Assembly: GCA_903900235.1 (NCBI GenBank)
Contig: CAIUMH010000143.1
Coordinates: forward strand, 1 to 62,175
DNA length: 62,175 bases
Direction of reading: 5' to 3'
DNA from: an uncultured Actinomycetes bacterium
Lineage (GTDB): Bacteria; Actinomycetota; Acidimicrobiia; Acidimicrobiales; RAAP-2
Shown: positions 1 to 62,175 of the stretch, piece by piece
Layout: each line of letters opens with the position of its first letter
Position numbering within the stretch: the stretch's first letter is position 1
Notes under the pieces: model-generated
Database searches by the model: none
The model's input: only the letters and a program-made list of their open reading frames with translations
What the model was told of the DNA's origin: nothing
Made by a program: the position numbers and the translations under genes

Positions 1-7
1 AGGCGAG

Positions 8-826
8 ATGGGACGACTGATCGAGGGGCTCGAGGGCAAGGTGATCCTCGTCACCGGAGCTGGCCGGGGACAAGGGCGAAATCACTGTGTTCGTCTTGCT
101 GAAGCGGGTGCCTCGGTGGTCGCCACCGACCTTTGTGCGCCAATACCCGAGGCCGGCTACCCGATGGCCTCAATGGAGGATCTGGAAGAGACTGCTCGAC
201 TGGTCCGGGAAGCGGGGGGTCGATGCTCGATCCACACCGTCGACGTCCGCGATGCTCCGGGGATGGCTCGAGAGGTCGCCGCTGGGGTGGCTGCGCTTGG
301 ACGACTTGACGGTGTCGTGGCCAATGCCGGGATCTGTGCTGTTGGGCGAGCCGAGGAGTTCTCCCCTGCGCTGTTCGAGGCGGTGATCGCCGTCAACCTC
401 ATTGGCGTCTGGAATACCTGCACGGCGGCCATTGCTCACCTGCGCGAGGCCGGTGGTGGTTCGATGGTCCTCGTCAGTTCGGCGGCTGGGCTCAAGGGCA
501 TGCCCTACTTCGGTGCGTACTCCGCCGCCAAGCACGGCGTCGTGGGCCTCATGCAGTCACTCGGCCTCGAGCTCGCCGGCGCCTTGATCAGGGTGAACAC
601 CGTGCATCCGACGGGTGTCGATACCGAGATGACCCGGGGTCTCGGTGCGCTGGGAGGGCTCATCGCCGAACAGCCCGAGGTCGGGCCACTCTTCATCAAT
701 GCACTCCCCATGGCCACCGTCTCGGCCGACGATGTGTCAAGTGCCGTGCTGTTCCTGCTGTCCGATCAGGCGGTGGCGATAACGGGCCTGACCATGACGG
801 TCGATGCGGGGATGACCCTTCGCTGA
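8..826 (+). CDS. Mycofactocin-coupled type SDR oxidoreductase
   Basis: Short-chain dehydrogenase/reductase of 272 residues, expected to oxidise or reduce an alcohol/ketone with a nicotinamide cofactor. The nucleotide-binding TGAGRGQG motif is at residues 16-23 and the catalytic Tyr-x3-Lys (YSAAK) at about 171-175, preceded by the serine-containing VLVSS strand. The GRGQGR motif followed by an inserted segment with YPMASMEDLEET before the second strand is typical of mycofactocin-coupled SDRs, which hold their NAD tightly and need the peptide redox cofactor mycofactocin for turnover. That assignment comes from family resemblance; no mycofactocin genes are in the window. The start is ATG with a GGCGAG ribosome site just upstream, so the gene looks complete although it opens the window. 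The substrate is unknown. Confidence 0.85.
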   Translation: MGRLIEGLEGKVILVTGAGRGQGRNHCVRLAEAGASVVATDLCAPIPEAGYPMASMEDLEETARLVREAGGRCSIHTVDVRDAPGMAREVAAGVAALGRLDGVVANAGICAVGRAEEFSPALFEAVIAVNLIGVWNTCTAAIAHLREAGGGSMVLVSSAAGLKGMPYFGAYSAAKHGVVGLMQSLGLELAGALIRVNTVHPTGVDTEMTRGLGALGGLIAEQPEVGPLFINALPMATVSADDVSSAVLFLLSDQAVAITGLTMTVDAGMTLR

Positions 827-859
827 GGGTGGATGTGCGGGGCTCGGTAGGCTGAGAAG

Positions 860-1273
860 GTGCTGCGACTCACTTCCACCGTGGCCGATCGCATGATCGC
901 CCATTGCCTCCTGGGTCTTCCTGACGAGGCCTGTGGCCTTCTGGCTGGACATGAGGGAACAGGTGACGTCGACGAGCTCTACCCAACCGACAACCTGGCA
1001 ACGTCGGCCCTCGTCTACACGGTGGATCCGAAGGCCCACCTGAAGGCAGACCGTGACGCTGAGCATCAGGGGAGGGTGATCATCGGCGTGTTCCACTCGC
1101 ACACCCACACCGAGGCCTACCCCTCACCGACCGATGTGGCGCAGGCGCCGGACCCAGAGTGGCATTACGTGATCGTCTCGCTTCGAGACGAGGCACCGGC
1201 GATCCGCAGCTACCGCATCGTCGAGGGACAGATCGTCGAGGAGCCCGTTGAGATCCTCAGCGGTGCCGTCTGA
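860..1273 (+). CDS. mec: JAMM-family metallopeptidase, Mec type (CysO-cysteine peptidase)
   Basis: Zinc peptidase of 137 residues with a full JAMM motif: Glu23, then His79-x-His81-x7-Ser89-x2-Asp92. In Mycobacterium the homologue Mec releases cysteine from the CysO-cysteine adduct made by CysM. The cysO and cysM genes are about 4.8 kb downstream here, not adjacent, so the same job is inferred from family and from linkage. Because the CysO in this window carries two residues beyond Gly-Gly, this enzyme may also trim the carrier precursor, as the JAMM protein QbsD does for QbsE. The start is GTG; no strong ribosome site is visible. A generic M67 peptidase of unknown target is the alternative. 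Confidence 0.85.
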   Translation: MLRLTSTVADRMIAHCLLGLPDEACGLLAGHEGTGDVDELYPTDNLATSALVYTVDPKAHLKADRDAEHQGRVIIGVFHSHTHTEAYPSPTDVAQAPDPEWHYVIVSLRDEAPAIRSYRIVEGQIVEEPVEILSGAV

Positions 1274-1393
1274 CCGAGGATCGACGAGTCGGCTCGACCT
1301 CCCCACGGCACAATGCGATGCGCAGTCCATCCCCTGGGGCGCTGGTTGTGACAGTCTTCGGTGCGCAATCGCCGCAACACACACGGAGGAACC

Positions 1394-1939
1394 ATGACTG
1401 CAACTGCCGTCCAACACATCCAGACCCACTCGACGGTCTATTCGCTCTGCGTCCTGCTGATGCGAGTGATGCTCGGTGGCATGATCGCCTCCCATGGCCT
1501 CAACAAGTTCTTCGGCGGCGGCAAGATTGCCGGCACGGCCGGCTGGTTCGACTCCATGGGGATGCGTCCGGGCAGGTTGAACGCCCTGCTCGCTGCCACG
1601 ACTGAGGTGGGAGTGGGACTCCTGCTGATCGTGGGGCTCCTTACGCCACTGGCATGCGCAGGACTGGTATCGATCATGGTGGTGGCGATCATCACGGTCC
1701 ACCTCAAGAATGGGTTCTTCGTCTTCAATGCCGGACAGGGCATTGAGTACTGCCTGGTCGTGGCGGTCATGGCTATTGCCCTTGGTGGACTCGGTGGCGG
1801 CAAATTCTCCATCGACCACGCGGCCAAGGTCTGGACCATGCGTCCGGCCATCGGGCTGGCGGTGGCCGCCCTGGTGGGTGTCGGTGGAGCGCTCTTGCAG
1901 CTTGCGGTCTTCTACCGGCCGACGAAGGCACAGGCCTGA
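1394..1939 (+). CDS. DoxX family membrane protein
   Basis: Integral membrane protein of 181 residues with about four hydrophobic helices. The N-terminal helix carries the DoxX-like stretch LGGMIASHGLNKFFGGG followed by a small-residue helix, and the end is a short basic tail. DoxX proteins are linked to membrane-associated oxidoreductase activity, and in Mycobacterium a DoxX protein works with a superoxide dismutase and a thiol oxidoreductase; the exact reaction is not settled. The ATG at 1394 is chosen over an upstream GTG at 1361 because GGAGGA lies at 1385-1390. It precedes two FAD-dependent oxidoreductase genes on the same strand, with a 39-bp gap to the first, so a shared redox role is plausible but unproven. 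Confidence 0.85.
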   Translation: MTATAVQHIQTHSTVYSLCVLLMRVMLGGMIASHGLNKFFGGGKIAGTAGWFDSMGMRPGRLNALLAATTEVGVGLLLIVGLLTPLACAGLVSIMVVAIITVHLKNGFFVFNAGQGIEYCLVVAVMAIALGGLGGGKFSIDHAAKVWTMRPAIGLAVAALVGVGGALLQLAVFYRPTKAQA

Positions 1940-1978
1940 GCCTCGCTCGGAGCGGGGCCAGACTCTCGAGGGGGCGTC

Positions 1979-3409
1979 ATGGACGATCTGCTGCACGTCG
2001 ATCTCAAGGATGTCAGGCCAGCCACGGCTGAAACCGATGTCTTGGTGATCGGGTTCGGCGCTGCAGGGACCTGCGCCGCCCACGCTGCCCGAGAGGCTGG
2101 TGCCGAGGTCATCGCCATCGAGCGCTCCGCGGGGGCCGGAGGAGCGGCGGCACTGGCCGAAGGGATCATCTACCTCGGCGGAGGCACCCCGGTGCAGCAG
2201 GCCTGTGGCTTCGATGACTCGGTGGAGAACATGACCGCCTACCTCATGGCCGCATGTGGGCCGGAGCCCGATGAGGCCAAGGTGGCTGCCTACGCCAACG
2301 GGAGCCTTGATCACTTCGACTGGCTGGTGGCCCGAGGGGTGGAGTTCGACGCTCGGCTCGATATCGAGACACAGATGGCACCACGCGACACCCACGGACT
2401 GGTGTGGTCGGGGGGAGAGAACGCCTGGCCGTTCAGCGAGATGGCCACCCCGGCCCCCCGAGGCCACCTTGCCAAGACGAAGAACTCCACCGGGTGGCTC
2501 TTGATGAAGATCCTGGCTGAGGCCTGCGAAGCCATCGGCGTCGAGACCGTCTACGACACGAGGGTGACGGCTCTCGTGGTCGATGGTGATCGGGTGGTTG
2601 GGGTGGTCGCCTCGTCCTATGGCGAGGAGAGGGTCTATCTGGCTCGGCGGGGGGTGGTCCTGACGGCCGGAGGCTTCATCTGGAACGACGACATGCTGCG
2701 CCGCCACGCCCCGACGTTGTTGCGAGGGACGTGGAAGGTCGGCACCGAGGCGGACGACGGCCGAGCGATCGAGATGGCTCAGTCCGTCGGTGCGCGGGTC
2801 AAGAACATGCACGTCGGGGAGGTCTCACTTCCCATCATCCCGCCTCGCGATCTGATCCAGGGGATCATCGTCAACGGCCACGGACAGCGCTTCATCAACG
2901 AAGACACCTACATGGGGAGGGTCGGCCAGGCCGCCCTCTACGACCAAGATGCCACCTGCTTCCTCGTGGTGGACGAAGCGGCCTATCAGCCGAACTGGAT
3001 GGGACTCACCGCAACCTGGGTCTGCGAGACGGTGGGGGAGCTTGAGTCAGAGATGGGTCTTCCCGCCGGCTCACTCGAGGCCACCGTCGATCTCTACAAC
3101 CGGCACGCCGCGACCCACGACGACCCGATGTTCCACAAAGCTCCCGATTGGGTGCGCCCCTTGATTCCGCCCTTGGGGGCTTTCGATCTGCGACCCGGTG
3201 TGGCGCCCTACGCCCCGTTCACCCTTGGTGGTCTCGAAACCTCGGTAGCAGGCGAAGTGATCGGCCTCGGTGGCGAAGCCATCCCCGGTCTCTTTGCCGC
3301 AGGCAGGACCACGGCCGGGATCTGCAGCTTCGGCTATGCATCGGGGCTCTCGATTGGAGACTCGACGATGTTCGGACGCTTCGCCGGCCACTCGGCGGCA
3401 GGCGCCTAG
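1979..3409 (+). CDS. FAD-dependent oxidoreductase (fumarate reductase/KstD-like), copy 1
   Basis: Flavoprotein of 476 residues in the fumarate reductase/3-ketosteroid dehydrogenase flavoprotein superfamily. The dinucleotide motif GFGAAG is at residues 25-30, followed by an acidic strand end (IAIE) and the GGAAALAEGIIYLGGG segment. The C-terminal FAD motif is PGLFAAGRTTAG with FGYASGLSIGDS. It has no signal peptide and no haem-binding CxxCH, so it is a cytosolic single-domain enzyme. The chemistry is probably reduction or dehydrogenation next to a carbonyl; the substrate is unknown. The next gene is a close paralogue of nearly equal length, 37 bp downstream, making a tandem duplication. Start ATG at 1979; GAGGGGG lies upstream. 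Confidence 0.85.
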   Translation: MDDLLHVDLKDVRPATAETDVLVIGFGAAGTCAAHAAREAGAEVIAIERSAGAGGAAALAEGIIYLGGGTPVQQACGFDDSVENMTAYLMAACGPEPDEAKVAAYANGSLDHFDWLVARGVEFDARLDIETQMAPRDTHGLVWSGGENAWPFSEMATPAPRGHLAKTKNSTGWLLMKILAEACEAIGVETVYDTRVTALVVDGDRVVGVVASSYGEERVYLARRGVVLTAGGFIWNDDMLRRHAPTLLRGTWKVGTEADDGRAIEMAQSVGARVKNMHVGEVSLPIIPPRDLIQGIIVNGHGQRFINEDTYMGRVGQAALYDQDATCFLVVDEAAYQPNWMGLTATWVCETVGELESEMGLPAGSLEATVDLYNRHAATHDDPMFHKAPDWVRPLIPPLGAFDLRPGVAPYAPFTLGGLETSVAGEVIGLGGEAIPGLFAAGRTTAGICSFGYASGLSIGDSTMFGRFAGHSAAGA

Positions 3410-3446
3410 TCCTCCAGGGGCCATGACAGGCGCGTAGTCTGCCGCC

Positions 3447-4892
3447 ATGCATTCTGACAACAGCTTCTGGCCCCTCGATCGCTCCGAGGTGGCGGCATTC
3501 GATGATTCCGCAGACGTCATCGTGATCGGCTTCGGTGCCGCCGGGACGTCAGCCATCCTTGGTGCCCGCGAGGCTGACCCGGAAGCCGAGATCCTCGTCC
3601 TTGAGAGCACTGGCGGGCCCGGGGGAGCTGCCGCCCTTGCCGGAGGGATCATCTACCTCGGTGGTGGCACCGCGGTGCAGCGAGCCTGTGGATTCGAGGA
3701 CACCCCGGAGAACATGGAGGCCTTCCTGCTCGCCGCCTGCGGCCCGGAGCCCGACGCCTCCAAGATCGCGTCCTACTGCCAGGGGAGTGTGGAGCACTTC
3801 GACTGGCTGGTGGCGGCCGGCCTCGAGTTCGAGCACTCCTTCAGTCATGAGACGCAGATGGAGACGGTCGGCACCGAGGGGTTGGTGTACTCCGGTGGCG
3901 AAGATGCCTGGCCATTCTCGGACATCGCCACTCCAGCAGCCCGAGGGCACCTGATCCGGACGCCAGGGTCAACCGGGCGACTCCTCATGAAGACGCTGAC
4001 GACCACGGCGCTCGCTGCCGGACCGGTGGTGTCATACGACTCGAGAGTCGAGCGGCTGATCGTAGAAGATGGCCGAGTGGTGGGGGTCGTGGCCCGCCAG
4101 CACGGTGTGCAGCGCCATCTTGAGGCCCGGCGTGGGGTCATTATCTGCGCCGGGGGCTTCATCTGGAATGACGCCATGGTCGGCCGAAATGCACCGGTCC
4201 TCCTCGAGGCCAATTGGAAGGTCGGGACCGAAGGCGACGATGGGCGGGGGATTGAGATGGCCCAGGCGGTCGGGGCGCGCGTCAAGCAGATGCATGCGGG
4301 GGAGGTCGCCTTCCCGATCATCCCGCCTCGCCGGCTGATGGAGGGGATCCTCATCAACGCCAAGGGACAGCGTTTCATCAACGAGGACACCTACAACGGC
4401 CGCATGGGCCAGGCGGCCCTCTACGACCATGATGGTGAGGTCTACCTCGTCATCGACGAGGCCAGCTACGAGCCGAACTGGATGGGCATCCAGGCCTCGT
4501 GGGTCTGCGAGACGCCAGCGGAGCTCGAAGCGGAGATCGGGCTGCCCGCAGGGTCGCTCGAGGCGACCCTGTCGATCTACAATCGCCATGCCGCCGTGGG
4601 GGAGGATCCGGTCTTCCACAAAGCGGCAAGCCTGCTGCACCCGCTCGACGGTCACCTCGGAGCGTTTGACCTTCGAATCGGGAAGATCCCCTACGCCGTC
4701 TTCACCTTGGGCGGTCTCGACAGCGATACCGAGGGTCGAGTCATTGATCTCGAAGGATCCCCGATTCCCGGTCTCTTCGCTGCGGGTCGTTCGACATCGG
4801 GAGTAGCGGCATTTGGCTATGCATCGGGTCTTTCGATCGGCGACTCAACATTCTTCGGTCGCCGTGCAGGACGGACAGCGGCCCAACGCTGA
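3447..4892 (+). CDS. FAD-dependent oxidoreductase (fumarate reductase/KstD-like), copy 2
   Basis: Flavoprotein of 481 residues, clearly paralogous to the gene before it along its whole length. Shared blocks include GFGAAGTSA (GFGAAG at 28-33), GGAAALAGGIIYLGGGTA, the VEHFDWLVAAGLEFE region, IIPPRRLMEGILINAKGQRF, and the C-terminal GLFAAGRSTSG with FGYASGLSIGDS. No signal peptide or membrane span is visible. The two proteins differ most in the linker after YDSRVERL and near the C-terminus, so they could be isoenzymes or two subunits of one complex. The start is ATG at 3447. A strong hairpin follows the stop codon. Confidence 0.85.
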   Translation: MHSDNSFWPLDRSEVAAFDDSADVIVIGFGAAGTSAILGAREADPEAEILVLESTGGPGGAAALAGGIIYLGGGTAVQRACGFEDTPENMEAFLLAACGPEPDASKIASYCQGSVEHFDWLVAAGLEFEHSFSHETQMETVGTEGLVYSGGEDAWPFSDIATPAARGHLIRTPGSTGRLLMKTLTTTALAAGPVVSYDSRVERLIVEDGRVVGVVARQHGVQRHLEARRGVIICAGGFIWNDAMVGRNAPVLLEANWKVGTEGDDGRGIEMAQAVGARVKQMHAGEVAFPIIPPRRLMEGILINAKGQRFINEDTYNGRMGQAALYDHDGEVYLVIDEASYEPNWMGIQASWVCETPAELEAEIGLPAGSLEATLSIYNRHAAVGEDPVFHKAASLLHPLDGHLGAFDLRIGKIPYAVFTLGGLDSDTEGRVIDLEGSPIPGLFAAGRSTSGVAAFGYASGLSIGDSTFFGRRAGRTAAQR

Positions 4893-4904
4893 ACGACCCG
4901 GCAG

Positions 4905-4935
4905 GCTGGTGTCACTGCACCGCAGTGACACCAGC
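4905..4935. terminator. Strong hairpin between convergent genes
   Basis: A perfect 14-bp inverted repeat (arms 4905-4918 and 4922-4935) with a 3-nt loop starts 13 bp after the stop of the second FAD gene. It lies between that plus-strand gene and the minus-strand TIG remnant, so it could stop transcription from both sides. No run of T follows, as is usual for high-GC actinobacterial terminators. Confidence 0.7.
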
Positions 4936-5097
4936 ATCCGTCGCTTCGATATTCGTCTCGTACCGCTCGAACATCAGAGGCGGTTGGCGTGGTTGCGGCT
5001 CGTGGCCAATCACCAGAGAACACGACGCCCGAATGTCGATGTCAGGGCCGTTGCTGATTGCGACTGAAACCGGGATCACCCATGGTGGCCGATGGGA

Positions 5098-5925
5098 TTA
5101 CACCCTGCCATCGACGATAGTGAGGGCGCCGTTCCAGGTATAGGTTCCACCGTCAGGATTGGTCACCGTGAGGTCAATTGTTCCAAGAACGGTTCCCGTG
5201 ACCGAGAGGGTGAGCTGACTGGCATCGTCAAAGGTCGTCGAGTCGATGACGGCGCCACCGACGGAGGTGCCAGCGACCGTGATCGCCGACCCGTCGACGA
5301 ACTGGCCTCCAGCGACAGAGATCGTGTGGGACCTTCCATCGAGCGCCACGGAATTCGGGGAGAATCCTTCGATCCAGGGGGCGCTCTGGAACACGATGGT
5401 GCCGGGAACGGCAGTCGTGTCGCCATTGGGATTGGTCACGGTGATCGATTTCGCGCCAGCCACGGTGGAGCTCACGTCCACGGTGATGGTTGTGGCATCG
5501 ACCACGATGAGGTCGGTGAACGTGACGTCACTGCTTGCCTCAGAGACCGTGGCACCAGGAGCGAAGTTGGTCCCGGTGATGGTGACGGACTGATGGACGC
5601 CGTCGGCAGCAACGCTGGCCGGCGTAATCGAGGAGATCTCGGGTGCACAGCGAACAGCAATGGCGCCAGAGACGGTGACGGAGCCGCCAACGATGCCGAG
5701 GAGGCCGTCCCCTCCAGCCTGCGTCGGGTTGGTGATCGTGAGCGACCCCGTGCCGCGTACGCAGGAGGTTGCGGTCACGGAGAGATAGAGGGGGTTCGAG
5801 TCGATGTAGCCAGTGGACTGGTCCTCGAGACCGCCGTAGGCGGTGGTGACGGAGACTCCGGCAAGTCCAGTGATGGAAGCGGTGGGAGCCAGGTGCGATG
5901 CGGTGGTGGTGGAAAAGCCCGTCCG
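5098..5925 (-). pseudogene. IPT/TIG-domain surface protein remnant, N-terminus missing
   Basis: Reading from about 5925 down to a TAA at 5098 gives a continuous frame with two clear IPT/TIG immunoglobulin-like repeats (SSITPASVAADG...VTITGTNF and EGFSPNSVALDG...ISVAGGQF), each ending in TVTNPNG or TVTNPDG, preceded by another beta-rich unit ending TITNPTQAG. Such domains occur in secreted or cell-wall proteins. No credible start exists: an in-frame TGA is at 5926-5928, the first GTG (5778) lies inside a beta strand, and there is no signal peptide. A second frame upstream (ATG near 5954) would need a shift in the CCA-rich tract to join. It is therefore read as a truncated or frameshifted remnant lying between mec and cysO; an assembly error is possible. 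Confidence 0.6.
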
Positions 5926-6050
5926 TCAGCGAGAGCGACGAATGGTACGTACATGGCAACTCGCAGGGCGGTGCTCGACACCGAAACTCCGCACCGCAAC
6001 CTTGAAACCGACTCCTCGACACACCCGGGCACGAGAGGGCCTTTGGGCAG

Positions 6051-6072
6051 TAATATGTGACTAGATCAGTCA
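6051..6072 (+). promoter_or_regulatory. Candidate cysO promoter with Rrf2/IscR-like operator
   Basis: A TAATAT -10-like hexamer at 6051-6056 is followed by the palindrome TGACTAGATCAGTCA at 6058-6072. The core GACTA-GAT-CAGTC fits the type-1 IscR consensus GACTR-www-YAGTC except at one central base, and Rrf2-family regulators (IscR, CymR) control iron-sulfur and cysteine genes. The site would cover the transcription start about 45 bp before cysO, which suggests repression. No clear -35 is seen. Confidence 0.5.
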
Positions 6073-6116
6073 GGTTTCTCACCGGCGCGGCCGGGTGAGT
6101 CGAGGAGGACTTCGTC

Positions 6117-6398
6117 ATGCCAGTTTCCATCAGGCTGCCAACCGTGCTCCGACCCCAAGTTGGCGGGCAGGCCACAGTTCAGATTGAAGGGTCCACCATC
6201 GGTGAAGTTCTCTCGACGCTCGTCGCCGAGCATCCTGGCCTGTCGGGTCAGGTGATCGCTGAGGACGGGGCCCTGAACAAGTTCGTCAACATCTACGTCA
6301 ACGATGACGACGTGCGCTACCTCCAGCAGCTCGACACCCCGGTAGCCGACGGCGACGAGGTATCGATTCTGCCGGCGGTCGCCGGCGGGGCCAACTGA
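6117..6398 (+). CDS. cysO: CysO-like ubiquitin-fold sulfur carrier protein
   Basis: MoaD/ThiS-fold protein of 93 residues that resembles mycobacterial CysO throughout, including PTVLRPQVGGQ near the N-terminus, KFVNIYVNDDDVRYL in the middle and DGDEVSILPAVAGG at the end. CysO is thiocarboxylated on its C-terminal glycine and donates sulfide to CysM for cysteine synthesis. Unusually, the Gly90-Gly91 pair is followed by Ala-Asn, so the carrier would have to be trimmed before it can be activated. It is followed 12 bp later by cysM. The start is ATG with GAGGAGGA 9-16 bp upstream. The E1-like activating enzyme (MoeZ type) is not in the window. Confidence 0.9.
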   Translation: MPVSIRLPTVLRPQVGGQATVQIEGSTIGEVLSTLVAEHPGLSGQVIAEDGALNKFVNIYVNDDDVRYLQQLDTPVADGDEVSILPAVAGGAN

Positions 6399-6410
6399 CC
6401 ACGTGCTTCT

Positions 6411-7376
6411 GTGACTCGCTACTCCTCAGTCCTTGACCTCATCGGCGAGACCCCGATGGTCGACGTGTCAGCCCTGAGCCCCAATCCAAATGTGAAGATC
6501 TGGACGAAGCTTGAGGGCCGAAACCCTGCGGGATCAGTCAAAGATCGGGTGGCGCTGAGTCTCGTCGAGCAGGCGGAGGCTGACGGGATCCTTGTGCCGG
6601 GTGCTCCGGACCAGATCCTCATCGAGCCCTCGTCGGGCAATACCGGGATTGCCCTCGCCATGGTCTGCAGGATGAAGGGCTACCACCTCAAGGTGGTGCT
6701 GCCGACAAACGTTTCTATCGAACGCCGCCAGCTGCTCGAGGTCTTCGGCGCCGAGATCATCGAGTCTCCCGGCTCCGAGGGCTCGAATGGTGCAGTGCGC
6801 ATGGCCAGAGGCCTCGCAGCTGAGCACCCCGAATGGGTCTTCCTCTACCAGTACGCCAACCCCGCAAACCCCAAGGCACATTACGAGCACACCGGTCCGG
6901 AGATCTTCGCCGATGTCCCGGAGATCACCCACTTCGTGGCCGGCCTCGGCACGTCGGGGACCTTGCTTGGCGTCGGTCGCTATCTCAAGGAGCAGAACCC
7001 CGACATCCAGGTCTGGGCCATCGAGCCCCCCACCGGGGAGATGGTCGATGGACTGCGCAACCTCGATGACGGCTACATCCCACCGATCTTCGCCGACCTC
7101 GGTGGAGCCGAGATCCTCGACCGCAAGACCGTGGTCCGCCCCAGAGAGTCGATCGAGTGGACGCGCAAGATGACCGAGCTGGGACTGTTCGTGGGAATCT
7201 CCTCCGGGGCAATCATGGCGGGCGCCGTCCGCTGCGCCAGTCAGATCCCCGAGGGCCAAGCGGCCACCATCGTCACCATCGCCTGCGACGACGGCTGGAA
7301 GTATCTCTCGACGGGAGCCTGGACCGATGACATCGATACCGTCGTCGACCGTGCCTCGAAGGTGATCTACTTCTAG
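6411..7376 (+). CDS. cysM: CysO-dependent O-phosphoserine/cysteine synthase CysM
   Basis: PLP-dependent beta-replacement enzyme of 321 residues. The Schiff-base lysine is Lys44 in NPAGSVKDR, the substrate/phosphate loop is SSGNTG at 74-79, and the PLP-phosphate loop is GLGTSGT. In Mycobacterium CysM uses O-phosphoserine and the thiocarboxylated CysO to make a CysO-cysteine adduct, and the gene order cysO-cysM here supports that version over a plain CysK. The sequence continues to a C-terminal [16 protein letters not shown], resembling the closing tail of mycobacterial CysM. The start is GTG at 6411, 12 bp after cysO, so the two are one transcript. Its peptidase partner mec is displaced upstream. 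Confidence 0.9.
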
Positions 7377-7423
7377 TCTCAGTGGCGCCCCGACTTCGGG
7401 ACGCCCGACAACAGGAGGATCCC

Positions 7424-8185
7424 ATGAGCGAGGTCGACCCAAGGACACTGCGCAGCGACGGACGCCAGCTGGACCAGCTGCGACCGGTGGCCTTCGAACG
7501 AGACTTCACCGTATTCGCTCCCGGTTCGGTGCTCGTCTCGATGGGTCGGACACGGGTGCTGTGCACTGCGTCGGTGGAGGACCGGATCCCGCCGTGGCTT
7601 CGGGGTTCTGGCAAGGGCTGGGTGACGGCGGAGTACTCGATGCTGCCCGGTTCGACGCCCGAGCGCGCCAGCCGAGAGGCGGCGAAAGGCAAGCAGTCCG
7701 GCCGGACCCAGGAGATCCAGCGCCTGATCGCCCGGTCGCTGCGAACGGTGACCGACCTTGTGGCGGTCGGCGAACGCCAGATCACGGTCGACTGCGACGT
7801 TCTCCAGGCCGATGGTGGAACTCGCACCGCAGCGATCTGCGGCGCCTATGTGGCACTCCACGACTGCTGCAGCCGACTCATCGCCGAGGGTCAGCTGGCC
7901 CATCATCCACTCATCGAAGCGGTAGCAGCGGTCAGCGTCGGGATCATCGACGGCGTGCCCATGCTTGACCTGCCCTATGTCGAGGACTCTCGGGCAGACG
8001 TGGACATGAACGTGGTGATGACCGGGTCAGGCCGCTTCATTGAGGTGCAGGGGACGGCCGAGAAGGAGGCGTTCAGCCGCTCTGAGCTCGATAGTCTCCT
8101 CGGCCTCGCCGAGTCCGGGATTACCGAACTGCTCGCTGCCCAGGCGGCCATCCTCGCCACTCCGCCGACGCCGAGGCCCCGATGA
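7424..8185 (+). CDS. rph: Ribonuclease PH
   Basis: Phosphorolytic 3'-5' exoribonuclease of 253 residues that trims tRNA 3' ends. Hallmarks are [12 protein letters not shown] near the N-terminus, the VLCTASVE and [14 protein letters not shown] segments, the [14 protein letters not shown] helix and the [17 protein letters not shown] phosphate-binding block. Length matches the family. The ATG at 7424 is chosen because AGGAGG lies at 7413-7418; the frame stays open a little further upstream. It overlaps the next gene by 4 bp (ATGA). The rph-rdgB pair downstream of cysO-cysM matches the gene order in Mycobacterium, where other genes lie between. Confidence 0.95.
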
Positions 8186-8778
8186 CACTGCGTTGCGTGG
8201 TGGCCACGGCGAACCCCGACAAGGCGATGGAGATCGTGGCCATCATGTCGCAGGTCGGCGATGTCGAGCTCCTTGCTCGGCCGGGGGACATCGGCGAGAT
8301 CGAGGAGACTGGCGACACGCTGCTCGAGAACGCTCGGATCAAGGCATTGGCGCTGTGTGAGGCCTCCGGTGAGGTGGCCATCGCCGATGACACGGGTCTC
8401 GAGGTCGATGGACTCGGCGGAGCCCCGGGGGTCTGGTCGGCGCGCTACGCCGGCGAGGACGCCACCTACGACGACAATGTGAACAAGATGCTGACGGAAC
8501 TCGGCGGGAGCGACGATCGAACGGCACGCTTCGTGACGGTGGCCTTTGCAGCCTTCCCAGACGGCACCGAGATCTTCGCCTCGGGAGAGGTCGTCGGGCA
8601 GATCACCACGGAGCGACGCGGCGAAGCGGGCTTCGGGTACGACCCGATCTTCGCTCCTGATGAGGCCGATGGGCGAACCTTTGCCCAGATGACGGCCACC
8701 GACAAGAACGCCATCAGCCACCGGGGTCGGGCGTTCCGGGCACTCGCCGAGCAGCTCGGCGACATGGGACTTCTCTAG
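8182..8778 (+). CDS. rdgB: RdgB/HAM1 dITP/XTP pyrophosphatase
   Basis: House-cleaning nucleotide pyrophosphatase of 198 residues that hydrolyses dITP, XTP and related non-canonical purine nucleotides to monophosphates. It shows the family blocks [11 protein letters not shown] at the N-terminus, [22 protein letters not shown] in the middle and [12 protein letters not shown] with [10 protein letters not shown] near the end. The start ATG overlaps the stop of rph, implying translational coupling. Confidence 0.95.
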
Positions 8779-8863
8779 CGAGTCGCCGAGCCCCCGGATC
8801 CTTGGCTACGGTTCCCTCGGGCGTGGAGGCCGAGGGGTCATCACTGCCAAGGAGAGGATCGAG

Positions 8864-9361
8864 ATGGCTGACGGATCGACGCTTGAGGAATTGATCGGCA
8901 CGCGCACCGCGGTGTCGACCGTGGTGGTGGAGCGAGGCCCGGTGGGATTCTTCGCCGACTGCGTCTTCGACGAGAGCCCCGAGAGCCGCCTGCCCTCGGC
9001 CGCCGCAGGGGCTGGCCTCGACGGCATCGTCGCCCCGCCGACATTCCCGATCGCCTTCGAGGGGTGGGGTCGATTCCCTGAGCTCCAGAACGAGGCGGAG
9101 CAGGGCCCCGGCATGATGGCGGCGCTGGCCCCCCTGATGGCCAAGGGTGGGCTGATCCTCCATGGCGAGCAGTCTTTCCACTACCACCGCCCGGTGGTGG
9201 TTGGGGACGTGCTGCGCGGCGAGGGGACCATCGTTGATGCCTACGCCAAGGAGTCCAAGGGAAAGACGATGACCTTCGTGGTCACCGAGACCGTCTGGAC
9301 CGACGCCGAGTCCGGCAACCCAGTAGTCACCTCGCGTTTCAATATCATCCACCGCATCTGA
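8864..9361 (+). CDS. MaoC-like N-terminal (FAS1-like) hydratase half, hot-dog fold
   Basis: Protein of 165 residues matching the N-terminal MaoC-like or FAS1-like dehydratase domain: FADCVFDE near the start, APPTFPIAFEGWG, the LHGEQSFHYHRPVVVGDVL strand-turn and a C-terminal FNIIHRI. Such half proteins usually lack the catalytic Asp-His pair and pair with a second hot-dog protein that supplies it, as ChsH1/ChsH2 do in steroid side-chain degradation. The matching catalytic half is at 11682-12107, with a double acyl-CoA dehydrogenase between them. Start ATG at 8864 with AAGGAG at 8849-8854. Confidence 0.8.
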   Translation: MADGSTLEELIGTRTAVSTVVVERGPVGFFADCVFDESPESRLPSAAAGAGLDGIVAPPTFPIAFEGWGRFPELQNEAEQGPGMMAALAPLMAKGGLILHGEQSFHYHRPVVVGDVLRGEGTIVDAYAKESKGKTMTFVVTETVWTDAESGNPVVTSRFNIIHRI

Positions 9362-9404
9362 GGAGCGGGGAGGCTCGCTCGCGCGAACCACCCTGTGCGA
9401 GACT

Positions 9405-9422
9405 TCTAGAACGCGTTCTAGA
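9405..9422. promoter_or_regulatory. KstR-like operator, perfect 18-bp palindrome
   Basis: TCTAGAACGCGTTCTAGA is a perfect inverted repeat ending 14 bp before the acyl-CoA dehydrogenase start. Its core TAGAAC-GC-GTTCTA satisfies the published KstR motif TnnAACnnGTTnnA. KstR is a TetR-family repressor of cholesterol catabolism genes in Mycobacterium and Rhodococcus. A relative of KstR controlling general lipid genes would also fit. Confidence 0.65.
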
Positions 9423-9436
9423 GACCGGGAGCACCC

Positions 9437-11657
9437 ATGCCCATCGGCATCAGCGAGGACCACGTCGACCTTCAGCGGACCATCCGTCGGTTTGCGCAGG
9501 AGCAGCTTGCTGGTCGCGCTCGGCTCAACCTCGAGCTTGAGGCCGAGCCGGCGGATGCCACCCTGGCGGATTTGCGCGAGCAGGGTCTGGTGGGGATCCA
9601 CATCTCCGAGGAGCACGGCGGCGAAGGTGCCACGTTCTTCGAGCTTTGCCTGGTGGCCGAGGAGCTCGGGCGCGTGGCGGCTCCCGGGGGATTTGTGACC
9701 ACGGCCCTCGGCGTAGGACTGATTGAGCGGGGCGGCAACGCCGAGCTCGCCAGCTCGGTCATTGCGAGCGTCCTGGCGGGGGACAAGACGCTCACCGTGG
9801 CCTTTCTCGGCCCTGAGGCTTCGGTGCTCTGCGCCCAGAGGACGACCGATGGCGATCTCGAGGTGACGGGCACCCTCAGCGCGGTCCTCAGCGGCTCGAG
9901 CAGCCTGTTGGTGGCCCCGGTGGCCGATGCGCAGACCACCCAGCTGTGCGTCATCGACCTGTCGGCGCCGGGGATCTCGAGCACTGAGCATGCGGGGCTG
10001 GACCTGACCCGACGAGTCTCGACCATCACGTTCGACGCCGTTCGAGTTGGTGCAGGGAACATCCTCACTGGGATCTCGCTGCCCCTGGCGAGGGCCATGG
10101 GCGTGACGCTGGCCTCGTCGGAGCTCGTCGGCGGGGCTCGTGCCTGCCTGGAGATGGCCACGGAGTACGCAAGGACGCGTATCCAGTTTGGTCGGCCCAT
10201 CGGTCAGTTCCAAGCCATCAAGCACAAGCTGGCTGATCTGCTGGTGGCCGTCGAGCAGACGACTGCACTGGCCTGGGATGCAGCTCAGGCCGTCGATCAC
10301 GCCGTCACCCCGGCGACCGAGGCCGAGGCAGCCCTGTGCGCAGAGGCACTCGGGGCGTTGGCCATCGATGGCGGAGTCGACGCAGCCCGGGTTGCGATCC
10401 AGGTGCTCGGCGGCATGGGGTTCACCTGGGAGCACGATGCGCACATCTTCTTGCGCCGGGCACTGACGATGAGGGCGCTGCTCGGTTCGGCCTCGACAGC
10501 CCGTCGCGCGGTGGCTTCGATGGCACTGGCGGGCATCCGGCGACCCCTGGGGATCGATCTGCCCGAGGAGGCGAATGTCCTGCGGACCGAGCTCGAGCCA
10601 ATTGTGGCGGAGATCGCCGCCGCTGAACCTTCGGAGCGAACCGCCATGTTGGGCGAGCGAGGCCTGTGGTTCCCCCACTGGCCAGTGCCGTTCGGGCGGG
10701 GAGCCGGAGCTGTCGAGCAGCTTGTCATCGATGAGCTATTGACGGAACACGGGGTCCGCCGGCCGCCAGCGCACGTCACCGCGTGGGCGCTGCCCACCCT
10801 CATCGCTCACGGCACCGACGAGCAGAAGGAGCACTACGTGACGCCGTCGCTGCGCGGCGAGATCATCTGGTGCCAGCTGTTCTCCGAGCCGGGGGCGGGC
10901 AGCGACCTAGCTTCGCTCGCCACTCGGGCGACCAAAGTCGATGGAGGCTGGCGGATCGACGGCCAGAAGGTGTGGACCTCGGCAGCCCGTTGGGCGAAGT
11001 ACGGGATCTTGCTGGCCCGATCCGATGCTTCGGGTTCGAAGCATGAGGGGATCACCTACTTCATCTTGGACATGGCGTCCGATGGCGTGGACATCCGCCC
11101 CCTGCGCGAGATCACCGGCGAGGCCTTGTTCAACGAGGTCTTCCTCGACGGCGTGTTCATCCCTGATGATCTGGTGGTGGGCACGGTGGGTGACGGCTGG
11201 CGACTGGCTCGCACCACCCTGGCCAATGAGCGGGTGGCACTCGCGGCCACCTCTGCCTTCGGGGGCCTCGCTCGAGGCGGCCCTCGAGGTGGTGGCCTCA
11301 GGCCCTGCAGATGACTCGACGCTCGAGTCGCTCGGTCGCTTGCTGGTTGATGCCCAGTCGCTCTCGCAGATGCGGCAGCGCTCGGTGTTGCGCTCGGTCT
11401 TCGGCCTTGAGCCGGGGTCGGAGTCCAGCCTGGCCAAGTTGCTCGGTGCCGAACACGACCAAGACGTTGCCTACTTCGGTCTCGAGATCCTCGGTCCGAT
11501 GGGCGTGACGGGAGCCGACGGGCCGTCGGCAACCTTTAGTCGCGACGTCCTCCATACGCTCTGCCTGACCATTGCTGGAGGAACCTCCGAGGTGCAGCGC
11601 AACGTGATCGGCGAGCGCATGCTCGGCCTGCCACGCGATCCCGAGCCCGCTAGTTGA
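9437..11657 (+). CDS. Double-domain acyl-CoA dehydrogenase, FadE34-like, frameshifted
   Basis: Two acyl-CoA dehydrogenase modules in one gene, about 739 residues if one frameshift is corrected. The N-terminal module (about 1-370) runs from DHVDLQRTIRRFAQEQ through RIQFGRPIGQFQAIKHKLADL to QVLGGMGFTWEHDAH. The C-terminal module has the FAD/substrate segments QLFSEPGAGSDLASL and GWRIDGQKVWTSAA and ends with IAGGTSEVQRNVIGERMLGLPR. The first frame stops early at 11314, but the C-terminal helices continue in the +1 frame to 11657; deleting one G from the GGGGG at 11261-11265 joins them as AFGASLEAALEVV. Fused double dehydrogenases such as FadE34 act on steroid side-chain CoA esters. Sequencing error and true pseudogene cannot be told apart here. 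Confidence 0.8.
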
Positions 11658-11681
11658 CCAGAGAAGACCCAAGGAGCGACC

Positions 11682-12107
11682 ATGACCACACTCACCACAC
11701 AGACCGCCGCCGTCGGACTCACTGCACCGGTGCTGCGCCACACCCTCACGAGGACCGACCTGGTTCGCTATGCCGGTGCCTCGGGGGACTTCAACCCCAT
11801 GCACCACGATGAAGTCAAGGCCGCCGCAGCGGGTCAGCCCTCAGTCTTCGGCCACGGGATGCTCTCGATGGGTTTCCTCGGCTCGGCGATCACCTCCTTT
11901 GCCGGGGCCGGAAGCGTTGTCGACTACTCGGTCCGTTTTGCCCGCCAGACCTGGCCGGGCGAGGAGTTGATCACTGCCGTGACCGTGACAGCGCTCCGGG
12001 ACGAAGACGGCTCGGCGCTGGCGGACCTCGAGGTACGACTCACCAATGCCGACGGCGAGGAAAAGGTGGTTGGCACCGCCACCGTCCGACTTGCCTCGGG
12101 CTCCTAG
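11682..12107 (+). CDS. MaoC-like (R)-enoyl-CoA hydratase
   Basis: Single hot-dog protein of 141 residues with the hydratase-2 signature YAGASGDFNPMHHD at about 30-43, supplying the catalytic Asp and His, followed by GHGMLSMGFLG. It hydrates 2-enoyl-CoA made by an acyl-CoA dehydrogenase. It probably forms a heteromer with the FAS1-like half protein at 8864-9361. ATG at 11682, 24 bp after the dehydrogenase gene, with AAGGAG upstream; it belongs to the operon that begins behind the KstR-like box. Confidence 0.88.
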   Translation: MTTLTTQTAAVGLTAPVLRHTLTRTDLVRYAGASGDFNPMHHDEVKAAAAGQPSVFGHGMLSMGFLGSAITSFAGAGSVVDYSVRFARQTWPGEELITAVTVTALRDEDGSALADLEVRLTNADGEEKVVGTATVRLASGS

Positions 12108-12119
12108 GGTTCCTGGACG

Positions 12120-13007
12120 ATGAAGATCGGGATCGCCCTGCCGACGATGGCGCAGGGCTTCACCAGATCGGCACTGCGCGACTGGTGTCGGATGGTCGAT
12201 GCTGGACCGTTCTCCTCGATCTCCACCGGTGAGCGGATTACCTTTTTCAACCCCGAGATGCTCACGACGCTGGCGGCCTGCGCAGCGCTGACCGAGCGAG
12301 TCGATGTCATGGCCAACATCGTGGTGGCGGGACTCCATCGGCCGGCATTGTTGGCCAAACAGCTCGCCACCGTCGACGTGCTCTCTGACGGTCGCTTGGT
12401 GGTGGGCCTTGGTGTCGGCGGTCGACCACATGACTACGCCGCAGTCGATGCCCCGTTCCGCTCGCGTCACGACACGGTCGACGCGCTGGCGCACCAGTTG
12501 AGAGAGCTGTGGGCCGGCGTGCCGCCCTTCGAGGGCGCCGACTCGGTCGGCCCGCCCTGTGTGAGCGAGGGTGGCCCCCGGCTGCTGTCAGGGGCCATGG
12601 GACCCAAGGGTCTGGCTCGTGCGGCCCGCTGGGCCGAGGGGATCACCGGCTTCTCGGTGTCTGGCGACCCGAGGGAGGTAGCGCTGGCCGCACTTGGGGC
12701 CCGACAGGCCTGGGAATCGGCCGGACGATCGGAGGAACCATGGCTCGGTTCGGGGACGTTCTGTGTCCTCGGCGTCGACGATGCACTTGGGGTGCTCCGG
12801 CGCTTTGCTGGCACCTATCTCGGCTTCCTCGGAACCGAGATGGCCAATGCGGTGGCTGAATCGTTGACCGTGGCCGACACGTCCGAGCTCAATCGAGTCC
12901 TTGACGGGGCCGAGGAAGTCGGGATCGATGAGTTCACCCTCGTCCCGGGCACCTGGGACCTCGCTTGCCTCGAGGCCATCACCGACGCCGTCGCTGAACG
13001 CCGCTGA
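12120..13007 (+). CDS. LLM-class flavin/F420-dependent oxidoreductase
   Basis: Luciferase-like monooxygenase fold protein of 295 residues. It starts MKIGIALPTMAQG and carries the typical VDVMANIVVAGLHRPALLAKQLATVDVLSDGRLVVGLGVGGR barrel segment, here split by position rather than quoted as one motif: the AKQLATVDVLSDGRL part covers about residues 80-94. These enzymes use F420 or FMN; which one cannot be read here. It lies 12 bp after the MaoC gene in the same operon, so a role in the same catabolic route, such as oxidising a cyclic or ketone intermediate, is plausible. Confidence 0.8.
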   Translation: MKIGIALPTMAQGFTRSALRDWCRMVDAGPFSSISTGERITFFNPEMLTTLAACAALTERVDVMANIVVAGLHRPALLAKQLATVDVLSDGRLVVGLGVGGRPHDYAAVDAPFRSRHDTVDALAHQLRELWAGVPPFEGADSVGPPCVSEGGPRLLSGAMGPKGLARAARWAEGITGFSVSGDPREVALAALGARQAWESAGRSEEPWLGSGTFCVLGVDDALGVLRRFAGTYLGFLGTEMANAVAESLTVADTSELNRVLDGAEEVGIDEFTLVPGTWDLACLEAITDAVAERR

Positions 13008-13032
13008 TCACCCACCAACCAAGGGAGCCATC

Positions 13033-13953
13033 ATGACTGCAGTCGATCTCACGGGGTCCACGATCCTCGTCACCGGGGTGACGGGCCAGGTCGCCGCACC
13101 CTTGGCCGTGTCCCTCGCCCGCCAGGCGACGGTGATCGGCGCCGCTCGATTCTCCAATCCAACCAAACGGACCGAGCTCGAGGCAGCCGGAGTGTCGTGC
13201 GTCACGATCGATCTCGAGAAGGGAGAGGTCACGGACCTTCCCGGCGACATCGACTACGTGCTGAACTTCGCCGTGGCTAAGACCAATGACTGGGATCGGG
13301 ACCTCGACGCCAATGCCGGCGGCGTCCTGAGCCTGATGGAGAAGGTGGCCGACGCAAAGGCCTTCGTGCACTGCTCGTCGACTGCTGTCTACAAGCCCAT
13401 GGGCCACCACGTCTTCAGCGAGGAGGGTCCCTACGGGGACAACCACGGGGTGTGGGAGTTCCTCCGGACGTACTCGACCGCCAAGATCGCGACGGAGGCC
13501 TCCGTCAGGTGGGCGGCGCGTCGCTTCAACCTGCCCTCGACCATCGCTCGGCTGTCGGTGCCCTATGGGGACAACGGCGGCTGGCCGGCAATCCACCTCG
13601 AGATGATGATCAATGGTTCGAAGATCCCGGTCCACACCGACGATCCCTCCACCTATCACCCGATCCACGAGGACGACATCGCCAGCATGGTCCCCGGTCT
13701 GCTCGCAGCAGCCTCGGTCCCGGTCACCACGGTGAACTGGGGAGGCAATGATCCGGTCTCGATCGAGGAATGGTGCTCCTATATGGCGGACCTGACTGGC
13801 CTGACGGCCAGCTTCGAGGCGACCGATGCCACCATCGACTCAGTCATGGTGGACCTCAGCCGTCTCCACAACCTCGTCGGATCGACCGAGGTGCACTGGC
13901 GCGACGGCATTCGCCGAATGATCGCCGCCCGTCACCCTGAGCTGCTCGGCTGA
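13033..13953 (+). CDS. NAD-dependent epimerase/extended SDR
   Basis: Extended SDR of 306 residues. The Rossmann motif TGVTGQVA follows ILV near the N-terminus; the catalytic serine block VHCSSTAVY comes before YSTAK (about residues 154-158), and DDIASMV marks the C-terminal substrate region. Family members epimerise, dehydrate or reduce sugar nucleotides, or act on steroids and terpenes (3-beta-hydroxysteroid type); the substrate cannot be read from sequence. ATG at 13033 is preferred because AAGGGAG lies just upstream and the homology begins there. It closes the acyl-CoA oxidation operon 25 bp after the LLM gene. Confidence 0.8.
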   Translation: MTAVDLTGSTILVTGVTGQVAAPLAVSLARQATVIGAARFSNPTKRTELEAAGVSCVTIDLEKGEVTDLPGDIDYVLNFAVAKTNDWDRDLDANAGGVLSLMEKVADAKAFVHCSSTAVYKPMGHHVFSEEGPYGDNHGVWEFLRTYSTAKIATEASVRWAARRFNLPSTIARLSVPYGDNGGWPAIHLEMMINGSKIPVHTDDPSTYHPIHEDDIASMVPGLLAAASVPVTTVNWGGNDPVSIEEWCSYMADLTGLTASFEATDATIDSVMVDLSRLHNLVGSTEVHWRDGIRRMIAARHPELLG

Positions 13954-14216
13954 CCGAGTGGCCATCGCCTCGCTTCGAGGCAGCGGAGTCGTCACGATCG
14001 TCGATGATGGCGGAGCAGGGCCATTCGGGCTCCGAGCATCATGCACACGACCCTGAGGTCAGGCAACTGGCTGGTCTCGGTGCCGGTGGGTTGGCACGGG
14101 AGCTGCTGCTTCTGAGGATGGACCGAAATTTCCGAAGGGGCACGCTGAGGTCGCCGAGGCGCGGCACGACGGTTGAGGCGCGACGGTTGGGGCGCGAGTC
14201 CCCATACCCTGAGGGC

Positions 14217-14852
14217 GTGCACAATCCCGTCGTCGAGATCCCGATGTTCCCGCTCTCCACGGTGGTCTTCCCGGGAGCCGAGTTGCCTCTCCATGTATTC
14301 GAGGAGCGCTATCGCCGTCTGGTCGGCGACGTCCTCGATGGCAACCGGGAGTTCGGCACCGTTCTGATCACCGCAGGGTCCGAGGTTGGAGGCGGTGACC
14401 GCCGCAGCGAGATCGGCACACTGGTGCGAATCGAAATGGCCGCCCCCTTCGATGATGGTCGGTGGTTGCTGGCGTCGAAGGGGATCGAGCGGATCCGAGT
14501 CGTCGAGTGGCTCGACGATGCCCCCTACCCGAAGGCCATGGTCGAGCGATCCCCCTCGAGCGCGTTGTCACCGGGGAGCGAGGTCCTCGGGCGGGCCGCT
14601 GCAGCGGTCCGGCGGCTTCGGATGCTCCTTTCCGAGCTCGACAGCGGTCCATGCGGCCGTATCGACCTCGATCTGGGTGATGATCCGACGATGGCGTCCT
14701 GGATGGCCTGCGCCGTCGCTCCAATCGCCCAGCTTGATGGACAGGCACTGCTCGAGCTCACTGACCCTGTCGCTCGACTGACGGCATTGATCGCCATGTG
14801 CTGCGACCGAATCAAGGACGTCGAGATGCTCCTGGCCGCCGACGGGTCGTGA
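14217..14852 (+). CDS. Lon N-terminal substrate-binding domain protein
   Basis: Stand-alone LON-N (ATP-dependent protease N-terminal) domain protein, about 211 residues. The core IPMFPLSTVVFPGAELPLHVFEERYRRL block, lying at about residues 8-35, is diagnostic, and the C-terminal half is helical with the AWMACAV-like region. It has no AAA or protease domain. Such small proteins are common in actinobacteria; their role in protein quality control is unproven. The GTG at 14217 is chosen because homology starts four residues later; the open frame reaches further upstream but encodes low-quality, Arg-rich sequence. The 263 bp before it hold only short weak inverted repeats. Confidence 0.8.
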   Translation: MHNPVVEIPMFPLSTVVFPGAELPLHVFEERYRRLVGDVLDGNREFGTVLITAGSEVGGGDRRSEIGTLVRIEMAAPFDDGRWLLASKGIERIRVVEWLDDAPYPKAMVERSPSSALSPGSEVLGRAAAAVRRLRMLLSELDSGPCGRIDLDLGDDPTMASWMACAVAPIAQLDGQALLELTDPVARLTALIAMCCDRIKDVEMLLAADGS

Positions 14853-15325
14853 CCGTTGGACTTCGGAGGCTTCTCGGCTCCGAAGCCATCGAGGCTGGCG
14901 AGCCTCCCCATTGCATCGGGCACCTCCGGTGGGCGGGCGGCGCCCCAAGCCCCGATGATCTTGTGGTCCTCGGGATCTGCGCCGACTCAGTGCCGACCTG
15001 GCTGGTGCTCGACGGCGATGTGGTCGTCGGGATGTGTGGGCTTCATGCACCGCTTGAACCTGCCGTGCCGGTAGAGATTGGCTATCACGTGGGGGTGGCT
15101 GAGCGAGGTCGAGGTGTCGGCACCACGACCGTGGCGCTCTTGCTTGCCGAACTGGATCGCAATGGGGTGCATCTTGTTGTGGCCGAGGTGCTTGAGCAGG
15201 CACCGCTGGCCCTCGCCAGCAGGGGAGTGCTTGTCGCCAACGGCTTCGAGGTCGACTCGATGCCAGCCGAGACACCTGGGGCGGTTCGGTTCGTGCGGGC
15301 CCTCGGGCGCGACGAGAGCCGGTGA
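14849..15325 (+). CDS. GNAT-family N-acetyltransferase
   Basis: Acetyl-CoA dependent acetyltransferase of 158 residues. Motif A is EIGYHVGVAERGRGVGTTTVA, where the VAERGRGVGT loop binds the CoA pyrophosphate, followed by the LASRGVLVANGFE motif B. The substrate is unknown. The GTG start at 14849 overlaps the TGA of the Lon-N gene (GTGA), so the pair is translationally coupled. The stop codon lies inside the left part of a strong terminator hairpin. Confidence 0.75.
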   Translation: MTVGLRRLLGSEAIEAGEPPHCIGHLRWAGGAPSPDDLVVLGICADSVPTWLVLDGDVVVGMCGLHAPLEPAVPVEIGYHVGVAERGRGVGTTTVALLLAELDRNGVHLVVAEVLEQAPLALASRGVLVANGFEVDSMPAETPGAVRFVRALGRDESR

Positions 15326-15348
15326 CCTCTTCGCCACCGGCTCTCGTC
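15311..15348. terminator. Bidirectional terminator hairpin
   Basis: A perfect 14-bp inverted repeat (15311-15324 and 15335-15348) with a 10-nt loop overlaps the last codons of the acetyltransferase gene and sits before the end of the convergent SDR gene. It is placed to end transcription from both sides. Confidence 0.75.
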
Positions 15349-15373
15349 TTACCGCCAATGCGGCGGGGGCTTC

Positions 15374-16276
15374 CTAGAAGAAGCTGAATGGCGGGACGCC
15401 CGATGAGATGCCCTTGAACAGCTCGCCCTTTGCTGCTGCCATCTCGGCCGGGGTCCAGGCGCTGTTGCGGTGGATCTCGCCGACCGGGTGGAAGCCGCCC
15501 ATGGCCCAGACGTCGCCGCCGAAGACCACGAAGACCTGACCGGAGACGTCGCCAGCATCAGGAGAGGCCAGGAAGCCGACAAGGTTGGCGATGTTGATGG
15601 GGTCGAACTTGTCGAAGTCCTCGCCGCCGGTGCTCATCTCGGGGAAGACCTGCTCGGTCATGCGGGTGCGTGCACGCGGGGCGATGGCGTTTGCCGTCAC
15701 GCCGATCCGGGACAGCTCGCGAGCGATCGTCCACGTGAGGCCGACGATGCCAGCCTTGGCCGTCGAGTAGTTCGCCTGCCCGGCATTGCCGAAGAGACCG
15801 GCCTCAGAGCTGGTGTTGATGATGCGTCCGTAGACGTCCTCGCCGGCCTTGGCTTTGCTGCGCCAGTAGACAGCGGCCCGCTGGATGGTAGCGAAGTGGC
15901 CCTTGAGGTGGACGCGGATGACGTCATCCCAGTCGGACTCGGTCATGTTGAAGCTCATCTTGTCCCGCAGGATGCCGGCATTGTTCACGATGATGTTGAT
16001 GTCACCGAACGTGTCGATGGCCTGGTCGATGAGACCTTGGCCTCCCTCCCACGTCGAGATGTCGTCGCCGTTGATGATGGCTTCGCCTCCTTCCGACGCG
16101 ATGAGGTCCACGACCTCTTGGGCCGGATGGACGTCTCCGCCTTCACCCTGGAGCGAGGCGCCGACATCGTTGACGATGACCTTTGCCCCCTCGCGTGCGA
16201 GCAGCAGTGCCTCCTCGCGTCCGATGCCACGTCCGGCTCCGGTGACCACAGCCACCTTTCCATCAAGAAGTCCCAT
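15374..16276 (-). CDS. SDR-family hydroxyacyl-CoA dehydrogenase-like
   Basis: Short-chain dehydrogenase of 300 residues, TGAGRGIG motif at 13-20 and catalytic YSTAK after INTSSEAGLFG. The VNDVGAS strand end and the insert GEGGDVHPAQEVVDLI resemble the (3R)-hydroxyacyl-CoA dehydrogenase part of peroxisomal multifunctional enzyme type 2 and its many actinobacterial relatives, rather than FabG. It would oxidise 3-hydroxyacyl-CoA in the same style of beta-oxidation as the MaoC hydratases nearby. ATG with GGAGACGACC upstream on the minus strand. The 108 bp before it carry no clear promoter. Confidence 0.82.
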   Translation of the reverse strand: MGLLDGKVAVVTGAGRGIGREEALLLAREGAKVIVNDVGASLQGEGGDVHPAQEVVDLIASEGGEAIINGDDISTWEGGQGLIDQAIDTFGDINIIVNNAGILRDKMSFNMTESDWDDVIRVHLKGHFATIQRAAVYWRSKAKAGEDVYGRIINTSSEAGLFGNAGQANYSTAKAGIVGLTWTIARELSRIGVTANAIAPRARTRMTEQVFPEMSTGGEDFDKFDPINIANLVGFLASPDAGDVSGQVFVVFGGDVWAMGGFHPVGEIHRNSAWTPAEMAAAKGELFKGISSGVPPFSFF

Positions 16277-16384
16277 GGTCGTCTCCCTCAGTCGTCATGC
16301 CAGCCGCACTCGCGGCGGATCTCGTCCCCGTCTGGCCCCGGGGTAACCGGGTGTCAGCGAGCCGTGCCCAGAGCATTGCCGCGA

Positions 16385-17410
16385 TCAGCCGCCGATGGCA
16401 ACCTCACTGAGCAGGTCCTCGACGGCGAGCTGCAGCGCACGGTGCGGTGCGGTGCGACTGAAGGTGTCGCCAACGAGTTCCGACAGTGAGCGGACGACGA
16501 CCGAGGCTCCTCGGAGTTCCGAGAGTCGCTCGGCCATCCCGTCCTCGACGGAGCCGGCCACCACGCAAAGGGGGAGGGTCAGCGGCAGCCGTCGAGCGAG
16601 CCCGGCCACAACCTTGCCCTCGAGGGAGCTCGCGTCGAGGCGTCCTTCGCCCGTGATGACGAGGTCGGCGTCGACGGCCAACTCGTCGAGGCTGAGGAGA
16701 TCGGCGAGCAGGTCGAAGCCCGAGACGGCTTGTGCGCCGAGTGCCATGAGTCCTCCCGCTAACCCACCAGCGGCACCCGAACGCTCAAGAGAGGCGATGT
16801 CGTGGCCGCAGCGACGGGCGAGCGAGCCGGCCACCGCCTCGAGTCGCCGTTCGAGGGTGACGACCTGCTCGGGGGTCGCTCCCTTCTGTGGGGCGAAGAC
16901 CCGGGCGGCGTCGATGAAGCGCGTGGTGACATCGGTGGCGACCAGCAGCGTCGCCGTCCCGAGCCCTCCGGCATCGTCGATGGCGACGATGGCCCCATGC
17001 CCGCCGTCAGTGGTCGCCGATCCACCGCAGCCAACGATGATCGTTGTTGCACCGTGAGCCACCGCGTCGACGATCAGCTGGCCGACTCCAGTGGTGTCGG
17101 CCCGCACCGGATCGTCGCCTTGAGGTGAAGGGAGCAGGCCACGACCAGCGGCCTCCGCCATCTCGATCACCGCCGTCAGGCCATCATCGCTCCAGACGGA
17201 GTGAGCCATGACGGCCTGTCCGAGAGGTCCGACCACCGAGACCTCTCGTTGGCGCCCACCGAGGATCTTGGCGAAGCCCTCTCCGCCGTCGCTGAGCGGT
17301 AACTCGTCAGCCAGCCACCCTCGCGAGCGAGCAGCATCGGCGATTGCTGCTGCTGCGTCAGGCGCAGCGATGGTGCCGCGGAACTTGTCCGGTGCGGCGA
17401 TCAGGCGCAT
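16385..17410 (-). CDS. Glycerate kinase (GlxK/GarK family)
   Basis: Glycerate kinase of about 341 residues, phosphorylating glycerate with ATP to a phosphoglycerate. The diagnostic start MRLIAAPDKFRGT, the ELPLSDGGEGF block and the SATTDGGHGA and ITGEGRLDASSLEGK motifs are all present. The ATG at 17410 is used rather than an upstream start because it begins exactly with the family N-terminus. It lies 7 bp after the FKBP gene on the same strand, so the two are likely co-transcribed. Confidence 0.88.
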   Translation of the reverse strand: MRLIAAPDKFRGTIAAPDAAAAIADAARSRGWLADELPLSDGGEGFAKILGGRQREVSVVGPLGQAVMAHSVWSDDGLTAVIEMAEAAGRGLLPSPQGDDPVRADTTGVGQLIVDAVAHGATTIIVGCGGSATTDGGHGAIVAIDDAGGLGTATLLVATDVTTRFIDAARVFAPQKGATPEQVVTLERRLEAVAGSLARRCGHDIASLERSGAAGGLAGGLMALGAQAVSGFDLLADLLSLDELAVDADLVITGEGRLDASSLEGKVVAGLARRLPLTLPLCVVAGSVEDGMAERLSELRGASVVVRSLSELVGDTFSRTAPHRALQLAVEDLLSEVAIGG

Positions 17411-17417
17411 GGAGCGC

Positions 17418-17792
17418 TCAGCGCACCCCAAGGAGGTCGACAACGAAGATCAACGTCTCGTTGGGCCCGATGACACCACCCGCACCCTGGGCTCCGTAGC
17501 CGAGGTGCGGTGGGATGGTCAGACGTCGACGTCCACCCACGGCCATCCCTTGGACGCCCTGGTCCCAGCCGGCGATGACCATCCCTTGGCCAAGGCCGAA
17601 GGAGAAGACATCACCTCGATCCCACGAGGCGTCGAACTGTTCGCCGGTGGACCACGCCACGCCGACATAGTGGACCTCGACGAGGTGGCCGGCGGCAGCC
17701 TCCTCACCGTCGCCGACGACGAGGTCTTCGATCAGTAGTTCGGCCGGTGGCTCGCCCATCGGGGGGTCGACAAGGGGTCGTTCGATGCTCAT
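17418..17792 (-). CDS. FKBP-type peptidyl-prolyl isomerase
   Basis: Single-domain FKBP of 124 residues. Core motifs include VEVHYVGVAWSTGEQFDASWDRG, where YVG and the FDASWDRG loop form the binding pocket, VIAGWDQGVQGMAVGGRRRLTIPP, and the end LGYGAQGAGGVIGPNETLIFVVDLL. These residues are those expected of an active isomerase. There is no signal peptide, so it is cytosolic. It is the first gene of a short minus-strand operon with glycerate kinase. Confidence 0.92.
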   Translation of the reverse strand: MSIERPLVDPPMGEPPAELLIEDLVVGDGEEAAAGHLVEVHYVGVAWSTGEQFDASWDRGDVFSFGLGQGMVIAGWDQGVQGMAVGGRRRLTIPPHLGYGAQGAGGVIGPNETLIFVVDLLGVR

Positions 17793-17820
17793 GGCCGCAT
17801 CGTAGAGCCAGGAGCCGGTG

Positions 17821-17905
17821 TGGTGCGAGCGAGAGGACTTGAACCTCCACCCCCGAAGGGACCGGGACCTAAACCCGGCGCGTCTGCCAATTCCGCCACG
17901 CCCGC
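17821..17905 (-). tRNA. tRNA-Leu (anticodon UAG)
   Basis: The minus strand folds into a class II tRNA: acceptor GCGGGCG pairs with CGCTCGC, anticodon loop TTTAGGT gives UAG, a long variable arm GTCCCTTCGGGGGT and a T-loop GTTCAAGTC follow. The CCA end is encoded at 17821-17823. Confidence 0.95.
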
Positions 17906-17991
17906 CTACCGTCGAGCTGTTGAGGCTCGTGCCTCCATCCTAGGGACTGATGGTGCGACGGGTGTGGGCCGGCGGCGGGTAGCGTGTGGAG

Positions 17992-18606
17992 ATGGATTCA
18001 CCCCTTCGTTCTCCGATGATGGCCGGACCGGGCGGCGACGTCACGGTCGACCTGACCCAGCGCCTGCTCCGTGAGCGGATCGTCTTCCTCGGATCGGTCG
18101 TCGATCAGCTCGCGGCGAACACCCTGTGTGCGCAGCTCTTGCTCCTCGAGGCCGAAGACCCCGAGAAAGACATCTCGCTCTACGTCAACTCGCCCGGAGG
18201 CTCCGTTACCGACGGCCTCGCCATCTACGACACCATGCAGTACGTCTCGTGTGACGTGCGGACCATCTGTGTTGGCATGGCCGCATCGATGGGGCAGTTC
18301 CTGCTCTGCGCCGGCACGGCGGGTAAGCGCTTTGCTCTGCCCCATTCACGGATCCTCATGCATCAGCCCAGCGCCGGTGGGATCCAGGGTCAGGCCTCGG
18401 ACATCGCCATCCAGGCGGAGCAGATCGTGTTCATGAAGAAGATGCTTGCGGAGCGGATCTCCTTCCACACTGGCCAGCCGGTGGAGCGGATCGAGGCGGA
18501 CTCCGACCGGGACCGGTGGTTCACTGCCGCCGAGGCCAAGGAGTACGGCTTCATCGATGCGGTGATCGATCGCTCCGCAGCGCGCTCCGGGGCCTCCCAA
18601 GCGTGA
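17992..18606 (+). CDS. clpP: ATP-dependent Clp protease proteolytic subunit
   Basis: ClpP serine protease of 204 residues, forming the barrel that works with ClpX or ClpC. The catalytic triad is intact: Ser in [11 protein letters not shown], His in LMHQPSAGG and Asp in ADSDRDRWF. The N-terminal [15 protein letters not shown] and the [19 protein letters not shown] block are typical. The ATG at 17992 is preferred to GTG codons at 17984 and 17986; no strong ribosome site separates them. No clpX or second clpP is adjacent; its stop overlaps the next gene, a polysaccharide exporter permease. Confidence 0.93.
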
Positions 18607-19562
18607 ACCCTGACGCCGCAGCGGCTTCGCTGCCGGCGGACGGCCACGAGGCCGAAGCTGTTGTCCCAGCCCGCATCAAGCCGGTGCGCGTTGTCTCGGC
18701 ACGGGTCTCGGTGCGCGACCGTGTCGTCGAGATCTGGCGAACTCGTGAGCTGCTCAGTTACCTGATCTCCACGGAGATAAAGGTCAAGTACAAGAACTCG
18801 GCCCTCGGCATGCTCTGGTCAATGGTGGCACCGGCGATGTCACTCATGATCTTCTGGTTCGTCTTCGGTGTCGTACTCAAGAACGCCTACCCGAGCTTCG
18901 TGATCTACCTGTTTTCTGGGTTGTTGTTCTGGAACTTCTTCTCCACGGCGGTGTCCTCGGCCACCCGGGTCATCGTGGATCGGGCCGGCATCGTGAAGAA
19001 GGTGTCGTTCCCGAGGGAGATCCTCGCGCTCTCCTCCATCGGCACCTCCCTGGTGTTCATGTTCTTCCAGACCGCCGTGTTGATCGCGTTCATGGTGGTC
19101 CTCCAGCATGCTCCCGACTGGCACTTGCTTCCCTTGCTCATCCCGGCGCTGCTGGCCACGACGATCATCGCTGCGGGCCTCGGGATCCTGCTGTCAGCGG
19201 CCAATGTCTACCTGCGCGACATGAGTCACCTGATCGAAATCGTGCTTCAAGCGTGGTTCTGGGCCTGCCCGGTGGTCTACTCCTTCTGGTCGCAGATCAA
19301 CCCTCGGCTCGGAGGCTTCTTCTTCATCTATCTGATGAACCCCATGGCACCCATCGTGCTCACCTCACAGCGGGTGATCTACGGACACACCTATGTCCAC
19401 CTGACCACGCCAACCCATCCCGGAGTCCAGCTCCTGCCGACATGGAGTGGCTGGACCTATCTCGCCATGGACAGCTTCTTGGTGGTCGCTGGTCTTGTTC
19501 TGCTCTGGATCGCCCTCGCCGTCTTCGGGCGCCTTGAGGGCAATTTCGCCGAGGAGCTGTGA
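18603..19562 (+). CDS. Wzm-type polysaccharide ABC-2 exporter permease
   Basis: Membrane component, 319 residues, of an ABC-2 exporter for O-antigen, teichoic acid or other cell-surface glycans. About six transmembrane helices follow the cytosolic start [24 protein letters not shown], a family signature, and the [10 protein letters not shown] motif lies between helices. It works with the ATPase encoded next. The GTG at 18603 overlaps the stop of clpP (GCGTGA) and its own TGA overlaps the next ATG (TGATG), giving tight translational coupling. The first 40 residues are a variable cytosolic extension. Confidence 0.88.
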
Positions 19563-20794
19563 TGGCTGCTGCCGTTGAGATCGACAATGTCTCCAAGACG
19601 TTCAAGCTGTACCACGAGCGGGGTACGTCGCTCAAGGAGCGCCTCGTCAAGGCGAGGCAGTCACGCTACGACGAGCTCAAGGCGCTCCAGGGGATCTCCT
19701 TTGATGTCGAGGAAGGGGAGACCATCGGGATCCTCGGCCGCAATGGCTCTGGCAAGTCGACGCTGCTCAAGTGCATCTGTGGGGTGCTTCAGCCGACCTC
19801 GGGAGAGATCCGGGTGCGAGGCAAGTTGGCCGGACTCCTCGAGTTGGGTGCCGGGTTCCAGCCGGAACTTTCGGGCCGGGACAACATCTACCTCAACGGC
19901 TCGATGCTGGGACTGACGCGAAAAGAGATCGATGCTGTCTTCGACGACATCGTTGGATTCGCCGAACTCGAGAGCTTCATCGACAACCAAGTGAAGTTCT
20001 ACTCCTCGGGAATGTACGTCCGCCTGGGCTTCGCCGTGGCGGTGAACGTGGACCCTGACGTCCTCGTGATCGATGAAGTGCTCGCCGTTGGCGACGAAAA
20101 ATTCCAGCGCAAGTGCATCGCTCGCATCAAGCAGTTCCAAGAGATGGGCCGCACCATCATCTTCGTCTCGCACTCGGCGGATCAGGTGCGCACCATCTGC
20201 GATCGAGCGGTCGTGCTTCAGACGGGCGAAATGATCGGCATGGGGACACCCGGCTCGGCGGTCCGACTATTCCGCGAACGCCTCCTCGAGTCCGATGGCG
20301 CTCCTCCGGCAGAAGACACTGCCCCCTCGGTCGATCAGACCCAGAAGGAGGAGAAGTTCCAGCTGCGCGTCCGGGAGGTGTTCACCTCGGTGTCCGAACT
20401 CGAGGATCCGGTGCTCGAGTCCGGTGACCCCTTCAGTGTCACCGCCGTGTTCCGGGTCAAAGAGAAGATCGACTCGATGGTCTTCGTCCTTGAGATCCAC
20501 GGGGCCAAGGGCGAGCTCCTGCTGCGCACCGACACCGACCAGCTCGGCCTGAGCACCGAAGCCCCGATGGGAGAGGGACGCATCACCTTCGACTTCCCCT
20601 CCTGGCCGCTCAATGATGGTCGCTATGACATCAGCATCGGTGCGCAGAATCGTCTTGGTGACGTCACCTTTGACTGGCGGGAGAACGTGGCCTCGCTCGA
20701 AGTGATCTACCACGGCCGTGCCGCTGGTCTGTTGAATCTGCCGCTCTCGGCATCGCTGACCGCCGGGGGCCCGATTGTGAGGAAGGTCCTGTGA
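19562..20794 (+). CDS. Wzt-type polysaccharide ABC exporter ATPase with C-terminal glycan domain
   Basis: ATPase of 410 residues. Walker A GRNGSGKST is at 59-67, the signature helix region is SGMYVRLGFAVAVN and Walker B is VLVIDEVLAVGDE; these variants are typical of the Wzt/TagH group. Residues from about 260 to 410 form a separate beta-rich domain like Wzt-C (FDFPSWPLNDGRYDISIGAQ), which in E. coli O8/O9a binds the chemically capped end of the finished glycan. Its presence implies export of a completed, end-modified polysaccharide. Coupled to the permease upstream and overlapping the methyltransferase-like gene downstream by 4 bp. Confidence 0.88.
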   Translation: MAAAVEIDNVSKTFKLYHERGTSLKERLVKARQSRYDELKALQGISFDVEEGETIGILGRNGSGKSTLLKCICGVLQPTSGEIRVRGKLAGLLELGAGFQPELSGRDNIYLNGSMLGLTRKEIDAVFDDIVGFAELESFIDNQVKFYSSGMYVRLGFAVAVNVDPDVLVIDEVLAVGDEKFQRKCIARIKQFQEMGRTIIFVSHSADQVRTICDRAVVLQTGEMIGMGTPGSAVRLFRERLLESDGAPPAEDTAPSVDQTQKEEKFQLRVREVFTSVSELEDPVLESGDPFSVTAVFRVKEKIDSMVFVLEIHGAKGELLLRTDTDQLGLSTEAPMGEGRITFDFPSWPLNDGRYDISIGAQNRLGDVTFDWRENVASLEVIYHGRAAGLLNLPLSASLTAGGPIVRKVL

Positions 20795-21762
20795 GCGACG
20801 CTGCTGTCGACATCGATTCCGTGCGTTCCGAGATCGCCGACGAGGTCCGTCGTCGCCGTGCTGGCGGATCCTTCGATGCGCTCAAAGAGCGCGAGCTCGA
20901 GCAGCTGTTCCATCAGTACGCTCCGCTCCAAGGGCGCGACGGAGCGCTCGCCGAGACCCTTCGGGCGGTCGACGTCACAGCCTTCATCGACCCCCATGTT
21001 CCCGTGGCCTCAAGTCAGCCAGCCGGGACCGCCATCAAGCGGGGTCTGCGCAAGGCGAGCTTTTGGTACGTGAACTGGATCGCCACCCAAGTCACCCGGG
21101 CGCTCTCGACGGTCGCCCGATCGCTCCACCTGATCGATGACGAGCTGACCGATATGCGCAAGTCGCTCGACGGTCTGACATTCTCGGGCTCGCCGGTGAT
21201 TGAGCTGGCAGGGGCCGAGGGGCCCAGCGCGTGGTGGGCCGAGTCGGCACGGTCGCTGGGGGTCCAAGCGCCCGGACGTGTGCTGGTCTCCGCCTGTGCA
21301 GACGGATGGCTGGTGTCGGCCCTGGTGTCGGCCGGCGTCGACGCCTATGGGCTCGACCCGAGGTCGGAGCGCATCATGGAGGCAGAGATCGCTGGGCTCG
21401 ACCTGCGCGATGACGATCTCCTCGACCACCTCGATGCCGTCGCTGACGACCGCCTCTCGGGGATGGTGCTCAACGGAACGACCGAGGCCCTTCTGCCGGC
21501 TCAGCGTCGTCGCCTGCTTCGGCACATCGATCAGGTGCTGACGCACGATGCCGTTGTGGTGATCCATGCCGTTCACCCAGACGCGGTCGACGGTGACGAC
21601 GTACCAGCGGAGCTCGACCTTGCTGGGGCCAGACCACTTCGGCCGATCACGTGGGTGTCCCTCCTTGAGGATCTGGGATTCGTGGCCACCGTCGAGCTCG
21701 GCCCATCAGAGTCCGACTTCTTGGTCACGGCCCGCCGCGGGTCACCCATCTCGGCTCCGTGA
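20791..21762 (+). CDS. Methyltransferase-like protein of polysaccharide locus
   Basis: Protein of 323 residues with an N-terminal helical part (about 1-130, rich in charged repeats such as IADEVRRRRAGGSFDALKER) and a C-terminal Rossmann-like domain. The segment VLVSACADGWLVSALVSAGV followed by DAYGLDP looks like SAM-binding motif I, but the usual glycine-rich loop is reduced to ACADGW, so SAM binding is uncertain. Placement between a Wzt with a glycan-recognition domain and a glycosyltransferase suggests a role in modifying or ending the chain. GTG start overlapping the previous stop (GTGA). It could instead be an inactive scaffold. Confidence 0.6.
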   Translation: MSDAAVDIDSVRSEIADEVRRRRAGGSFDALKERELEQLFHQYAPLQGRDGALAETLRAVDVTAFIDPHVPVASSQPAGTAIKRGLRKASFWYVNWIATQVTRALSTVARSLHLIDDELTDMRKSLDGLTFSGSPVIELAGAEGPSAWWAESARSLGVQAPGRVLVSACADGWLVSALVSAGVDAYGLDPRSERIMEAEIAGLDLRDDDLLDHLDAVADDRLSGMVLNGTTEALLPAQRRRLLRHIDQVLTHDAVVVIHAVHPDAVDGDDVPAELDLAGARPLRPITWVSLLEDLGFVATVELGPSESDFLVTARRGSPISAP

Positions 21763-22967
21763 AGGTCGCCTTCGTCACCCCGCGCTACGGCCCCCAGGTG
21801 ATGGGTGGGGCCGAAGGGGCCGCCCGGTCCTTGGCTGAGCATCTCGTGGCAGACCTTGGCCACGAGGTTGAGATCTACACGACCTGCGCCATCGACCACC
21901 TCACCTGGGCCGATGTGCTTGAGCCCGGCACGAGCCAGATCAATGGGGTGACCGTCCACCGCTTCCGATCGGCCGCCGGCCGAGCCAAGGAGTTCTTCAT
22001 CCTCGACGGGTCGATCCGCTCGGCGCCGTCAGCGGTGTCGATGGAAGAGGGGAACCGCTGGGTTGAGGCCAATGGACCGGTCACGCCTGAGCTGCTCGAT
22101 GCTCTCGAGGACTCGACGGCCGATGTGGTGGCCTTCTATCCCTATCTCTTCTATATGACCGTCCATGGCATCGACCGGGTGCGTCAGCCTGCGGTACTGC
22201 ACCCTGCTGCTCACGACGAGCCGGCGCTCTACCTGAAGCCATACCGCAACACCTTCGCATCAGCAGATGCGTTTTGCTACCACACCCGGGCCGAGCGCCA
22301 CCTGGTTGAGCGGGTGCTGCCGGTGGCCGAGACCCCGCAGATCGTCCTGGGGCTCGGAACCAATGCCGAGGTCGGGCGGGGACGATCGGGGGCGGAGGTC
22401 CTCGGCACCGGCGACCGGCCCTATGTGGTGTGCGTCGGTCGAGTCGACGAGCAGAAGGGGGCTGTGATGTTGGCCAACTTCTTCATCGAGTACAAGCGGC
22501 GCCATCCGAGCGATCTCGCGCTGGCCTTCGTGGGGCCGACATCCTCAGTGCTGCCGGAGAGCGATGACATCGTGATCACCGGCATCGTCGACGAAGAGGA
22601 CAAGTGGGACATCATTGCCGACGCTCTGGTCTCCATCTCGCCCTCGGCCATGGAGTCGTTCTCGCTGGTCGTGCTCGAGGGCTGGGTCAAGGGCATCCCA
22701 GCGCTGGTCAACGGCACCTGTGGGCCGACGGTCGAGAACTGCTCGCTCAGCGGCGGGGGCCTCTGGTTTGACTCGTATGGATCCTTCGAGATCGCCCTCG
22801 GACGATTGCTGGCCGACTCGGCACTTCGAGAGCAGCTCGGAGCGGCCGGACAAGACTTCGTACGCCGCACCTTCGACTGGCCGGTGCTGATTCGGCGCTA
22901 CGAGGCATTTCTCGAGCAGGTGATCGCCCGAGGCCGCACCATGCCGACCACGTCGCCGGAGCGCTAG
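21759..22967 (+). CDS. GT4-family glycosyltransferase
   Basis: Glycosyltransferase of 402 residues with GT-B fold. The N-terminal domain begins VAFVTPRYGPQVMGGAEGAARSLAEHL, split here by its GGAEGA acceptor loop, and the C-terminal domain has VVCVGRVDEQKGA and the E-x7-E motif in MESFSLVVLE. It would transfer a sugar from a nucleotide donor to a growing surface glycan. GTG start overlapping the previous stop by 4 bp, so it is the last gene of the clpP-exporter operon. Donor and acceptor are unknown. Confidence 0.88.
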   Translation: MKVAFVTPRYGPQVMGGAEGAARSLAEHLVADLGHEVEIYTTCAIDHLTWADVLEPGTSQINGVTVHRFRSAAGRAKEFFILDGSIRSAPSAVSMEEGNRWVEANGPVTPELLDALEDSTADVVAFYPYLFYMTVHGIDRVRQPAVLHPAAHDEPALYLKPYRNTFASADAFCYHTRAERHLVERVLPVAETPQIVLGLGTNAEVGRGRSGAEVLGTGDRPYVVCVGRVDEQKGAVMLANFFIEYKRRHPSDLALAFVGPTSSVLPESDDIVITGIVDEEDKWDIIADALVSISPSAMESFSLVVLEGWVKGIPALVNGTCGPTVENCSLSGGGLWFDSYGSFEIALGRLLADSALREQLGAAGQDFVRRTFDWPVLIRRYEAFLEQVIARGRTMPTTSPER

Positions 22968-22994
22968 GACTCGGAGCGCTAGGACTCGGAGCGC
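22957..22994. repeat. 15-bp tandem repeat, 2.5 copies, across convergent gene ends
   Basis: The unit CGGAGCGCTAGGACT is repeated head to tail at 22957-22971 and 22972-22986, with a further 8 bp at 22987-22994. Each unit contains CTAG. The first copy supplies the TAG stop of the plus-strand glycosyltransferase and the second the TAG stop of the minus-strand one. Confidence 0.9.
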
Positions 22995-24073
22995 AGGCGC
23001 TCGATGCCCCCGAGCAGGGCAGCGAGGAAGGTCTCGGTGGCGACGCTGAGATCGTAGGCATCGAGGCGGGCTTCACCCGCTGCGATCAATTGACGACGGA
23101 GTGCATCGTCCTCGACCACTCGGTGGACGGCGGCGGCGAAGGCGATGGGCTTCTTGCTGGCCAGCAGCAATCCGGCATCGGCCACCGTCTCAGGGACGGC
23201 AGCGACGCCGAAGGCCACCACGGGAATACCGTGACCCATCGCCTCGACGAGGGGGACGCAGAAGCCCTCGTGGTCTGAGGCAGTGACAAAGACGTCGGCG
23301 GCGGCCCAGTGGGCTTCGAGCTCGGCGACCGAGAGTGATCCGGTGAAGGTGACGGAGTCGCTGAGGCCGAGGGCGGCGATGTAGCCGGTGAGAGCCTCGA
23401 GGTAGCGATCACCGAGTGGCGAGCCGACGATGGTGAGGGTGGCCCCGGGACCATAGAGCTCGCCATAGGCGGCCAGCATGGCGACGAGGTCATGCGGAGC
23501 CTTGTGGGGGGAGATCTTGCCGACATAGAGCAGTGACGGTCCACCCGAGGTGGCCTTTGCCTCGAGAAGGCGCTCGAGCATGCCCGCGTCGGGGGCCTCA
23601 TGAGCCTGACGCATGTCGATCAGCAGAGGTGCGACCGATGTGGGGGAGTAGCCCAGGTCGATCAGTTCACGCTCGTTGTAGGCCGAGTCGGCGAGGCCGA
23701 GGATGCACGATGGGGCCAGCTGGGCCAATTGACGACGGCCGAGGCTGAGCTCGTGACCCACGGCCGGCTCCCAGCGATCGATCAGTTTGGTCGGCGTGAT
23801 GTTGTGATAGTCGACGACGATGGGGTCGGGAAGGTGGATGACCGTGTCGAACACCGGGCTGCCGATGGAGGCGTGGTACATCACGAAGCGGTCGGGCACG
23901 GGAGTCGTGACTTCGATGACGGGATGGCCGAGGTGCGTCACGTCTGGGGTGGACGTCGAGAAGTAGATGTGCGACTCGATGCCGCGGGCCTCGAGCGCCC
24001 GCTGGACGTTGATGGTGTGGGCCCCGATGGCGTCACGACCGACGAGCGAAGGGAGGACCTGATCGATCCTCAC
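22979..24073 (-). CDS. GT4-family glycosyltransferase
   Basis: GT-B glycosyltransferase of 364 residues. The N-terminus MRIDQVLPSLVGRDAIGAHT is the acceptor domain; the C-terminal domain shows LLYVGKISPHKAPHDLV and the E-x7-E motif EGFCVPLVEAMGHGIPVV. It is not a close copy of the facing glycosyltransferase. The start ATG overlaps the stop of the HAD phosphatase gene by 4 bp, so they form one minus-strand unit convergent with the polysaccharide export operon. A role in the same glycan is likely but inferred from position. Confidence 0.85.
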   Translation of the reverse strand: MRIDQVLPSLVGRDAIGAHTINVQRALEARGIESHIYFSTSTPDVTHLGHPVIEVTTPVPDRFVMYHASIGSPVFDTVIHLPDPIVVDYHNITPTKLIDRWEPAVGHELSLGRRQLAQLAPSCILGLADSAYNERELIDLGYSPTSVAPLLIDMRQAHEAPDAGMLERLLEAKATSGGPSLLYVGKISPHKAPHDLVAMLAAYGELYGPGATLTIVGSPLGDRYLEALTGYIAALGLSDSVTFTGSLSVAELEAHWAAADVFVTASDHEGFCVPLVEAMGHGIPVVAFGVAAVPETVADAGLLLASKKPIAFAAAVHRVVEDDALRRQLIAAGEARLDAYDLSVATETFLAALLGGIERLRSES

Positions 24074-24792
24074 GCCACGTCCTGGCCGGCGGTCTGGGCC
24101 ACGACCTCATCGAGGCTCGAGAACGCGGAGAGCTTGCTCAGCCGACCGAGCTTGGCGCAGCTGACCCCGTGGTCGGATGCACGCAGGAGCCGCAGGTCGC
24201 CTCGGCTATTGCCGTAGGCCCACAAGATGGGCGCCTGGGCCGAGGAGCCGAGGAGGCCCTCCGCTCTCATCCAGGTCGTGACCCGAGAGAACTTCTCGGA
24301 TCCCCGGCAGTTCTTGCCGTCGTAACGGCCGGTGAGACGGCCCTGGGCATCCACGGCCAGGTTGGTGGCGACGACACCGCGGACGCCCAGCATGACGCCC
24401 ATCGGCTCGACGTACAGAGCAGGTGAGGCCGACACGATCACGACATGGTGTCCTGATGCCACGTGCCAGTCGAGACGAGCCTTGGTCTTGGTCCGAAGCT
24501 GGCCAGCCACGTGCTCGGCGGCATAGGCCCTCGAAATGGCCCGGACCTCGTCGAGGGAACGGTCGCGCAGCAGCTCAGAGAACAGCCGCTCCTTGTGCTT
24601 ATCGGCGGTCGAGCCGCCGCGGATGGCCGCCTCGGCCATCGAGGGGGCCATGCCGGCCACCGCTCGCAACGCCGTCGAGGTCCCCGCAATCTTGCGGAGC
24701 CAGCCGAAGACGGATCCACCCTCGGTGAGGGTGCCGTCGAGGTCGAATGCGGCAACGACCACCTCGCTGCGTGCCGGCATGCTGCTGGTCAC
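24070..24792 (-). CDS. HAD-IB family hydrolase (SerB-like phosphatase)
   Basis: Haloacid dehalogenase superfamily phosphatase of about 240 residues. Motif I is FDLDGTLT near residue 17, a helical cap follows, motif II is HVVIVSASPALYVEP and motif III/IV is YGNSRGDLRLLRASDHG. The subfamily IB includes phosphoserine phosphatases and lipid or sugar phosphatases; substrate unknown. GTG at 24792 is preferred because AAAGGA lies about 7 bp upstream, with ATG at 24780 as alternative. First gene of a two-gene unit with a glycosyltransferase. Confidence 0.8.
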   Translation of the reverse strand: MTSSMPARSEVVVAAFDLDGTLTEGGSVFGWLRKIAGTSTALRAVAGMAPSMAEAAIRGGSTADKHKERLFSELLRDRSLDEVRAISRAYAAEHVAGQLRTKTKARLDWHVASGHHVVIVSASPALYVEPMGVMLGVRGVVATNLAVDAQGRLTGRYDGKNCRGSEKFSRVTTWMRAEGLLGSSAQAPILWAYGNSRGDLRLLRASDHGVSCAKLGRLSKLSAFSSLDEVVAQTAGQDVA

Positions 24793-24959
24793 CCGACGTC
24801 CTTTCGGCGGGGCTCGCCCGGCGACGACCCATCTCCAAGGGGCAAGCAAAATGGGTCACTCATGGCCTCGCGGTCGTGCACGACCCCTATCTTCTCACGG
24901 GCAGAACGGGGCGTTGGTCACCCTCGTCCGGCAATTCCCGCAAAATCCGACAAGAAAAG

Positions 24960-24988
24960 TCGACAATTAGCGAATCGCTCGCTATATT
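24960..24988 (+). promoter_or_regulatory. Peroxiredoxin promoter with palindrome in the spacer
   Basis: A -35-like TCGACA (24960-24965) and a -10-like TATATT (24983-24988) are 17 bp apart, the ideal spacing. The spacer holds the inverted repeat TAGCGA-N5-TCGCTA (24968-24984), whose right arm runs into the -10. This layout suggests an operator controlling the peroxiredoxin gene 69 bp further down. The regulator is unknown. Confidence 0.6.
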
Positions 24989-25056
24989 GACCTCTGACAG
25001 CACACTGACCCCGACTTCCCGGCCACGGGAAGCGCAACCAGGAGGCATCATCAACG

Positions 25057-25692
25057 ATGGCAATCCGACTTGGCGACATCGCACCGGACTTCACCGCAGA
25101 GACCACGAATGGGACGATCAACTTCCATGAATGGCTCGGCGACAGCTGGGGCATTCTGTTCTCCCACCCCAAGGACTTCACCCCGGTCTGCACGACCGAG
25201 CTCGGCGCCTTCTCGGCCCGCAAGCCGGAGTTCGATGCCCGCAACACCAAGATCATCGGCCTCTCGGTTGACTCGCTCGAGTCGCACCAGAGCTGGGCAG
25301 GCGACATCGAGGAGACCCAGGGCACCGCACTGGCCTTCCCACTGATCGCTGACGAGAACCGCAATGTCGCCGAGCTCTACGACATGATCCACCCGAATGA
25401 GCTCGAGACCCTCACGGTCCGCTCGGTCTTCATCATCGGCCCCGACAAGAAGGTCAAGCTGACGCTGACCTACCCGGCATCGACCGGGCGGAACATCGAC
25501 GAGGTGCTCCGAGTCCTCGACTCGCTGCAGCTGTCTGCTGGTTACACCATCGCCACTCCGGCGAACTGGCAGGACGGTGACGATGTGATCGTCGCCAACT
25601 CGCTCTCCGACGACGAGGCCAAGGTGAAGTTCCCCAAGGGCTTCACGACCATCAAGCCCTACCTCCGGGTCACTCCGCAGCCGAACAAGTAG
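25057..25692 (+). CDS. 1-Cys (Prx6-type) peroxiredoxin
   Basis: Thiol peroxidase of 211 residues in the AhpC/TSA superfamily. The peroxidatic cysteine is Cys45 in [10 protein letters not shown]. The long C-terminal arm ([20 protein letters not shown]) and length match the Prx6/1-Cys group; no other cysteine is seen, so it depends on an external thiol for recycling. It reduces hydrogen peroxide and lipid peroxides in the cytosol. ATG at 25057 after CCAGGAGG. It has its own promoter upstream and a strong terminator downstream, so it is a single-gene unit. Confidence 0.92.
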
Positions 25693-25713
25693 CTCACCCC
25701 CATCGCGGGTGTC

Positions 25714-25744
25714 GACGACAGGGCCGCTGGGCGGCCCTGTCGTC
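25714..25744 (+). terminator. Terminator hairpin of the peroxiredoxin gene
   Basis: A perfect 14-bp inverted repeat (25714-25727 and 25731-25744) with a 3-nt loop begins 21 bp after the peroxiredoxin stop codon. The stem is mostly G and C and no T-run follows. Confidence 0.8.
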
Positions 25745-25804
25745 GCGTCCGGGCTCGGACGGGGCCGAGGACTACCCTCGGGTGGGACAATGGAGGGAGC
25801 CGAG

Positions 25805-26659
25805 ATGGCGAAGATGGTGGAGTCGAGCGGAACGTTCACGATCGGAGCCAAGACGGTCCACCGACTGGGCTTCGGAGCGATGCAGATCACCGGGCCTGGA
25901 GTCTGGGGTCCGCCGAGCGATCCCGCCGGTGCCGTGGCGGTCCTGCGACGTGCAGTCGAGCTTGGTGTCGATTTCATCGACACGGCCGACTCCTACGGGC
26001 CGACCATCTCCGAAGAGCTCATCGCTGAGGCGCTGCACCCCTATGGAGAAGTGGTGGTCGCCACCAAGGCCGGGCTCACGCGCACTGGTCCCGGCCTTTG
26101 GCACCCGGTGGGTCGTCCTGAGTATCTGCGCCAGCAGTGCGAGCTCAGCCTGCGGCGCCTCGGCGTCGAAGCGATCGACCTGTTCCAGCTCCACCGGATC
26201 GATCCCATGGTCCCAGCCGAGGAACAGTTCGGCCTCCTTGCCGAACTCCTTGCTGAGGGCAAGGTTGCCGCGGTGGGCCTCTCCGAGGTCTCGGTCGAGC
26301 AGATCGAGGCCGCTCAGCAGATCGTGCCGATCACCACGATCCAGAATCTCTACAACCTTGCCAACCGCCAATCCGAGGCGCAGCTTGAGTTCTGCGAGGC
26401 CGAAGGTATCGGATTCATCCCCTGGTTCCCGATCGCCACTGGTGCCCTGGCGGCTCCCGGGGGTCCTCTCGAGGAGATCGCCGCAGAAATCGGAGCGACG
26501 GCTGCTCAGGTGGCGTTGGCCTGGCTGCTTCGCCGATCGCCAGTGATGTTGCCGATCCCCGGAACGAAGTCGGTGACCCATCTCGAGGAGAACTGCGCAG
26601 CATCTCTCGTCGAGCTCACCGATGCTCAGGGTGCAGCCCTCGAGGATGCCGCACGATGA
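25805..26659 (+). CDS. Aldo/keto reductase
   Basis: NADPH-dependent aldo/keto reductase of about 284 residues with TIM-barrel fold. Recognisable blocks are [28 protein letters not shown] carrying the catalytic Asp and Tyr, VVVATKAGL carrying the Lys, [10 protein letters not shown]-like QLHRID carrying the His, and the cofactor-binding [14 protein letters not shown]. It reduces an aldehyde or ketone; substrate unknown. ATG at 25805 is preferred to 25790 because GGAGGG lies 7-12 bp upstream. The stop overlaps the start of a lipoprotein gene. Confidence 0.9.
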
Positions 26660-27138
26660 CGAGGCGACTCGGTGCGGTCGTGGCTATCGGCTTGCTGGCG
26701 GCATCGTGCTCGTCTTCGCCCTCGACCTCGACATCGACCTCGAGCCCAGCCCGTTCGACCACGTCCACAGCGCTGGCGACGACCGTGCCGCCAAGCTCAG
26801 TGCCTTCTTCCAGTACTGCTCCGACCACGACCATCCCGGCGATGATCCGGGTCGACTCGCCAAAGCCAGGAGCGGTGGTGACGAGTCCGTTCACCTTGTC
26901 AGGCTCAGCCAATGTGTTTGAGGCCGCGCTCAATTGCGAGCTCGCCGCAGCCGACGGCACGATCCTCGCCTCGATGCCATTCCAGGCGACGGCGGGGACG
27001 GGTACCTGGGGTACCTACTCGACGTCGATCACCTTCCCCAGAGGCCATGTTGGGCAAGCGATGCTGCGGGTCTATTCGATCAGCGCCAAGGATGGCAGCC
27101 GGATCAACACCGTGACCGTCCCGGTCACGCTCGGCTAG
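26656..27138 (+). CDS. Gmad2-domain lipoprotein
   Basis: Secreted lipoprotein of 160 residues. The start [20 protein letters not shown] is a lipoprotein signal with lipobox LAASC (lipid-linked Cys at 18), followed by a Ser/Thr/Pro linker to about residue 62. Residues 64-160 match the Gmad2 immunoglobulin-like domain: [33 protein letters not shown] and the end [11 protein letters not shown]. Gmad2 domains occur in bacterial surface proteins, often near germination or spore genes in other phyla; the function here is unknown. The ATG overlaps the stop of the aldo/keto reductase (ATGA), an unusual partner for a surface protein. Confidence 0.8.
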
Positions 27139-27145
27139 CCGTTGG

Positions 27146-28887
27146 TCAGCCGTCGATGACCTGAGCGCGCAGCTCGCGCTTGAGGACCTTGCCGGCAGGG
27201 TTCCGCGGGAGTGGCTCATCGGTGAAGAAGAAGTGGGCTGGCACATTGAAGGCGGCGAGCCGCTCAGCAACGTGGTTGGCCAGTTCCTCAGCGGTCACCG
27301 AGATACCGGGTCGAGGGACGATGACTGCTCCAACCTCTTCGGAGAGGATGGGGTGTGGGATGCCAATCACGGCGCAGTCGGCGATGGCCGGGTGCTCGAA
27401 GAGTGCTGCCTCAACCTCGACGGAGTAGATGTTCTCACCACCTCGGATGATCACGTCCTTGGCTCGGTCGACGATGTAGATGAAGCCCTCGTCGTCGATC
27501 CGGGCCACGTCGCCGGTGTGGACCCAGCCATCAGTGAAGATCGCAGCGGACTCAACCGGGCGATTCCAATAGCCCCGCACCACATTGGGGCCCTTGATCC
27601 ACAGCTCTCCGGTGACGTCGGGCCCCATGGGTCGATTGGGGTCAGGGGAGGTGCCCTCATAGTCCTCGGGGACGACGGCCACGTCGACGACCGGTACGGC
27701 CTGGCCGACGCTCTCAGGTCGAGCGACGTAGTCGGGGCCTGAGTTCATGGCGGAGGCGGCCGAGGTCTCGGTCATGCCATAGCCGTTGCCCGGTTGGCCG
27801 ACAGGGAAGGCGGCAGTGATCCTGCGGACGAGTTCGGGGGGTGCGGGTGCGCCGCCATAGGAGACGTTGCGGACACTCGAGGTGTCTCGGGTGGCGAAGT
27901 CGGGGGAGTCGAGGATCCGCATGACCATCGTTGGCACCCCCCCGAAGGTGGTCACCTGCTCACGCTCGATCAACTCGAGGGCTCGCTCAGGGTCGAAGTG
28001 ATGCATCATCACGAGCGTCCCTCCCGCGGCGGTATTCACCACAAGGACGGCCTGGCAGCCAGTGGCATGGAACAGCGGAACGGTCAGCAGATAGCGGTTG
28101 GGCCCCGGCGAACTCTGGTCATCGCCGATCTGGAGCGATGTCCGGGACGACACGAAGAACAGGTTCATCAGGTTCGAGGCGGTGTTGCGGTGCGTGCCGA
28201 CCGCGCCCTTGGGCCGACCGGTGGTCCCGGAGGTATAGAAGATCGTCGCATCGTCATCGGGGGAGATGTCGGCCTCGGGAAGTTCCTGCTGGGCGTCGCC
28301 GGAAGCCATGACGTGGGCATAGGACTCGACGATGACCCGGTCAGCCGCCTCATCGGCCCCTGTGAGCTCCGTCCGGGACTCCGACGCGACGATGACATGG
28401 TGGAGCGCCGAGATGGCGTCGAAGTGGCCGGAGAGTCGCTCGAGCCGCTCGGCATCGATGATGGCCACGGTGGATCCGGAGTCGTCGAGGCCGTAGACAA
28501 GTTCGTCAGTGGTCCACCAGGCATTCAACGGGACGGCGACGGCGCCGATGGACATGGTCGCCCAGAACGCAATGATCCACTCAGGCAGGTTGCGCATGGC
28601 GATGGCCACCCGGTCGCCCGGAGCTACGTTGCGCTCGCGCAGGCGATGGGCCAGGGTGGCGGCGAGTTCGAAATGTTCGGTGAAGCTGTAGCGCTCGTCC
28701 TCGTACACGATGAAGGTCCGGTCGCCATAGCCTCTCGAGAGCTCGAGGACCTCGCGCAGCGATCCCGGGGCATGAGCCCACACCTTGGTCTCCACGCCAC
28801 GGACCAAGGTGGTGGTCATCTCGAAGCGGCTTCCCTCGGCGAGCAACTCGGCGGTGGCCTGGGCATTGGTCAGTTTCGATGTCTCGG

Positions 28888-28891
<4 letters not shown>
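27146..28891 (-). CDS. AMP-forming acyl-CoA synthetase
   Basis: ANL-superfamily ligase of 581 residues that activates a carboxylic acid as acyl-AMP and then acyl-CoA. The P-loop-like motif is IFYTSGTTGRPKGAV, followed by the GYGMTE motif (A5), WVHTGDVARID (A7) and the C-terminal lysine motif LPRNPAGKVLKRELR (A10). Length and the long N-terminal extension suit a fatty-acid or steroid-acid CoA ligase; the substrate is unknown. The ATG overlaps the end of the oligoribonuclease gene by 4 bp. Confidence 0.9.
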
Positions 28892-29436
<545 letters not shown>

Positions 29437-29512
29437 GGCCTGAACAGTAGACCCCGACCGAGATCTGGGCTCGCCGAACGACATCAAGAGGGTCGAGGGG
29501 TACGCTGAGCGA

Positions 29513-29956
29513 ATGGTGGAGGTGTCAATCAGCCTGGCCAGTGGGGCAGTCGAAGCGCCTCGCTACGCCACCGATGGCGATGCAGGCTGCGACCTCGTGG
29601 CCAATGAGCACGTGGTCCTCGCCGCAGGCGGAGGCCGGGGTCTTGTTGGGACCGGTATCACTGTCGCAATCCCCGAAGGCCACGGAGGGTTCATCCAGCC
29701 CCGCAGCGGCCTCGCGCTCCGCCATGGGGTGACGTGTCTCAATACGCCAGGCTTGATCGATCCGGGCTATCGCGGCGAGATCAAGGTGCTGCTGATCAAT
29801 ACCGACCCCGCCGAGGACTTCGAAGTGAAGCCTGGGGACCGCATCGCCCAACTCGTGCTGCTCAAGGTGGAGCAAGCAGCATTCCGAATCGTCGAGGCCG
29901 ACGAGCTCTCAGCATCCGAGCGCGGTACCGGCGGATTCGGGAGTACGGGTCGGTGA
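29513..29956 (+). CDS. dut: dUTP diphosphatase
   Basis: Trimeric dUTPase of 147 residues that converts dUTP to dUMP, keeping uracil out of DNA and feeding dTMP synthesis. The five motifs are visible: DAGCDL, QPRSGLALRHG, GLIDPGYRGEIKVLLIN, GDRIAQLVL and RGTGGFGSTGR. The start is ATG at 29513, divergent from orn. Its stop overlaps the GTG start of the following acyltransferase gene by 4 bp. Confidence 0.95.
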   Translation: MVEVSISLASGAVEAPRYATDGDAGCDLVANEHVVLAAGGGRGLVGTGITVAIPEGHGGFIQPRSGLALRHGVTCLNTPGLIDPGYRGEIKVLLINTDPAEDFEVKPGDRIAQLVLLKVEQAAFRIVEADELSASERGTGGFGSTGR

Positions 29957-31404
29957 CCGCAGAGGCGCTCACCGCCCTTGACAGCGTCTTTGTGACGATG
30001 GATTCGGCGAATGCGCCACTGCATATCGGCATCGTGCTCGAGCTTGAGCACCGGGCGTCAACCACCGCCGATCCGATTGACCGGTTCGCCGAGATCCGGC
30101 AGCACATTGAAGACCGGCTTGGGAACGTGGCGGTATTGCGTCGTCGGATCCTTCGGGTGCCATTCGACCTCGGTCCACCAGTGCTCGTCGACGACCCGGA
30201 CTTCGATATCGACTTCCACGTTGTTCGACGCGCGGTGCCCTCGCCGGGCGGTCCTCGCGAGCTCGAGGCACTGATCGCCCGAGTCATGGCCCGGTCGCTG
30301 GCTCCCGATCGACCGCTGTGGGAGATCAGCGTCCTCGAGGGGATGGCCAACGGCGGCCACGCGCTCTTGGCCAAGGTGCACCACTCGCTGGCCGATGGGG
30401 TCTCCGGCGTGACGGTGTTCGCTGGCCTGTTCGATCTTGGACCCGATGCCGTGGCACCACCTCAGAGCGAGGCGGTGGAGGATGCCCCTCCGCTGCCAAG
30501 CCCGATCGAGCTCCTTGCCCGGTCGTCCTCGGAACTGCTTCGCCGACCAGGGGCCATCCTCGAGGCCCTCGGTTCGAGTCTTGAGCGGCTCGCCGGGAAG
30601 GTCGACGAGTTCACTGGTGCCACTGAGTCCTCAGGCGAGGAGGCGCCGAGCGGCCCGACCCTCCTTGACGCCCCGCGCACGAATCTGTCGGGGACGGTCT
30701 CGTACGCCCGCAAGTTCGAACGCTTCTGTCTTGACTTGACTGATGTGAAGGAGGCGACGCGTCCCTATGGGGGCACGGTGACGGACTTCGCCATGACGGT
30801 GGTTGGAGGAGCACTCCGAGAGCTCCTTGAGCAGCGAGGTGAATCGGTCGACCGTGACCTGATCTGCTTCACGCCAGTGAACATCCGGGTTCCCGGCACA
30901 GAAGGCGAGCTCGGCAACATGATTTCCGGAAAGCTCGATCCGCTCCTGATCGAGATCAGCGATCCCTTCGAGCGGCTGGCCGCGCTCAGCGAGCGAGGCC
31001 GCGAGATCCGGTCCGCCGGCGAGCGTCCTGCCGACTTCATCAACGAACTGGCCGAAGCCGCAGGTCCCGCAGTGGCCTCCTTCGCAGGTCGGGTCATCTC
31101 TGCGTTCGACCTCTTCGAACTTCTGCCCAATGTTGCCAACGTGATCATCTCCTCGGTCCAGGGTCCACCGATGCCGTTGTGGTGTGCAGGTGAGCAGATC
31201 GTCCGGGCGTCACCGATGGGTCCGCTGATGTTCAACCAGGCACTCAACATCACGCTGTTGGGCTACGCCGGGACGCTCGAGTTCGGCATCCTGGCCTGCG
31301 CCAAGAAGGTCCCCGACGCGGAGCTGCTCTGCGAGCTACTCCAGCGTGAGGCAGTGATCCTTCTCGGGCGAGACCCCTTCCTCTCGGACGTGCTTGAGGA
31401 CTGA
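29953..31404 (+). CDS. WS/DGAT wax ester synthase/diacylglycerol acyltransferase
   Basis: O-acyltransferase of 483 residues that makes triacylglycerol or wax esters from acyl-CoA. The catalytic motif HHSLADG (HHxxxDG) is at about residues 140-146, the PLWEISVLEG block precedes it, and the C-terminal domain has the NVIISSVQGPPMPLWCAG segment (NxxxSNVxGP-like). The end GREPF-like GRDPFLSDVLED closes it. GTG at 29953 overlaps the dut stop; the frame continues upstream inside dut but that part is a shadow. Storage-lipid synthesis is the expected role. Confidence 0.88.
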   Translation: MTAEALTALDSVFVTMDSANAPLHIGIVLELEHRASTTADPIDRFAEIRQHIEDRLGNVAVLRRRILRVPFDLGPPVLVDDPDFDIDFHVVRRAVPSPGGPRELEALIARVMARSLAPDRPLWEISVLEGMANGGHALLAKVHHSLADGVSGVTVFAGLFDLGPDAVAPPQSEAVEDAPPLPSPIELLARSSSELLRRPGAILEALGSSLERLAGKVDEFTGATESSGEEAPSGPTLLDAPRTNLSGTVSYARKFERFCLDLTDVKEATRPYGGTVTDFAMTVVGGALRELLEQRGESVDRDLICFTPVNIRVPGTEGELGNMISGKLDPLLIEISDPFERLAALSERGREIRSAGERPADFINELAEAAGPAVASFAGRVISAFDLFELLPNVANVIISSVQGPPMPLWCAGEQIVRASPMGPLMFNQALNITLLGYAGTLEFGILACAKKVPDAELLCELLQREAVILLGRDPFLSDVLED

Positions 31405-31457
31405 GGATCCGGCTGGTCGGGCCCTCTCGGCCAGAGCGGTTAGGATGGCGGAGTCAC

Positions 31458-31532
31458 GCGGACGTGGCTCAGTGGTAGAGCACAACCTTGCCAAGGTTGG
31501 GGTCGCGGGTTCGAATCCCGTCGTCCGCTCCA
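31458..31532 (+). tRNA. tRNA-Gly (anticodon GCC)
   Basis: Clear cloverleaf: acceptor GCGGACG pairs with CGTCCGC, D-arm with GCTCAGTGGTAGAGC, anticodon loop TTGCCAA (GCC) on an AACC/GGTT stem, and the T-loop GTTCGAATC. The CCA end is encoded at 31530-31532. A TAGGAT -10-like hexamer is at 31441-31446. Confidence 0.97.
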
Positions 31533-31550
31533 TTCGGTGTCGCCAGACAT

Positions 31551-31585
31551 CGACACTCCCCGGTTCTTCGATTCGGGGAGTGTCG
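31551..31585 (+). terminator. Terminator hairpin after tRNA-Gly
   Basis: A perfect 12-bp inverted repeat (31551-31562 and 31574-31585) with an 11-nt loop begins 18 bp after the tRNA. It should end the tRNA transcript before the MFS gene. The remaining sequence to 31718 shows nothing recognisable. Confidence 0.7.
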
Positions 31586-31718
31586 TACCGAGCACCTTGG
31601 CGGTGGAGGAGCGGCGGGATCGCAGCCTGTGGAGGGCAGCTCCTCGCGATCGCCCTGCCGGAGAATCCCTGAACACATCACCGATCGGCATTGGCGGCCG
31701 GGTCGGTAGCCTTCCAGC

Positions 31719-33020
31719 GTGGCCTTCTCCTCGCTTCGGCCCCTCCGCTCGCGCAACTACGCGCTGGTGTGGTCGTCTGCGCTCATCTCCAACGTCGGCA
31801 GCTGGGTCCAGACCGTCGCACTCGGAACCCTGGTCACGCTGGATCAGCACAATCCATTCTGGACGGCGTTCGTCATGGCGGCGGGGTTCCTGCCAATGGG
31901 TCTCCTCGCACCGGTGGGCGGAGTCCTCGCCGACCGACTCGACCGTCGCCGATGGCTGATCATTACCACCCTCGCAGAGTCGACCTTCGCCTTCATGCTC
32001 GCCGCCTTGGTGGCCGGTGGTCACCGCTCGCCGTGGATGCTGGTCCTGATGAGTTTCATCGGGTCTTCCGCTGGCTCGATTGGTTTCCCGGCCTATCAGG
32101 CCCTCCTGCCTGACCTCGTGGCCCAGGAAGATCTCCTGGCGGCGGTTTCGTTGTCGTCGGCCCAGTGGAACATGGGCCGGGTGCTGGGGCCGGCGGTGGC
32201 AGGGGTCATCTTGGTCACGTGGTCTCCCTCGATGGCCTTCTTGATCAACGGGTTGTCCTTCGGGGCTGTCGTCATTGCTCTGTCGATGGTTCGGGTTCCG
32301 AGTCATCATCGGGCCCCGAGCGCCGAGGGGATCTGGGCTCGCCTCAAAGAGGGCGCTCGGGTAGCAGCCATCGAGCCGAGCTGTCGGGCGGCCATCGGCC
32401 TGATTGCGCTCTTGGCGCTCCTGGTCTCGCCGTTCATCGGCCTGATCGCCTCGCTGGCCATCGATGGGCTCCATCGACAGGCTGGCGGACCAGCCACGTT
32501 GACAACGGCGCAGGGGGTCGGAGCGGTGATCGGGGCGCTGGCCCTTGCACCGTTGGCCATGTGGATCGGGCACCGACGAGTGGTTTCGGTTTCATTAGTG
32601 GCGGTCTCGGTGGCCATCGTGCTCTATGGCCTCAGCCCCACCCTGCCGCTCGCTGCTATCGGGATCGCTCTGGTCGGTGGTACCTATATCTGCGTGCTGT
32701 CGGGGCTCAATACGGTGGTTCAGGTCACCGCACCGGAGGCCTCGAGGGGTCGAGTGCTCAGCTTGTTCATGATGGCGCTCGGCGTCCTCTACCCGGTGGG
32801 CTTGATGCTTCAGGGTGAGTTGGCTCGCTACATCGGCGTGCGGACCCTGACGGTGGCCTCAGGGGTGGCGATGCTCGTCGCCCTTGGGATGATCCGCTTG
32901 GTGAGCCCAGGAACCTTCCGGGCGCTCGACACAGGAGTGCATCTTCCGGTGTCCGACGTGGCGGTGGCCGGCATCGCAGAGATCGACCAAAAGGAGTTCA
33001 TTGATCCTGAGGGAACCTGA
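31719..33020 (+). CDS. MFS transporter (EntS/MFS_3 type)
   Basis: Major facilitator protein of 433 residues with about 12 transmembrane helices. The start MAFSSLRPLRSRNYALVWSS and GSWVQTVALGTLV are typical of the EntS/MFS_3 branch, and the loop 2-3 motif is GGVLADRLDRRRWL. Members export siderophores, drugs or other metabolites; the substrate is unknown. GTG start at 31719 with no strong ribosome site. It lies alone after tRNA-Gly and before the MMPL gene. Confidence 0.85.
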   Translation: MAFSSLRPLRSRNYALVWSSALISNVGSWVQTVALGTLVTLDQHNPFWTAFVMAAGFLPMGLLAPVGGVLADRLDRRRWLIITTLAESTFAFMLAALVAGGHRSPWMLVLMSFIGSSAGSIGFPAYQALLPDLVAQEDLLAAVSLSSAQWNMGRVLGPAVAGVILVTWSPSMAFLINGLSFGAVVIALSMVRVPSHHRAPSAEGIWARLKEGARVAAIEPSCRAAIGLIALLALLVSPFIGLIASLAIDGLHRQAGGPATLTTAQGVGAVIGALALAPLAMWIGHRRVVSVSLVAVSVAIVLYGLSPTLPLAAIGIALVGGTYICVLSGLNTVVQVTAPEASRGRVLSLFMMALGVLYPVGLMLQGELARYIGVRTLTVASGVAMLVALGMIRLVSPGTFRALDTGVHLPVSDVAVAGIAEIDQKEFIDPEGT

Positions 33021-33060
33021 GATCATCGGGCGAGGCCTATGCCCGGATGGCTCCCGGTAG

Positions 33061-33091
33061 GATGGAGAGGGATCCTTTGGGTCCTCCCATC
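33061..33091 (+). terminator. Possible imperfect hairpin between MFS and MMPL genes
   Basis: Imperfect inverted repeat GATGG.GAGG...TCC paired with GGGTCCTCCCATC (33061-33075 with 33079-33091), with two or three bulges. It may end the MFS transcript 40 bp after its stop. Confidence 0.35.
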
Positions 33092-33144
33092 GCTGCGACA
33101 CCCCCCGGCGCCGCGGCCTCCTACCCCCCGAGGAGCAGAATTTC

Positions 33145-35355
33145 ATGCGATCACTCGCAACCTGGTGCGTTCGGCACCGTCGCGCCGTCGTCGGCATCTG
33201 GCTCGTCGTCCTCGTGGCCATTATGGCGGCCTCGACCATCGTCGGCTCAGCCTTCACGCAGTCATTCAACCTGCCGAACACTGAATCAACTCAGGCATTG
33301 AACCTTCTCAAGACGGCCTTGCCTCAGGCTTCCGGCGACACCGAGCGGATCGTCTTCGCCGTGCCGGCTGGATCCTCGGTGAACGACCCGACGAATAAGG
33401 CCAAGATCTCGGCCGTCCTCGATCGGGTTGCCACATTCCCGCATGTCTCTCAGGCTCAGGTCATCTCGCCCTTCAGCGCCGCCGGTGCTCGGCAGATCTC
33501 CGCTGATGGCCGGATCGCCTTCGCCAACGTGACCTTCGCCGTCTCGCCGTTCCAGGTGAACGAGCAGCAGTCCAAGGCCTTTGTCGACCTCGTCGAGAAG
33601 GGAAGCTCGAAAGACTTGACCGTGGCCATTTCCGGCCAGATCGCCAGCCAGGCCAACAAGCCGGCGGTCGGCGGGATGTTCGGTGGAGTCCTGCTCGCCG
33701 GGCTGGTGTTGCTGCTGGTGTTCGGCTCCATCTGGGCCATGGCGCTGCCGATCGTCTCGGCACTGGCCTCGCTCGGCACCGCCATCGGCCTCATCGGTCT
33801 GTTGTCAAATATCGTGAAGATGCCGACCTTCTCCACCGAGCTGGTGCTGCTGATCGGCCTTGGGGTGGGTGTGGACTACGCCCTGTTCATCGTCACTCGA
33901 CACCGACAGGGCTTGATGGCGGGTCGTGACACCGAGACCTCGATCGTCGCAGCCGTTGACACCTCGGGCCGTGCTGTGCTCTTCGCTGGGATCATCGTGT
34001 GCATCGCCCTGCTGGGGATGTTCGCCCTTGGCGTGAGCTTCCTCTATGGCCTGGCCATCGCCGCATCGCTCGGCGTGGCGTTGACCATGATCGCCGCGCT
34101 CACCTTGTTGCCAGCCCTGCTCGGATTCATCGGGCCGAGAGTGATGAGCCGGAAGCAGCGTCGATCGCTGGCGGAGCAAGGACCCCGCGTGATCGGTGCC
34201 GGCACGACGGGCTTCTGGCCACGATGGGCCGATGCGGTTCAGCGCCGTCCTGTGGTCCCGGCACTGGTGGCACTGGTTCTGGTGCTGCTCATCGCCCTCC
34301 CGTTCTTCTCGATGCGCTTGGGGAGTGCCGATGCCGGGAACGACCCGAAGGGCTCCACCACTCGGGAGGCCTACGACCTCCTCGCCACCGGCTTCGGTCC
34401 GGGCTTCAACGGACCACTCCAGTTGGTGGCGGTGACGAGGACTCCAGCCCAGCAGGAGAAGGTCGTCGCAGCCTTCGCCAAGGTGGGGACGACACCAGGT
34501 GTGGCGGCGGTCTCGCCGACCATCCCGACGCCAATCTCGGGCGGCCGAACCGTCGACCTCGCGCTCGTCTACCCGACGACCTCTCCTCAGGCTCAGGCCA
34601 CCTCCGAGCTGCTGACTCGATTGCGGACGGTGACGATGCCAACGCTGCTGGCCGGGTCGGGAGCGACGGTGCTTGTGGGAGGATTCACGGCAATCTTCGC
34701 CGACTTTGCCCACGTCCTTGGAGAGAAGCTCCCGCTGTTCATCGGCCTCGTGGTCCTCTTGTCGTTCCTCTTGCTGGTCATGGTGTTCCGCTCGATTGTG
34801 ATCCCGCTGACCGCAGCGATCATGAACCTGCTGTCGATTGGAGCGGCCTTCGGCGTGCTGACCGCGGTGTTCCAACACGGCTCGATGGGCTCGATCATCG
34901 GCGTCACCCGACCTGGCCCCATCGAGGCCTTCTTGCCGGTGATGATGTTCGCGATCCTCTTCGGACTCTCGATGGACTACGAGGTGTTCCTGCTCTCTCG
35001 CATCCACGAGGAGTACCTGCGCACTGGGGACAACCGCCTGGCGGTCCGCAATGGTCTTGCGGCGACGGGCAAGACGATCTCGGCCGCTGCGCTCATCATG
35101 ATCTTGGTCTTCGGGTCGTTCATACTCGGAGGGGTGCAGGTCATCAAGGAATTCGGGCTCGGTCTGGCGGCCGGGATCTTCGTTGATGCCCTGCTGATCC
35201 GGATGGCGATCGTCCCGGCGGTCATGCAGTTGTTGGGTCGGTCGAACTGGTGGTTCCCGCCCTGGCTCGACCGTGTCGTGCCCCGACTCAACGTGGATCC
35301 AGAGGATCACCCCGAGGCGATCAGCGAGCCGACACCCGAGCGGGTAGCAGGCTGA
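33145..35355 (+). CDS. MMPL/RND-family transporter
   Basis: Large membrane protein of 736 residues with 12 predicted helices in two repeats, each of one helix, an extracellular domain and five helices. Helix 4 motifs LIGLGVGVDYALFIVTRHRQG and the second-repeat FGLSMDYEVFLLSRIHEEY carry the family Asp-Tyr residues of the proton path (GVDYALF and SMDYEVF). MMPL proteins export lipids, siderophores or drugs using the proton gradient. ATG at 33145 with GAGGAG upstream. It converges with an MFS pump gene only 4 bp away. The substrate is unknown. Confidence 0.9.
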   Translation: MRSLATWCVRHRRAVVGIWLVVLVAIMAASTIVGSAFTQSFNLPNTESTQALNLLKTALPQASGDTERIVFAVPAGSSVNDPTNKAKISAVLDRVATFPHVSQAQVISPFSAAGARQISADGRIAFANVTFAVSPFQVNEQQSKAFVDLVEKGSSKDLTVAISGQIASQANKPAVGGMFGGVLLAGLVLLLVFGSIWAMALPIVSALASLGTAIGLIGLLSNIVKMPTFSTELVLLIGLGVGVDYALFIVTRHRQGLMAGRDTETSIVAAVDTSGRAVLFAGIIVCIALLGMFALGVSFLYGLAIAASLGVALTMIAALTLLPALLGFIGPRVMSRKQRRSLAEQGPRVIGAGTTGFWPRWADAVQRRPVVPALVALVLVLLIALPFFSMRLGSADAGNDPKGSTTREAYDLLATGFGPGFNGPLQLVAVTRTPAQQEKVVAAFAKVGTTPGVAAVSPTIPTPISGGRTVDLALVYPTTSPQAQATSELLTRLRTVTMPTLLAGSGATVLVGGFTAIFADFAHVLGEKLPLFIGLVVLLSFLLLVMVFRSIVIPLTAAIMNLLSIGAAFGVLTAVFQHGSMGSIIGVTRPGPIEAFLPVMMFAILFGLSMDYEVFLLSRIHEEYLRTGDNRLAVRNGLAATGKTISAAALIMILVFGSFILGGVQVIKEFGLGLAAGIFVDALLIRMAIVPAVMQLLGRSNWWFPPWLDRVVPRLNVDPEDHPEAISEPTPERVAG

Positions 35356-35359
35356 GTGG

Positions 35360-36937
35360 TCAGGCCGTCGGGGCATCCTCGGCGGCATAGGAAGCCAACA
35401 ATCGACGCTCCTCGTCGCGGCCGGGGAAGCAGGTGGCGATCACGATGCCGCCGATCACGATGGTGAGACATCCAATGGCGTAGGCCCAGTTGGCCCCTTG
35501 GAGGAACGAGGCCTTGGCCCCATCGATGATCGAGCTGGCGTACTCAGGAAACTGCTTCGAGACCACGGCGGCCGATGCGAAGGAGCGCTGGAGCTCGCTG
35601 GCCACGGCGTTCGAGACCTTCGTCGGTGAGCTTGTCAACCTGGCGGCCACCGCTGCCGCGTAGCCGGCGGTCAGGATCGCCCCGAGAATCGACTGCATGA
35701 TTGATCCACCGAGGTCACGTTGGAGATCAGAGGTCCCCGAAGCCATCCCGGCCCTCCGGACCGGCACCGAACCAGTGAGCGAGTGCGAAGCGGGCGTGCC
35801 GGCCAGACCGACGCCGATCCCGGCCAGGCAGAAGGCGATGGCTACGACGAGGAAGCCTGAGGTCTCGGTCCAGGTGACCAGCATCATGACGAAGGCAGCC
35901 AAGCAGAAGGCGTAGCCACTCAGCAACGTGGTCCGCGAGCCGAATCGTTCGATCATGCGAGCGGACATTGGTGCAGCGATCAGCATGGCGACCGCTGCTG
36001 GCAGGCCGGCGGAACCAGCCTTGAGGGTCGAGTAGCCGAGCACATTCTGGAGGTACTGCTCTCCAAGGAAGATCGCTGCCATGAGGGTGCCAAAGACGAT
36101 CAATCCCCCAGTCGCGGCGACCCAGAAGATCCGTCGCCGAGCGACGGCGAGATCGAAGAGGGGCTCCGCAACGTGACGCTGGCGGGTGAAGAAGGCAGCC
36201 AGGGCAGCGATGGCCACGATGGCGGTGATCAGCGCGAGTCGCCCTTGGCCGGGGCTGGGCGCCAGATTGATGGCCAGCACGACGGCCATCACGGCGATGA
36301 TCGAGATGCCTCCGCCGAGGTGGTCCACCGGCTTGGTGGACTCGTTGACGTGGCTCGGGACGTATCGCAGCGCCAAGACGAATGCCACCACGGCCAACGG
36401 GATGCTGATCAAGAAGCACGACCCCCACCAGAAGGCATTGAGGCAGGCACCTGCGAGCAGGGGACCGATGGCAGCCAGGGAGGCGCCGATGGCCGACCAT
36501 GCGGCGATGGCCCGAACGCGGCCGGGTCCGCTCCAGAGGGCCGTGATCAAGGCCAGAGTGGTGGGGTAGGCCATGCCTGCGGCGATGCCTCCGAGGACCC
36601 GAGCCACGATCAGCATTTCGACACTGCCTGACCAAGCGGCAGCGATCGAGGTGGGGACGGCGAGCGCTGTGCCGATCAGCAACATCATCGACCGGCCGTA
36701 GCGGTCGCCTAGGGCTCCGAGGTAGAGCACGGTGCCGGCGAGACCGAGGGAGAATCCGACAGCAACGAGGTTGAGGGATGACTGCGAGGCCTTGAAGGCC
36801 ACACCGATGTCCGGTAGCGCCACGTTGGCCACCGAGAGGTTCAGGTTCGCCACCGTCGCCACGAGGATCAGGGCCACGAGGGTGACGCCGGCGTGCGGTG
36901 GTGAGGTGCCGAGCTTGCTACTCGTTGTCGAGGTCAT
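35360..36937 (-). CDS. MFS drug/metabolite exporter, DHA2 (14-TM) type
   Basis: Major facilitator of 525 residues with about 14 hydrophobic segments, the DHA2/EmrB-QacA pattern. It has LYLGALGDRYGRSMML as loop 2-3 motif A and the motif-C-like SAIGASLAAIGPLLAGA region. The C-terminal SSIIDGAKASFLQGANWAY segment is like other members. The 250 bp between this gene and the next (36938-37187) are divergent upstream regions; no convincing promoter or operator was found there, and no regulator gene is adjacent. Confidence 0.85.
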   Translation of the reverse strand: MTSTTSSKLGTSPPHAGVTLVALILVATVANLNLSVANVALPDIGVAFKASQSSLNLVAVGFSLGLAGTVLYLGALGDRYGRSMMLLIGTALAVPTSIAAAWSGSVEMLIVARVLGGIAAGMAYPTTLALITALWSGPGRVRAIAAWSAIGASLAAIGPLLAGACLNAFWWGSCFLISIPLAVVAFVLALRYVPSHVNESTKPVDHLGGGISIIAVMAVVLAINLAPSPGQGRLALITAIVAIAALAAFFTRQRHVAEPLFDLAVARRRIFWVAATGGLIVFGTLMAAIFLGEQYLQNVLGYSTLKAGSAGLPAAVAMLIAAPMSARMIERFGSRTTLLSGYAFCLAAFVMMLVTWTETSGFLVVAIAFCLAGIGVGLAGTPASHSLTGSVPVRRAGMASGTSDLQRDLGGSIMQSILGAILTAGYAAAVAARLTSSPTKVSNAVASELQRSFASAAVVSKQFPEYASSIIDGAKASFLQGANWAYAIGCLTIVIGGIVIATCFPGRDEERRLLASYAAEDAPTA

Positions 36938-37187
36938 GGATTCTCCGGGGGAGCGACGTGGACCTCACGCTACCCCGGTGAGTTCGCGATACCAGAGGAC
37001 CGCGCCGTGATCGATCGATTGCCAGCGGGTCATCGTCGCTCGGTCCCAGGTGCGAGCAGGGGTGGTGCTCGCAACGACGCTGACGTCCGAGCGGCGGAAC
37101 CGGTGGTCGCAGGCGCGAAGCCAATGTATTGTCACTTGGAGTGTAAAGAGTCGGTCGATCTTCGGTCGCTCCAGGGGTGAGGTGCAC

Positions 37188-38027
37188 ATGGCAGACAAGC
37201 TGAGCGAGACGATCACCTATGGCAAGGTCGACGAGGAGTACGCAGCGAAGCTCGCAGAGATCGCTCCGGAGCTCGATGGCCCGGTCTGGATGGTCAACCT
37301 GATGAAGTACCGCGATGTGGCGGTCTATGAAGACGGCCGGGAGTCCACGATCACCGGTGCGGAGGCCGATGCGCTCTACGCCCCGTTCGAGATCTTCCGT
37401 GAGCTTGGCGCATCCCTGGTGCTCTATGCCGAGGTTGAGGCGACGCTGCTCGGCGACGGCCAAGACTGGGACGCGGTCGCCATCGTCAACTACCCCTCAC
37501 GCCAGGCCTTCCTTGCGATGCAGGAGCGTCCCGACTACCTCGACCGTCATGCCCACAAGGCGGCTGGTATGGAGCGGACCATCATCATGTGCTGCACGCC
37601 GATGGATCTTCCGATCCCTCCTCCGGACTTCCCTCGGGCCTCGTTCAGTACGGCACCGAACCCCTCGACTCCCGAAGATCCAGCCATCATCGTGTGCCAC
37701 GTCGTCCAACTCGCAGGCGGGGGATCGGGTGCCGCCGACTTCAACATGTACTCGTCCAAAGCGGCCAAGATCGGCTTCGCTCAGGGGGTCCGGATCGAAG
37801 GCTTCTTCGAGGTCGAGGGCACACCGGTCGGCGATGGTCGGCGATGGGATCAGGTGCGCTTCAATGCCTTCCCAAGCCGGGCAGCCTTCAGTGCCGTGGT
37901 CAACGATCCCGAGCGGCAGGAGGCGCATGCGGCGCACCGCGAGGTGGCCATGTCCGACACCTACACCATGATCCTGCGGCCGCTCATCGATCGACTCGGA
38001 GCGTCGGTGGCTGCGGGCTGGTCCTAG
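37188..38027 (+). CDS. Two-domain dimeric alpha/beta-barrel (DUF1330-like) protein
   Basis: Protein of 279 residues built of two similar halves. Each half has a hydrophobic strand start (WMVNLMKYRDVAVY and IVCHVVQLAGG), an AFLAM or AAFSAVV strand-helix segment (YPSRQAFLAMQERPDY and FPSRAAFSAVVNDPER) and a closing strand. The FPSRxAF-VxxDPE motif is typical of DUF1330-like ferredoxin-fold proteins, which normally act as dimers of one-domain chains. No function is known. ATG at 37188 with GAGGTG upstream. It converges with an acyl-CoA ligase gene, overlapping by 4 bp. Confidence 0.7.
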   Translation: MADKLSETITYGKVDEEYAAKLAEIAPELDGPVWMVNLMKYRDVAVYEDGRESTITGAEADALYAPFEIFRELGASLVLYAEVEATLLGDGQDWDAVAIVNYPSRQAFLAMQERPDYLDRHAHKAAGMERTIIMCCTPMDLPIPPPDFPRASFSTAPNPSTPEDPAIIVCHVVQLAGGGSGAADFNMYSSKAAKIGFAQGVRIEGFFEVEGTPVGDGRRWDQVRFNAFPSRAAFSAVVNDPERQEAHAAHREVAMSDTYTMILRPLIDRLGASVAAGWS

Positions 38028-39553
38028 CTCACTGAGGAGCGGCGAGGCCCGAGCAGATCGGGCTCAGCAGCCAGCTCATCCCGGAGCATCGCCTTGGCGA
38101 CTTTGCCCGAGTGGGTGAGTGGGAGCTCATCGAGGACGACGAGGTGGCGAGGAGTCTTGAATCGCGCCAATCTGCCGTCGAGCCGCCGGGTGATCTCGTC
38201 GATGCCGAGCGTCGATCCTGGACCCAGGATCACGCAGGCGCAGACGTTCTCTCCCCACCGAGGGTCGGGGATTCCGACCACGGCCACCTCGACGACCTCG
38301 GGGCAGGTGGCGAGGATGGCTCGCTCGACCTCAAGCGAAGCGACGTTCTCGCCCCCGGTCACGATCATGTCCTTGAGTCGATCGACCACCTCGATGAGGC
38401 CGTCGGGGCGAAGCCGGCCAAGATCGCCGGTGTGCATCCATCCGCCTCGCAGTGCCGCGGCGGTGGCATCGTCGTCGTCGAGGTAGCCGAGCATGACCTG
38501 TGGCCCGGCGATGCAGATCTCTCCTATCTCGCCTGGTTCGATGTCGGCGTCGTCGGGACCGACGAGCCGCATCGCCACCCCTGGGCCTGGACTTCCGGCG
38601 GCGGCGAGGATGGTCGCATCGTCGCGAAACCCTCGCCGATGTGCGCTGGCATCGAGAAAGATGGCGTTCCCCGACAGCTCGGTCATGCCGAACCCCTGCG
38701 AGAGATCGACCGTGAGCAACTGATCGCACCGACGCAGCAGTTCGACGGGCATCGGTGAGGCTCCATAGGAGATGGTGCGCAGGGTGGCGACGTCGCGGAG
38801 GGCCTGAGGGTTGGTCTCGAGCAGATCGAGCAGGCCGGCCAGCATGGTGGCGGCAAGGCTGACCGAGGTGACCGAGTGCTCGGTGATGCAGGCGACGAGC
38901 GTCGAAGGGTCGAAGCGGTCGAGCAGGACCACCGGTCGACCTCGTGCATGGGTTCGCAGCACGTTGTAGCCAGCGACGTGGCAGAGGGGAAACGGGAAGG
39001 CGAAGACATCATCCTCGGGGATTGGTCTCGCCACCGAGGAAGAGTTGATCGCCGCGAGGAGGGAGCCGTGGCTGAGAAGTGCCCCCTTCGGCGTCCCGGT
39101 TGTGCCCGAGGTGAACAGCAGCCACGCGGGATCAGCGCTCTGAGCGACCGATGCAAGGGGGGCGGGGGGAAGGTCGGCGCCGAAGGTGATCACCGGGCGG
39201 TCGTCGAGGAGCGGCGCCATGCGCTCCGCCTGAGCCTGGCTGGCCAACAGGACCCCGCTGGCAGAGCGGTCGAGCTGTTCGAGGATCTCGCCGTCGGACA
39301 GGCGATGGTTCAAGAAGGTCAGAACATGGCCGCTCGACGGCACCCCGTAGTACGCAGCGACGGTGTCAGGGTGGTTCTCACCGAGCACGGCGACGCGATG
39401 GCCCGGCGGAAGCCCAGCGGTCAAGGCCGAGGCGATCGCCCCGGCTCGGTCGATCAGATCAGCGAAGGTCCACGTCTGGGCATCATGGATGAGCGCGGGT
39501 GCGTCGGCTCGGCCGGTGGCGATCTGATCGGTCAGCAGGTCGGCCAAGTTCAT
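38024..39553 (-). CDS. AMP-forming acyl-CoA ligase
   Basis: ANL-superfamily ligase of 509 residues. The phosphate-binding motif is LLFTSGTTGTPKGAL; others are SQGFGMTEL, GGWMHTGDLGRLR and the C-terminal LPLTHSGKVAKAMLR with the adenylation lysine. It activates an organic acid, probably a fatty or aromatic acid, as its CoA ester. ATG at 39553 is preferred over an upstream open frame because GAGG lies 6 bp before it and the homology starts there. It overlaps the alpha-galactosidase stop by 4 bp, so the two are co-translated. Confidence 0.88.
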   Translation of the reverse strand: MNLADLLTDQIATGRADAPALIHDAQTWTFADLIDRAGAIASALTAGLPPGHRVAVLGENHPDTVAAYYGVPSSGHVLTFLNHRLSDGEILEQLDRSASGVLLASQAQAERMAPLLDDRPVITFGADLPPAPLASVAQSADPAWLLFTSGTTGTPKGALLSHGSLLAAINSSSVARPIPEDDVFAFPFPLCHVAGYNVLRTHARGRPVVLLDRFDPSTLVACITEHSVTSVSLAATMLAGLLDLLETNPQALRDVATLRTISYGASPMPVELLRRCDQLLTVDLSQGFGMTELSGNAIFLDASAHRRGFRDDATILAAAGSPGPGVAMRLVGPDDADIEPGEIGEICIAGPQVMLGYLDDDDATAAALRGGWMHTGDLGRLRPDGLIEVVDRLKDMIVTGGENVASLEVERAILATCPEVVEVAVVGIPDPRWGENVCACVILGPGSTLGIDEITRRLDGRLARFKTPRHLVVLDELPLTHSGKVAKAMLRDELAAEPDLLGPRRSSVS

Positions 39554-41187
39554 GGGTGCCTCGTGAGGAGAGCTGGGATGTCGGGCCCCACGACGGAGGC
39601 GGTCCTGCGATCGAGGTCGACGACAAGGTGGTGGGCCGGACCAATGAGCTCGAGGTGGCTCGTGGCCAGCGGATCGACGAGATCGACGGCCTCGTCGACC
39701 ACGAGCTGGGCTGCGCGAAGTGCCTCGACGAGATCCCATTCGGCGGCACCGTAGCGGCGGAGGTCGTCGGAGAGCACGGTGAAGCCGCCGGTACCTGCGA
39801 CCGTGGCAACCAAGCTGTGGCGCTCGGTGTCGGTGAGATCGGTATCCGATGGCCGGAGCAGGACGCAGTCCGGGTCGCCGGCATACCACCGACGATGGAG
39901 CGGAGCCCGGCGAATCGAGGCCTCGATGGCGTTGGCGGTGCCGACACTCGACTCGCTCCAGCCGGGAAAGTGATCACCGGGCCCCCAGTGGGGGGCGACG
40001 TCCTCTGAGAGCCGCATGCCATCGACGAGGCCGACAGCAGGAGCGAGGGGGCTGCCGCAGCCGAGGAGGTATGCGGTGTCCCCGATGGCCCCTCGGATCG
40101 CCGACAGGGCATCGGTGAAGCACTCGGTCCGGGTGCGACCATCCGAACCCCGTCGCTGACCCGGGACCATCCCGGCGTGGAGGAAGTCGATCTTGAAGTA
40201 ATCGAAGCCCATCTCGGCGAGATCGGTGAACTGGGCAGCGAGGTGCTCGATCACCGAGGCCTGGCTGAGATCGAGGGCGTAGACCCGACCTCCCCATCCA
40301 CCGTGGTGCAGGGCGGTGCGCGGCCGGCCGGCCTCGTTGGTCACCAGCCACGAGGGGTTGGCGGTGGCCAGCGGTGAGCCTTCGACAGCGAGGAACGGGG
40401 CCGTCCAGATTCCCGCCGAGAGGCCCCGCTGGCGGATGTGGTCGGCGAGGTCTCCAATGGGCATGCCGAAGCGCTCGCTGGTGCCCGACCACTCGCCGAT
40501 CGATCGCTGCCAGCCGTCATCGATCTGGACGAGGCCAAGTTCGTGCTCGGCGGCCAGCCTCAGGTTGGCGACCACATCGTCCGCCGTGACCTCCGTGAAG
40601 TACTGGTACCAGCTGCACCACCCGAAGGGAGGGTCGGACCGGGTGCGGGCATCGGCCTCGATGCCGGTCAACGCAGCCCATTCTGAGAGCAGCGGCCCCG
40701 CAGGTCCATCGACCGAGCGCAGGCGAGCCACGTGACGAGCCTGTCCCGGCTCGAGGACGATCCCGTCAAGATCCATCGAGATTGCCACTCCGCCATCGAG
40801 ATTGACGAGCATCGTCAGTGGAGGGCCGTCGAGCCAGGTCGTCGCCACCAGGCCGCCGGAGTGGACGAGGACGGTGTCGGCACACAGGGCGCGCCCGGCC
40901 GACTCGCCGTCAGCGAGCATCTGGTTGCGGAACCACCGAGGGGCTTGAGCCCGAACGGAGCGATAGTCCGATGGGATCGTCGGTCGCACGGTGGACCACG
41001 ATTGATAGCCGTGCTCGACGAACTCGGTGACCACGAGATCGGTCCGGACCACGACCCGTCCGAGGTGGAGCGGATGGGTGGTGCCATTGGTGGCCAGAAC
41101 CACGTGGGTGGCGGCACCATCGTCGAGGCTCGGAACGAGGCTGAGATCGAGGCCGAGTTGGACTGCCGGTGAATCAAGGAGCTTCAT
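39550..41187 (-). CDS. GH36-type alpha-galactosidase
   Basis: Glycoside hydrolase of 545 residues with the GH36/GH27-clan barrel. The region PPFGWCSWYQYF (WCSW motif), LVQIDDGWQ, the nucleophile Asp in FDYFKIDFLHAG and the acid/base Asp in RLSEDVAPHW fit a retaining alpha-galactosidase. No signal peptide is visible, so it acts inside the cell on imported substrates, or on lipids at the inner face. The ATG at 41187 starts just before homology. It is divergent from the esterase gene with 85 bp between. Cotranslated with an acyl-CoA ligase, an unusual neighbour for a sugar hydrolase. Confidence 0.85.
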   Translation of the reverse strand: MKLLDSPAVQLGLDLSLVPSLDDGAATHVVLATNGTTHPLHLGRVVVRTDLVVTEFVEHGYQSWSTVRPTIPSDYRSVRAQAPRWFRNQMLADGESAGRALCADTVLVHSGGLVATTWLDGPPLTMLVNLDGGVAISMDLDGIVLEPGQARHVARLRSVDGPAGPLLSEWAALTGIEADARTRSDPPFGWCSWYQYFTEVTADDVVANLRLAAEHELGLVQIDDGWQRSIGEWSGTSERFGMPIGDLADHIRQRGLSAGIWTAPFLAVEGSPLATANPSWLVTNEAGRPRTALHHGGWGGRVYALDLSQASVIEHLAAQFTDLAEMGFDYFKIDFLHAGMVPGQRRGSDGRTRTECFTDALSAIRGAIGDTAYLLGCGSPLAPAVGLVDGMRLSEDVAPHWGPGDHFPGWSESSVGTANAIEASIRRAPLHRRWYAGDPDCVLLRPSDTDLTDTERHSLVATVAGTGGFTVLSDDLRRYGAAEWDLVEALRAAQLVVDEAVDLVDPLATSHLELIGPAHHLVVDLDRRTASVVGPDIPALLTRHP

Positions 41188-41272
41188 GATGGCGCTCAGT
41201 CTCGCGCTCATACGGGCTGATGATCGCACTGCTCGAATGGGGAACCTAGTGTCGAGCCGGAGAGGAGGTGTG

Positions 41273-42196
41273 GTGATCGATCCCGAGCTCGAGTTGGCCA
41301 TCGTGTGGCAGCGGGCCCATCCAGCACCGTCCCTCCACTCGATCCCTGTCGAGACGGCCAGATCGAACTACGCCGCGGCCGCCGGGCTGCTCGACCCCAC
41401 CCCTCCCGACGACGTGGCCCTGATGGAGATGGTGATCCCCGGCCCGGCCGGAGCCATCCATGCCCACCTCTACACGCCTCCCGGCTGCGAGGGATCGGGC
41501 ATCGTGGTCTGGGCACATGGCGGAGGATGGGTCCTCGGTGGATTGACCAGCCACGATCACGCCTGTCGTCGCCTGGCCAGTGCCGCCCGCCTGCGACTGT
41601 TGGCCATTGACTACCGATTGGCCCCGGAGCACCCCTTCCCTGCTGGTCAAGATGATGTCTCGACGGTGGTCCGCTGGGCGGTGCAGCACGCTGGGCAGCT
41701 CGGAGCGCCGGCCATTGGAGTGGGGGGCGACTCGGCCGGAGCCACACTGGCGCTCGTTGCCGCCCTAGACGACGGTGACGGTCTGGCGTGCCTGGCGCTG
41801 TGTTATCCGTCCCTTGGTCCCGACATCATGTCGGAATCTCGGAAGGCATTCGACGGAGGGTGGGGCCTCACTACCGAGGACATGGACTTCTTCTTCGAGC
41901 GGCTCCTGCCGGAGGGTCACGACCGATCAGATCCCCGGGTGTCGCCCTTGCTCACCCCTGAGGTGGAGGGAGTTCCGTCGACCGTGCTGTCGATCGCGGG
42001 ATATGACATCCTCCACGATGAGGGCTTGGCTCTGGCTGGCATGCTCGAGGGGGCAGGGGTGACGGTCGATCTGTTCGATGAGGGAGCACTGACCCACGGA
42101 TTTCTTCGCCTGGGCGGGCTCTCGGCTGAGGTCCGCGCGGCGATCGACCGATTCGCCGCAGCGATGCGGTCCACGATGGAGAGGGCCAACACATGA
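41273..42196 (+). CDS. Alpha/beta hydrolase, HSL-type esterase
   Basis: Carboxylesterase of about 307 residues in the hormone-sensitive lipase group. The oxyanion motif HGGGW is at about residues 80-84, the nucleophile Ser in GVGGDSAGAT, and the His in ALTHGF near the C-terminus. It hydrolyses acyl esters. The GTG at 41273 (or 41270) is chosen because GAGGAGG lies immediately upstream at 41262-41268; an ATG at 41237 has no ribosome site. It overlaps the sulfatase gene by 4 bp (ATGA) and diverges from the alpha-galactosidase. Confidence 0.85.
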   Translation: MIDPELELAIVWQRAHPAPSLHSIPVETARSNYAAAAGLLDPTPPDDVALMEMVIPGPAGAIHAHLYTPPGCEGSGIVVWAHGGGWVLGGLTSHDHACRRLASAARLRLLAIDYRLAPEHPFPAGQDDVSTVVRWAVQHAGQLGAPAIGVGGDSAGATLALVAALDDGDGLACLALCYPSLGPDIMSESRKAFDGGWGLTTEDMDFFFERLLPEGHDRSDPRVSPLLTPEVEGVPSTVLSIAGYDILHDEGLALAGMLEGAGVTVDLFDEGALTHGFLRLGGLSAEVRAAIDRFAAAMRSTMERANT

Positions 42197-43644
42197 ACGT
42201 GCTACTCATCACGCTCGACCAGTTCCGAGCCGACATGGTGGACCACGCCCTGGTGGCCACTCCATCGCTTGACCGGCTGCGGGTATCGGGCGTGCACTTC
42301 GCGCGACACTTCGCCCAGGCCGCTCCCTGCGCGCCAGGCCGGGCATCGCTCTACACCGGGATGTACCAGGCAAACCACCGGGTGGTGGGCAATGGCACGC
42401 CGCTCGACCATCGCTTCGACAATGTGGCCCGACTCGCCCGCCGGGCGGGGATGACGCCGGTGCTCTTCGGGTACACCGACCAGGGCATCGATCCGCGAAT
42501 GGCGACCGGCCCTGACGATCCTCGGCTCGAGGATTATTCGGGAGTCCTGCCGGGTTTCGACCTCGGGCTGTGGATGCCCGACTCCCAAGCGCCGTGGCTG
42601 GCCTGGCTCGAGGACCTCGGGTACGGGACCTTCCCGAACTACATCGCGGCGTTGGCTGCCGAGCCTGATCGTCCGTCGATCCACTCGCTCAGTACCTTCG
42701 TGACCGATGCGTTTCTCGAGTGGCACGAGCGCCAGGATGCCCCATGGTTCGCTCACCTCAGCCACCTGCGTCCGCACCCTCCCTATGCGGCAGCCGGTGA
42801 GTTCGCCACGATGTACGACCCCGCAGACGTTGGAGACTCACTGGCGCCGGCCCCAGAAGCGGACCGCCATCATCTCCACGAGCTGACGATGGGCCTCGAT
42901 GTCTGTGCGGCTCCCGCCACCGAGGCCGAGCGTCGCCACATGCGCACCCAGTACTTCGGCATGGTCTCCGAAGTCGATGCCCAGGTCGGGCGGGTTCTCG
43001 ATCAGCTCGAGCACATGGGGCAGATGGACGACACGTTGATCATCCTCACGTCCGATCATGGCGAACAGCTCGGCGACCATGGTCTGCGAGAGAAGCTGGG
43101 CTTCTTCCCGGAGAGCTACGCCATTGGTTGCATCGTCCACGATCCGCGATCCCCGCAAGCTCACGGGACCCGGGTCGATCACTTCACGGAGAACATCGAC
43201 ATCCTGCCCACGATCGCCGTGGCGCTCGGCGTTGACATCCCCGTCCAGGTTGACGGACTTCCACTCCAGCCCTTCCTCGCGGGAGAAGAACCCGAGTGGT
43301 GGCGTACCGCAGCGCACTGGGAGTGGGACTGGCGGGCGATGGTGCTCGGCTTCATGGCGCCAGGGTGGCCTCTTGACCGTCGGCTCGAACGCATGAACCT
43401 CGCTGTTGTGTGCGATGCGGACGGTGCCTATGTGCACTTCGGCGACGGGACCTGGCTGTTCTTCGACCTCCGTGCGGACCAGACCTGGCGGACCACTAGC
43501 CAGGATCCCGCTCGGGTTCTCACCTACGCCCAGGCCATGCTCGGGTGGCGACAAGAGCATCTCGAGCGCACGATGACCGATCTGCTCCTCGAACCAGGAC
43601 GACCGGGCCGATGGCCGGCGATCGGCTCGGCCCTCGACGGCTAG
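42193..43644 (+). CDS. Sulfatase-family hydrolase, phosphonate monoester hydrolase-like
   Basis: Alkaline-phosphatase superfamily enzyme of 483 residues. The first metal ligand is Asp9 in LLITLDQFRAD. Cys46 in CAPGR (CxPxR) is the site converted to formylglycine, and TSDHGEQLGDHG supplies two more metal ligands. The stretch around YQANHRVVGNGTPLD and VLFGYTDQGIDPR matches the phosphonate monoester hydrolase/phosphodiesterase branch, which also cleaves sulfate esters. No signal peptide is visible. It follows an esterase with a 4-bp overlap. The maturation enzyme (FGE) is not in the window. Confidence 0.85.
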   Translation: MNVLLITLDQFRADMVDHALVATPSLDRLRVSGVHFARHFAQAAPCAPGRASLYTGMYQANHRVVGNGTPLDHRFDNVARLARRAGMTPVLFGYTDQGIDPRMATGPDDPRLEDYSGVLPGFDLGLWMPDSQAPWLAWLEDLGYGTFPNYIAALAAEPDRPSIHSLSTFVTDAFLEWHERQDAPWFAHLSHLRPHPPYAAAGEFATMYDPADVGDSLAPAPEADRHHLHELTMGLDVCAAPATEAERRHMRTQYFGMVSEVDAQVGRVLDQLEHMGQMDDTLIILTSDHGEQLGDHGLREKLGFFPESYAIGCIVHDPRSPQAHGTRVDHFTENIDILPTIAVALGVDIPVQVDGLPLQPFLAGEEPEWWRTAAHWEWDWRAMVLGFMAPGWPLDRRLERMNLAVVCDADGAYVHFGDGTWLFFDLRADQTWRTTSQDPARVLTYAQAMLGWRQEHLERTMTDLLLEPGRPGRWPAIGSALDG

Positions 43645-44246
43645 CGCGTCGGGTGAAGACCGGCGATCAGCAGGTCGACAAGGCCGTCATAGCCCACTGA
43701 GGCATCGTCACTGAAGCCGATGTTGAAGAGCTCAAGCGAGATCCAGCCGTGACAGGCGGCCCAGATGCGCTGGGCGATCTCTCGGGGGTCTCCTTGGGCG
43801 AATCGACCCGAGTCCATCATCCGCTGAACGGCGCGGACGAGTTGAGCGAAGGCCTGCTCGGCGCTCGTCATGGCCCGTTCGCTCGGCTCGTGGCCGGGGA
43901 TCGACCGCATCAGCATGAGTTGATAGGTGGCCGGACGGTCGAGGGCCAGGGCGCGGTAGATCACGAGTCCGGCTCGCAGTGCTGCTTCGTCATCGCTGAG
44001 GCGGTGGGCTGTCTCGAGGGCGTCGTAGAGCCGGTCGAATCCCCTGCGGCACAGAGCGTCGACGACACCGGACTTCGAGGAGAAGTGGTTGTAGATGCTC
44101 ATGGGGGCGACCTCGGCGGTGGCGCAGAGATGGCGAATCGAGAGTGCACCGGGACCCTCGTGTTCGAGGAGCAATGCAGCCGCCTCGAGAATGTTCTCCT
44201 CGACGTCGGCTGACGCCGTCCGGTGGCGCAGCGTCACGAGGTGCAC
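43641..44246 (-). CDS. TetR-family transcriptional regulator (WHG domain)
   Basis: Repressor-type protein of 201 residues. The N-terminal helix-turn-helix covers about 18-65 (LSIRHLCATAEVAPMSIYNHFSSKSGVVDAL, with SIYNHF as recognition helix end). The C-terminal ligand domain has ACHGWISLELFN, as in the WHG subgroup. It is divergent from an MFS pump, with a 34-bp palindrome between the two starts, and so very likely represses that pump and itself. GTG at 44246 or 44237 may be the start. It converges with the sulfatase gene, overlapping by 4 bp. Confidence 0.9.
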   Translation of the reverse strand: MHLVTLRHRTASADVEENILEAAALLLEHEGPGALSIRHLCATAEVAPMSIYNHFSSKSGVVDALCRRGFDRLYDALETAHRLSDDEAALRAGLVIYRALALDRPATYQLMLMRSIPGHEPSERAMTSAEQAFAQLVRAVQRMMDSGRFAQGDPREIAQRIWAACHGWISLELFNIGFSDDASVGYDGLVDLLIAGLHPTR

Positions 44247-44253
44247 CTACTAC

Positions 44254-44287
44254 AGAACATCATGCTATAAATGTAGCACGCTGTTCT
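44254..44287. promoter_or_regulatory. Long palindromic operator between TetR and MFS genes
   Basis: Two 16-bp arms (44254-44269 and 44272-44287) around a 2-bp centre match at 13 of 16 positions; the left arm is AGAACATCATGCTATA. The MFS start is 14 bp further on, after an AAGGAG ribosome site at 44292-44297. A TATAAA hexamer lies near the centre. Arm length and position fit a TetR-type operator bound by two dimers. Confidence 0.75.
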
Positions 44288-44301
44288 TTAGAAGGAGATC
44301 C

Positions 44302-45852
44302 ATGGACTCGCCCTCGCCACACCACGATCGCCGTTGGCTCATGTTGCCGGTACTTTGCCTTTCGGTCTTCCTCGTGGTCGTCGACAACACCATCGTCAAC
44401 GTGGCGCTTCCGAGCCTGAACAACGACCTCGGTGCCTCCATCACGCAGCTGCAGTGGATCGTGGACGCCTACAGCCTGGCCTTCGCCGGGCTGCTGCTTG
44501 CGGGTGGCGGAGTGGGGGACCGGCTGGGCCGCAAGGGCGTGATGCAAGTGGGGCTGGTGTTCTTCGGAGTGTTCTCCGTCCTCGCGGCACTGAGCACCTC
44601 AACCGGCCAGCTCATCGCTGCTCGTGCGCTCATGGGGATCGCTGCAGCCTTCGTCTTCCCGGCAACCCTGGCGATCTTGACGTCGGTGTTCACGAACCCC
44701 TCCGAGCGGCAGAAGGCTCTCGGCATCTGGGGGGCCACCTCCGGTCTGGCGGTGGCGTTCGGTCCCATCACTGGTGGTGCGCTGCTCGAGCACTACTGGT
44801 ACGGCTCGATCTTTCTGGTCAACATCCCGCTCGTCCTGATCACCTTGGTCCTTGGTCAGATCCTCATCCCGAAGATCGCCCGACCCCATCTGCATCGCTT
44901 CGACACCCGCGGGGTGCTCATCTCGACCCTCGGGGTCACTTTGCTGGTCCTCGCCATCATCCAAGGTCCGCAATGGGGATGGTCGTCGGTGACGACGCTG
45001 GTGTGCTTCGCCGCCGCCGCCGTCATCCTCGGGACCTTTGTCCTCGTCGAGCTACGGACACCGGAGCCCCTGCTCGACGTAAGGGTCTTCGCCATTGCCA
45101 AGTTCTCGGCCGGCGCCATGGCCATCGCCGTCTCGTTCTTCTGCCTGTTCGGGTTCATCTTCTTGATCACCCAGTACTTCCAATTCGTCAAGGGCTATTC
45201 GACCTTGTCAGCGGGCGTGCACACGCTGCCCTTCGCCATCGTCTCGGCGGTCTTCACCCCGATCGGAGCGATTCTGGCGCTCAAGGTAGGGATTCGCCTG
45301 GTGTCGGGAATCGGTCTTCTATCCATGGCGGCAGGGCTGGTGATCGTGGCGCTGAACGGAACCCCGGATGCTCCGTACTTCGGATGGATCCTGCTCTCGA
45401 TGGTGTGCTTGGCGCTGGGTCTGTCGTTCAACACTGCTCCCGCCACCGAAGCGGTCATGAGCGCTCTGACCCCTGAGCAGATGGGTGCAGGGGCGGCCGT
45501 GAACAACACCACCCGCGAGCTCGGAGGCACGCTCGGCGTGGCGGTCATCGGCTCAGTCTTTGCCTCGAGCTACGCACCCAAGATCGCCAGCGCATTGCAC
45601 GGCCTCCCAATTCCCGCCGAGGCGAAGAGCGCAGCGGGCCAGTCCATCGCTGCGGCGCTCAGCGTGGTCCGGCATGCTCCAGCTGGCGTGCAGCCGACGA
45701 TTCGGTCGACGGTGTATCAGGCATTCTCGTCGGGCCTCGAGGTGGCGTGCCTCGTTGCTGCTGGCGTGGCAGTGCTCGGGGCGCTGGTCTCGTTCCGTTT
45801 CCTCCCAAGCCGAGCTGAGCGGCCCGAGGGGGCATCGATCACGCTCCACTGA
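44302..45852 (+). CDS. MFS multidrug exporter, DHA2/EmrB-QacA type
   Basis: Major facilitator of 516 residues with about 14 transmembrane helices. The family start LSVFLVVVDNTIVNVALPSL (motif D1), WIVDAYSLAFAGLLLAGGG-like helix 2 and GDRLGRKGVMQVG (motif A) are present, plus GPITGGALLEHYWYGSIF (motif C region). It exports drugs or toxic metabolites with the proton gradient. ATG at 44302 with AAGGAG 5 bp upstream. Divergent from its likely repressor, a TetR protein, across a palindromic operator, so it is expected to be induced by its own substrate. Confidence 0.9.
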   Translation: MDSPSPHHDRRWLMLPVLCLSVFLVVVDNTIVNVALPSLNNDLGASITQLQWIVDAYSLAFAGLLLAGGGVGDRLGRKGVMQVGLVFFGVFSVLAALSTSTGQLIAARALMGIAAAFVFPATLAILTSVFTNPSERQKALGIWGATSGLAVAFGPITGGALLEHYWYGSIFLVNIPLVLITLVLGQILIPKIARPHLHRFDTRGVLISTLGVTLLVLAIIQGPQWGWSSVTTLVCFAAAAVILGTFVLVELRTPEPLLDVRVFAIAKFSAGAMAIAVSFFCLFGFIFLITQYFQFVKGYSTLSAGVHTLPFAIVSAVFTPIGAILALKVGIRLVSGIGLLSMAAGLVIVALNGTPDAPYFGWILLSMVCLALGLSFNTAPATEAVMSALTPEQMGAGAAVNNTTRELGGTLGVAVIGSVFASSYAPKIASALHGLPIPAEAKSAAGQSIAAALSVVRHAPAGVQPTIRSTVYQAFSSGLEVACLVAAGVAVLGALVSFRFLPSRAERPEGASITLH

Positions 45853-45937
45853 GCACTGGTTGAGAGGCATCGTTTTATCTCGATGAGCAAGCGTGACAGA
45901 CTGACGGCGCGAGATCTATCCACGTAGAGGAGGAGCC

Positions 45938-46879
45938 ATGTCCCGTTCCTGTCCGTCCATGGGCACGAGAGCTGCAGTACTTGCTGCAGTGAGTGTTGCC
46001 CTACTTTCCGCCGCATGCTCGTCAGGTGGTTCGTCGGATTCGTCGACCACCAAGGCCCCCTCGGCGCCGACCTCGAAGATTCCACCAGCCAAGAAAGATC
46101 CTGCAGCGGCTGGATTGGTCCCCGCAGCCATCGCATCGAGTGGACGGCTGACCTTCGCCATGGACGCCTCGTATCCGCCAAACGAGTTCCTCGCCCCCGG
46201 ATCGTCAACGATCATCGGCATGGATGCCGACCTCGGTACGGCCATCGCCCAGACTCTGGGGCTGACCTCGGTCCAGAAGAACGTCACCTTTGACGCCATC
46301 ATCCCGGGTCTGCAGGCGAACAAGTACGACGTGGGTCTCTCGTCCTTCACCGACACGCCTGCTCGTGAGCAGGTGGTGGACTTCGTGAACTACTTCAATG
46401 CCGGTGAGGCCTTCTACGTCAAGGCCGGCGCCAAGAAGTCGTTCACCGCAGAAGACTCGCTCTGTGGCCACTCAGTGGCCGTCGAGGCCGGCACGATCCA
46501 GGAGTCCGAGTCGAAGGACGCCTCGGCCGCATGCACCAAGCATGGGAAGGCGGCTGTCAAGGTCCTGTCGTTCTCTGATCAGAACAGTGTGAACCTCGCA
46601 GTGTCCTCGGGTCGTGCGGAAGTCGGCTACGCCGACTCCCCGGTCGTCGGCTACGTCGTCGAGCAGTCGGGTGGGACCTTTGAGCAGTCAGGGCCGGTGT
46701 TCAATCAGGCGTCGTATGGCGTCGCCCTCCCGAAGGGTACGACGATGACTCAGGCGGTCCAGGCTGCCATCAAGAGTCTGATCGCCAACGGTACCTATGG
46801 TGCCATCATGAAGAAGTGGGGCACCGGCGCTGACGCAGTGAACATCAGCGGCGTGACCATCAATGGCGCCGGCAGTTGA
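45938..46879 (+). CDS. Amino-acid ABC transporter substrate-binding lipoprotein
   Basis: Family-3 solute-binding protein of 313 residues. A signal peptide with lipobox LLSAACSS (Cys about 27) anchors it to the membrane. The mature part begins GRLTFAMDASYPPNEF, then IIGMDADLGTAIAQTLG and VTFDAIIPGLQANKYDVGLSSF with the Arg of TPAREQVVDF that binds the amino-acid carboxylate. It feeds the permease and ATPase encoded next. ATG with GAGGAGGA upstream. Polar amino acid or opine is the likely ligand; the specific one is unknown. Confidence 0.92.
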   Translation: MSRSCPSMGTRAAVLAAVSVALLSAACSSGGSSDSSTTKAPSAPTSKIPPAKKDPAAAGLVPAAIASSGRLTFAMDASYPPNEFLAPGSSTIIGMDADLGTAIAQTLGLTSVQKNVTFDAIIPGLQANKYDVGLSSFTDTPAREQVVDFVNYFNAGEAFYVKAGAKKSFTAEDSLCGHSVAVEAGTIQESESKDASAACTKHGKAAVKVLSFSDQNSVNLAVSSGRAEVGYADSPVVGYVVEQSGGTFEQSGPVFNQASYGVALPKGTTMTQAVQAAIKSLIANGTYGAIMKKWGTGADAVNISGVTINGAGS

Positions 46880-46907
46880 TCTCCGTCCGTAGATCTGCAG
46901 CAGTTCG

Positions 46908-47972
46908 ATGACTGGCGGCGACGCCCCCGTGGTTGAAGGGGCGTCGCCGCGGTCCGCGACTCAAACCGGACCGATCCGCGCGGTCCCAGTTCGCCATCCT
47001 TGGCGATGGGCGATGGCGGCTGTCCTGGCTGTCCTGGTGGCGATGTTGGTCCATACGCTGGCGTTCTCCACGACGGAGCAGCCTCACGCCACAGGTAGCC
47101 GATTCGGTTGGGATGTCATCGGCCAGTACCTCTTCAGCTCCCATGTGCTTGACGGTGTCGTCGTCACGATTGAGCTGACCATCGTGGCCATGGCGGCCGG
47201 TGTCGTGATCGGCGTCTTGCTCGCGGTGATGCGGATGTCGAAGAGTCGGCTGCTGTCGTCGGTGGCGTGGGTCTACATCTGGTTCTTCCGAGGAACCCCG
47301 GTCTTCGTCCAGATCATCTTCTGGTACAACATCGCTGCGCTCTACCCCCATCTCACGCTCGGCATCCCGTTCGGGCCCAGCTTCGTCACGCTCAACATCA
47401 ACAGTCTCCTGACACCGTTCATCGCTGGATCGCTGGCCCTAGCCACCAACGAGGGTGCCTACATGTCGGAGATCGTCCGGGCGGGCATCATCTCGGTGGA
47501 TGAGGGTCAGGCCGAGGCTGCGAGCTCCCTCGGGATGTCGCGATCGAAGACCCTGCGCCTGATCGTCCTCCCACAGGCCATGCGCCTGATCATCCCACCC
47601 ACGGGCAACGAGACCATCTCCATGCTCAAGACAACCTCACTCGTCAGTGTCATCGCTGTGCCGGACCTCCTCAAATCGGCCCAAGACATCGCCAATGCCA
47701 ACTACCGAATCATCCAACTCCTGATCGTGGCCAGCATCTGGTACCTCGCCATGACCACCGTCCTGTCGGTTGGGCAGTTCTATCTCGAGCGCCACTTTTC
47801 CCGGGGGTCGCTCCGCAGCCTTCCGGCAACACCCCTGCAGCGGCTTCGACAGGATCTCACTCGCCTCCGACCCCAAGGCAAACCCCGGGCTGAGGCGATG
47901 GCCAAGGAGTTCCGCGAGGCCCTCGACCCATTGCTACATGGACGAGATCCCCTGGGAGCACCCCATGATTGA
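46908..47972 (+). CDS. Amino-acid ABC transporter permease
   Basis: HisM/GlnP-type permease of up to 354 residues. It has about five helices, the family block [20 protein letters not shown], the [12 protein letters not shown] motif and the EAA loop [22 protein letters not shown] that contacts the ATPase. The N-terminal 35 residues and the C-terminal tail after LERHF are not conserved. The ATG at 46908 puts a strong hairpin inside the first codons; a GTG at 46929 or later starts are possible. Part of the importer operon with the binding protein and ATPase. Confidence 0.9.
46915..46950 (+). other. Perfect hairpin at the start of the ABC permease gene
   Basis: A perfect 13-bp stem (46915-46927 and 46938-46950), almost all G and C, with a 10-nt loop starts 35 bp after the binding-protein stop. 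It could partly terminate transcription or slow translation, keeping the binding protein in excess over permease, a common arrangement in such operons. Confidence 0.65.
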
Positions 47973-48729
47973 ACCCATGGTCCGCGCCGAACAGGTCTGG
48001 AAGTCCTATGGCTCTCTCGACGTCCTTCGCGGGATCGACCTCGAGGTCTCGGTGGGCGAGGTGTTGTGCCTGCTCGGGCCCTCTGGGTCCGGAAAGAGCA
48101 CCTTCCTCCGACTGATCAATCACCTCGAGAAGCTCGACGCTGGCCGTCTTTCAGTGGCTGGCGAGCTGGTGGGATACCGCGAGAGGGGATCAAAGCTCCA
48201 TGAGATGACCGACCGGGAGATCGGTGTCCAGCGGGCGGCCATCGGAATGGTCTTTCAGCGGTTCAACCTATTCCCGCACCTCAGCGTCATGGATAACGTG
48301 ACCATCGGCCCGGTCAAGGTCAAGGGTGCGACCAAGGCGGTGGCTTCCGAACGGGCCGTTGCGCTCCTCGAGCGGGTCGGCCTCAAAGACAAGATGGCGT
48401 CCTATCCCGCCCAGCTCTCCGGTGGCCAGCAGCAGCGGGTGGCCATTGCTCGTGCCTTGGCCATGGATCCAAAGCTGATGCTCTTCGACGAGCCCACCTC
48501 CGCCCTCGACCCTGAGCTCGTCGGTGAGGTCCTTGACGTCATGCGAGGTCTCGCCGCTGATGGGATGACGATGGTGGTGGTCACCCACGAGATGGGCTTT
48601 GCCCGCGAGGTGGCCGACCAGGTCGTCTTCATGGACGACGGCGAGATACTGGAACAAGGAGTGCCCTCGGTGGTCCTGTCGAACCCGACCAACGACAGGT
48701 TCCAAGCCTTCTTGTCCAAGGTGCTCTGA
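47965..48729 (+). CDS. Amino-acid ABC transporter ATPase
   Basis: ATPase of 254 residues of the GlnQ/HisP group. Walker A is GPSGSGKST, the Q-loop [16 protein letters not shown] is typical of polar amino-acid importers, the signature [15 protein letters not shown] is intact, and Walker B is [14 protein letters not shown] with the H-loop [16 protein letters not shown] at 47965 overlaps the permease stop by 8 bp; the open frame upstream of it is a shadow of the permease. A CoA-transferase gene starts 7 bp after its stop. Confidence 0.93.
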
Positions 48730-48736
48730 CCTCGGG

Positions 48737-49939
48737 ATGCGACGGCGACCAGCGGGCGACGTCTGGCCTGACGACGAGACGTCGGCAGAGACGGGCCTGC
48801 CGCTTGAGGGGGTCAGAATCCTCGATCTCTCGAGGGTCCTGGCGGGCCCCCTGGCGGCGCAGGTGCTCGGTGACCTCGGTGCCGACGTGATCAAGATCGA
48901 GCAGCCGTTGGGTGACCCCGTCAGGGCCATGGCGCCGCCGGCGATCGGAGACACTGCCACCTACTACGTGTCGGTGAACCGCAATCGACGCAGCGTCATC
49001 GCCGATCTGACGACTCCCGCGGGTCGTGATCTGGTCAAGCAGTTGGCCTCTTCGTCCGATGCCGTGGTGGAGAACTTCCTGCCCTCTCAAGCCCGAGCGC
49101 TGGGGATCACGGCGATCAGGGAGGCGCTGCCAGAGATTGTCTGGGTGACGGTGGCGCCGGCGGCGGCAGGAGGACCGCTCGACGATGAGCCCGCCTTCGA
49201 CCTCCTTGCCCAAGCCCGGAGCGGACTGATGGGTGTGTCGGGCACTGATGCATCAGGGCCGATGAAGACCGGAGCCCCAGTGGCTGACGTGGTCACCGGG
49301 CTCTATGCAGCCATCGGCCTGCTCGCAGCCCTTCTTGAGCAGCGCACGACTCCGGGAACCCCGGGCCGACGCATCGAAGCACCGCTGCTCGAGTCGGCGG
49401 TCACGATCCTGATCAACCAGACCGCGGGTCTCCTCGGGGCAGGGGCGGTGCCTCGGCTGCTTGGTAACGACCATCCGAGCATCGTCCCCTATGCCCCATA
49501 TCGCGCTGCCGATCGAGACCTCGTCCTCGCCGTAGGTACCGAGCCCCAGTGGCGTCGACTGCTCGAAGCCATCGGTGCACCCGAGCTGGCGTCGGACCCT
49601 CGTTTCGTCCGCAATGCCAATCGAGTGGTGCACCGCGATGAACTTCGCGTCGCACTCGAGGCGGTGCTCGCCGAGCGGGGTTGCGACGAATGGATCAGAA
49701 TCCTTGGGTCCTTCGGTGTGCCGTGCGCTCCGGTGAATGACCTTCAATCGGCACTCGACCAGCCTCAGATCGCCGGTGGAGACCTGCTGACCGAGGTGAT
49801 GCTCGCTGATGGCAACACCACCGGAATGGTCTTGACTCCTCTGCGGGTCGATGGAGTCCGACCCGGAGTGCGCCGTCGGCCGCCAATGCTCGGCGAGCAC
49901 ACGAAGGAGATCATGGCCGCAATGGAGGGACAGCAGTGA
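48737..49939 (+). CDS. CaiB/BaiF family (class III) CoA-transferase
   Basis: CoA-transferase of 400 residues. It shows GVRILDLSRVLAGPLAAQVLGDLGADVIKIE, split by DLSRVLAGP near residue 30, then YYVSVNRNRRSV, VVENFLPSQARALGI and the PAFDLLAQARSGLMGVSG segment whose Asp is the expected catalytic residue. It moves CoA between carboxylic acids, or with alpha-methylacyl-CoA racemase chemistry in relatives. The start ATG lies 7 bp after the transporter ATPase, so uptake and CoA activation may be co-expressed. The acid is unknown. Confidence 0.88.
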   Translation: MRRRPAGDVWPDDETSAETGLPLEGVRILDLSRVLAGPLAAQVLGDLGADVIKIEQPLGDPVRAMAPPAIGDTATYYVSVNRNRRSVIADLTTPAGRDLVKQLASSSDAVVENFLPSQARALGITAIREALPEIVWVTVAPAAAGGPLDDEPAFDLLAQARSGLMGVSGTDASGPMKTGAPVADVVTGLYAAIGLLAALLEQRTTPGTPGRRIEAPLLESAVTILINQTAGLLGAGAVPRLLGNDHPSIVPYAPYRAADRDLVLAVGTEPQWRRLLEAIGAPELASDPRFVRNANRVVHRDELRVALEAVLAERGCDEWIRILGSFGVPCAPVNDLQSALDQPQIAGGDLLTEVMLADGNTTGMVLTPLRVDGVRPGVRRRPPMLGEHTKEIMAAMEGQQ

Positions 49940-50412
49940 CAGGGCGACCGTCTCGGGAGGCCATCGAGATCGATGATGATGCGTCGGCGATGCTCGCGGA
50001 GCAGATTGGTCGAGTCGGGGAGACAGGTGGCTGGATCAATCTGACCCCAGGCGTTCCCGCGGACGTCGCGACGGAGTCACCGCGTTCGCTGTTCTCGTGG
50101 CTCGTCGGGTCGAACGGACCAGCAGCCCCGATGGCTACCTGGATGCCCGCTGCGTCAGGAGCGGATGGACCGGGCCAGCTCGGAGTCCTCCATGCTCGAG
50201 GTCGATTGAACCGGGAAGGGATCGCAGGTCTGGTCAGCGTCCCCGCATCGTGGCGCTGCCTCGGAGATCACGCTCGACGAGGCCTCATCTTCGAGGTGAA
50301 GGCGACCACCGACGTCGAGATCGCCGATGTCATGCTGGCGGTCGTTGAGGAACTCACCACTGTCCCGACAACGGGGCGCTACCTCGCCGAGGTCTTCGTT
50401 CGCCCTGGATGA
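49936..50412 (+). CDS. Hypothetical protein, possibly CoA-thioesterase/hot-dog-like
   Basis: Protein of 158 residues that I do not recognise with confidence. It is soluble, with no signal peptide, and its second half has alternating strands (GVLHARGRL, GLIFEVKATT) and an end AEVFVRPG. Start GTG overlaps the CoA-transferase stop by 4 bp, so it is coupled to that gene and ends directly against the convergent nitroreductase with no gap. The name suggestion is only a guess from size and context. Confidence 0.45.
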   Translation: MTGRPSREAIEIDDDASAMLAEQIGRVGETGGWINLTPGVPADVATESPRSLFSWLVGSNGPAAPMATWMPAASGADGPGQLGVLHARGRLNREGIAGLVSVPASWRCLGDHARRGLIFEVKATTDVEIADVMLAVVEELTTVPTTGRYLAEVFVRPG

Positions 50413-51102
50413 TCAACGGATGCCGAACGCCTCGCCGTCCATCCGATCGATGGTGGTGAAGTCCGGCACTTCGCTGCGACGCAGTCGGGTGACCTGTTCG
50501 GTTGGCTCACCGAGGGCCACCACCGCAGCCACGGCAGTCCCCGCTGGTGCACCCACGAGCTTGAGGACCTTGGCCTCTGCCCGCACGGCCATGGTGGTCA
50601 TGACGCCTCCAAGGCCTCGCGAGCGGGCTCCGAGCAGGATGCTCCAAACGAAGGGATAGATCGAAGCACCTCCGCTGATGCCCACTCGATCGAGATCGCG
50701 GTCGACGGTGGCCAGACTGCTGAGATCGGCCAGCACCAAGAGCAGCACGGGAACTTGATCGAGCTGCTCGGCAAACCCAGGGTTGGCCGCGCCGAGAGCG
50801 GCGAAGTCCCCGGCCCGCTCCACGGCGGCGGCCTCATCGACGGGATCATTTGTCGAGGCGAAGGGAGTCAGGCCGTGAGTGGTCATGGCGAGGTAGTCGT
50901 ACCAGCCCGGCAGATAGAGGTCCCGCAGCGCTTGTCGCACCTTGGGATCCTTCAGGACGACAACCCGCCAACCCTGTCGGTTCCCACCGCTCGGGGCGAA
51001 CCTGGCATCCTCCAAGATCGCCGCCACCGTCGCATCGTCGACAGGTCGGTCGGTGAATGCTCGGGTGGCGGGTGTGGTGGTCAGGGCGACGGTGAGCTCC
51101 AT
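50413..51102 (-). CDS. Nitroreductase-family FMN oxidoreductase
   Basis: FMN-binding protein of 229 residues. The start TTPATRAFTDRPVDDATVAAILEDARFAPSGGNRQGWR, with RAFTDRPV and APSGGNRQGW as FMN phosphate and ring contacts, is diagnostic. LLGARSRGLGGVMTTM and AVVALGEP mark the C-terminal half. Relatives reduce nitro compounds, quinones or flavins with NAD(P)H. It diverges from the EthD-like gene by about 70 bp. Substrate unknown. Confidence 0.85.
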   Translation of the reverse strand: MELTVALTTTPATRAFTDRPVDDATVAAILEDARFAPSGGNRQGWRVVVLKDPKVRQALRDLYLPGWYDYLAMTTHGLTPFASTNDPVDEAAAVERAGDFAALGAANPGFAEQLDQVPVLLLVLADLSSLATVDRDLDRVGISGGASIYPFVWSILLGARSRGLGGVMTTMAVRAEAKVLKLVGAPAGTAVAAVVALGEPTEQVTRLRRSEVPDFTTIDRMDGEAFGIR

Positions 51103-51171
51103 GCCGGGACCCTACCTGCACCCGTTGGTCGCCGGTGTGCGATGCTGACGGCGAACAAATGGGGGAGGACT

Positions 51172-51903
51172 GTGGAGAAGCTCCAGTACTTGGTGTGGTT
51201 GCCCGAGGGCACGAGCCCGGACGCTGTGCGCACGACGTTCATCGACGAGGTGGCGCCGAAACTGCTTGCCACCAACCTGCGAGGTCTCACAATGGACCTC
51301 GACGATGATCTCGCTGATGTGGCAGCGCCGGTCCCGGCACCCGAGGGCGAGCACACGCCCGCAGCACTGATCTCGGTCTGGGTGGACTGCTACGACCGGC
51401 GGGGCCCCATCGAAGACATTCTGCGATCGGTCGCTGTCCGCATCGACGGCTACCAGGTGCTCGAGTCGCTCTATGCCGACTATGGACAGAGCCAGTGGGC
51501 CGCTTCTCGGGACTGGCCTGACGGAGAGCGCTCCCCGGGAATCTTGACGGTGGCTCGCTTCGAGCAGCTCGAGGGGACCGACTTTGAGGAGTGGTTGGCA
51601 TTCTGGCATGGGCATCAGTCGCCTATGTCGGAGGCGATCCAGCCCCGATGTCGCTACGTACGCAACCTGGTGGTCCGCGGCCTCGAGCCGGGGCTCCCCG
51701 GGTGGCGAGGCATCGTTGAGGAAGCGTGGCCCAGCAAGGAGCACGTCGAGGATCCGATGCTCTTCTACTGCGCTGACGGAGACCCCGCCGTCATGAGCGC
51801 CAACATCACGACCATGATCGACCACGTGACGAAGCTGATGGATCTCACGACGATGAGAAGTCAGACGATGAGCGAGTGGATCATGAAGACGGTGGGCTCC
51901 TGA
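51172..51903 (+). CDS. EthD-like dimeric alpha/beta-barrel protein
   Basis: Protein of 243 residues with two ferredoxin-like units: an N-terminal one starting KLQYLVWLPEGTS and a second with ILTVARFEQLEGTDFEEWLAFWHGHQSPMSEAIQP, of which LAFWHGHQSPMSEAI resembles the EthD WHxxH segment. EthD proteins are often needed for a monooxygenase but have no known reaction of their own. GTG at 51172 is chosen because GGGGGAGGA lies at 51161-51169. Its TGA overlaps the next ATG (TGATG), starting a three-gene coupled unit. Confidence 0.7.
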   Translation: MEKLQYLVWLPEGTSPDAVRTTFIDEVAPKLLATNLRGLTMDLDDDLADVAAPVPAPEGEHTPAALISVWVDCYDRRGPIEDILRSVAVRIDGYQVLESLYADYGQSQWAASRDWPDGERSPGILTVARFEQLEGTDFEEWLAFWHGHQSPMSEAIQPRCRYVRNLVVRGLEPGLPGWRGIVEEAWPSKEHVEDPMLFYCADGDPAVMSANITTMIDHVTKLMDLTTMRSQTMSEWIMKTVGS

Positions 51904-52364
51904 TGAGCTCCTTCACCGAGGCTCAGCTGCGGGCCATGCACGATCACTATCTCGAGGTTGCGAACCGCTGCTCGGCCATCCAAGAGTGGCGGGAGTGGGC
52001 AGACCTGTTCACTCATGACGCGGTGTACGTCGAGCACTGCTTCGGACGGTTCAACGGGCCGGACGAGATCTATGACTGGATCCAGCCGCTGATGAACCAG
52101 TGGCCCAATTCTGAGATGACGGCATTCCCTCATGATTGGTGCGTGTTTGACGTCGAGCGCGGCTGGTCGATCTGCCAGGTGGAGAACGTCATGCGTGACC
52201 CCGGGGACGGCAGCGTCCATCAGGCCGCAAACATCACGATCCTCCACTATGGCGAGGATGGCCGAATCACCTATGAAGAAGACGCCTACAACCCGATGAA
52301 CTTCGCACCGATGGTCTCTGAGTGGATGGAGATCGCAAAGCGTCACGAACGAGGAGCACAATGA
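51903..52364 (+). CDS. SnoaL/NTF2-like fold protein
   Basis: Small protein of 153 residues with the cone-shaped NTF2-like fold pattern: an N-terminal helix (LRAMHDHYLEVANRC), then EWADLFTHDAVYVEHCFGRFNGPDEIYDWI with the conserved FTHDAVYVEH strand, and two later strands (CVFDVERGWSICQVENVM). Family members are isomerases, cyclases or dehydratases of small or polyketide molecules, including delta-5-3-ketosteroid isomerase. The substrate is unknown. Start overlaps the preceding stop (TGATG) and its stop overlaps the next start (ATGA). Confidence 0.78.
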   Translation: MSSFTEAQLRAMHDHYLEVANRCSAIQEWREWADLFTHDAVYVEHCFGRFNGPDEIYDWIQPLMNQWPNSEMTAFPHDWCVFDVERGWSICQVENVMRDPGDGSVHQAANITILHYGEDGRITYEEDAYNPMNFAPMVSEWMEIAKRHERGAQ

Positions 52365-53407
52365 CCAGCGTCACCGTCATCACCGACGAGGCCCAGCAGA
52401 CCGAGGGGTGGCGTCTCGGGGATCGGCTGGTTGTCCCTGCTGCGTCGCTCGAGGCGGTCACCGGGTGGGTGCGCAAGCCCGAGGGCCTGTGTCGGGGCGA
52501 CGTATGCGTCCCGGTCCGTGATGCTGCGGCGCTCGAGGTGGAGGGGTCCATCGATCTCGCGGGCTTCGCGGCAGCACTCGGTCGCAGGAGTGTGATCGAC
52601 CTCGACGCTGGAATCGCCGCTATCTCGGCCGATGCCTCGGTGCGTCATGCAGCCCTCGAGGGTCTCGTGGCTCCGGAGGTGACGCTGCCGGATCTCGATG
52701 GGAGGGCCTTCACGGTCAGCTCGTTGCGTGGTTTCAAGGTGTTGCTGGTGGCATTCTCCTCATGGTGCGGCTGCCGCTATGACCTCCCCGGCTGGCAGGC
52801 GCTGGCTGATGAGCTTGCTGATGACGGCCTTCGCATCGTGACGGTGGCCCTCGACGACGACCCCGAGGTGGTTCGGCCCTTTACCGAGGGCATCTCGATC
52901 TCGGTGCTGCTCGATCGCCAACACCTGCTGAGCGAAGTGTTCGCCGTCTCGAACGTTCCGACTGCGGTGTGGATCGACGAGGAGGGCCGCATCGCCCGCC
53001 CCAATGGCTTGGCCTTCGGCACCGACACCTTCGCCGACTTTACCGGTGTCGACTCCGCTCCCACCTTGGCGGCGATCCGGCGATGGGTGCGCCAGGGTGA
53101 GATTCCGATCGACCCCCTTTCAGCGGCGGGAGCGGTGGCTGACCTCAGCGATGACGAGCTCGATGCTCGCCTCCATTTCCGCGTCGGCGCCGAGGCTCGG
53201 CGCCAGGGCGACGAGGTGGCTGCGGAGCGGAATCTGCGACGAGCGGGTGAACTCGCACCATTCGACTTCTCGGTACGTCGGGCGGCGATGCCGCTGCTCG
53301 GCGAGGACCCGTTCGGGCAGGACTTCTTGGACCTCTTCGCCCAATGGCAGGACCAGGGCGCTCCCTATCACGGGCTCCCTGCAACCTGGGATGCCGCCGA
53401 CGACTGA
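52361..53407 (+). CDS. Redoxin/thioredoxin-fold protein with CxC motif
   Basis: Protein of 348 residues. Residues 1-110 form an unassigned N-terminal domain; about 115-245 is a TlpA/AhpC-like thioredoxin fold (VTLPDLDGRAFTVSSLRGFKVLLVAFSSW, here centred on PDLDGRAFTVSSLRG), with the cis-proline in SNVPTAVWID. The active site is Cys136-Gly-Cys138-Arg, one residue shorter than CGPC. A C-terminal helical tail has a TPR-like stretch (RLHFRVGAEARRQGDEVAAERNLRRAGEL, centred on GAEARRQGDEVAAERNL). No signal peptide. It ends a three-gene unit with the EthD-like and SnoaL-like genes. Its partner is unknown. Confidence 0.75.
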   Translation: MTSVTVITDEAQQTEGWRLGDRLVVPAASLEAVTGWVRKPEGLCRGDVCVPVRDAAALEVEGSIDLAGFAAALGRRSVIDLDAGIAAISADASVRHAALEGLVAPEVTLPDLDGRAFTVSSLRGFKVLLVAFSSWCGCRYDLPGWQALADELADDGLRIVTVALDDDPEVVRPFTEGISISVLLDRQHLLSEVFAVSNVPTAVWIDEEGRIARPNGLAFGTDTFADFTGVDSAPTLAAIRRWVRQGEIPIDPLSAAGAVADLSDDELDARLHFRVGAEARRQGDEVAAERNLRRAGELAPFDFSVRRAAMPLLGEDPFGQDFLDLFAQWQDQGAPYHGLPATWDAADD

Positions 53408-53449
53408 GGGACTCAGGGCCTCACTGGCTCAGATCTCGATGCGAGGCTG

Positions 53450-54340
53450 CTAGGCGTCGCGACGGTTGAGCAGGACGGCGCCTGCTGCGAGGATCACGGC
53501 GGAATAGCCGATGATGACCAGAGTGGCAGGCCAGGCACTGAGCAGATGCCCTGCCCAGTCGGTGTGCGTTGATCCGACTGTTTCCATGGCTACCCCAAGG
53601 TTCGAGGGCAGGTAGGCCTGGATGGGATGGCGCACACTCGATGGGAGCAGTTGGATCAGGATTGGGATGACAAGCAGGACGACCACATAGACCGAGATGG
53701 TGGCGGTGGTGTTTCTGAGCAGGAAGCCGAGGCCCACGGCCAAGATGCCCATCAAGGTGAGGTAGAGGCCGGTGCGCAGCAGCGCCATCGGGACACCCGA
53801 GCTGCTGATCGAGAGCACCGGGATGGCCGCCGACTTGGCCTGGTCGAGTAGGGATGATCCAGCCGGGAGCTGCCTGCCGCCCGAGGCCAGCAGGACGGCC
53901 TGGCTCACAAAGAATGAGGCGAAGGCGGTGCACTCGGTGATGATCAGCAAGACCACCCCGGTTACGACGGCCTTGGAGGTGACCACCGTGGTGCGACGGG
54001 GGAGGGCGGCCAGGGTCGTACGGATCGATCCGTTGGCGTACTCCGAGCAGACGATGAGGGCGCCAAGGACCCCCACGACGATCTGTGTGATGAATGATCC
54101 GGCCTGGGAGATGCGGACTGGGTCGAACTGGGCACGGTCGAGCGGTCCGGACTGCTTCCAGTGGTTGGCGATTACCGCCGAGAACAGTGCAGCGAACCCG
54201 AGCCCCGCTACGACAATGACGATCAGAGAAATCCAGGTGGACCGGACCGATCGAAGCTTTGCCCACTCCGAGCGAACCGCCTCGGGGAAGCCAGCTCGAC
54301 CACTGTCGATCGCGGGGGCATCGAGCAGGTCGGTCGTCAT
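53450..54340 (-). CDS. ABC-2 type transporter permease
   Basis: Membrane protein of 296 residues with about six helices, starting with a cytosolic AVRSEWAKLRSVRSTW motif typical of the actinobacterial ABC-2 permeases found in drug or bacteriocin-immunity exporters. SEYANGSIRTTLAALPRRT is the usual cytoplasmic loop. ATG overlaps the ATPase stop by 4 bp, so the pair is one transporter. Substrate unknown. Confidence 0.87.
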   Translation of the reverse strand: MTTDLLDAPAIDSGRAGFPEAVRSEWAKLRSVRSTWISLIVIVVAGLGFAALFSAVIANHWKQSGPLDRAQFDPVRISQAGSFITQIVVGVLGALIVCSEYANGSIRTTLAALPRRTTVVTSKAVVTGVVLLIITECTAFASFFVSQAVLLASGGRQLPAGSSLLDQAKSAAIPVLSISSSGVPMALLRTGLYLTLMGILAVGLGFLLRNTTATISVYVVVLLVIPILIQLLPSSVRHPIQAYLPSNLGVAMETVGSTHTDWAGHLLSAWPATLVIIGYSAVILAAGAVLLNRRDA

Positions 54341-55263
54341 GCGTGGGCTCCAGGATCCATCGGTGTGGTGGCATACTCCTGCGCACCAGAGGTCATCTCC
54401 ATGAAGACCTCCTCGAGGCTGGCTCGGACCGGGGTCAGCTCGTGCAGGGCGATTCCTGCGGTGAGGGCCATCTGTCCGATGGTCGGCGCATCGAGAGCGG
54501 TCACGCCAAGGGCTCCGTCGGGAGTGGTCACGACGGTGGCACCTGCAGCGACAAGCAGCTCGGCCAAGGCATCCTGATCCCCGGTGCGGACCTCCACCGT
54601 GGGGACGGTGTGCGAGCTGACGAAGTTGTCGACAGTGGTGTCGGCGATGAGGCGTCCGCGGCCGATGACGACGAGATCGGTCGCCGTCTGGGCCATTTCG
54701 CTCATCAGGTGACTGGAGAGGAAGATCGTGCGACCCTCGGCAGCGAGTCCCTTGAGGAGCTGACGCACCCAGAGGATCCCCTCCGGGTCCAAGCCGTTCA
54801 CCGGCTCGTCGAAGAGCAGCACCTTCGGGTCACCGAGCAGCGCAGCGGCGATACCCAGGCGCTGGCTCATGCCGAGGGAGTACTTGCCCACCTTGCGGCC
54901 AGCCACGGCAGTGAGTCCGACGATGTCAAGGACTTCGTCGACTCGGGCGGTCGGAATCTTGTTGGCAAGTGCGATGGTCCGAAGGTGGTTCCGGGCCGAT
55001 CGTCCGGGGTGGACAGCCTTGGCGTCGAGCAGGGCACCGACCTCTCGCAAGGGCCAACGCAGGTCTCGGTAGCGGACACCATCGATCGACACGTTGCCGC
55101 CGGATGGGTGATCGAGGCCGATGATCATGCGCATCGTGGTCGATTTGCCGGCACCATTGGGACCGAGGAACCCAGTCACGACGCCATCTCGGACCTTGAA
55201 GGAGAGATCGTCGACCGCCAGTGTCGACCCGTAGTGCTTGCTCAGGCCGGTGGCGGTGATCAC
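54337..55263 (-). CDS. ABC-2 exporter ATPase
   Basis: ATPase of about 308 residues of the DrrA/CcmA group. Walker A is GPNGAGKST, the signature YSLGMSQRLGIAAALLG, Walker B VLLFDEPVNGLDPEG and the H-loop SSHLMSE. The tail to the end is the usual C-terminal extension. GTG at 55263 is preferred because a TACGAT -10-like hexamer ends 6 bp before it, the pattern of leaderless transcripts; a GTG at 55266 is the alternative, and the longer open frame upstream is not conserved. It pairs with the permease downstream. Confidence 0.9.
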   Translation of the reverse strand: MITATGLSKHYGSTLAVDDLSFKVRDGVVTGFLGPNGAGKSTTMRMIIGLDHPSGGNVSIDGVRYRDLRWPLREVGALLDAKAVHPGRSARNHLRTIALANKIPTARVDEVLDIVGLTAVAGRKVGKYSLGMSQRLGIAAALLGDPKVLLFDEPVNGLDPEGILWVRQLLKGLAAEGRTIFLSSHLMSEMAQTATDLVVIGRGRLIADTTVDNFVSSHTVPTVEVRTGDQDALAELLVAAGATVVTTPDGALGVTALDAPTIGQMALTAGIALHELTPVRASLEEVFMEMTSGAQEYATTPMDPGAHA

Positions 55264-55269
55264 CACATT

Positions 55270-55275
55270 ATCGTA
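55270..55275 (-). promoter_or_regulatory. Leaderless promoter -10 of the ABC exporter
   Basis: TACGAT (TANNNT type) on the minus strand ends 6 bp before the GTG at 55263. That spacing places transcription start on or next to the start codon, typical of leaderless actinobacterial genes. No -35 is clear. Confidence 0.5.
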
Positions 55276-55376
55276 GCAGTGTCCATCGCGGTTAATTCCG
55301 AGCGACGTACTAGAACAACTCGCGTCACGCGCTCTGGACCCTTGCGGAGTTGCAGGCCGAGGCCCAGACTTGCCAG

Positions 55377-56849
55377 ATGGTGGATGACGACGGCCTCCGA
55401 CCACCACGGTCGCTGTTCTTCCTCAACGAGCTCAAGCGTCCAGACCGAATCAGGGAATGGTCGGGTGCGCCCTGGCTGGCGGTGGTGGCAGTCGGACTCG
55501 GGGCGCTGATGAGCCAGCTCGATGCGAGCATCGTGTCCCTGGCCTTCCCCACGCTCCAGCGGCACTTCCATGTCTCGATGGGGGCGATCACCTGGATCGG
55601 TCTGAGCTACCTGCTGACCGTGGTGGCGACACTGGTGATGTTCGGTCGGATCAGCGATATGGCCGGCCGCAAATTGATCTACGTCTACGGCTTCGTCGTC
55701 TTCATGGTCGGATCCCTGCTCTGTGGGACGGCCCCGACCCTGACGGTCCTGGTGGCCAGTCGGGTTCTCCAAGCGATTGGGGGAGCAATGATCCAAGCCA
55801 ACTCTGTGGCCATCGTGGTGTTGTCACTCCCGCCCGAGAAGCGGACGAAGGGCCTGGGCTTTCAGGCGGCCGCCCAGGCCATGGGCCTCGCCCTCGGACC
55901 GACGCTCGGTGGCGTTCTGGTGGGACTCATGTCGTGGCGGTGGCTCTTCCTTGTCAACATTCCCGTGGGTCTCATCGCCCTGCCGGCGTCCATGGCCTTC
56001 ATTCCTCGGAGTCGACACTTGGCCGACCCGAAGCCGCTCGACTGGCCGGGCTCGGCACTCCTGGCTCTGAGCGTGGTCGGAATCATGGGGGCGTTCTCCT
56101 TCTCGGAGTCACTGGGATGGACCTCGCCGATCGTGCTCGGTGGATTCGGTGTGGGGATCACTTCGACGTTGGCATTCTTCCTTCATGAGCGTCGAACTGC
56201 AGATCCGCTGGTCACTCCGGCGCTGCTTCGCAACTCGACGATCCGCACCGGCCTCGGCGCGGCATCGTTGGGATACTTCGCACTCTTTGCCTACCTGCTG
56301 ATTGTTCCGTTTGAGGTGGAGCGAGGCCTTGGACGAGGTCCGGCAATCGCAGGGTTGATGCTGTTGCCATTGCCACTGGCCATCGGTATCACCGCACCCA
56401 TGGCGGGTCGGTTTGCGGCACGATTTGGCGCACGGTTCGCCGCCCTGGTGGCCGCTCTCCTCGCAGCGAGTGGCACGGTGGTGGTGGCGATTGGAGCCAG
56501 TGCGCCCCAGATCATCGTGATGGGGTTGGCCATTGTCGGCCTCGGCGTCGGGCTCTTCAACACCGTAAATAACGCCACCGTGATGGCGGCGATCCCACCG
56601 CAGCAAACCGCCGTGGGATCCGGACTCTTGAACACCACGCGTGGCCTTGGTACCGCAGCTGGCCTCGCCATCGGCAGCATGTTTTTCGTAACCTTCGGTG
56701 GCTCGAGCCACATTGGCACGGTCGTCCAGCATGCATTCCTCGCAACCTCGCTGGCGATCGGAGGGTTGTTAATCGCCGCTGGCCTGCTGTCATGGCGGGC
56801 CGGGGGTGCCGATCGGCAGAGAATCAGCCTGCTGTCAAGCCTCGATTGA
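55377..56849 (+). CDS. MFS exporter, DHA2 (14-TM) type
   Basis: Major facilitator of 490 residues, about 14 helices. The N-terminal helix has GLGALMSQLDASIVSLAFPTLQR (LDASIVSLAFPTL motif), then WIGLSYLLTVVATLVMFGRISDMAGRKLIYV with motif A as RISDMAGRK, and FQAAAQAMGLALGPTLGGVL as motif C. It exports an unknown drug or metabolite. ATG at 55377 is chosen; a TTG at 55350 is possible. The 3' end overlaps the convergent Fur-family gene by 15 bp. Divergent from the ABC exporter. Confidence 0.87.
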   Translation: MVDDDGLRPPRSLFFLNELKRPDRIREWSGAPWLAVVAVGLGALMSQLDASIVSLAFPTLQRHFHVSMGAITWIGLSYLLTVVATLVMFGRISDMAGRKLIYVYGFVVFMVGSLLCGTAPTLTVLVASRVLQAIGGAMIQANSVAIVVLSLPPEKRTKGLGFQAAAQAMGLALGPTLGGVLVGLMSWRWLFLVNIPVGLIALPASMAFIPRSRHLADPKPLDWPGSALLALSVVGIMGAFSFSESLGWTSPIVLGGFGVGITSTLAFFLHERRTADPLVTPALLRNSTIRTGLGAASLGYFALFAYLLIVPFEVERGLGRGPAIAGLMLLPLPLAIGITAPMAGRFAARFGARFAALVAALLAASGTVVVAIGASAPQIIVMGLAIVGLGVGLFNTVNNATVMAAIPPQQTAVGSGLLNTTRGLGTAAGLAIGSMFFVTFGGSSHIGTVVQHAFLATSLAIGGLLIAAGLLSWRAGGADRQRISLLSSLD

Positions 56850-57281
56850 GCCGCACCGCGTGCACTCGCCAAGGACGGCGAAGTGGTGAGGGTCCACTGA
56901 GAACCCATAGCGTGCTGCCGCCTCGGTGATCAGCTCGACGAACAACGACGGGTCGGCCTCGGTCATCGTCCCGCAGACTTGGCAGACGAGATGGCCGTGG
57001 GCGGCGGTGCGCAGATGGTAGGTGGCGGGACCCTTGCCAGCATGGCTGTGCTCGACGAGTCCAATGCGCTCGAGTTCCTCGAGGATGCGGTAGGTGGTGG
57101 AGGCGGCGACATCGGGGCTCTCAGCCTGGACGGCTGCGGTCAGCTCATCGGTGGTCCGATGGGTGGGGTCGGCGGTGAGGATCTCGAGCAGAAGGCGTTT
57201 GGTGGGAGTGATTCGACCACCGGCTGAGCGGATGCGCTCGAGTGCCTCCTCGACAGTGCTCGTTGCGCCTCGTGGATCCAT
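56835..57281 (-). CDS. Fur-family metal-responsive regulator
   Basis: Ferric-uptake-regulator family protein of 148 residues. The winged helix covers about 15-80 (RITPTKRLLLEIL and SPDVAASTTYRILEELERIGLV). HLVCQVCGTMTEAD and CTRCGSIEA give the two CxxC zinc-structural pairs, and HGHLVC plus DPHHFAVLGEC supply His ligands, closest to the Zur/Fur/BldKR-type pattern. It would repress metal-uptake genes with zinc or iron bound; which metal is not clear. It lies 9 bp after the GT2 gene on the same strand. Confidence 0.88.
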   Translation of the reverse strand: MDPRGATSTVEEALERIRSAGGRITPTKRLLLEILTADPTHRTTDELTAAVQAESPDVAASTTYRILEELERIGLVEHSHAGKGPATYHLRTAAHGHLVCQVCGTMTEADPSLFVELITEAAARYGFSVDPHHFAVLGECTRCGSIEA

Positions 57282-57290
57282 GACGAGAGG

Positions 57291-58694
57291 CTAGGTGGTG
57301 ATCTCTGAGTCCGAGGCCAGCAGCGCTCGTCGCTCCGAGGTCGTTGCGCAGGCGGCCAGATGCTCAAGGTCTATCGTCCGCCAGACGCTCGCTGTCAGGG
57401 CAGCGAGGGAGACGTGCTCGCCGACGATGGTATTGAGGGCGTGCAGGTCGCGATGGATTCGAGCGACCTCTCCGAGGAGGGGTTCCATCGGGAGAGCGTC
57501 GCCCGCGAGAACATCTACTCCCGGACCATGCGCCACGCGGTGCCTCCAGAGGCCGCCCTCGAAGTCGACGGTGGTGTGGGTGGTGGCGTGCTCGATCAGG
57601 TGCACCCGGCATCCTTCGTCTGAGAGCTCGATCGCTCGACGAAGGATGTCGGCCGAGGCGACGCCAGCGGGAGCGATCAGCGCGAGGTGGAGGACCCCGT
57701 CGCTCCTCGTGAGGGTCGTCGTGGCACGACGAACCTCGACGCTCGACGGGTCTGGAATGTGTCGAATAATCGAAGGCGGAGTGGCCAGCCATCCCTCGAG
57801 ACGTTCTGCTGCATACTGGCGGTCCGCAATGAGCGAGGAGAGGGTTCCGCTCGGCACCGCACCGTTGGCCTCGGCCTCGCCGATCTCCTCCTGCTGACGG
57901 TCAGCGAAGGCCCCGAAGTCTCGACGGACTACATCGGGTCCGTCGATGGGGGTCTGGTGACGGGCAGCGAAGTACGCACGGTTCACCAAGATGGTTCGCC
58001 GATCAGTGGCGATACGTCGCTCCGACCGGATGGCTGAGGGGAGGAATTTGTGGAACACGATGCCGCGGGGGAGTGGGCGGACGATCCATCCGGCGTCGAG
58101 GAGTCGTCGGGCGAGGTCAGTCTCGTCGTGGTAGTAGTCGAACTGCTCATCGAAGCCACCGATGGACTGCAGGGCAGCGGCCCTGACGAGGAGATTGGTG
58201 CCGATGGGGTAGGAGAAATCCCGTGCCGCTGGCGTCTCGGTGAGCCCCATCGTCGGATGAGCCAAGAGGGGTCGTGCGTCACCAGCGAGCGTGCACAGGC
58301 TGGCGACTGCCTGGTGAGTGCGGCCCGTGTAGTCGAGTGTCTCGCCGCCCACGGCCCCCATCTCTGGGTCATCGAAGGCCGGCACGAGGTCGGAGAGCCA
58401 GCCCTCGGCAGGATAGGCATCATCATCGATGAAGGCGATGATCTCCCCCTTCGCTGCATCGGATCCGAGATTGCGTGAGCGCGCCAGATTGCGGACAGGG
58501 CAGCGGACGAGCCCCCCTACCTCTGGCCGGCTGATGATGCTCGACGCAGAGGACTCCGCTCCCGGGCCGAGGACGACCACCACCTCAAAGGGGATCTCCT
58601 CGAGGCGGGCGAGCCCATCGAGGCAGAGATTGAGCGCCTCTGGTCGTCCGACGCTGCAGACGACGATCGAGACAAGAGGGGTCGAGGTGCTCAC
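57291..58694 (-). CDS. GT2-family glycosyltransferase
   Basis: Glycosyltransferase of 467 residues. The GT-A domain begins PLVSIVVCSVGRPEAL; the metal-binding motif FIDDDAYP comes after GSDAAKGEIIAF, and FDEQFDYYHDETDLARRLLDAGW is the usual second block, with DETDLARRL containing the catalytic Asp. A C-terminal part from about 300 has no recognised domain. It overlaps the coiled-coil gene by 4 bp. It probably builds a surface glycan; donor and acceptor are unknown. Confidence 0.87.
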   Translation of the reverse strand: MSTSTPLVSIVVCSVGRPEALNLCLDGLARLEEIPFEVVVVLGPGAESSASSIISRPEVGGLVRCPVRNLARSRNLGSDAAKGEIIAFIDDDAYPAEGWLSDLVPAFDDPEMGAVGGETLDYTGRTHQAVASLCTLAGDARPLLAHPTMGLTETPAARDFSYPIGTNLLVRAAALQSIGGFDEQFDYYHDETDLARRLLDAGWIVRPLPRGIVFHKFLPSAIRSERRIATDRRTILVNRAYFAARHQTPIDGPDVVRRDFGAFADRQQEEIGEAEANGAVPSGTLSSLIADRQYAAERLEGWLATPPSIIRHIPDPSSVEVRRATTTLTRSDGVLHLALIAPAGVASADILRRAIELSDEGCRVHLIEHATTHTTVDFEGGLWRHRVAHGPGVDVLAGDALPMEPLLGEVARIHRDLHALNTIVGEHVSLAALTASVWRTIDLEHLAACATTSERRALLASDSEITT

Positions 58695-59107
58695 CCTCCC
58701 TGCGCCGAGCGACCTTCGAGCTCAGTGAGCCGTGCGTCGAGTGCAGCCATGCGTCGAGCTTCCGCACGCTCGGCGGAGCGATCCTGACCCTTGAGCTCCA
58801 CCGCCTCCGCCAAACGGAGCTCGACCACTTCAATGAGTGCGTCAACCCGTCCGACCTCGGCCACGAAGGTGTCAATCCGCAAGTAGAGGTCTCGGATGAG
58901 ATCGTCGAGCCGTCCGACTTCATCGCTCAGCGAACTCGCCAACCGTTGGCCGAGGCCTCTGATTTCGTCATCGATTCGTCCGTTGAGGCGGGCGACCTGT
59001 TCGTCAAGCACTGCTCTCGGTGTGATCAGCCGCGATGCCCTCGATCGCACGGACCCTGACGCCTGGTCGATGCTTGCCTGGGTGCTGGACTCCTCTTGTT
59101 TCGACAC
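58691..59107 (-). CDS. Coiled-coil protein next to a glycosyltransferase
   Basis: Protein of 138 residues, unrecognised by family. After a polar, disordered start, residues about 35-135 form a long amphipathic helix with heptad-like spacing (VARLNGRIDDEIRGLGQRLASS and DEVGRLDDLIRDLYLRIDTF), so a coiled-coil oligomer is expected. No signal peptide or membrane span. Its stop overlaps the GT2 start by 4 bp, so it is co-translated and may anchor or scaffold that enzyme. Confidence 0.7.
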   Translation of the reverse strand: MSKQEESSTQASIDQASGSVRSRASRLITPRAVLDEQVARLNGRIDDEIRGLGQRLASSLSDEVGRLDDLIRDLYLRIDTFVAEVGRVDALIEVVELRLAEAVELKGQDRSAERAEARRMAALDARLTELEGRSAQGG

Positions 59108-59199
59108 GTGGCCTCCTGCCGCGATGGTAGTGGGAAGGGCTCGTCTGCCGGTGGTTCACCCGTAGGCTCGACGGCAACGGTAGGACGAGGAGGACATTC

Positions 59200-59847
59200 A
59201 TGTGGTTTGGTCGATCACCCGAGATGGTGAAGGAGGAAGAGGCGCTCCCCGGACGAGCAGTGCCCCTGACCATCGATCCGACGCATGTCGTGTTGGGGAC
59301 CTCCATGCTGCCGCCGTATCCCGAGGGCACCGAGACCGCCATGGTGGCCATGGGCTGCTTCTGGGGGGCCGAACGAGCCTTCTTTCATCTGCCGGGGATC
59401 GTGACGACGGCAGTCGGCTACCAGGGTGGATTCACGCCGAACCCGACCTATGAGGAGGTCTGCTCGGGGCGCACCGGTCACACCGAGACGGTGCTCGTGG
59501 TCTTTGACCCCTCGATCGTGTCCTATGGGGAGATCCTCTCCGCGTTTTTCGAGCACCATGATCCGACGCAGGGATACCGCCAGGGCAACGACGTCGGCAC
59601 GCAGTATCGTTCGGCGATCTTCACCACCTCGGCCTCCCAGCAGGCTCTGGCCGAACGAGCGGCTCGCGCCTTCGAGGAGCAACTCGAACGCGCTGGACTT
59701 GGGCGGGTGACCACGGAAATCGAGCCTGCGGGGCCGTTCTACTTCGCCGAGGACTACCACCAGCAGTACCTGGCCAAGAACCCGATGGGGTACTGCGGCC
59801 TCGGTGGCACAGGTGTCTCGTGTCCGGTGGGGCTCTTCGAGGCCTAG
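59200..59847 (+). CDS. msrA: Peptide-methionine (S)-S-oxide reductase
   Basis: MsrA of 215 residues that repairs oxidised methionine in proteins. The active site is Cys53 in [11 protein letters not shown]; the [23 protein letters not shown] block and [23 protein letters not shown], centred on [13 protein letters not shown], are conserved, and the resolving cysteines are in the C-terminal [18 protein letters not shown] at 59200 after AGGAGGA. It is divergent from the coiled-coil gene and converges with the acetyltransferase, overlapping by 4 bp. Confidence 0.95.
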
Positions 59848-60461
59848 ACGAACCTCGAGCGCCACTGGTCATCGAACTCGTGGCGGTGAATCTCGAACAC
59901 CGACTGCACGTTGGTCCCCGTGAGGGACCGCTGTGCAGTTGGTGTCGGTTCGGTTCCAACCCAGCGGAACCCTGCGCGCTCAGCGGTTGCCCGAGAGCGA
60001 TCATTGGACAGGTCGGCGCGGATCCGGACCACCTCGACCTCAGGGTGGGCGAATGCTTCCTCGCAGAGAACCTGGGTGGCCTCGGTGGCGAATCCCAAGC
60101 CCTCGGACCGCTCGTCGAGCCAGTAGCCGATCTCCATCGAGGCGTCATCGGGTCCTCGTCGATGGATCCCGACCATGCCGACAAGCGTGTCGTTGAGCCA
60201 GATGCCCATGTCGGCGCCGAGGCCCCTGCGGTGATCGTCAGCCCATCCGGCGACCAGGATCTGGCGATCAGCAAGCGTCATGGGCTCCTTGGCGATGAAG
60301 GCCAGGATCATCAGGTGATCAAGGTTGTCGAGCACCAACAGGTGGAGTTCTGCGACGTCCTCTAGGGCGAGCAGGCGAAGGATGATTCGCTCTCCGGGAA
60401 GGATTTCGGGCAGCGACTCGCTCAGCGGTGAGATCTGCTCCCCGGGGTGTCGCTCCGTCAC
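59844..60461 (-). CDS. RimJ/RimL-like GNAT acetyltransferase
   Basis: Acetyltransferase of 205 residues. The start [20 protein letters not shown] and the [19 protein letters not shown] motif A ([10 protein letters not shown] binds CoA) followed by [22 protein letters not shown] are typical of the RimJ/RimL branch that acetylates protein N-termini or small molecules. Substrate unknown. Its ATG overlaps the end of the nitronate monooxygenase by 4 bp, making a two-gene unit. Confidence 0.82.
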
Positions 60462-61429
60462 GAAGTAGCGAGCTGTCCGCCTCGCGCCAGTGCTGCCTCG
60501 GCATCAGCCACGAACTGCCGTACGAGGTCGCCGGCAGAGACAAGCGAATCGATGGCCCCGACGGCCTGGCCAGCTGGGTAGCCCTCGCGGTCGGGGTCGA
60601 CCCCCTCGGTCGACTCGTCTCCGCCGAGGTGGAACGATCCGTCACCGAAGGACTTCCCGAGTTGCTCGGGGAAGGGGGAAAGCTCCTCAGGGTGAGCCTC
60701 ATAGTGGGCAGTGAGGGCATTGCGCAGCACGCGCATCGTCTTGCCGGAGAACGCCTTGGAGATGATCGTCCCAGACTCGTCCGAGGCGAGGATGCCCTCC
60801 TTGAAGCCCGGAAGTGCCCGTGCCTCAGGGGTGGCAATGAAGCGGGTGCCGACCCAGATGCCATCGGCTCCAAGCATCAGGGCCGCGGCCAGGCCACGCC
60901 CATCGAAGATTCCGCCTGCCGCAACGACGGGAACCGCACCCTGCACGGCATCAACAATCATCGGGACGAGCGGCAGCGTGGCGACCTGACCGGTGTGACC
61001 TCCGGCCTCGGTTCCCTGGGCGATCACGAGGTCGCAGCCGGCATCGACTGCACGGCGGGCGTGCTCGACCCGACCGCACATATTTGCCACGAGGACCCCG
61101 GCCTGGTGGCACCGCTCAACTGCCTCGGCAGGTACCCCGAGTCCTGCCACGAAGAGTCCCGCTCCTCCTTCGATGAGCAGGTCGACGAAACGGAGCATGT
61201 CGCCCGGCATTGCCGTAAGGAGGTCGACGGCGAATGGCTTGGTGGTGGCGGACTTGATGGAGGCCATCTCGTCGACCAGCTGGTCCTGGCTCATCGTCGA
61301 GGCTCCGAGGCAGCCATACCCGCCCGCCTCGGAGACGGCGGCAGCCAGCCTGGAGTAGGAAACCCCACCCATGCCGGCGAGCATCACGGGGTGCTCGACT
61401 CCGAGCACTTGCGTCAGGCGAGTCTTCAT
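60458..61429 (-). CDS. Nitronate monooxygenase (2-nitropropane dioxygenase-like)
   Basis: FMN-dependent TIM-barrel protein of 323 residues. It starts TRLTQVLGVEHPVMLAGMGGVSYSRLAAAVSEAGGYG, with PVMLAGMGGVS as the FMN-contact block; the EAGGHTG motif with the conserved His and the VVAAGGIFDGRGLAAALMLGADGIWVGTRFIATPEA phosphate-binding region (AAGGIFDGRG and GADGIWVGTRF) follow. It oxidises nitronates, or acts as an enoyl-reductase-like enzyme in relatives. The ATG at 61429 has GGAGGACG upstream. Confidence 0.88.
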   Translation of the reverse strand: MKTRLTQVLGVEHPVMLAGMGGVSYSRLAAAVSEAGGYGCLGASTMSQDQLVDEMASIKSATTKPFAVDLLTAMPGDMLRFVDLLIEGGAGLFVAGLGVPAEAVERCHQAGVLVANMCGRVEHARRAVDAGCDLVIAQGTEAGGHTGQVATLPLVPMIVDAVQGAVPVVAAGGIFDGRGLAAALMLGADGIWVGTRFIATPEARALPGFKEGILASDESGTIISKAFSGKTMRVLRNALTAHYEAHPEELSPFPEQLGKSFGDGSFHLGGDESTEGVDPDREGYPAGQAVGAIDSLVSAGDLVRQFVADAEAALARGGQLATS

Positions 61430-61461
61430 CAACGTCCTCCTCAGGCGGTGTGGCCTTGACG

Positions 61462-62175
61462 CTAATCCCGTCCTGCGTCCTTCGGCGATTTGGTGGCCAT
61501 GATCACGAGCCCGACGATGGCGCAGAGCAGCGACGCGATGAGGAGACTGACCTTGGTGGTGGCGAGCAATGCCGGTTGAGAGCTGAAGGCCTGCTGGGCG
61601 AAGAGCAGGGGCACGGTGAAGCCGATCCCACAGGTGAGTGCGGCGCCAGTCATCTGTCGCCAGCTGGTCTCGGCGGGGAGGGACCCGAGGCCCAATCGGA
61701 TGGCGAGGCCCACGGCGCCGACGATCCCGAGGAGCTTGCCGATACTCCGGGCGGCAAGCAGCGAGACAAGCAGGCCGCTGCTTGAGCCGAGGGAGAAGGT
61801 CGAGAGATCGACGCCACCGGCCACGAGGCCGAAGAGTGGGAGGACGACAAAGGTGGCGACGGGTACGACCGTACGTTCGAGGATCACACCGGGGAGTGCC
61901 GGGTCTGCCCCATTGGGAACCAACAGTCCGATCACGACGCCGGCCAGGGTGGGTTCGATCCCGAGGCGGGCCATTACCCACCAAAGGACACCGCACAGGA
62001 CGATCCAGATGGCCCAGTGGGCATGGTGACGCCGCGCCACCAGAGCGCCCGCCAGCACGGCGACGACGCCAGCCGTCGCCGCGACCATGGCCATGGTTCC
62101 TCCGGTGACTGACGCATGTCCACTGGCAGCGAGGATGACCACAGAGAACACATCGTCGGCGACAGCCAGTGCCAA
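61462..62175 (-). CDS. nhaA: Na+/H+ antiporter NhaA, C-terminal part, cut by window edge
   Basis: At least 238 residues of a membrane antiporter; the reading frame is open at the window end, so the N-terminal part is missing here. LALAVADDVFSVVILA contains the adjacent Asp-Asp pair of the sodium/proton binding site in NhaA (ALAxADD motif). TLAGVVIGLLVPNG, the GVDLS segment and ALTCGIGFTVPLLFAQQAF match the later NhaA helices. It exports sodium in exchange for protons. No overlap with the gene downstream; 32 bp separate it from the nitronate monooxygenase. Confidence 0.92.
   Translation of the reverse strand: MALAVADDVFSVVILAASGHASVTGGTMAMVAATAGVVAVLAGALVARRHHAHWAIWIVLCGVLWWVMARLGIEPTLAGVVIGLLVPNGADPALPGVILERTVVPVATFVVLPLFGLVAGGVDLSTFSLGSSSGLLVSLLAARSIGKLLGIVGAVGLAIRLGLGSLPAETSWRQMTGAALTCGIGFTVPLLFAQQAFSSQPALLATTKVSLLIASLLCAIVGLVIMATKSPKDAGRD

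What the first reader, a model, noticed from the sequence alone, without database searches (positions are those of the whole stretch)
6117..6398. CysO sulfur carrier with Ala-Asn after its Gly-Gly
The protein matches mycobacterial CysO, which ends exactly at Gly-Gly, but this one ends GGAN. A carrier of this family can only be adenylated and thiocarboxylated at a terminal glycine, so the extra two residues should block activation until removed. A JAMM peptidase (Mec) is encoded 4.8 kb away, and in the quinolobactin pathway a JAMM protein (QbsD) removes a two-residue tail from QbsE. Mec may therefore do two jobs here, trimming the precursor and releasing cysteine, adding an activation step to cysteine synthesis.
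Basis: partly seen in the sequence, partly recalled or inferred. Interest (0 to 1): 0.72.

Follow-up and report, generated by a model that had tools for sequence, protein, structure and literature searches.

The report
Capped CysO sulfur carrier awaiting trimming
A bacterial sulfur-carrier protein carries two extra amino acids beyond the glycine that must hold the sulfur, so it probably has to be trimmed by a neighbouring metalloprotease before it can help make cysteine; such caps turn out to be common in actinobacteria and were already described in Streptomyces.

Summary
In detail: window 6117-6398 encodes a 93-residue CysO that ends ILPAVAGG-AN. It is not an error, because five other genomes of the same genus end GG-AG, GG-A, GG-SV, GG-AH and GG-AA. 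A full JAMM peptidase (Mec) lies at 860-1273, an O-phosphoserine-type CysM starts at 6411, and the genome holds one ThiF-type activating enzyme, a rhodanese-E1 fusion. The tail is not an oddity. Of 144 thinned cysM-linked CysO genes (a sample biased towards the window's relatives), 85 are capped. All keep the internal Gly-Gly, 53 of the 85 caps are exactly two residues, the first cap residue is Ala or Ser in 68 of 85, and the second is nearly free. Caps also occur in Streptomyces-like and Mycobacterium-like genomes. The trimming idea is well supported but already published in essence: Dong et al. 2018 (PMC6006322) describe capped carriers PtmS2 (GG-MV) and PtmS3 (GG-C) in Streptomyces, with a clustered JAMM protease whose deletion abolishes the thiocarboxylate product. 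That Mec does both jobs remains inference, and two JAMM-less genomes with capped carriers are unexplained. Verdict: a new member of a known kind; capping is widespread in the sampled CysO genes.

The parts
6117..6398 (+). cysO: ThiS/MoaD-fold sulfur carrier, 93 aa, ends GG-AN
   Evidence: ORF; PF02597 E 4e-18; best solved match M. tuberculosis CysO 3dwg_C E 6e-25
6384..6389 (+). Gly90-Gly91, the site where the thiocarboxylate must form
   Evidence: aligned with the terminal GG of 3dwg_C; GG present in all 248 cysM-linked loci
6390..6395 (+). Ala-Asn cap after Gly-Gly
6411..7376 (+). cysM: O-phosphoserine sulfhydrylase-like cysteine synthase
   Evidence: PALP PF00291; best matches are M. tuberculosis CysM 3dwg_A, 3dwi, 3dki (E about 1e-94 or better); the Arg of LRNxDxG, M. 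tuberculosis Arg220, is kept
860..1273 (+). mec: JAMM metallopeptidase, the proposed trimming and cysteine-releasing enzyme
   Evidence: Prok-JAB PF14464 E 6e-23; Glu23 and HSHTHTEAYPSPTD at residues 79-92; directly upstream of cysO in most relatives
1361..4892 (+). DoxX-family gene and two FAD_binding_2 genes lying between mec and cysO
   Evidence: mec is also separated from cysO in two other genomes of the genus (G003 about 7 kb, G001 about 3.7 kb)

Best explanation
The gene encodes a capped CysO precursor. The cell makes CysO with Ala-Asn after Gly91; a JAMM peptidase, most likely Mec at 860-1273, cuts the Gly91-Ala92 bond; the exposed Gly91 carboxylate is adenylated and thiocarboxylated by the single rhodanese-E1 protein (G000 contig 138); CysM joins the sulfur to O-phosphoserine to give CysO-Cys; Mec cuts the Gly-Cys bond and CysO is reused without its cap. 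Trimming is needed once per CysO molecule and cysteine release every turn. Shown here: the cap, the conserved GG, the gene set, the JAMM signature and the constraint on the first cap residue. Inferred: that this Mec does the trimming and that the same active site does both cuts.
For: GG is kept behind the cap in every cysM-linked locus (248 of 248), as expected if it must become terminal. The first cap residue is Ala 51, Ser 17 of 85 (entropy 1.96 bits) while the second is nearly free (3.63 bits); Ala uses all four codons and Ser both codon families, so the residue rather than the DNA is kept. Both are close in size to the Cys of Mec's known substrate CysO-Cys (that Mec cuts CysO-Cys: PMC3227635). 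mec stands in the same operon in most relatives, with full JAMM signatures on 203 loci. Streptomyces: capped carriers PtmS2 (GG-MV, residues 1-90 plus cap) and PtmS3 (GG-C), JAMM gene ptmS1 clustered with ptmS2, and the ptmS1 deletion loses thiocarboxylate products (PMC6006322); Streptomyces-like mec-cysO-cysM loci fetched here end GG-MV, MA, MR, MH. The genome has one ThiF-family gene, fused to rhodanese. Three genomes of one family without a Mec hit (G328, G337, G366) that keep cysO-cysM end exactly at GG.
Against: No biochemistry on this pair. Two genomes with capped carriers have no Prok-JAB hit (G583: GG-R and GG-QA; G546: GG-CGAAR), so another peptidase may trim in some lineages. The Mec-less cysO-cysM test rests on one independent lineage. 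Constraint on the first cap residue could come partly from shared ancestry or other peptidases.
Confidence: 0.78

Rival explanations
1. The cap is a tolerated leftover. Because Mec must be present anyway to cut Gly-Cys, residues after GG cost nothing, and stop codons drift outward, often until cysO overlaps the start of cysM for translational coupling. There is trimming, but no added control step. (This shares the trimming mechanism with the best explanation and differs on whether the cap has a purpose.)
For: At least 28 changes of cap presence on a tree of 182 loci, 58 on average for shuffled labels; caps from 1 to 42 residues; 31 of 85 capped genes overlap cysM against 1 of 59 uncapped (p 1e-7), though a longer ORF does this mechanically.
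Against: Length peaks at two residues (53 of 85) and the first residue is Ala or Ser in 80%. In the window's own clade all 35 species keep 1-3 residues with no loss, although support for that clade is weak (48). Simple drift would give longer and more varied tails.
Confidence: 0.4
2. The cap is removed by another peptidase (a carboxypeptidase or a general protease) and Mec only releases cysteine.
For: Capped carriers in genomes without a detected JAMM peptidase (G583, G546); MoaX of M. tuberculosis is cut after GG by a protease unidentified in that study (PMC4326299).
Against: The JAMM deletion in Streptomyces abolishes use of capped carriers (PMC6006322); a JAMM enzyme cuts after GG in Deinococcus MoaD-MoaE (PMC8832034).
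Confidence: 0.15
3. The carrier is not used as a thiocarboxylate donor; the tail reflects loss of function.
For: Only the tail itself.
Against: GG, the fold, CysM with the phosphoserine-binding Arg, Mec and the activating enzyme are all kept, and the same genus keeps the gene in six genomes.
Confidence: 0.02

Closest known systems
Streptomyces capped sulfur carriers PtmS2/PtmS3 with JAMM protease PtmS1 and activating enzyme PtmS4 (PMC6006322)
   Same: GG followed by a one- or two-residue cap, JAMM gene clustered with the capped carrier, one E1-type activating enzyme
   Different: Studied for thioplatensimycin rather than cysteine; cap MV rather than AN; need for PtmS1 shown by knockout, not by trimming in vitro. 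That PtmS2 is Streptomyces CysO is inferred from length, cap and gene context, not by sequence comparison
Mycobacterium tuberculosis CysO-CysM-Mec-MoeZ
   Same: Homologous carrier, cysteine synthase and JAMM peptidase
   Different: M. tuberculosis CysO ends at GG; here GG-AN, and mec is separated from cysO by 4.8 kb. The activating enzyme here has rhodanese before the E1 domain
QbsE/QbsD of quinolobactin synthesis
   Same: Tail after GG removed by a JAMM peptidase before activation (QbsD cited for this in PMC6006322; the length of the QbsE tail is from memory)
   Different: Siderophore pathway; sequences not compared here
Deinococcus DRJAMM with MoaD-MoaE fusion, and M. tuberculosis MoaX
   Same: Cleavage after GG frees the carrier end (PMC8832034, PMC4326299)
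   Different: A whole domain rather than a short cap is removed; molybdenum cofactor pathway

Membership tests
CysO sulfur carrier | ThiS/MoaD beta-grasp family, closest to mycobacterial CysO | tested here: met
   PF02597; 3dwg_C best of all solved chains, aligned over the whole length
CysO sulfur carrier | Genetic linkage to CysM with phosphoserine-binding Arg and to Mec | tested here: met
   cysM starts 12 bp after the cysO stop and keeps the LRN Arg; mec 4.8 kb upstream, adjacent in most relatives
CysO sulfur carrier | C-terminal Gly-Gly | tested here: inconclusive
   GG present but not terminal in the primary product; the same is true of 85 of 144 cysM-linked CysO genes, so a terminal GG in the gene product is not a defining feature
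CysO sulfur carrier | Thiocarboxylation by a rhodanese-E1 enzyme and sulfur transfer via CysM | not testable with these tools
   one rhodanese-ThiF gene in the genome; activity untested
Mec (JAMM peptidase) | Glu and H-x-H-x7-S-x2-D metal and catalytic signature | tested here: met
   Glu23, HSHTHTEAYPSPTD 79-92
Capped sulfur carrier (PtmS2/QbsE type) | Short extension after a conserved GG plus a JAMM peptidase in the gene neighbourhood | tested here: met
Capped sulfur carrier (PtmS2/QbsE type) | JAMM-dependent removal of the cap before activation | not testable with these tools
   only precedent in Streptomyces (PMC6006322)

The most novel reading that the evidence does not exclude
Capping is the usual state of CysO in this group and serves as a checkpoint: newly made CysO cannot enter the cycle until Mec is active, and the first cap residue (Ala, Ser, sometimes Cys) is kept because it mimics the cysteine of CysO-Cys in the Mec site, so precursor and cysteine adduct compete for one enzyme and couple carrier supply to cysteine demand.
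Probability: 0.15. Interest if true: 0.55.

Novelty: new member of a known kind. Interest (0 to 1): 0.33.

Why it matters
The CysO cysteine cycle is usually drawn from M. tuberculosis, whose CysO needs no trimming. The survey here suggests that in many actinobacteria CysO is made as a precursor, so Mec may be needed at two points. This matters for annotation, for expressing active CysO, and for understanding what Mec does. The constraint on the residue after GG gives a direct, cheap test of Mec specificity.

Tried and rejected
1) Sequencing error: rejected by five congeners with caps. 2) Strict rule 'capped only if a JAMM peptidase is present': among 39 genomes with a carrier but no Mec hit (no Mec-query hit for the class and relatives, no Prok-JAB hit for the phylum set), most carriers end at GG, but five are capped (G259 Q, G329 C, G697 AR, G583 R and QA, G546 CGAAR). 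In G697 the genes downstream lie off the contig end; G259 and G329 have genus mates with Mec; G583 and G546 remain exceptions. G130 also sits at a contig edge, so it is not a clean Mec-less case. The rule is a tendency only. 3) A Mec loop residue (D or E in HSHTHTxAYPSPTD) seemed to follow cap state, but the link disappears on the tree (median sign-test p 0.5). 4) The Amycolatopsis CysO paper (10.1038/nature13256) is not held, so a recollection that it too reports cap removal by a JAMM enzyme is not used. 5) The E. coli, phage and plasmid collections were not searched, as they could not bear on an acidimicrobial chromosomal gene. 6) Structure prediction was not run: monomer models would not show whether Mec accepts the cap.

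Full report
What is there. Window 6117-6398 encodes a 93-residue ThiS/MoaD-fold protein that ends ILPAVAGG-Ala-Asn. Its closest solved relative is M. tuberculosis CysO (3dwg_C, E 6e-25), which stops at the aligned Gly-Gly. Twelve bases after its stop codon starts a cysteine synthase whose best solved matches are M. tuberculosis CysM (3dwg_A, 3dwi, 3dki) and which keeps the Arg that corresponds to M. tuberculosis CysM Arg220 (its phosphoserine role is from general knowledge). Mec, with Glu23 and HSHTHTEAYPSPTD, lies at 860-1273. The genome has one ThiF-family gene, a rhodanese followed by an E1 domain. So the gene set of the CysO cysteine route is present.

The cap is real and general. All five other genomes of the genus have one or two residues after GG (AG, A, SV, AH, AA). 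I gathered 245 cysM-linked cysO genes from whole genomes and named contigs, 192 unique and 144 after thinning at 85% identity. GG is present in all; 85 of the 144 are capped and 59 end at GG. The sample is biased towards the window's relatives, so 59% is not an estimate for the phylum. Caps are most often exactly two residues (53 of 85). The first cap residue is Ala (51) or Ser (17), the second is almost free (entropy 1.96 against 3.63 bits). Ala is written with all four codons and Ser with both codon families, so the residue, not the DNA, is kept. A tree of 182 loci needs at least 28 changes of cap state, against 58 for shuffled labels: heritable, yet repeatedly gained or lost. In the window's own clade all 35 species are capped by 1-3 residues; that clade has weak support.

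Caps reach far beyond this family. Mycobacterium-like genomes of one genus include GG ends and caps AVGVR, SVDGV and SVGV; Streptomyces-like mec-cysO-cysM loci end GG-MV, MA, MR or MH; one further genome has a 41-residue repetitive cap (L327). The second carrier of the window's own genome, next to a threonine-synthase-like gene, ends at GG, and in other genomes this second type is sometimes GG-Cys.

How it probably works. An E1-type enzyme adenylates a free C-terminal carboxylate, so Gly91 has to be exposed (established chemistry of the family). The cut needed, GG|Ala, is the same kind of bond that Mec cuts when it frees cysteine from CysO-Cys (PMC3227635). In Streptomyces platensis, capped carriers PtmS2 (GG-MV) and PtmS3 (GG-C) and a JAMM protease clustered with ptmS2 were described, and deletion of the protease gene abolishes the thiocarboxylate product (PMC6006322). 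PtmS2 has the length, cap and gene context of the Streptomyces CysO seen here. JAMM cleavage after GG is also shown for Deinococcus MoaD-MoaE (PMC8832034). I therefore take Mec as the trimming enzyme with confidence near 0.8. That the same Mec does both cuts is inference.

What does not fit. Among 39 genomes with a carrier and no Mec hit, five have capped carriers. Three of these may be assembly gaps (G697 at a contig end; G259 and G329 with Mec in genus mates), but G583 (GG-R, GG-QA) and G546 (GG-CGAAR) are unexplained; another peptidase may act there. Three genomes of one family that keep cysO-cysM without a Mec hit (G328, G337, G366) end at GG as expected, but this is one lineage. A possible link between a Mec loop residue and capping vanished after correction for relatedness.

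Is the cap a checkpoint or a leftover? The two-residue peak and the Ala/Ser preference argue for some selection; the strong association of capping with overlap into cysM (31 of 85 against 1 of 59) and the frequent changes argue that stop-codon drift is tolerated where Mec is present, though the overlap is partly mechanical. I cannot decide between them.

Judgement. Its novelty is limited: the idea was published for Streptomyces in 2018. What is added here is that capping is widespread in CysO genes linked to cysM, with a conserved small residue after GG.

Noticed in passing
window 9437-11657: An acyl-CoA dehydrogenase gene (two fused copies) is split by an apparent frameshift near 11260-11310, beside a run of five G; the C-terminal domain continues in another frame. 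Could be an assembly error or a broken gene.
   Followed up: partly
window 1361-4892: A DoxX gene and two adjacent, similar FAD_binding_2 flavoproteins sit between mec and cysO and interrupt an otherwise compact mec-cysO-cysM order; mec is also apart from cysO in G003 and G001 of the same genus.
   Followed up: partly
   Followed up: no
L317-L321, L051, L096: The second carrier type (beside a threonine-synthase-like gene in the window's own genome) often ends GG-Cys, the same sequence as the CysO-cysteine adduct that Mec normally cuts.
   Followed up: partly
L331 (G583), 2716-4205: A rhodanese-E1 gene directly followed by a carrier ending GG-Arg in a genome with no detected JAMM peptidase; a carboxypeptidase could be the trimming enzyme.
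   Followed up: partly
L340 1106-2392: The genome's only ThiF-family protein has its rhodanese domain before the E1 domain; M. tuberculosis MoeZ has it after (PMC3227635).
   Followed up: no
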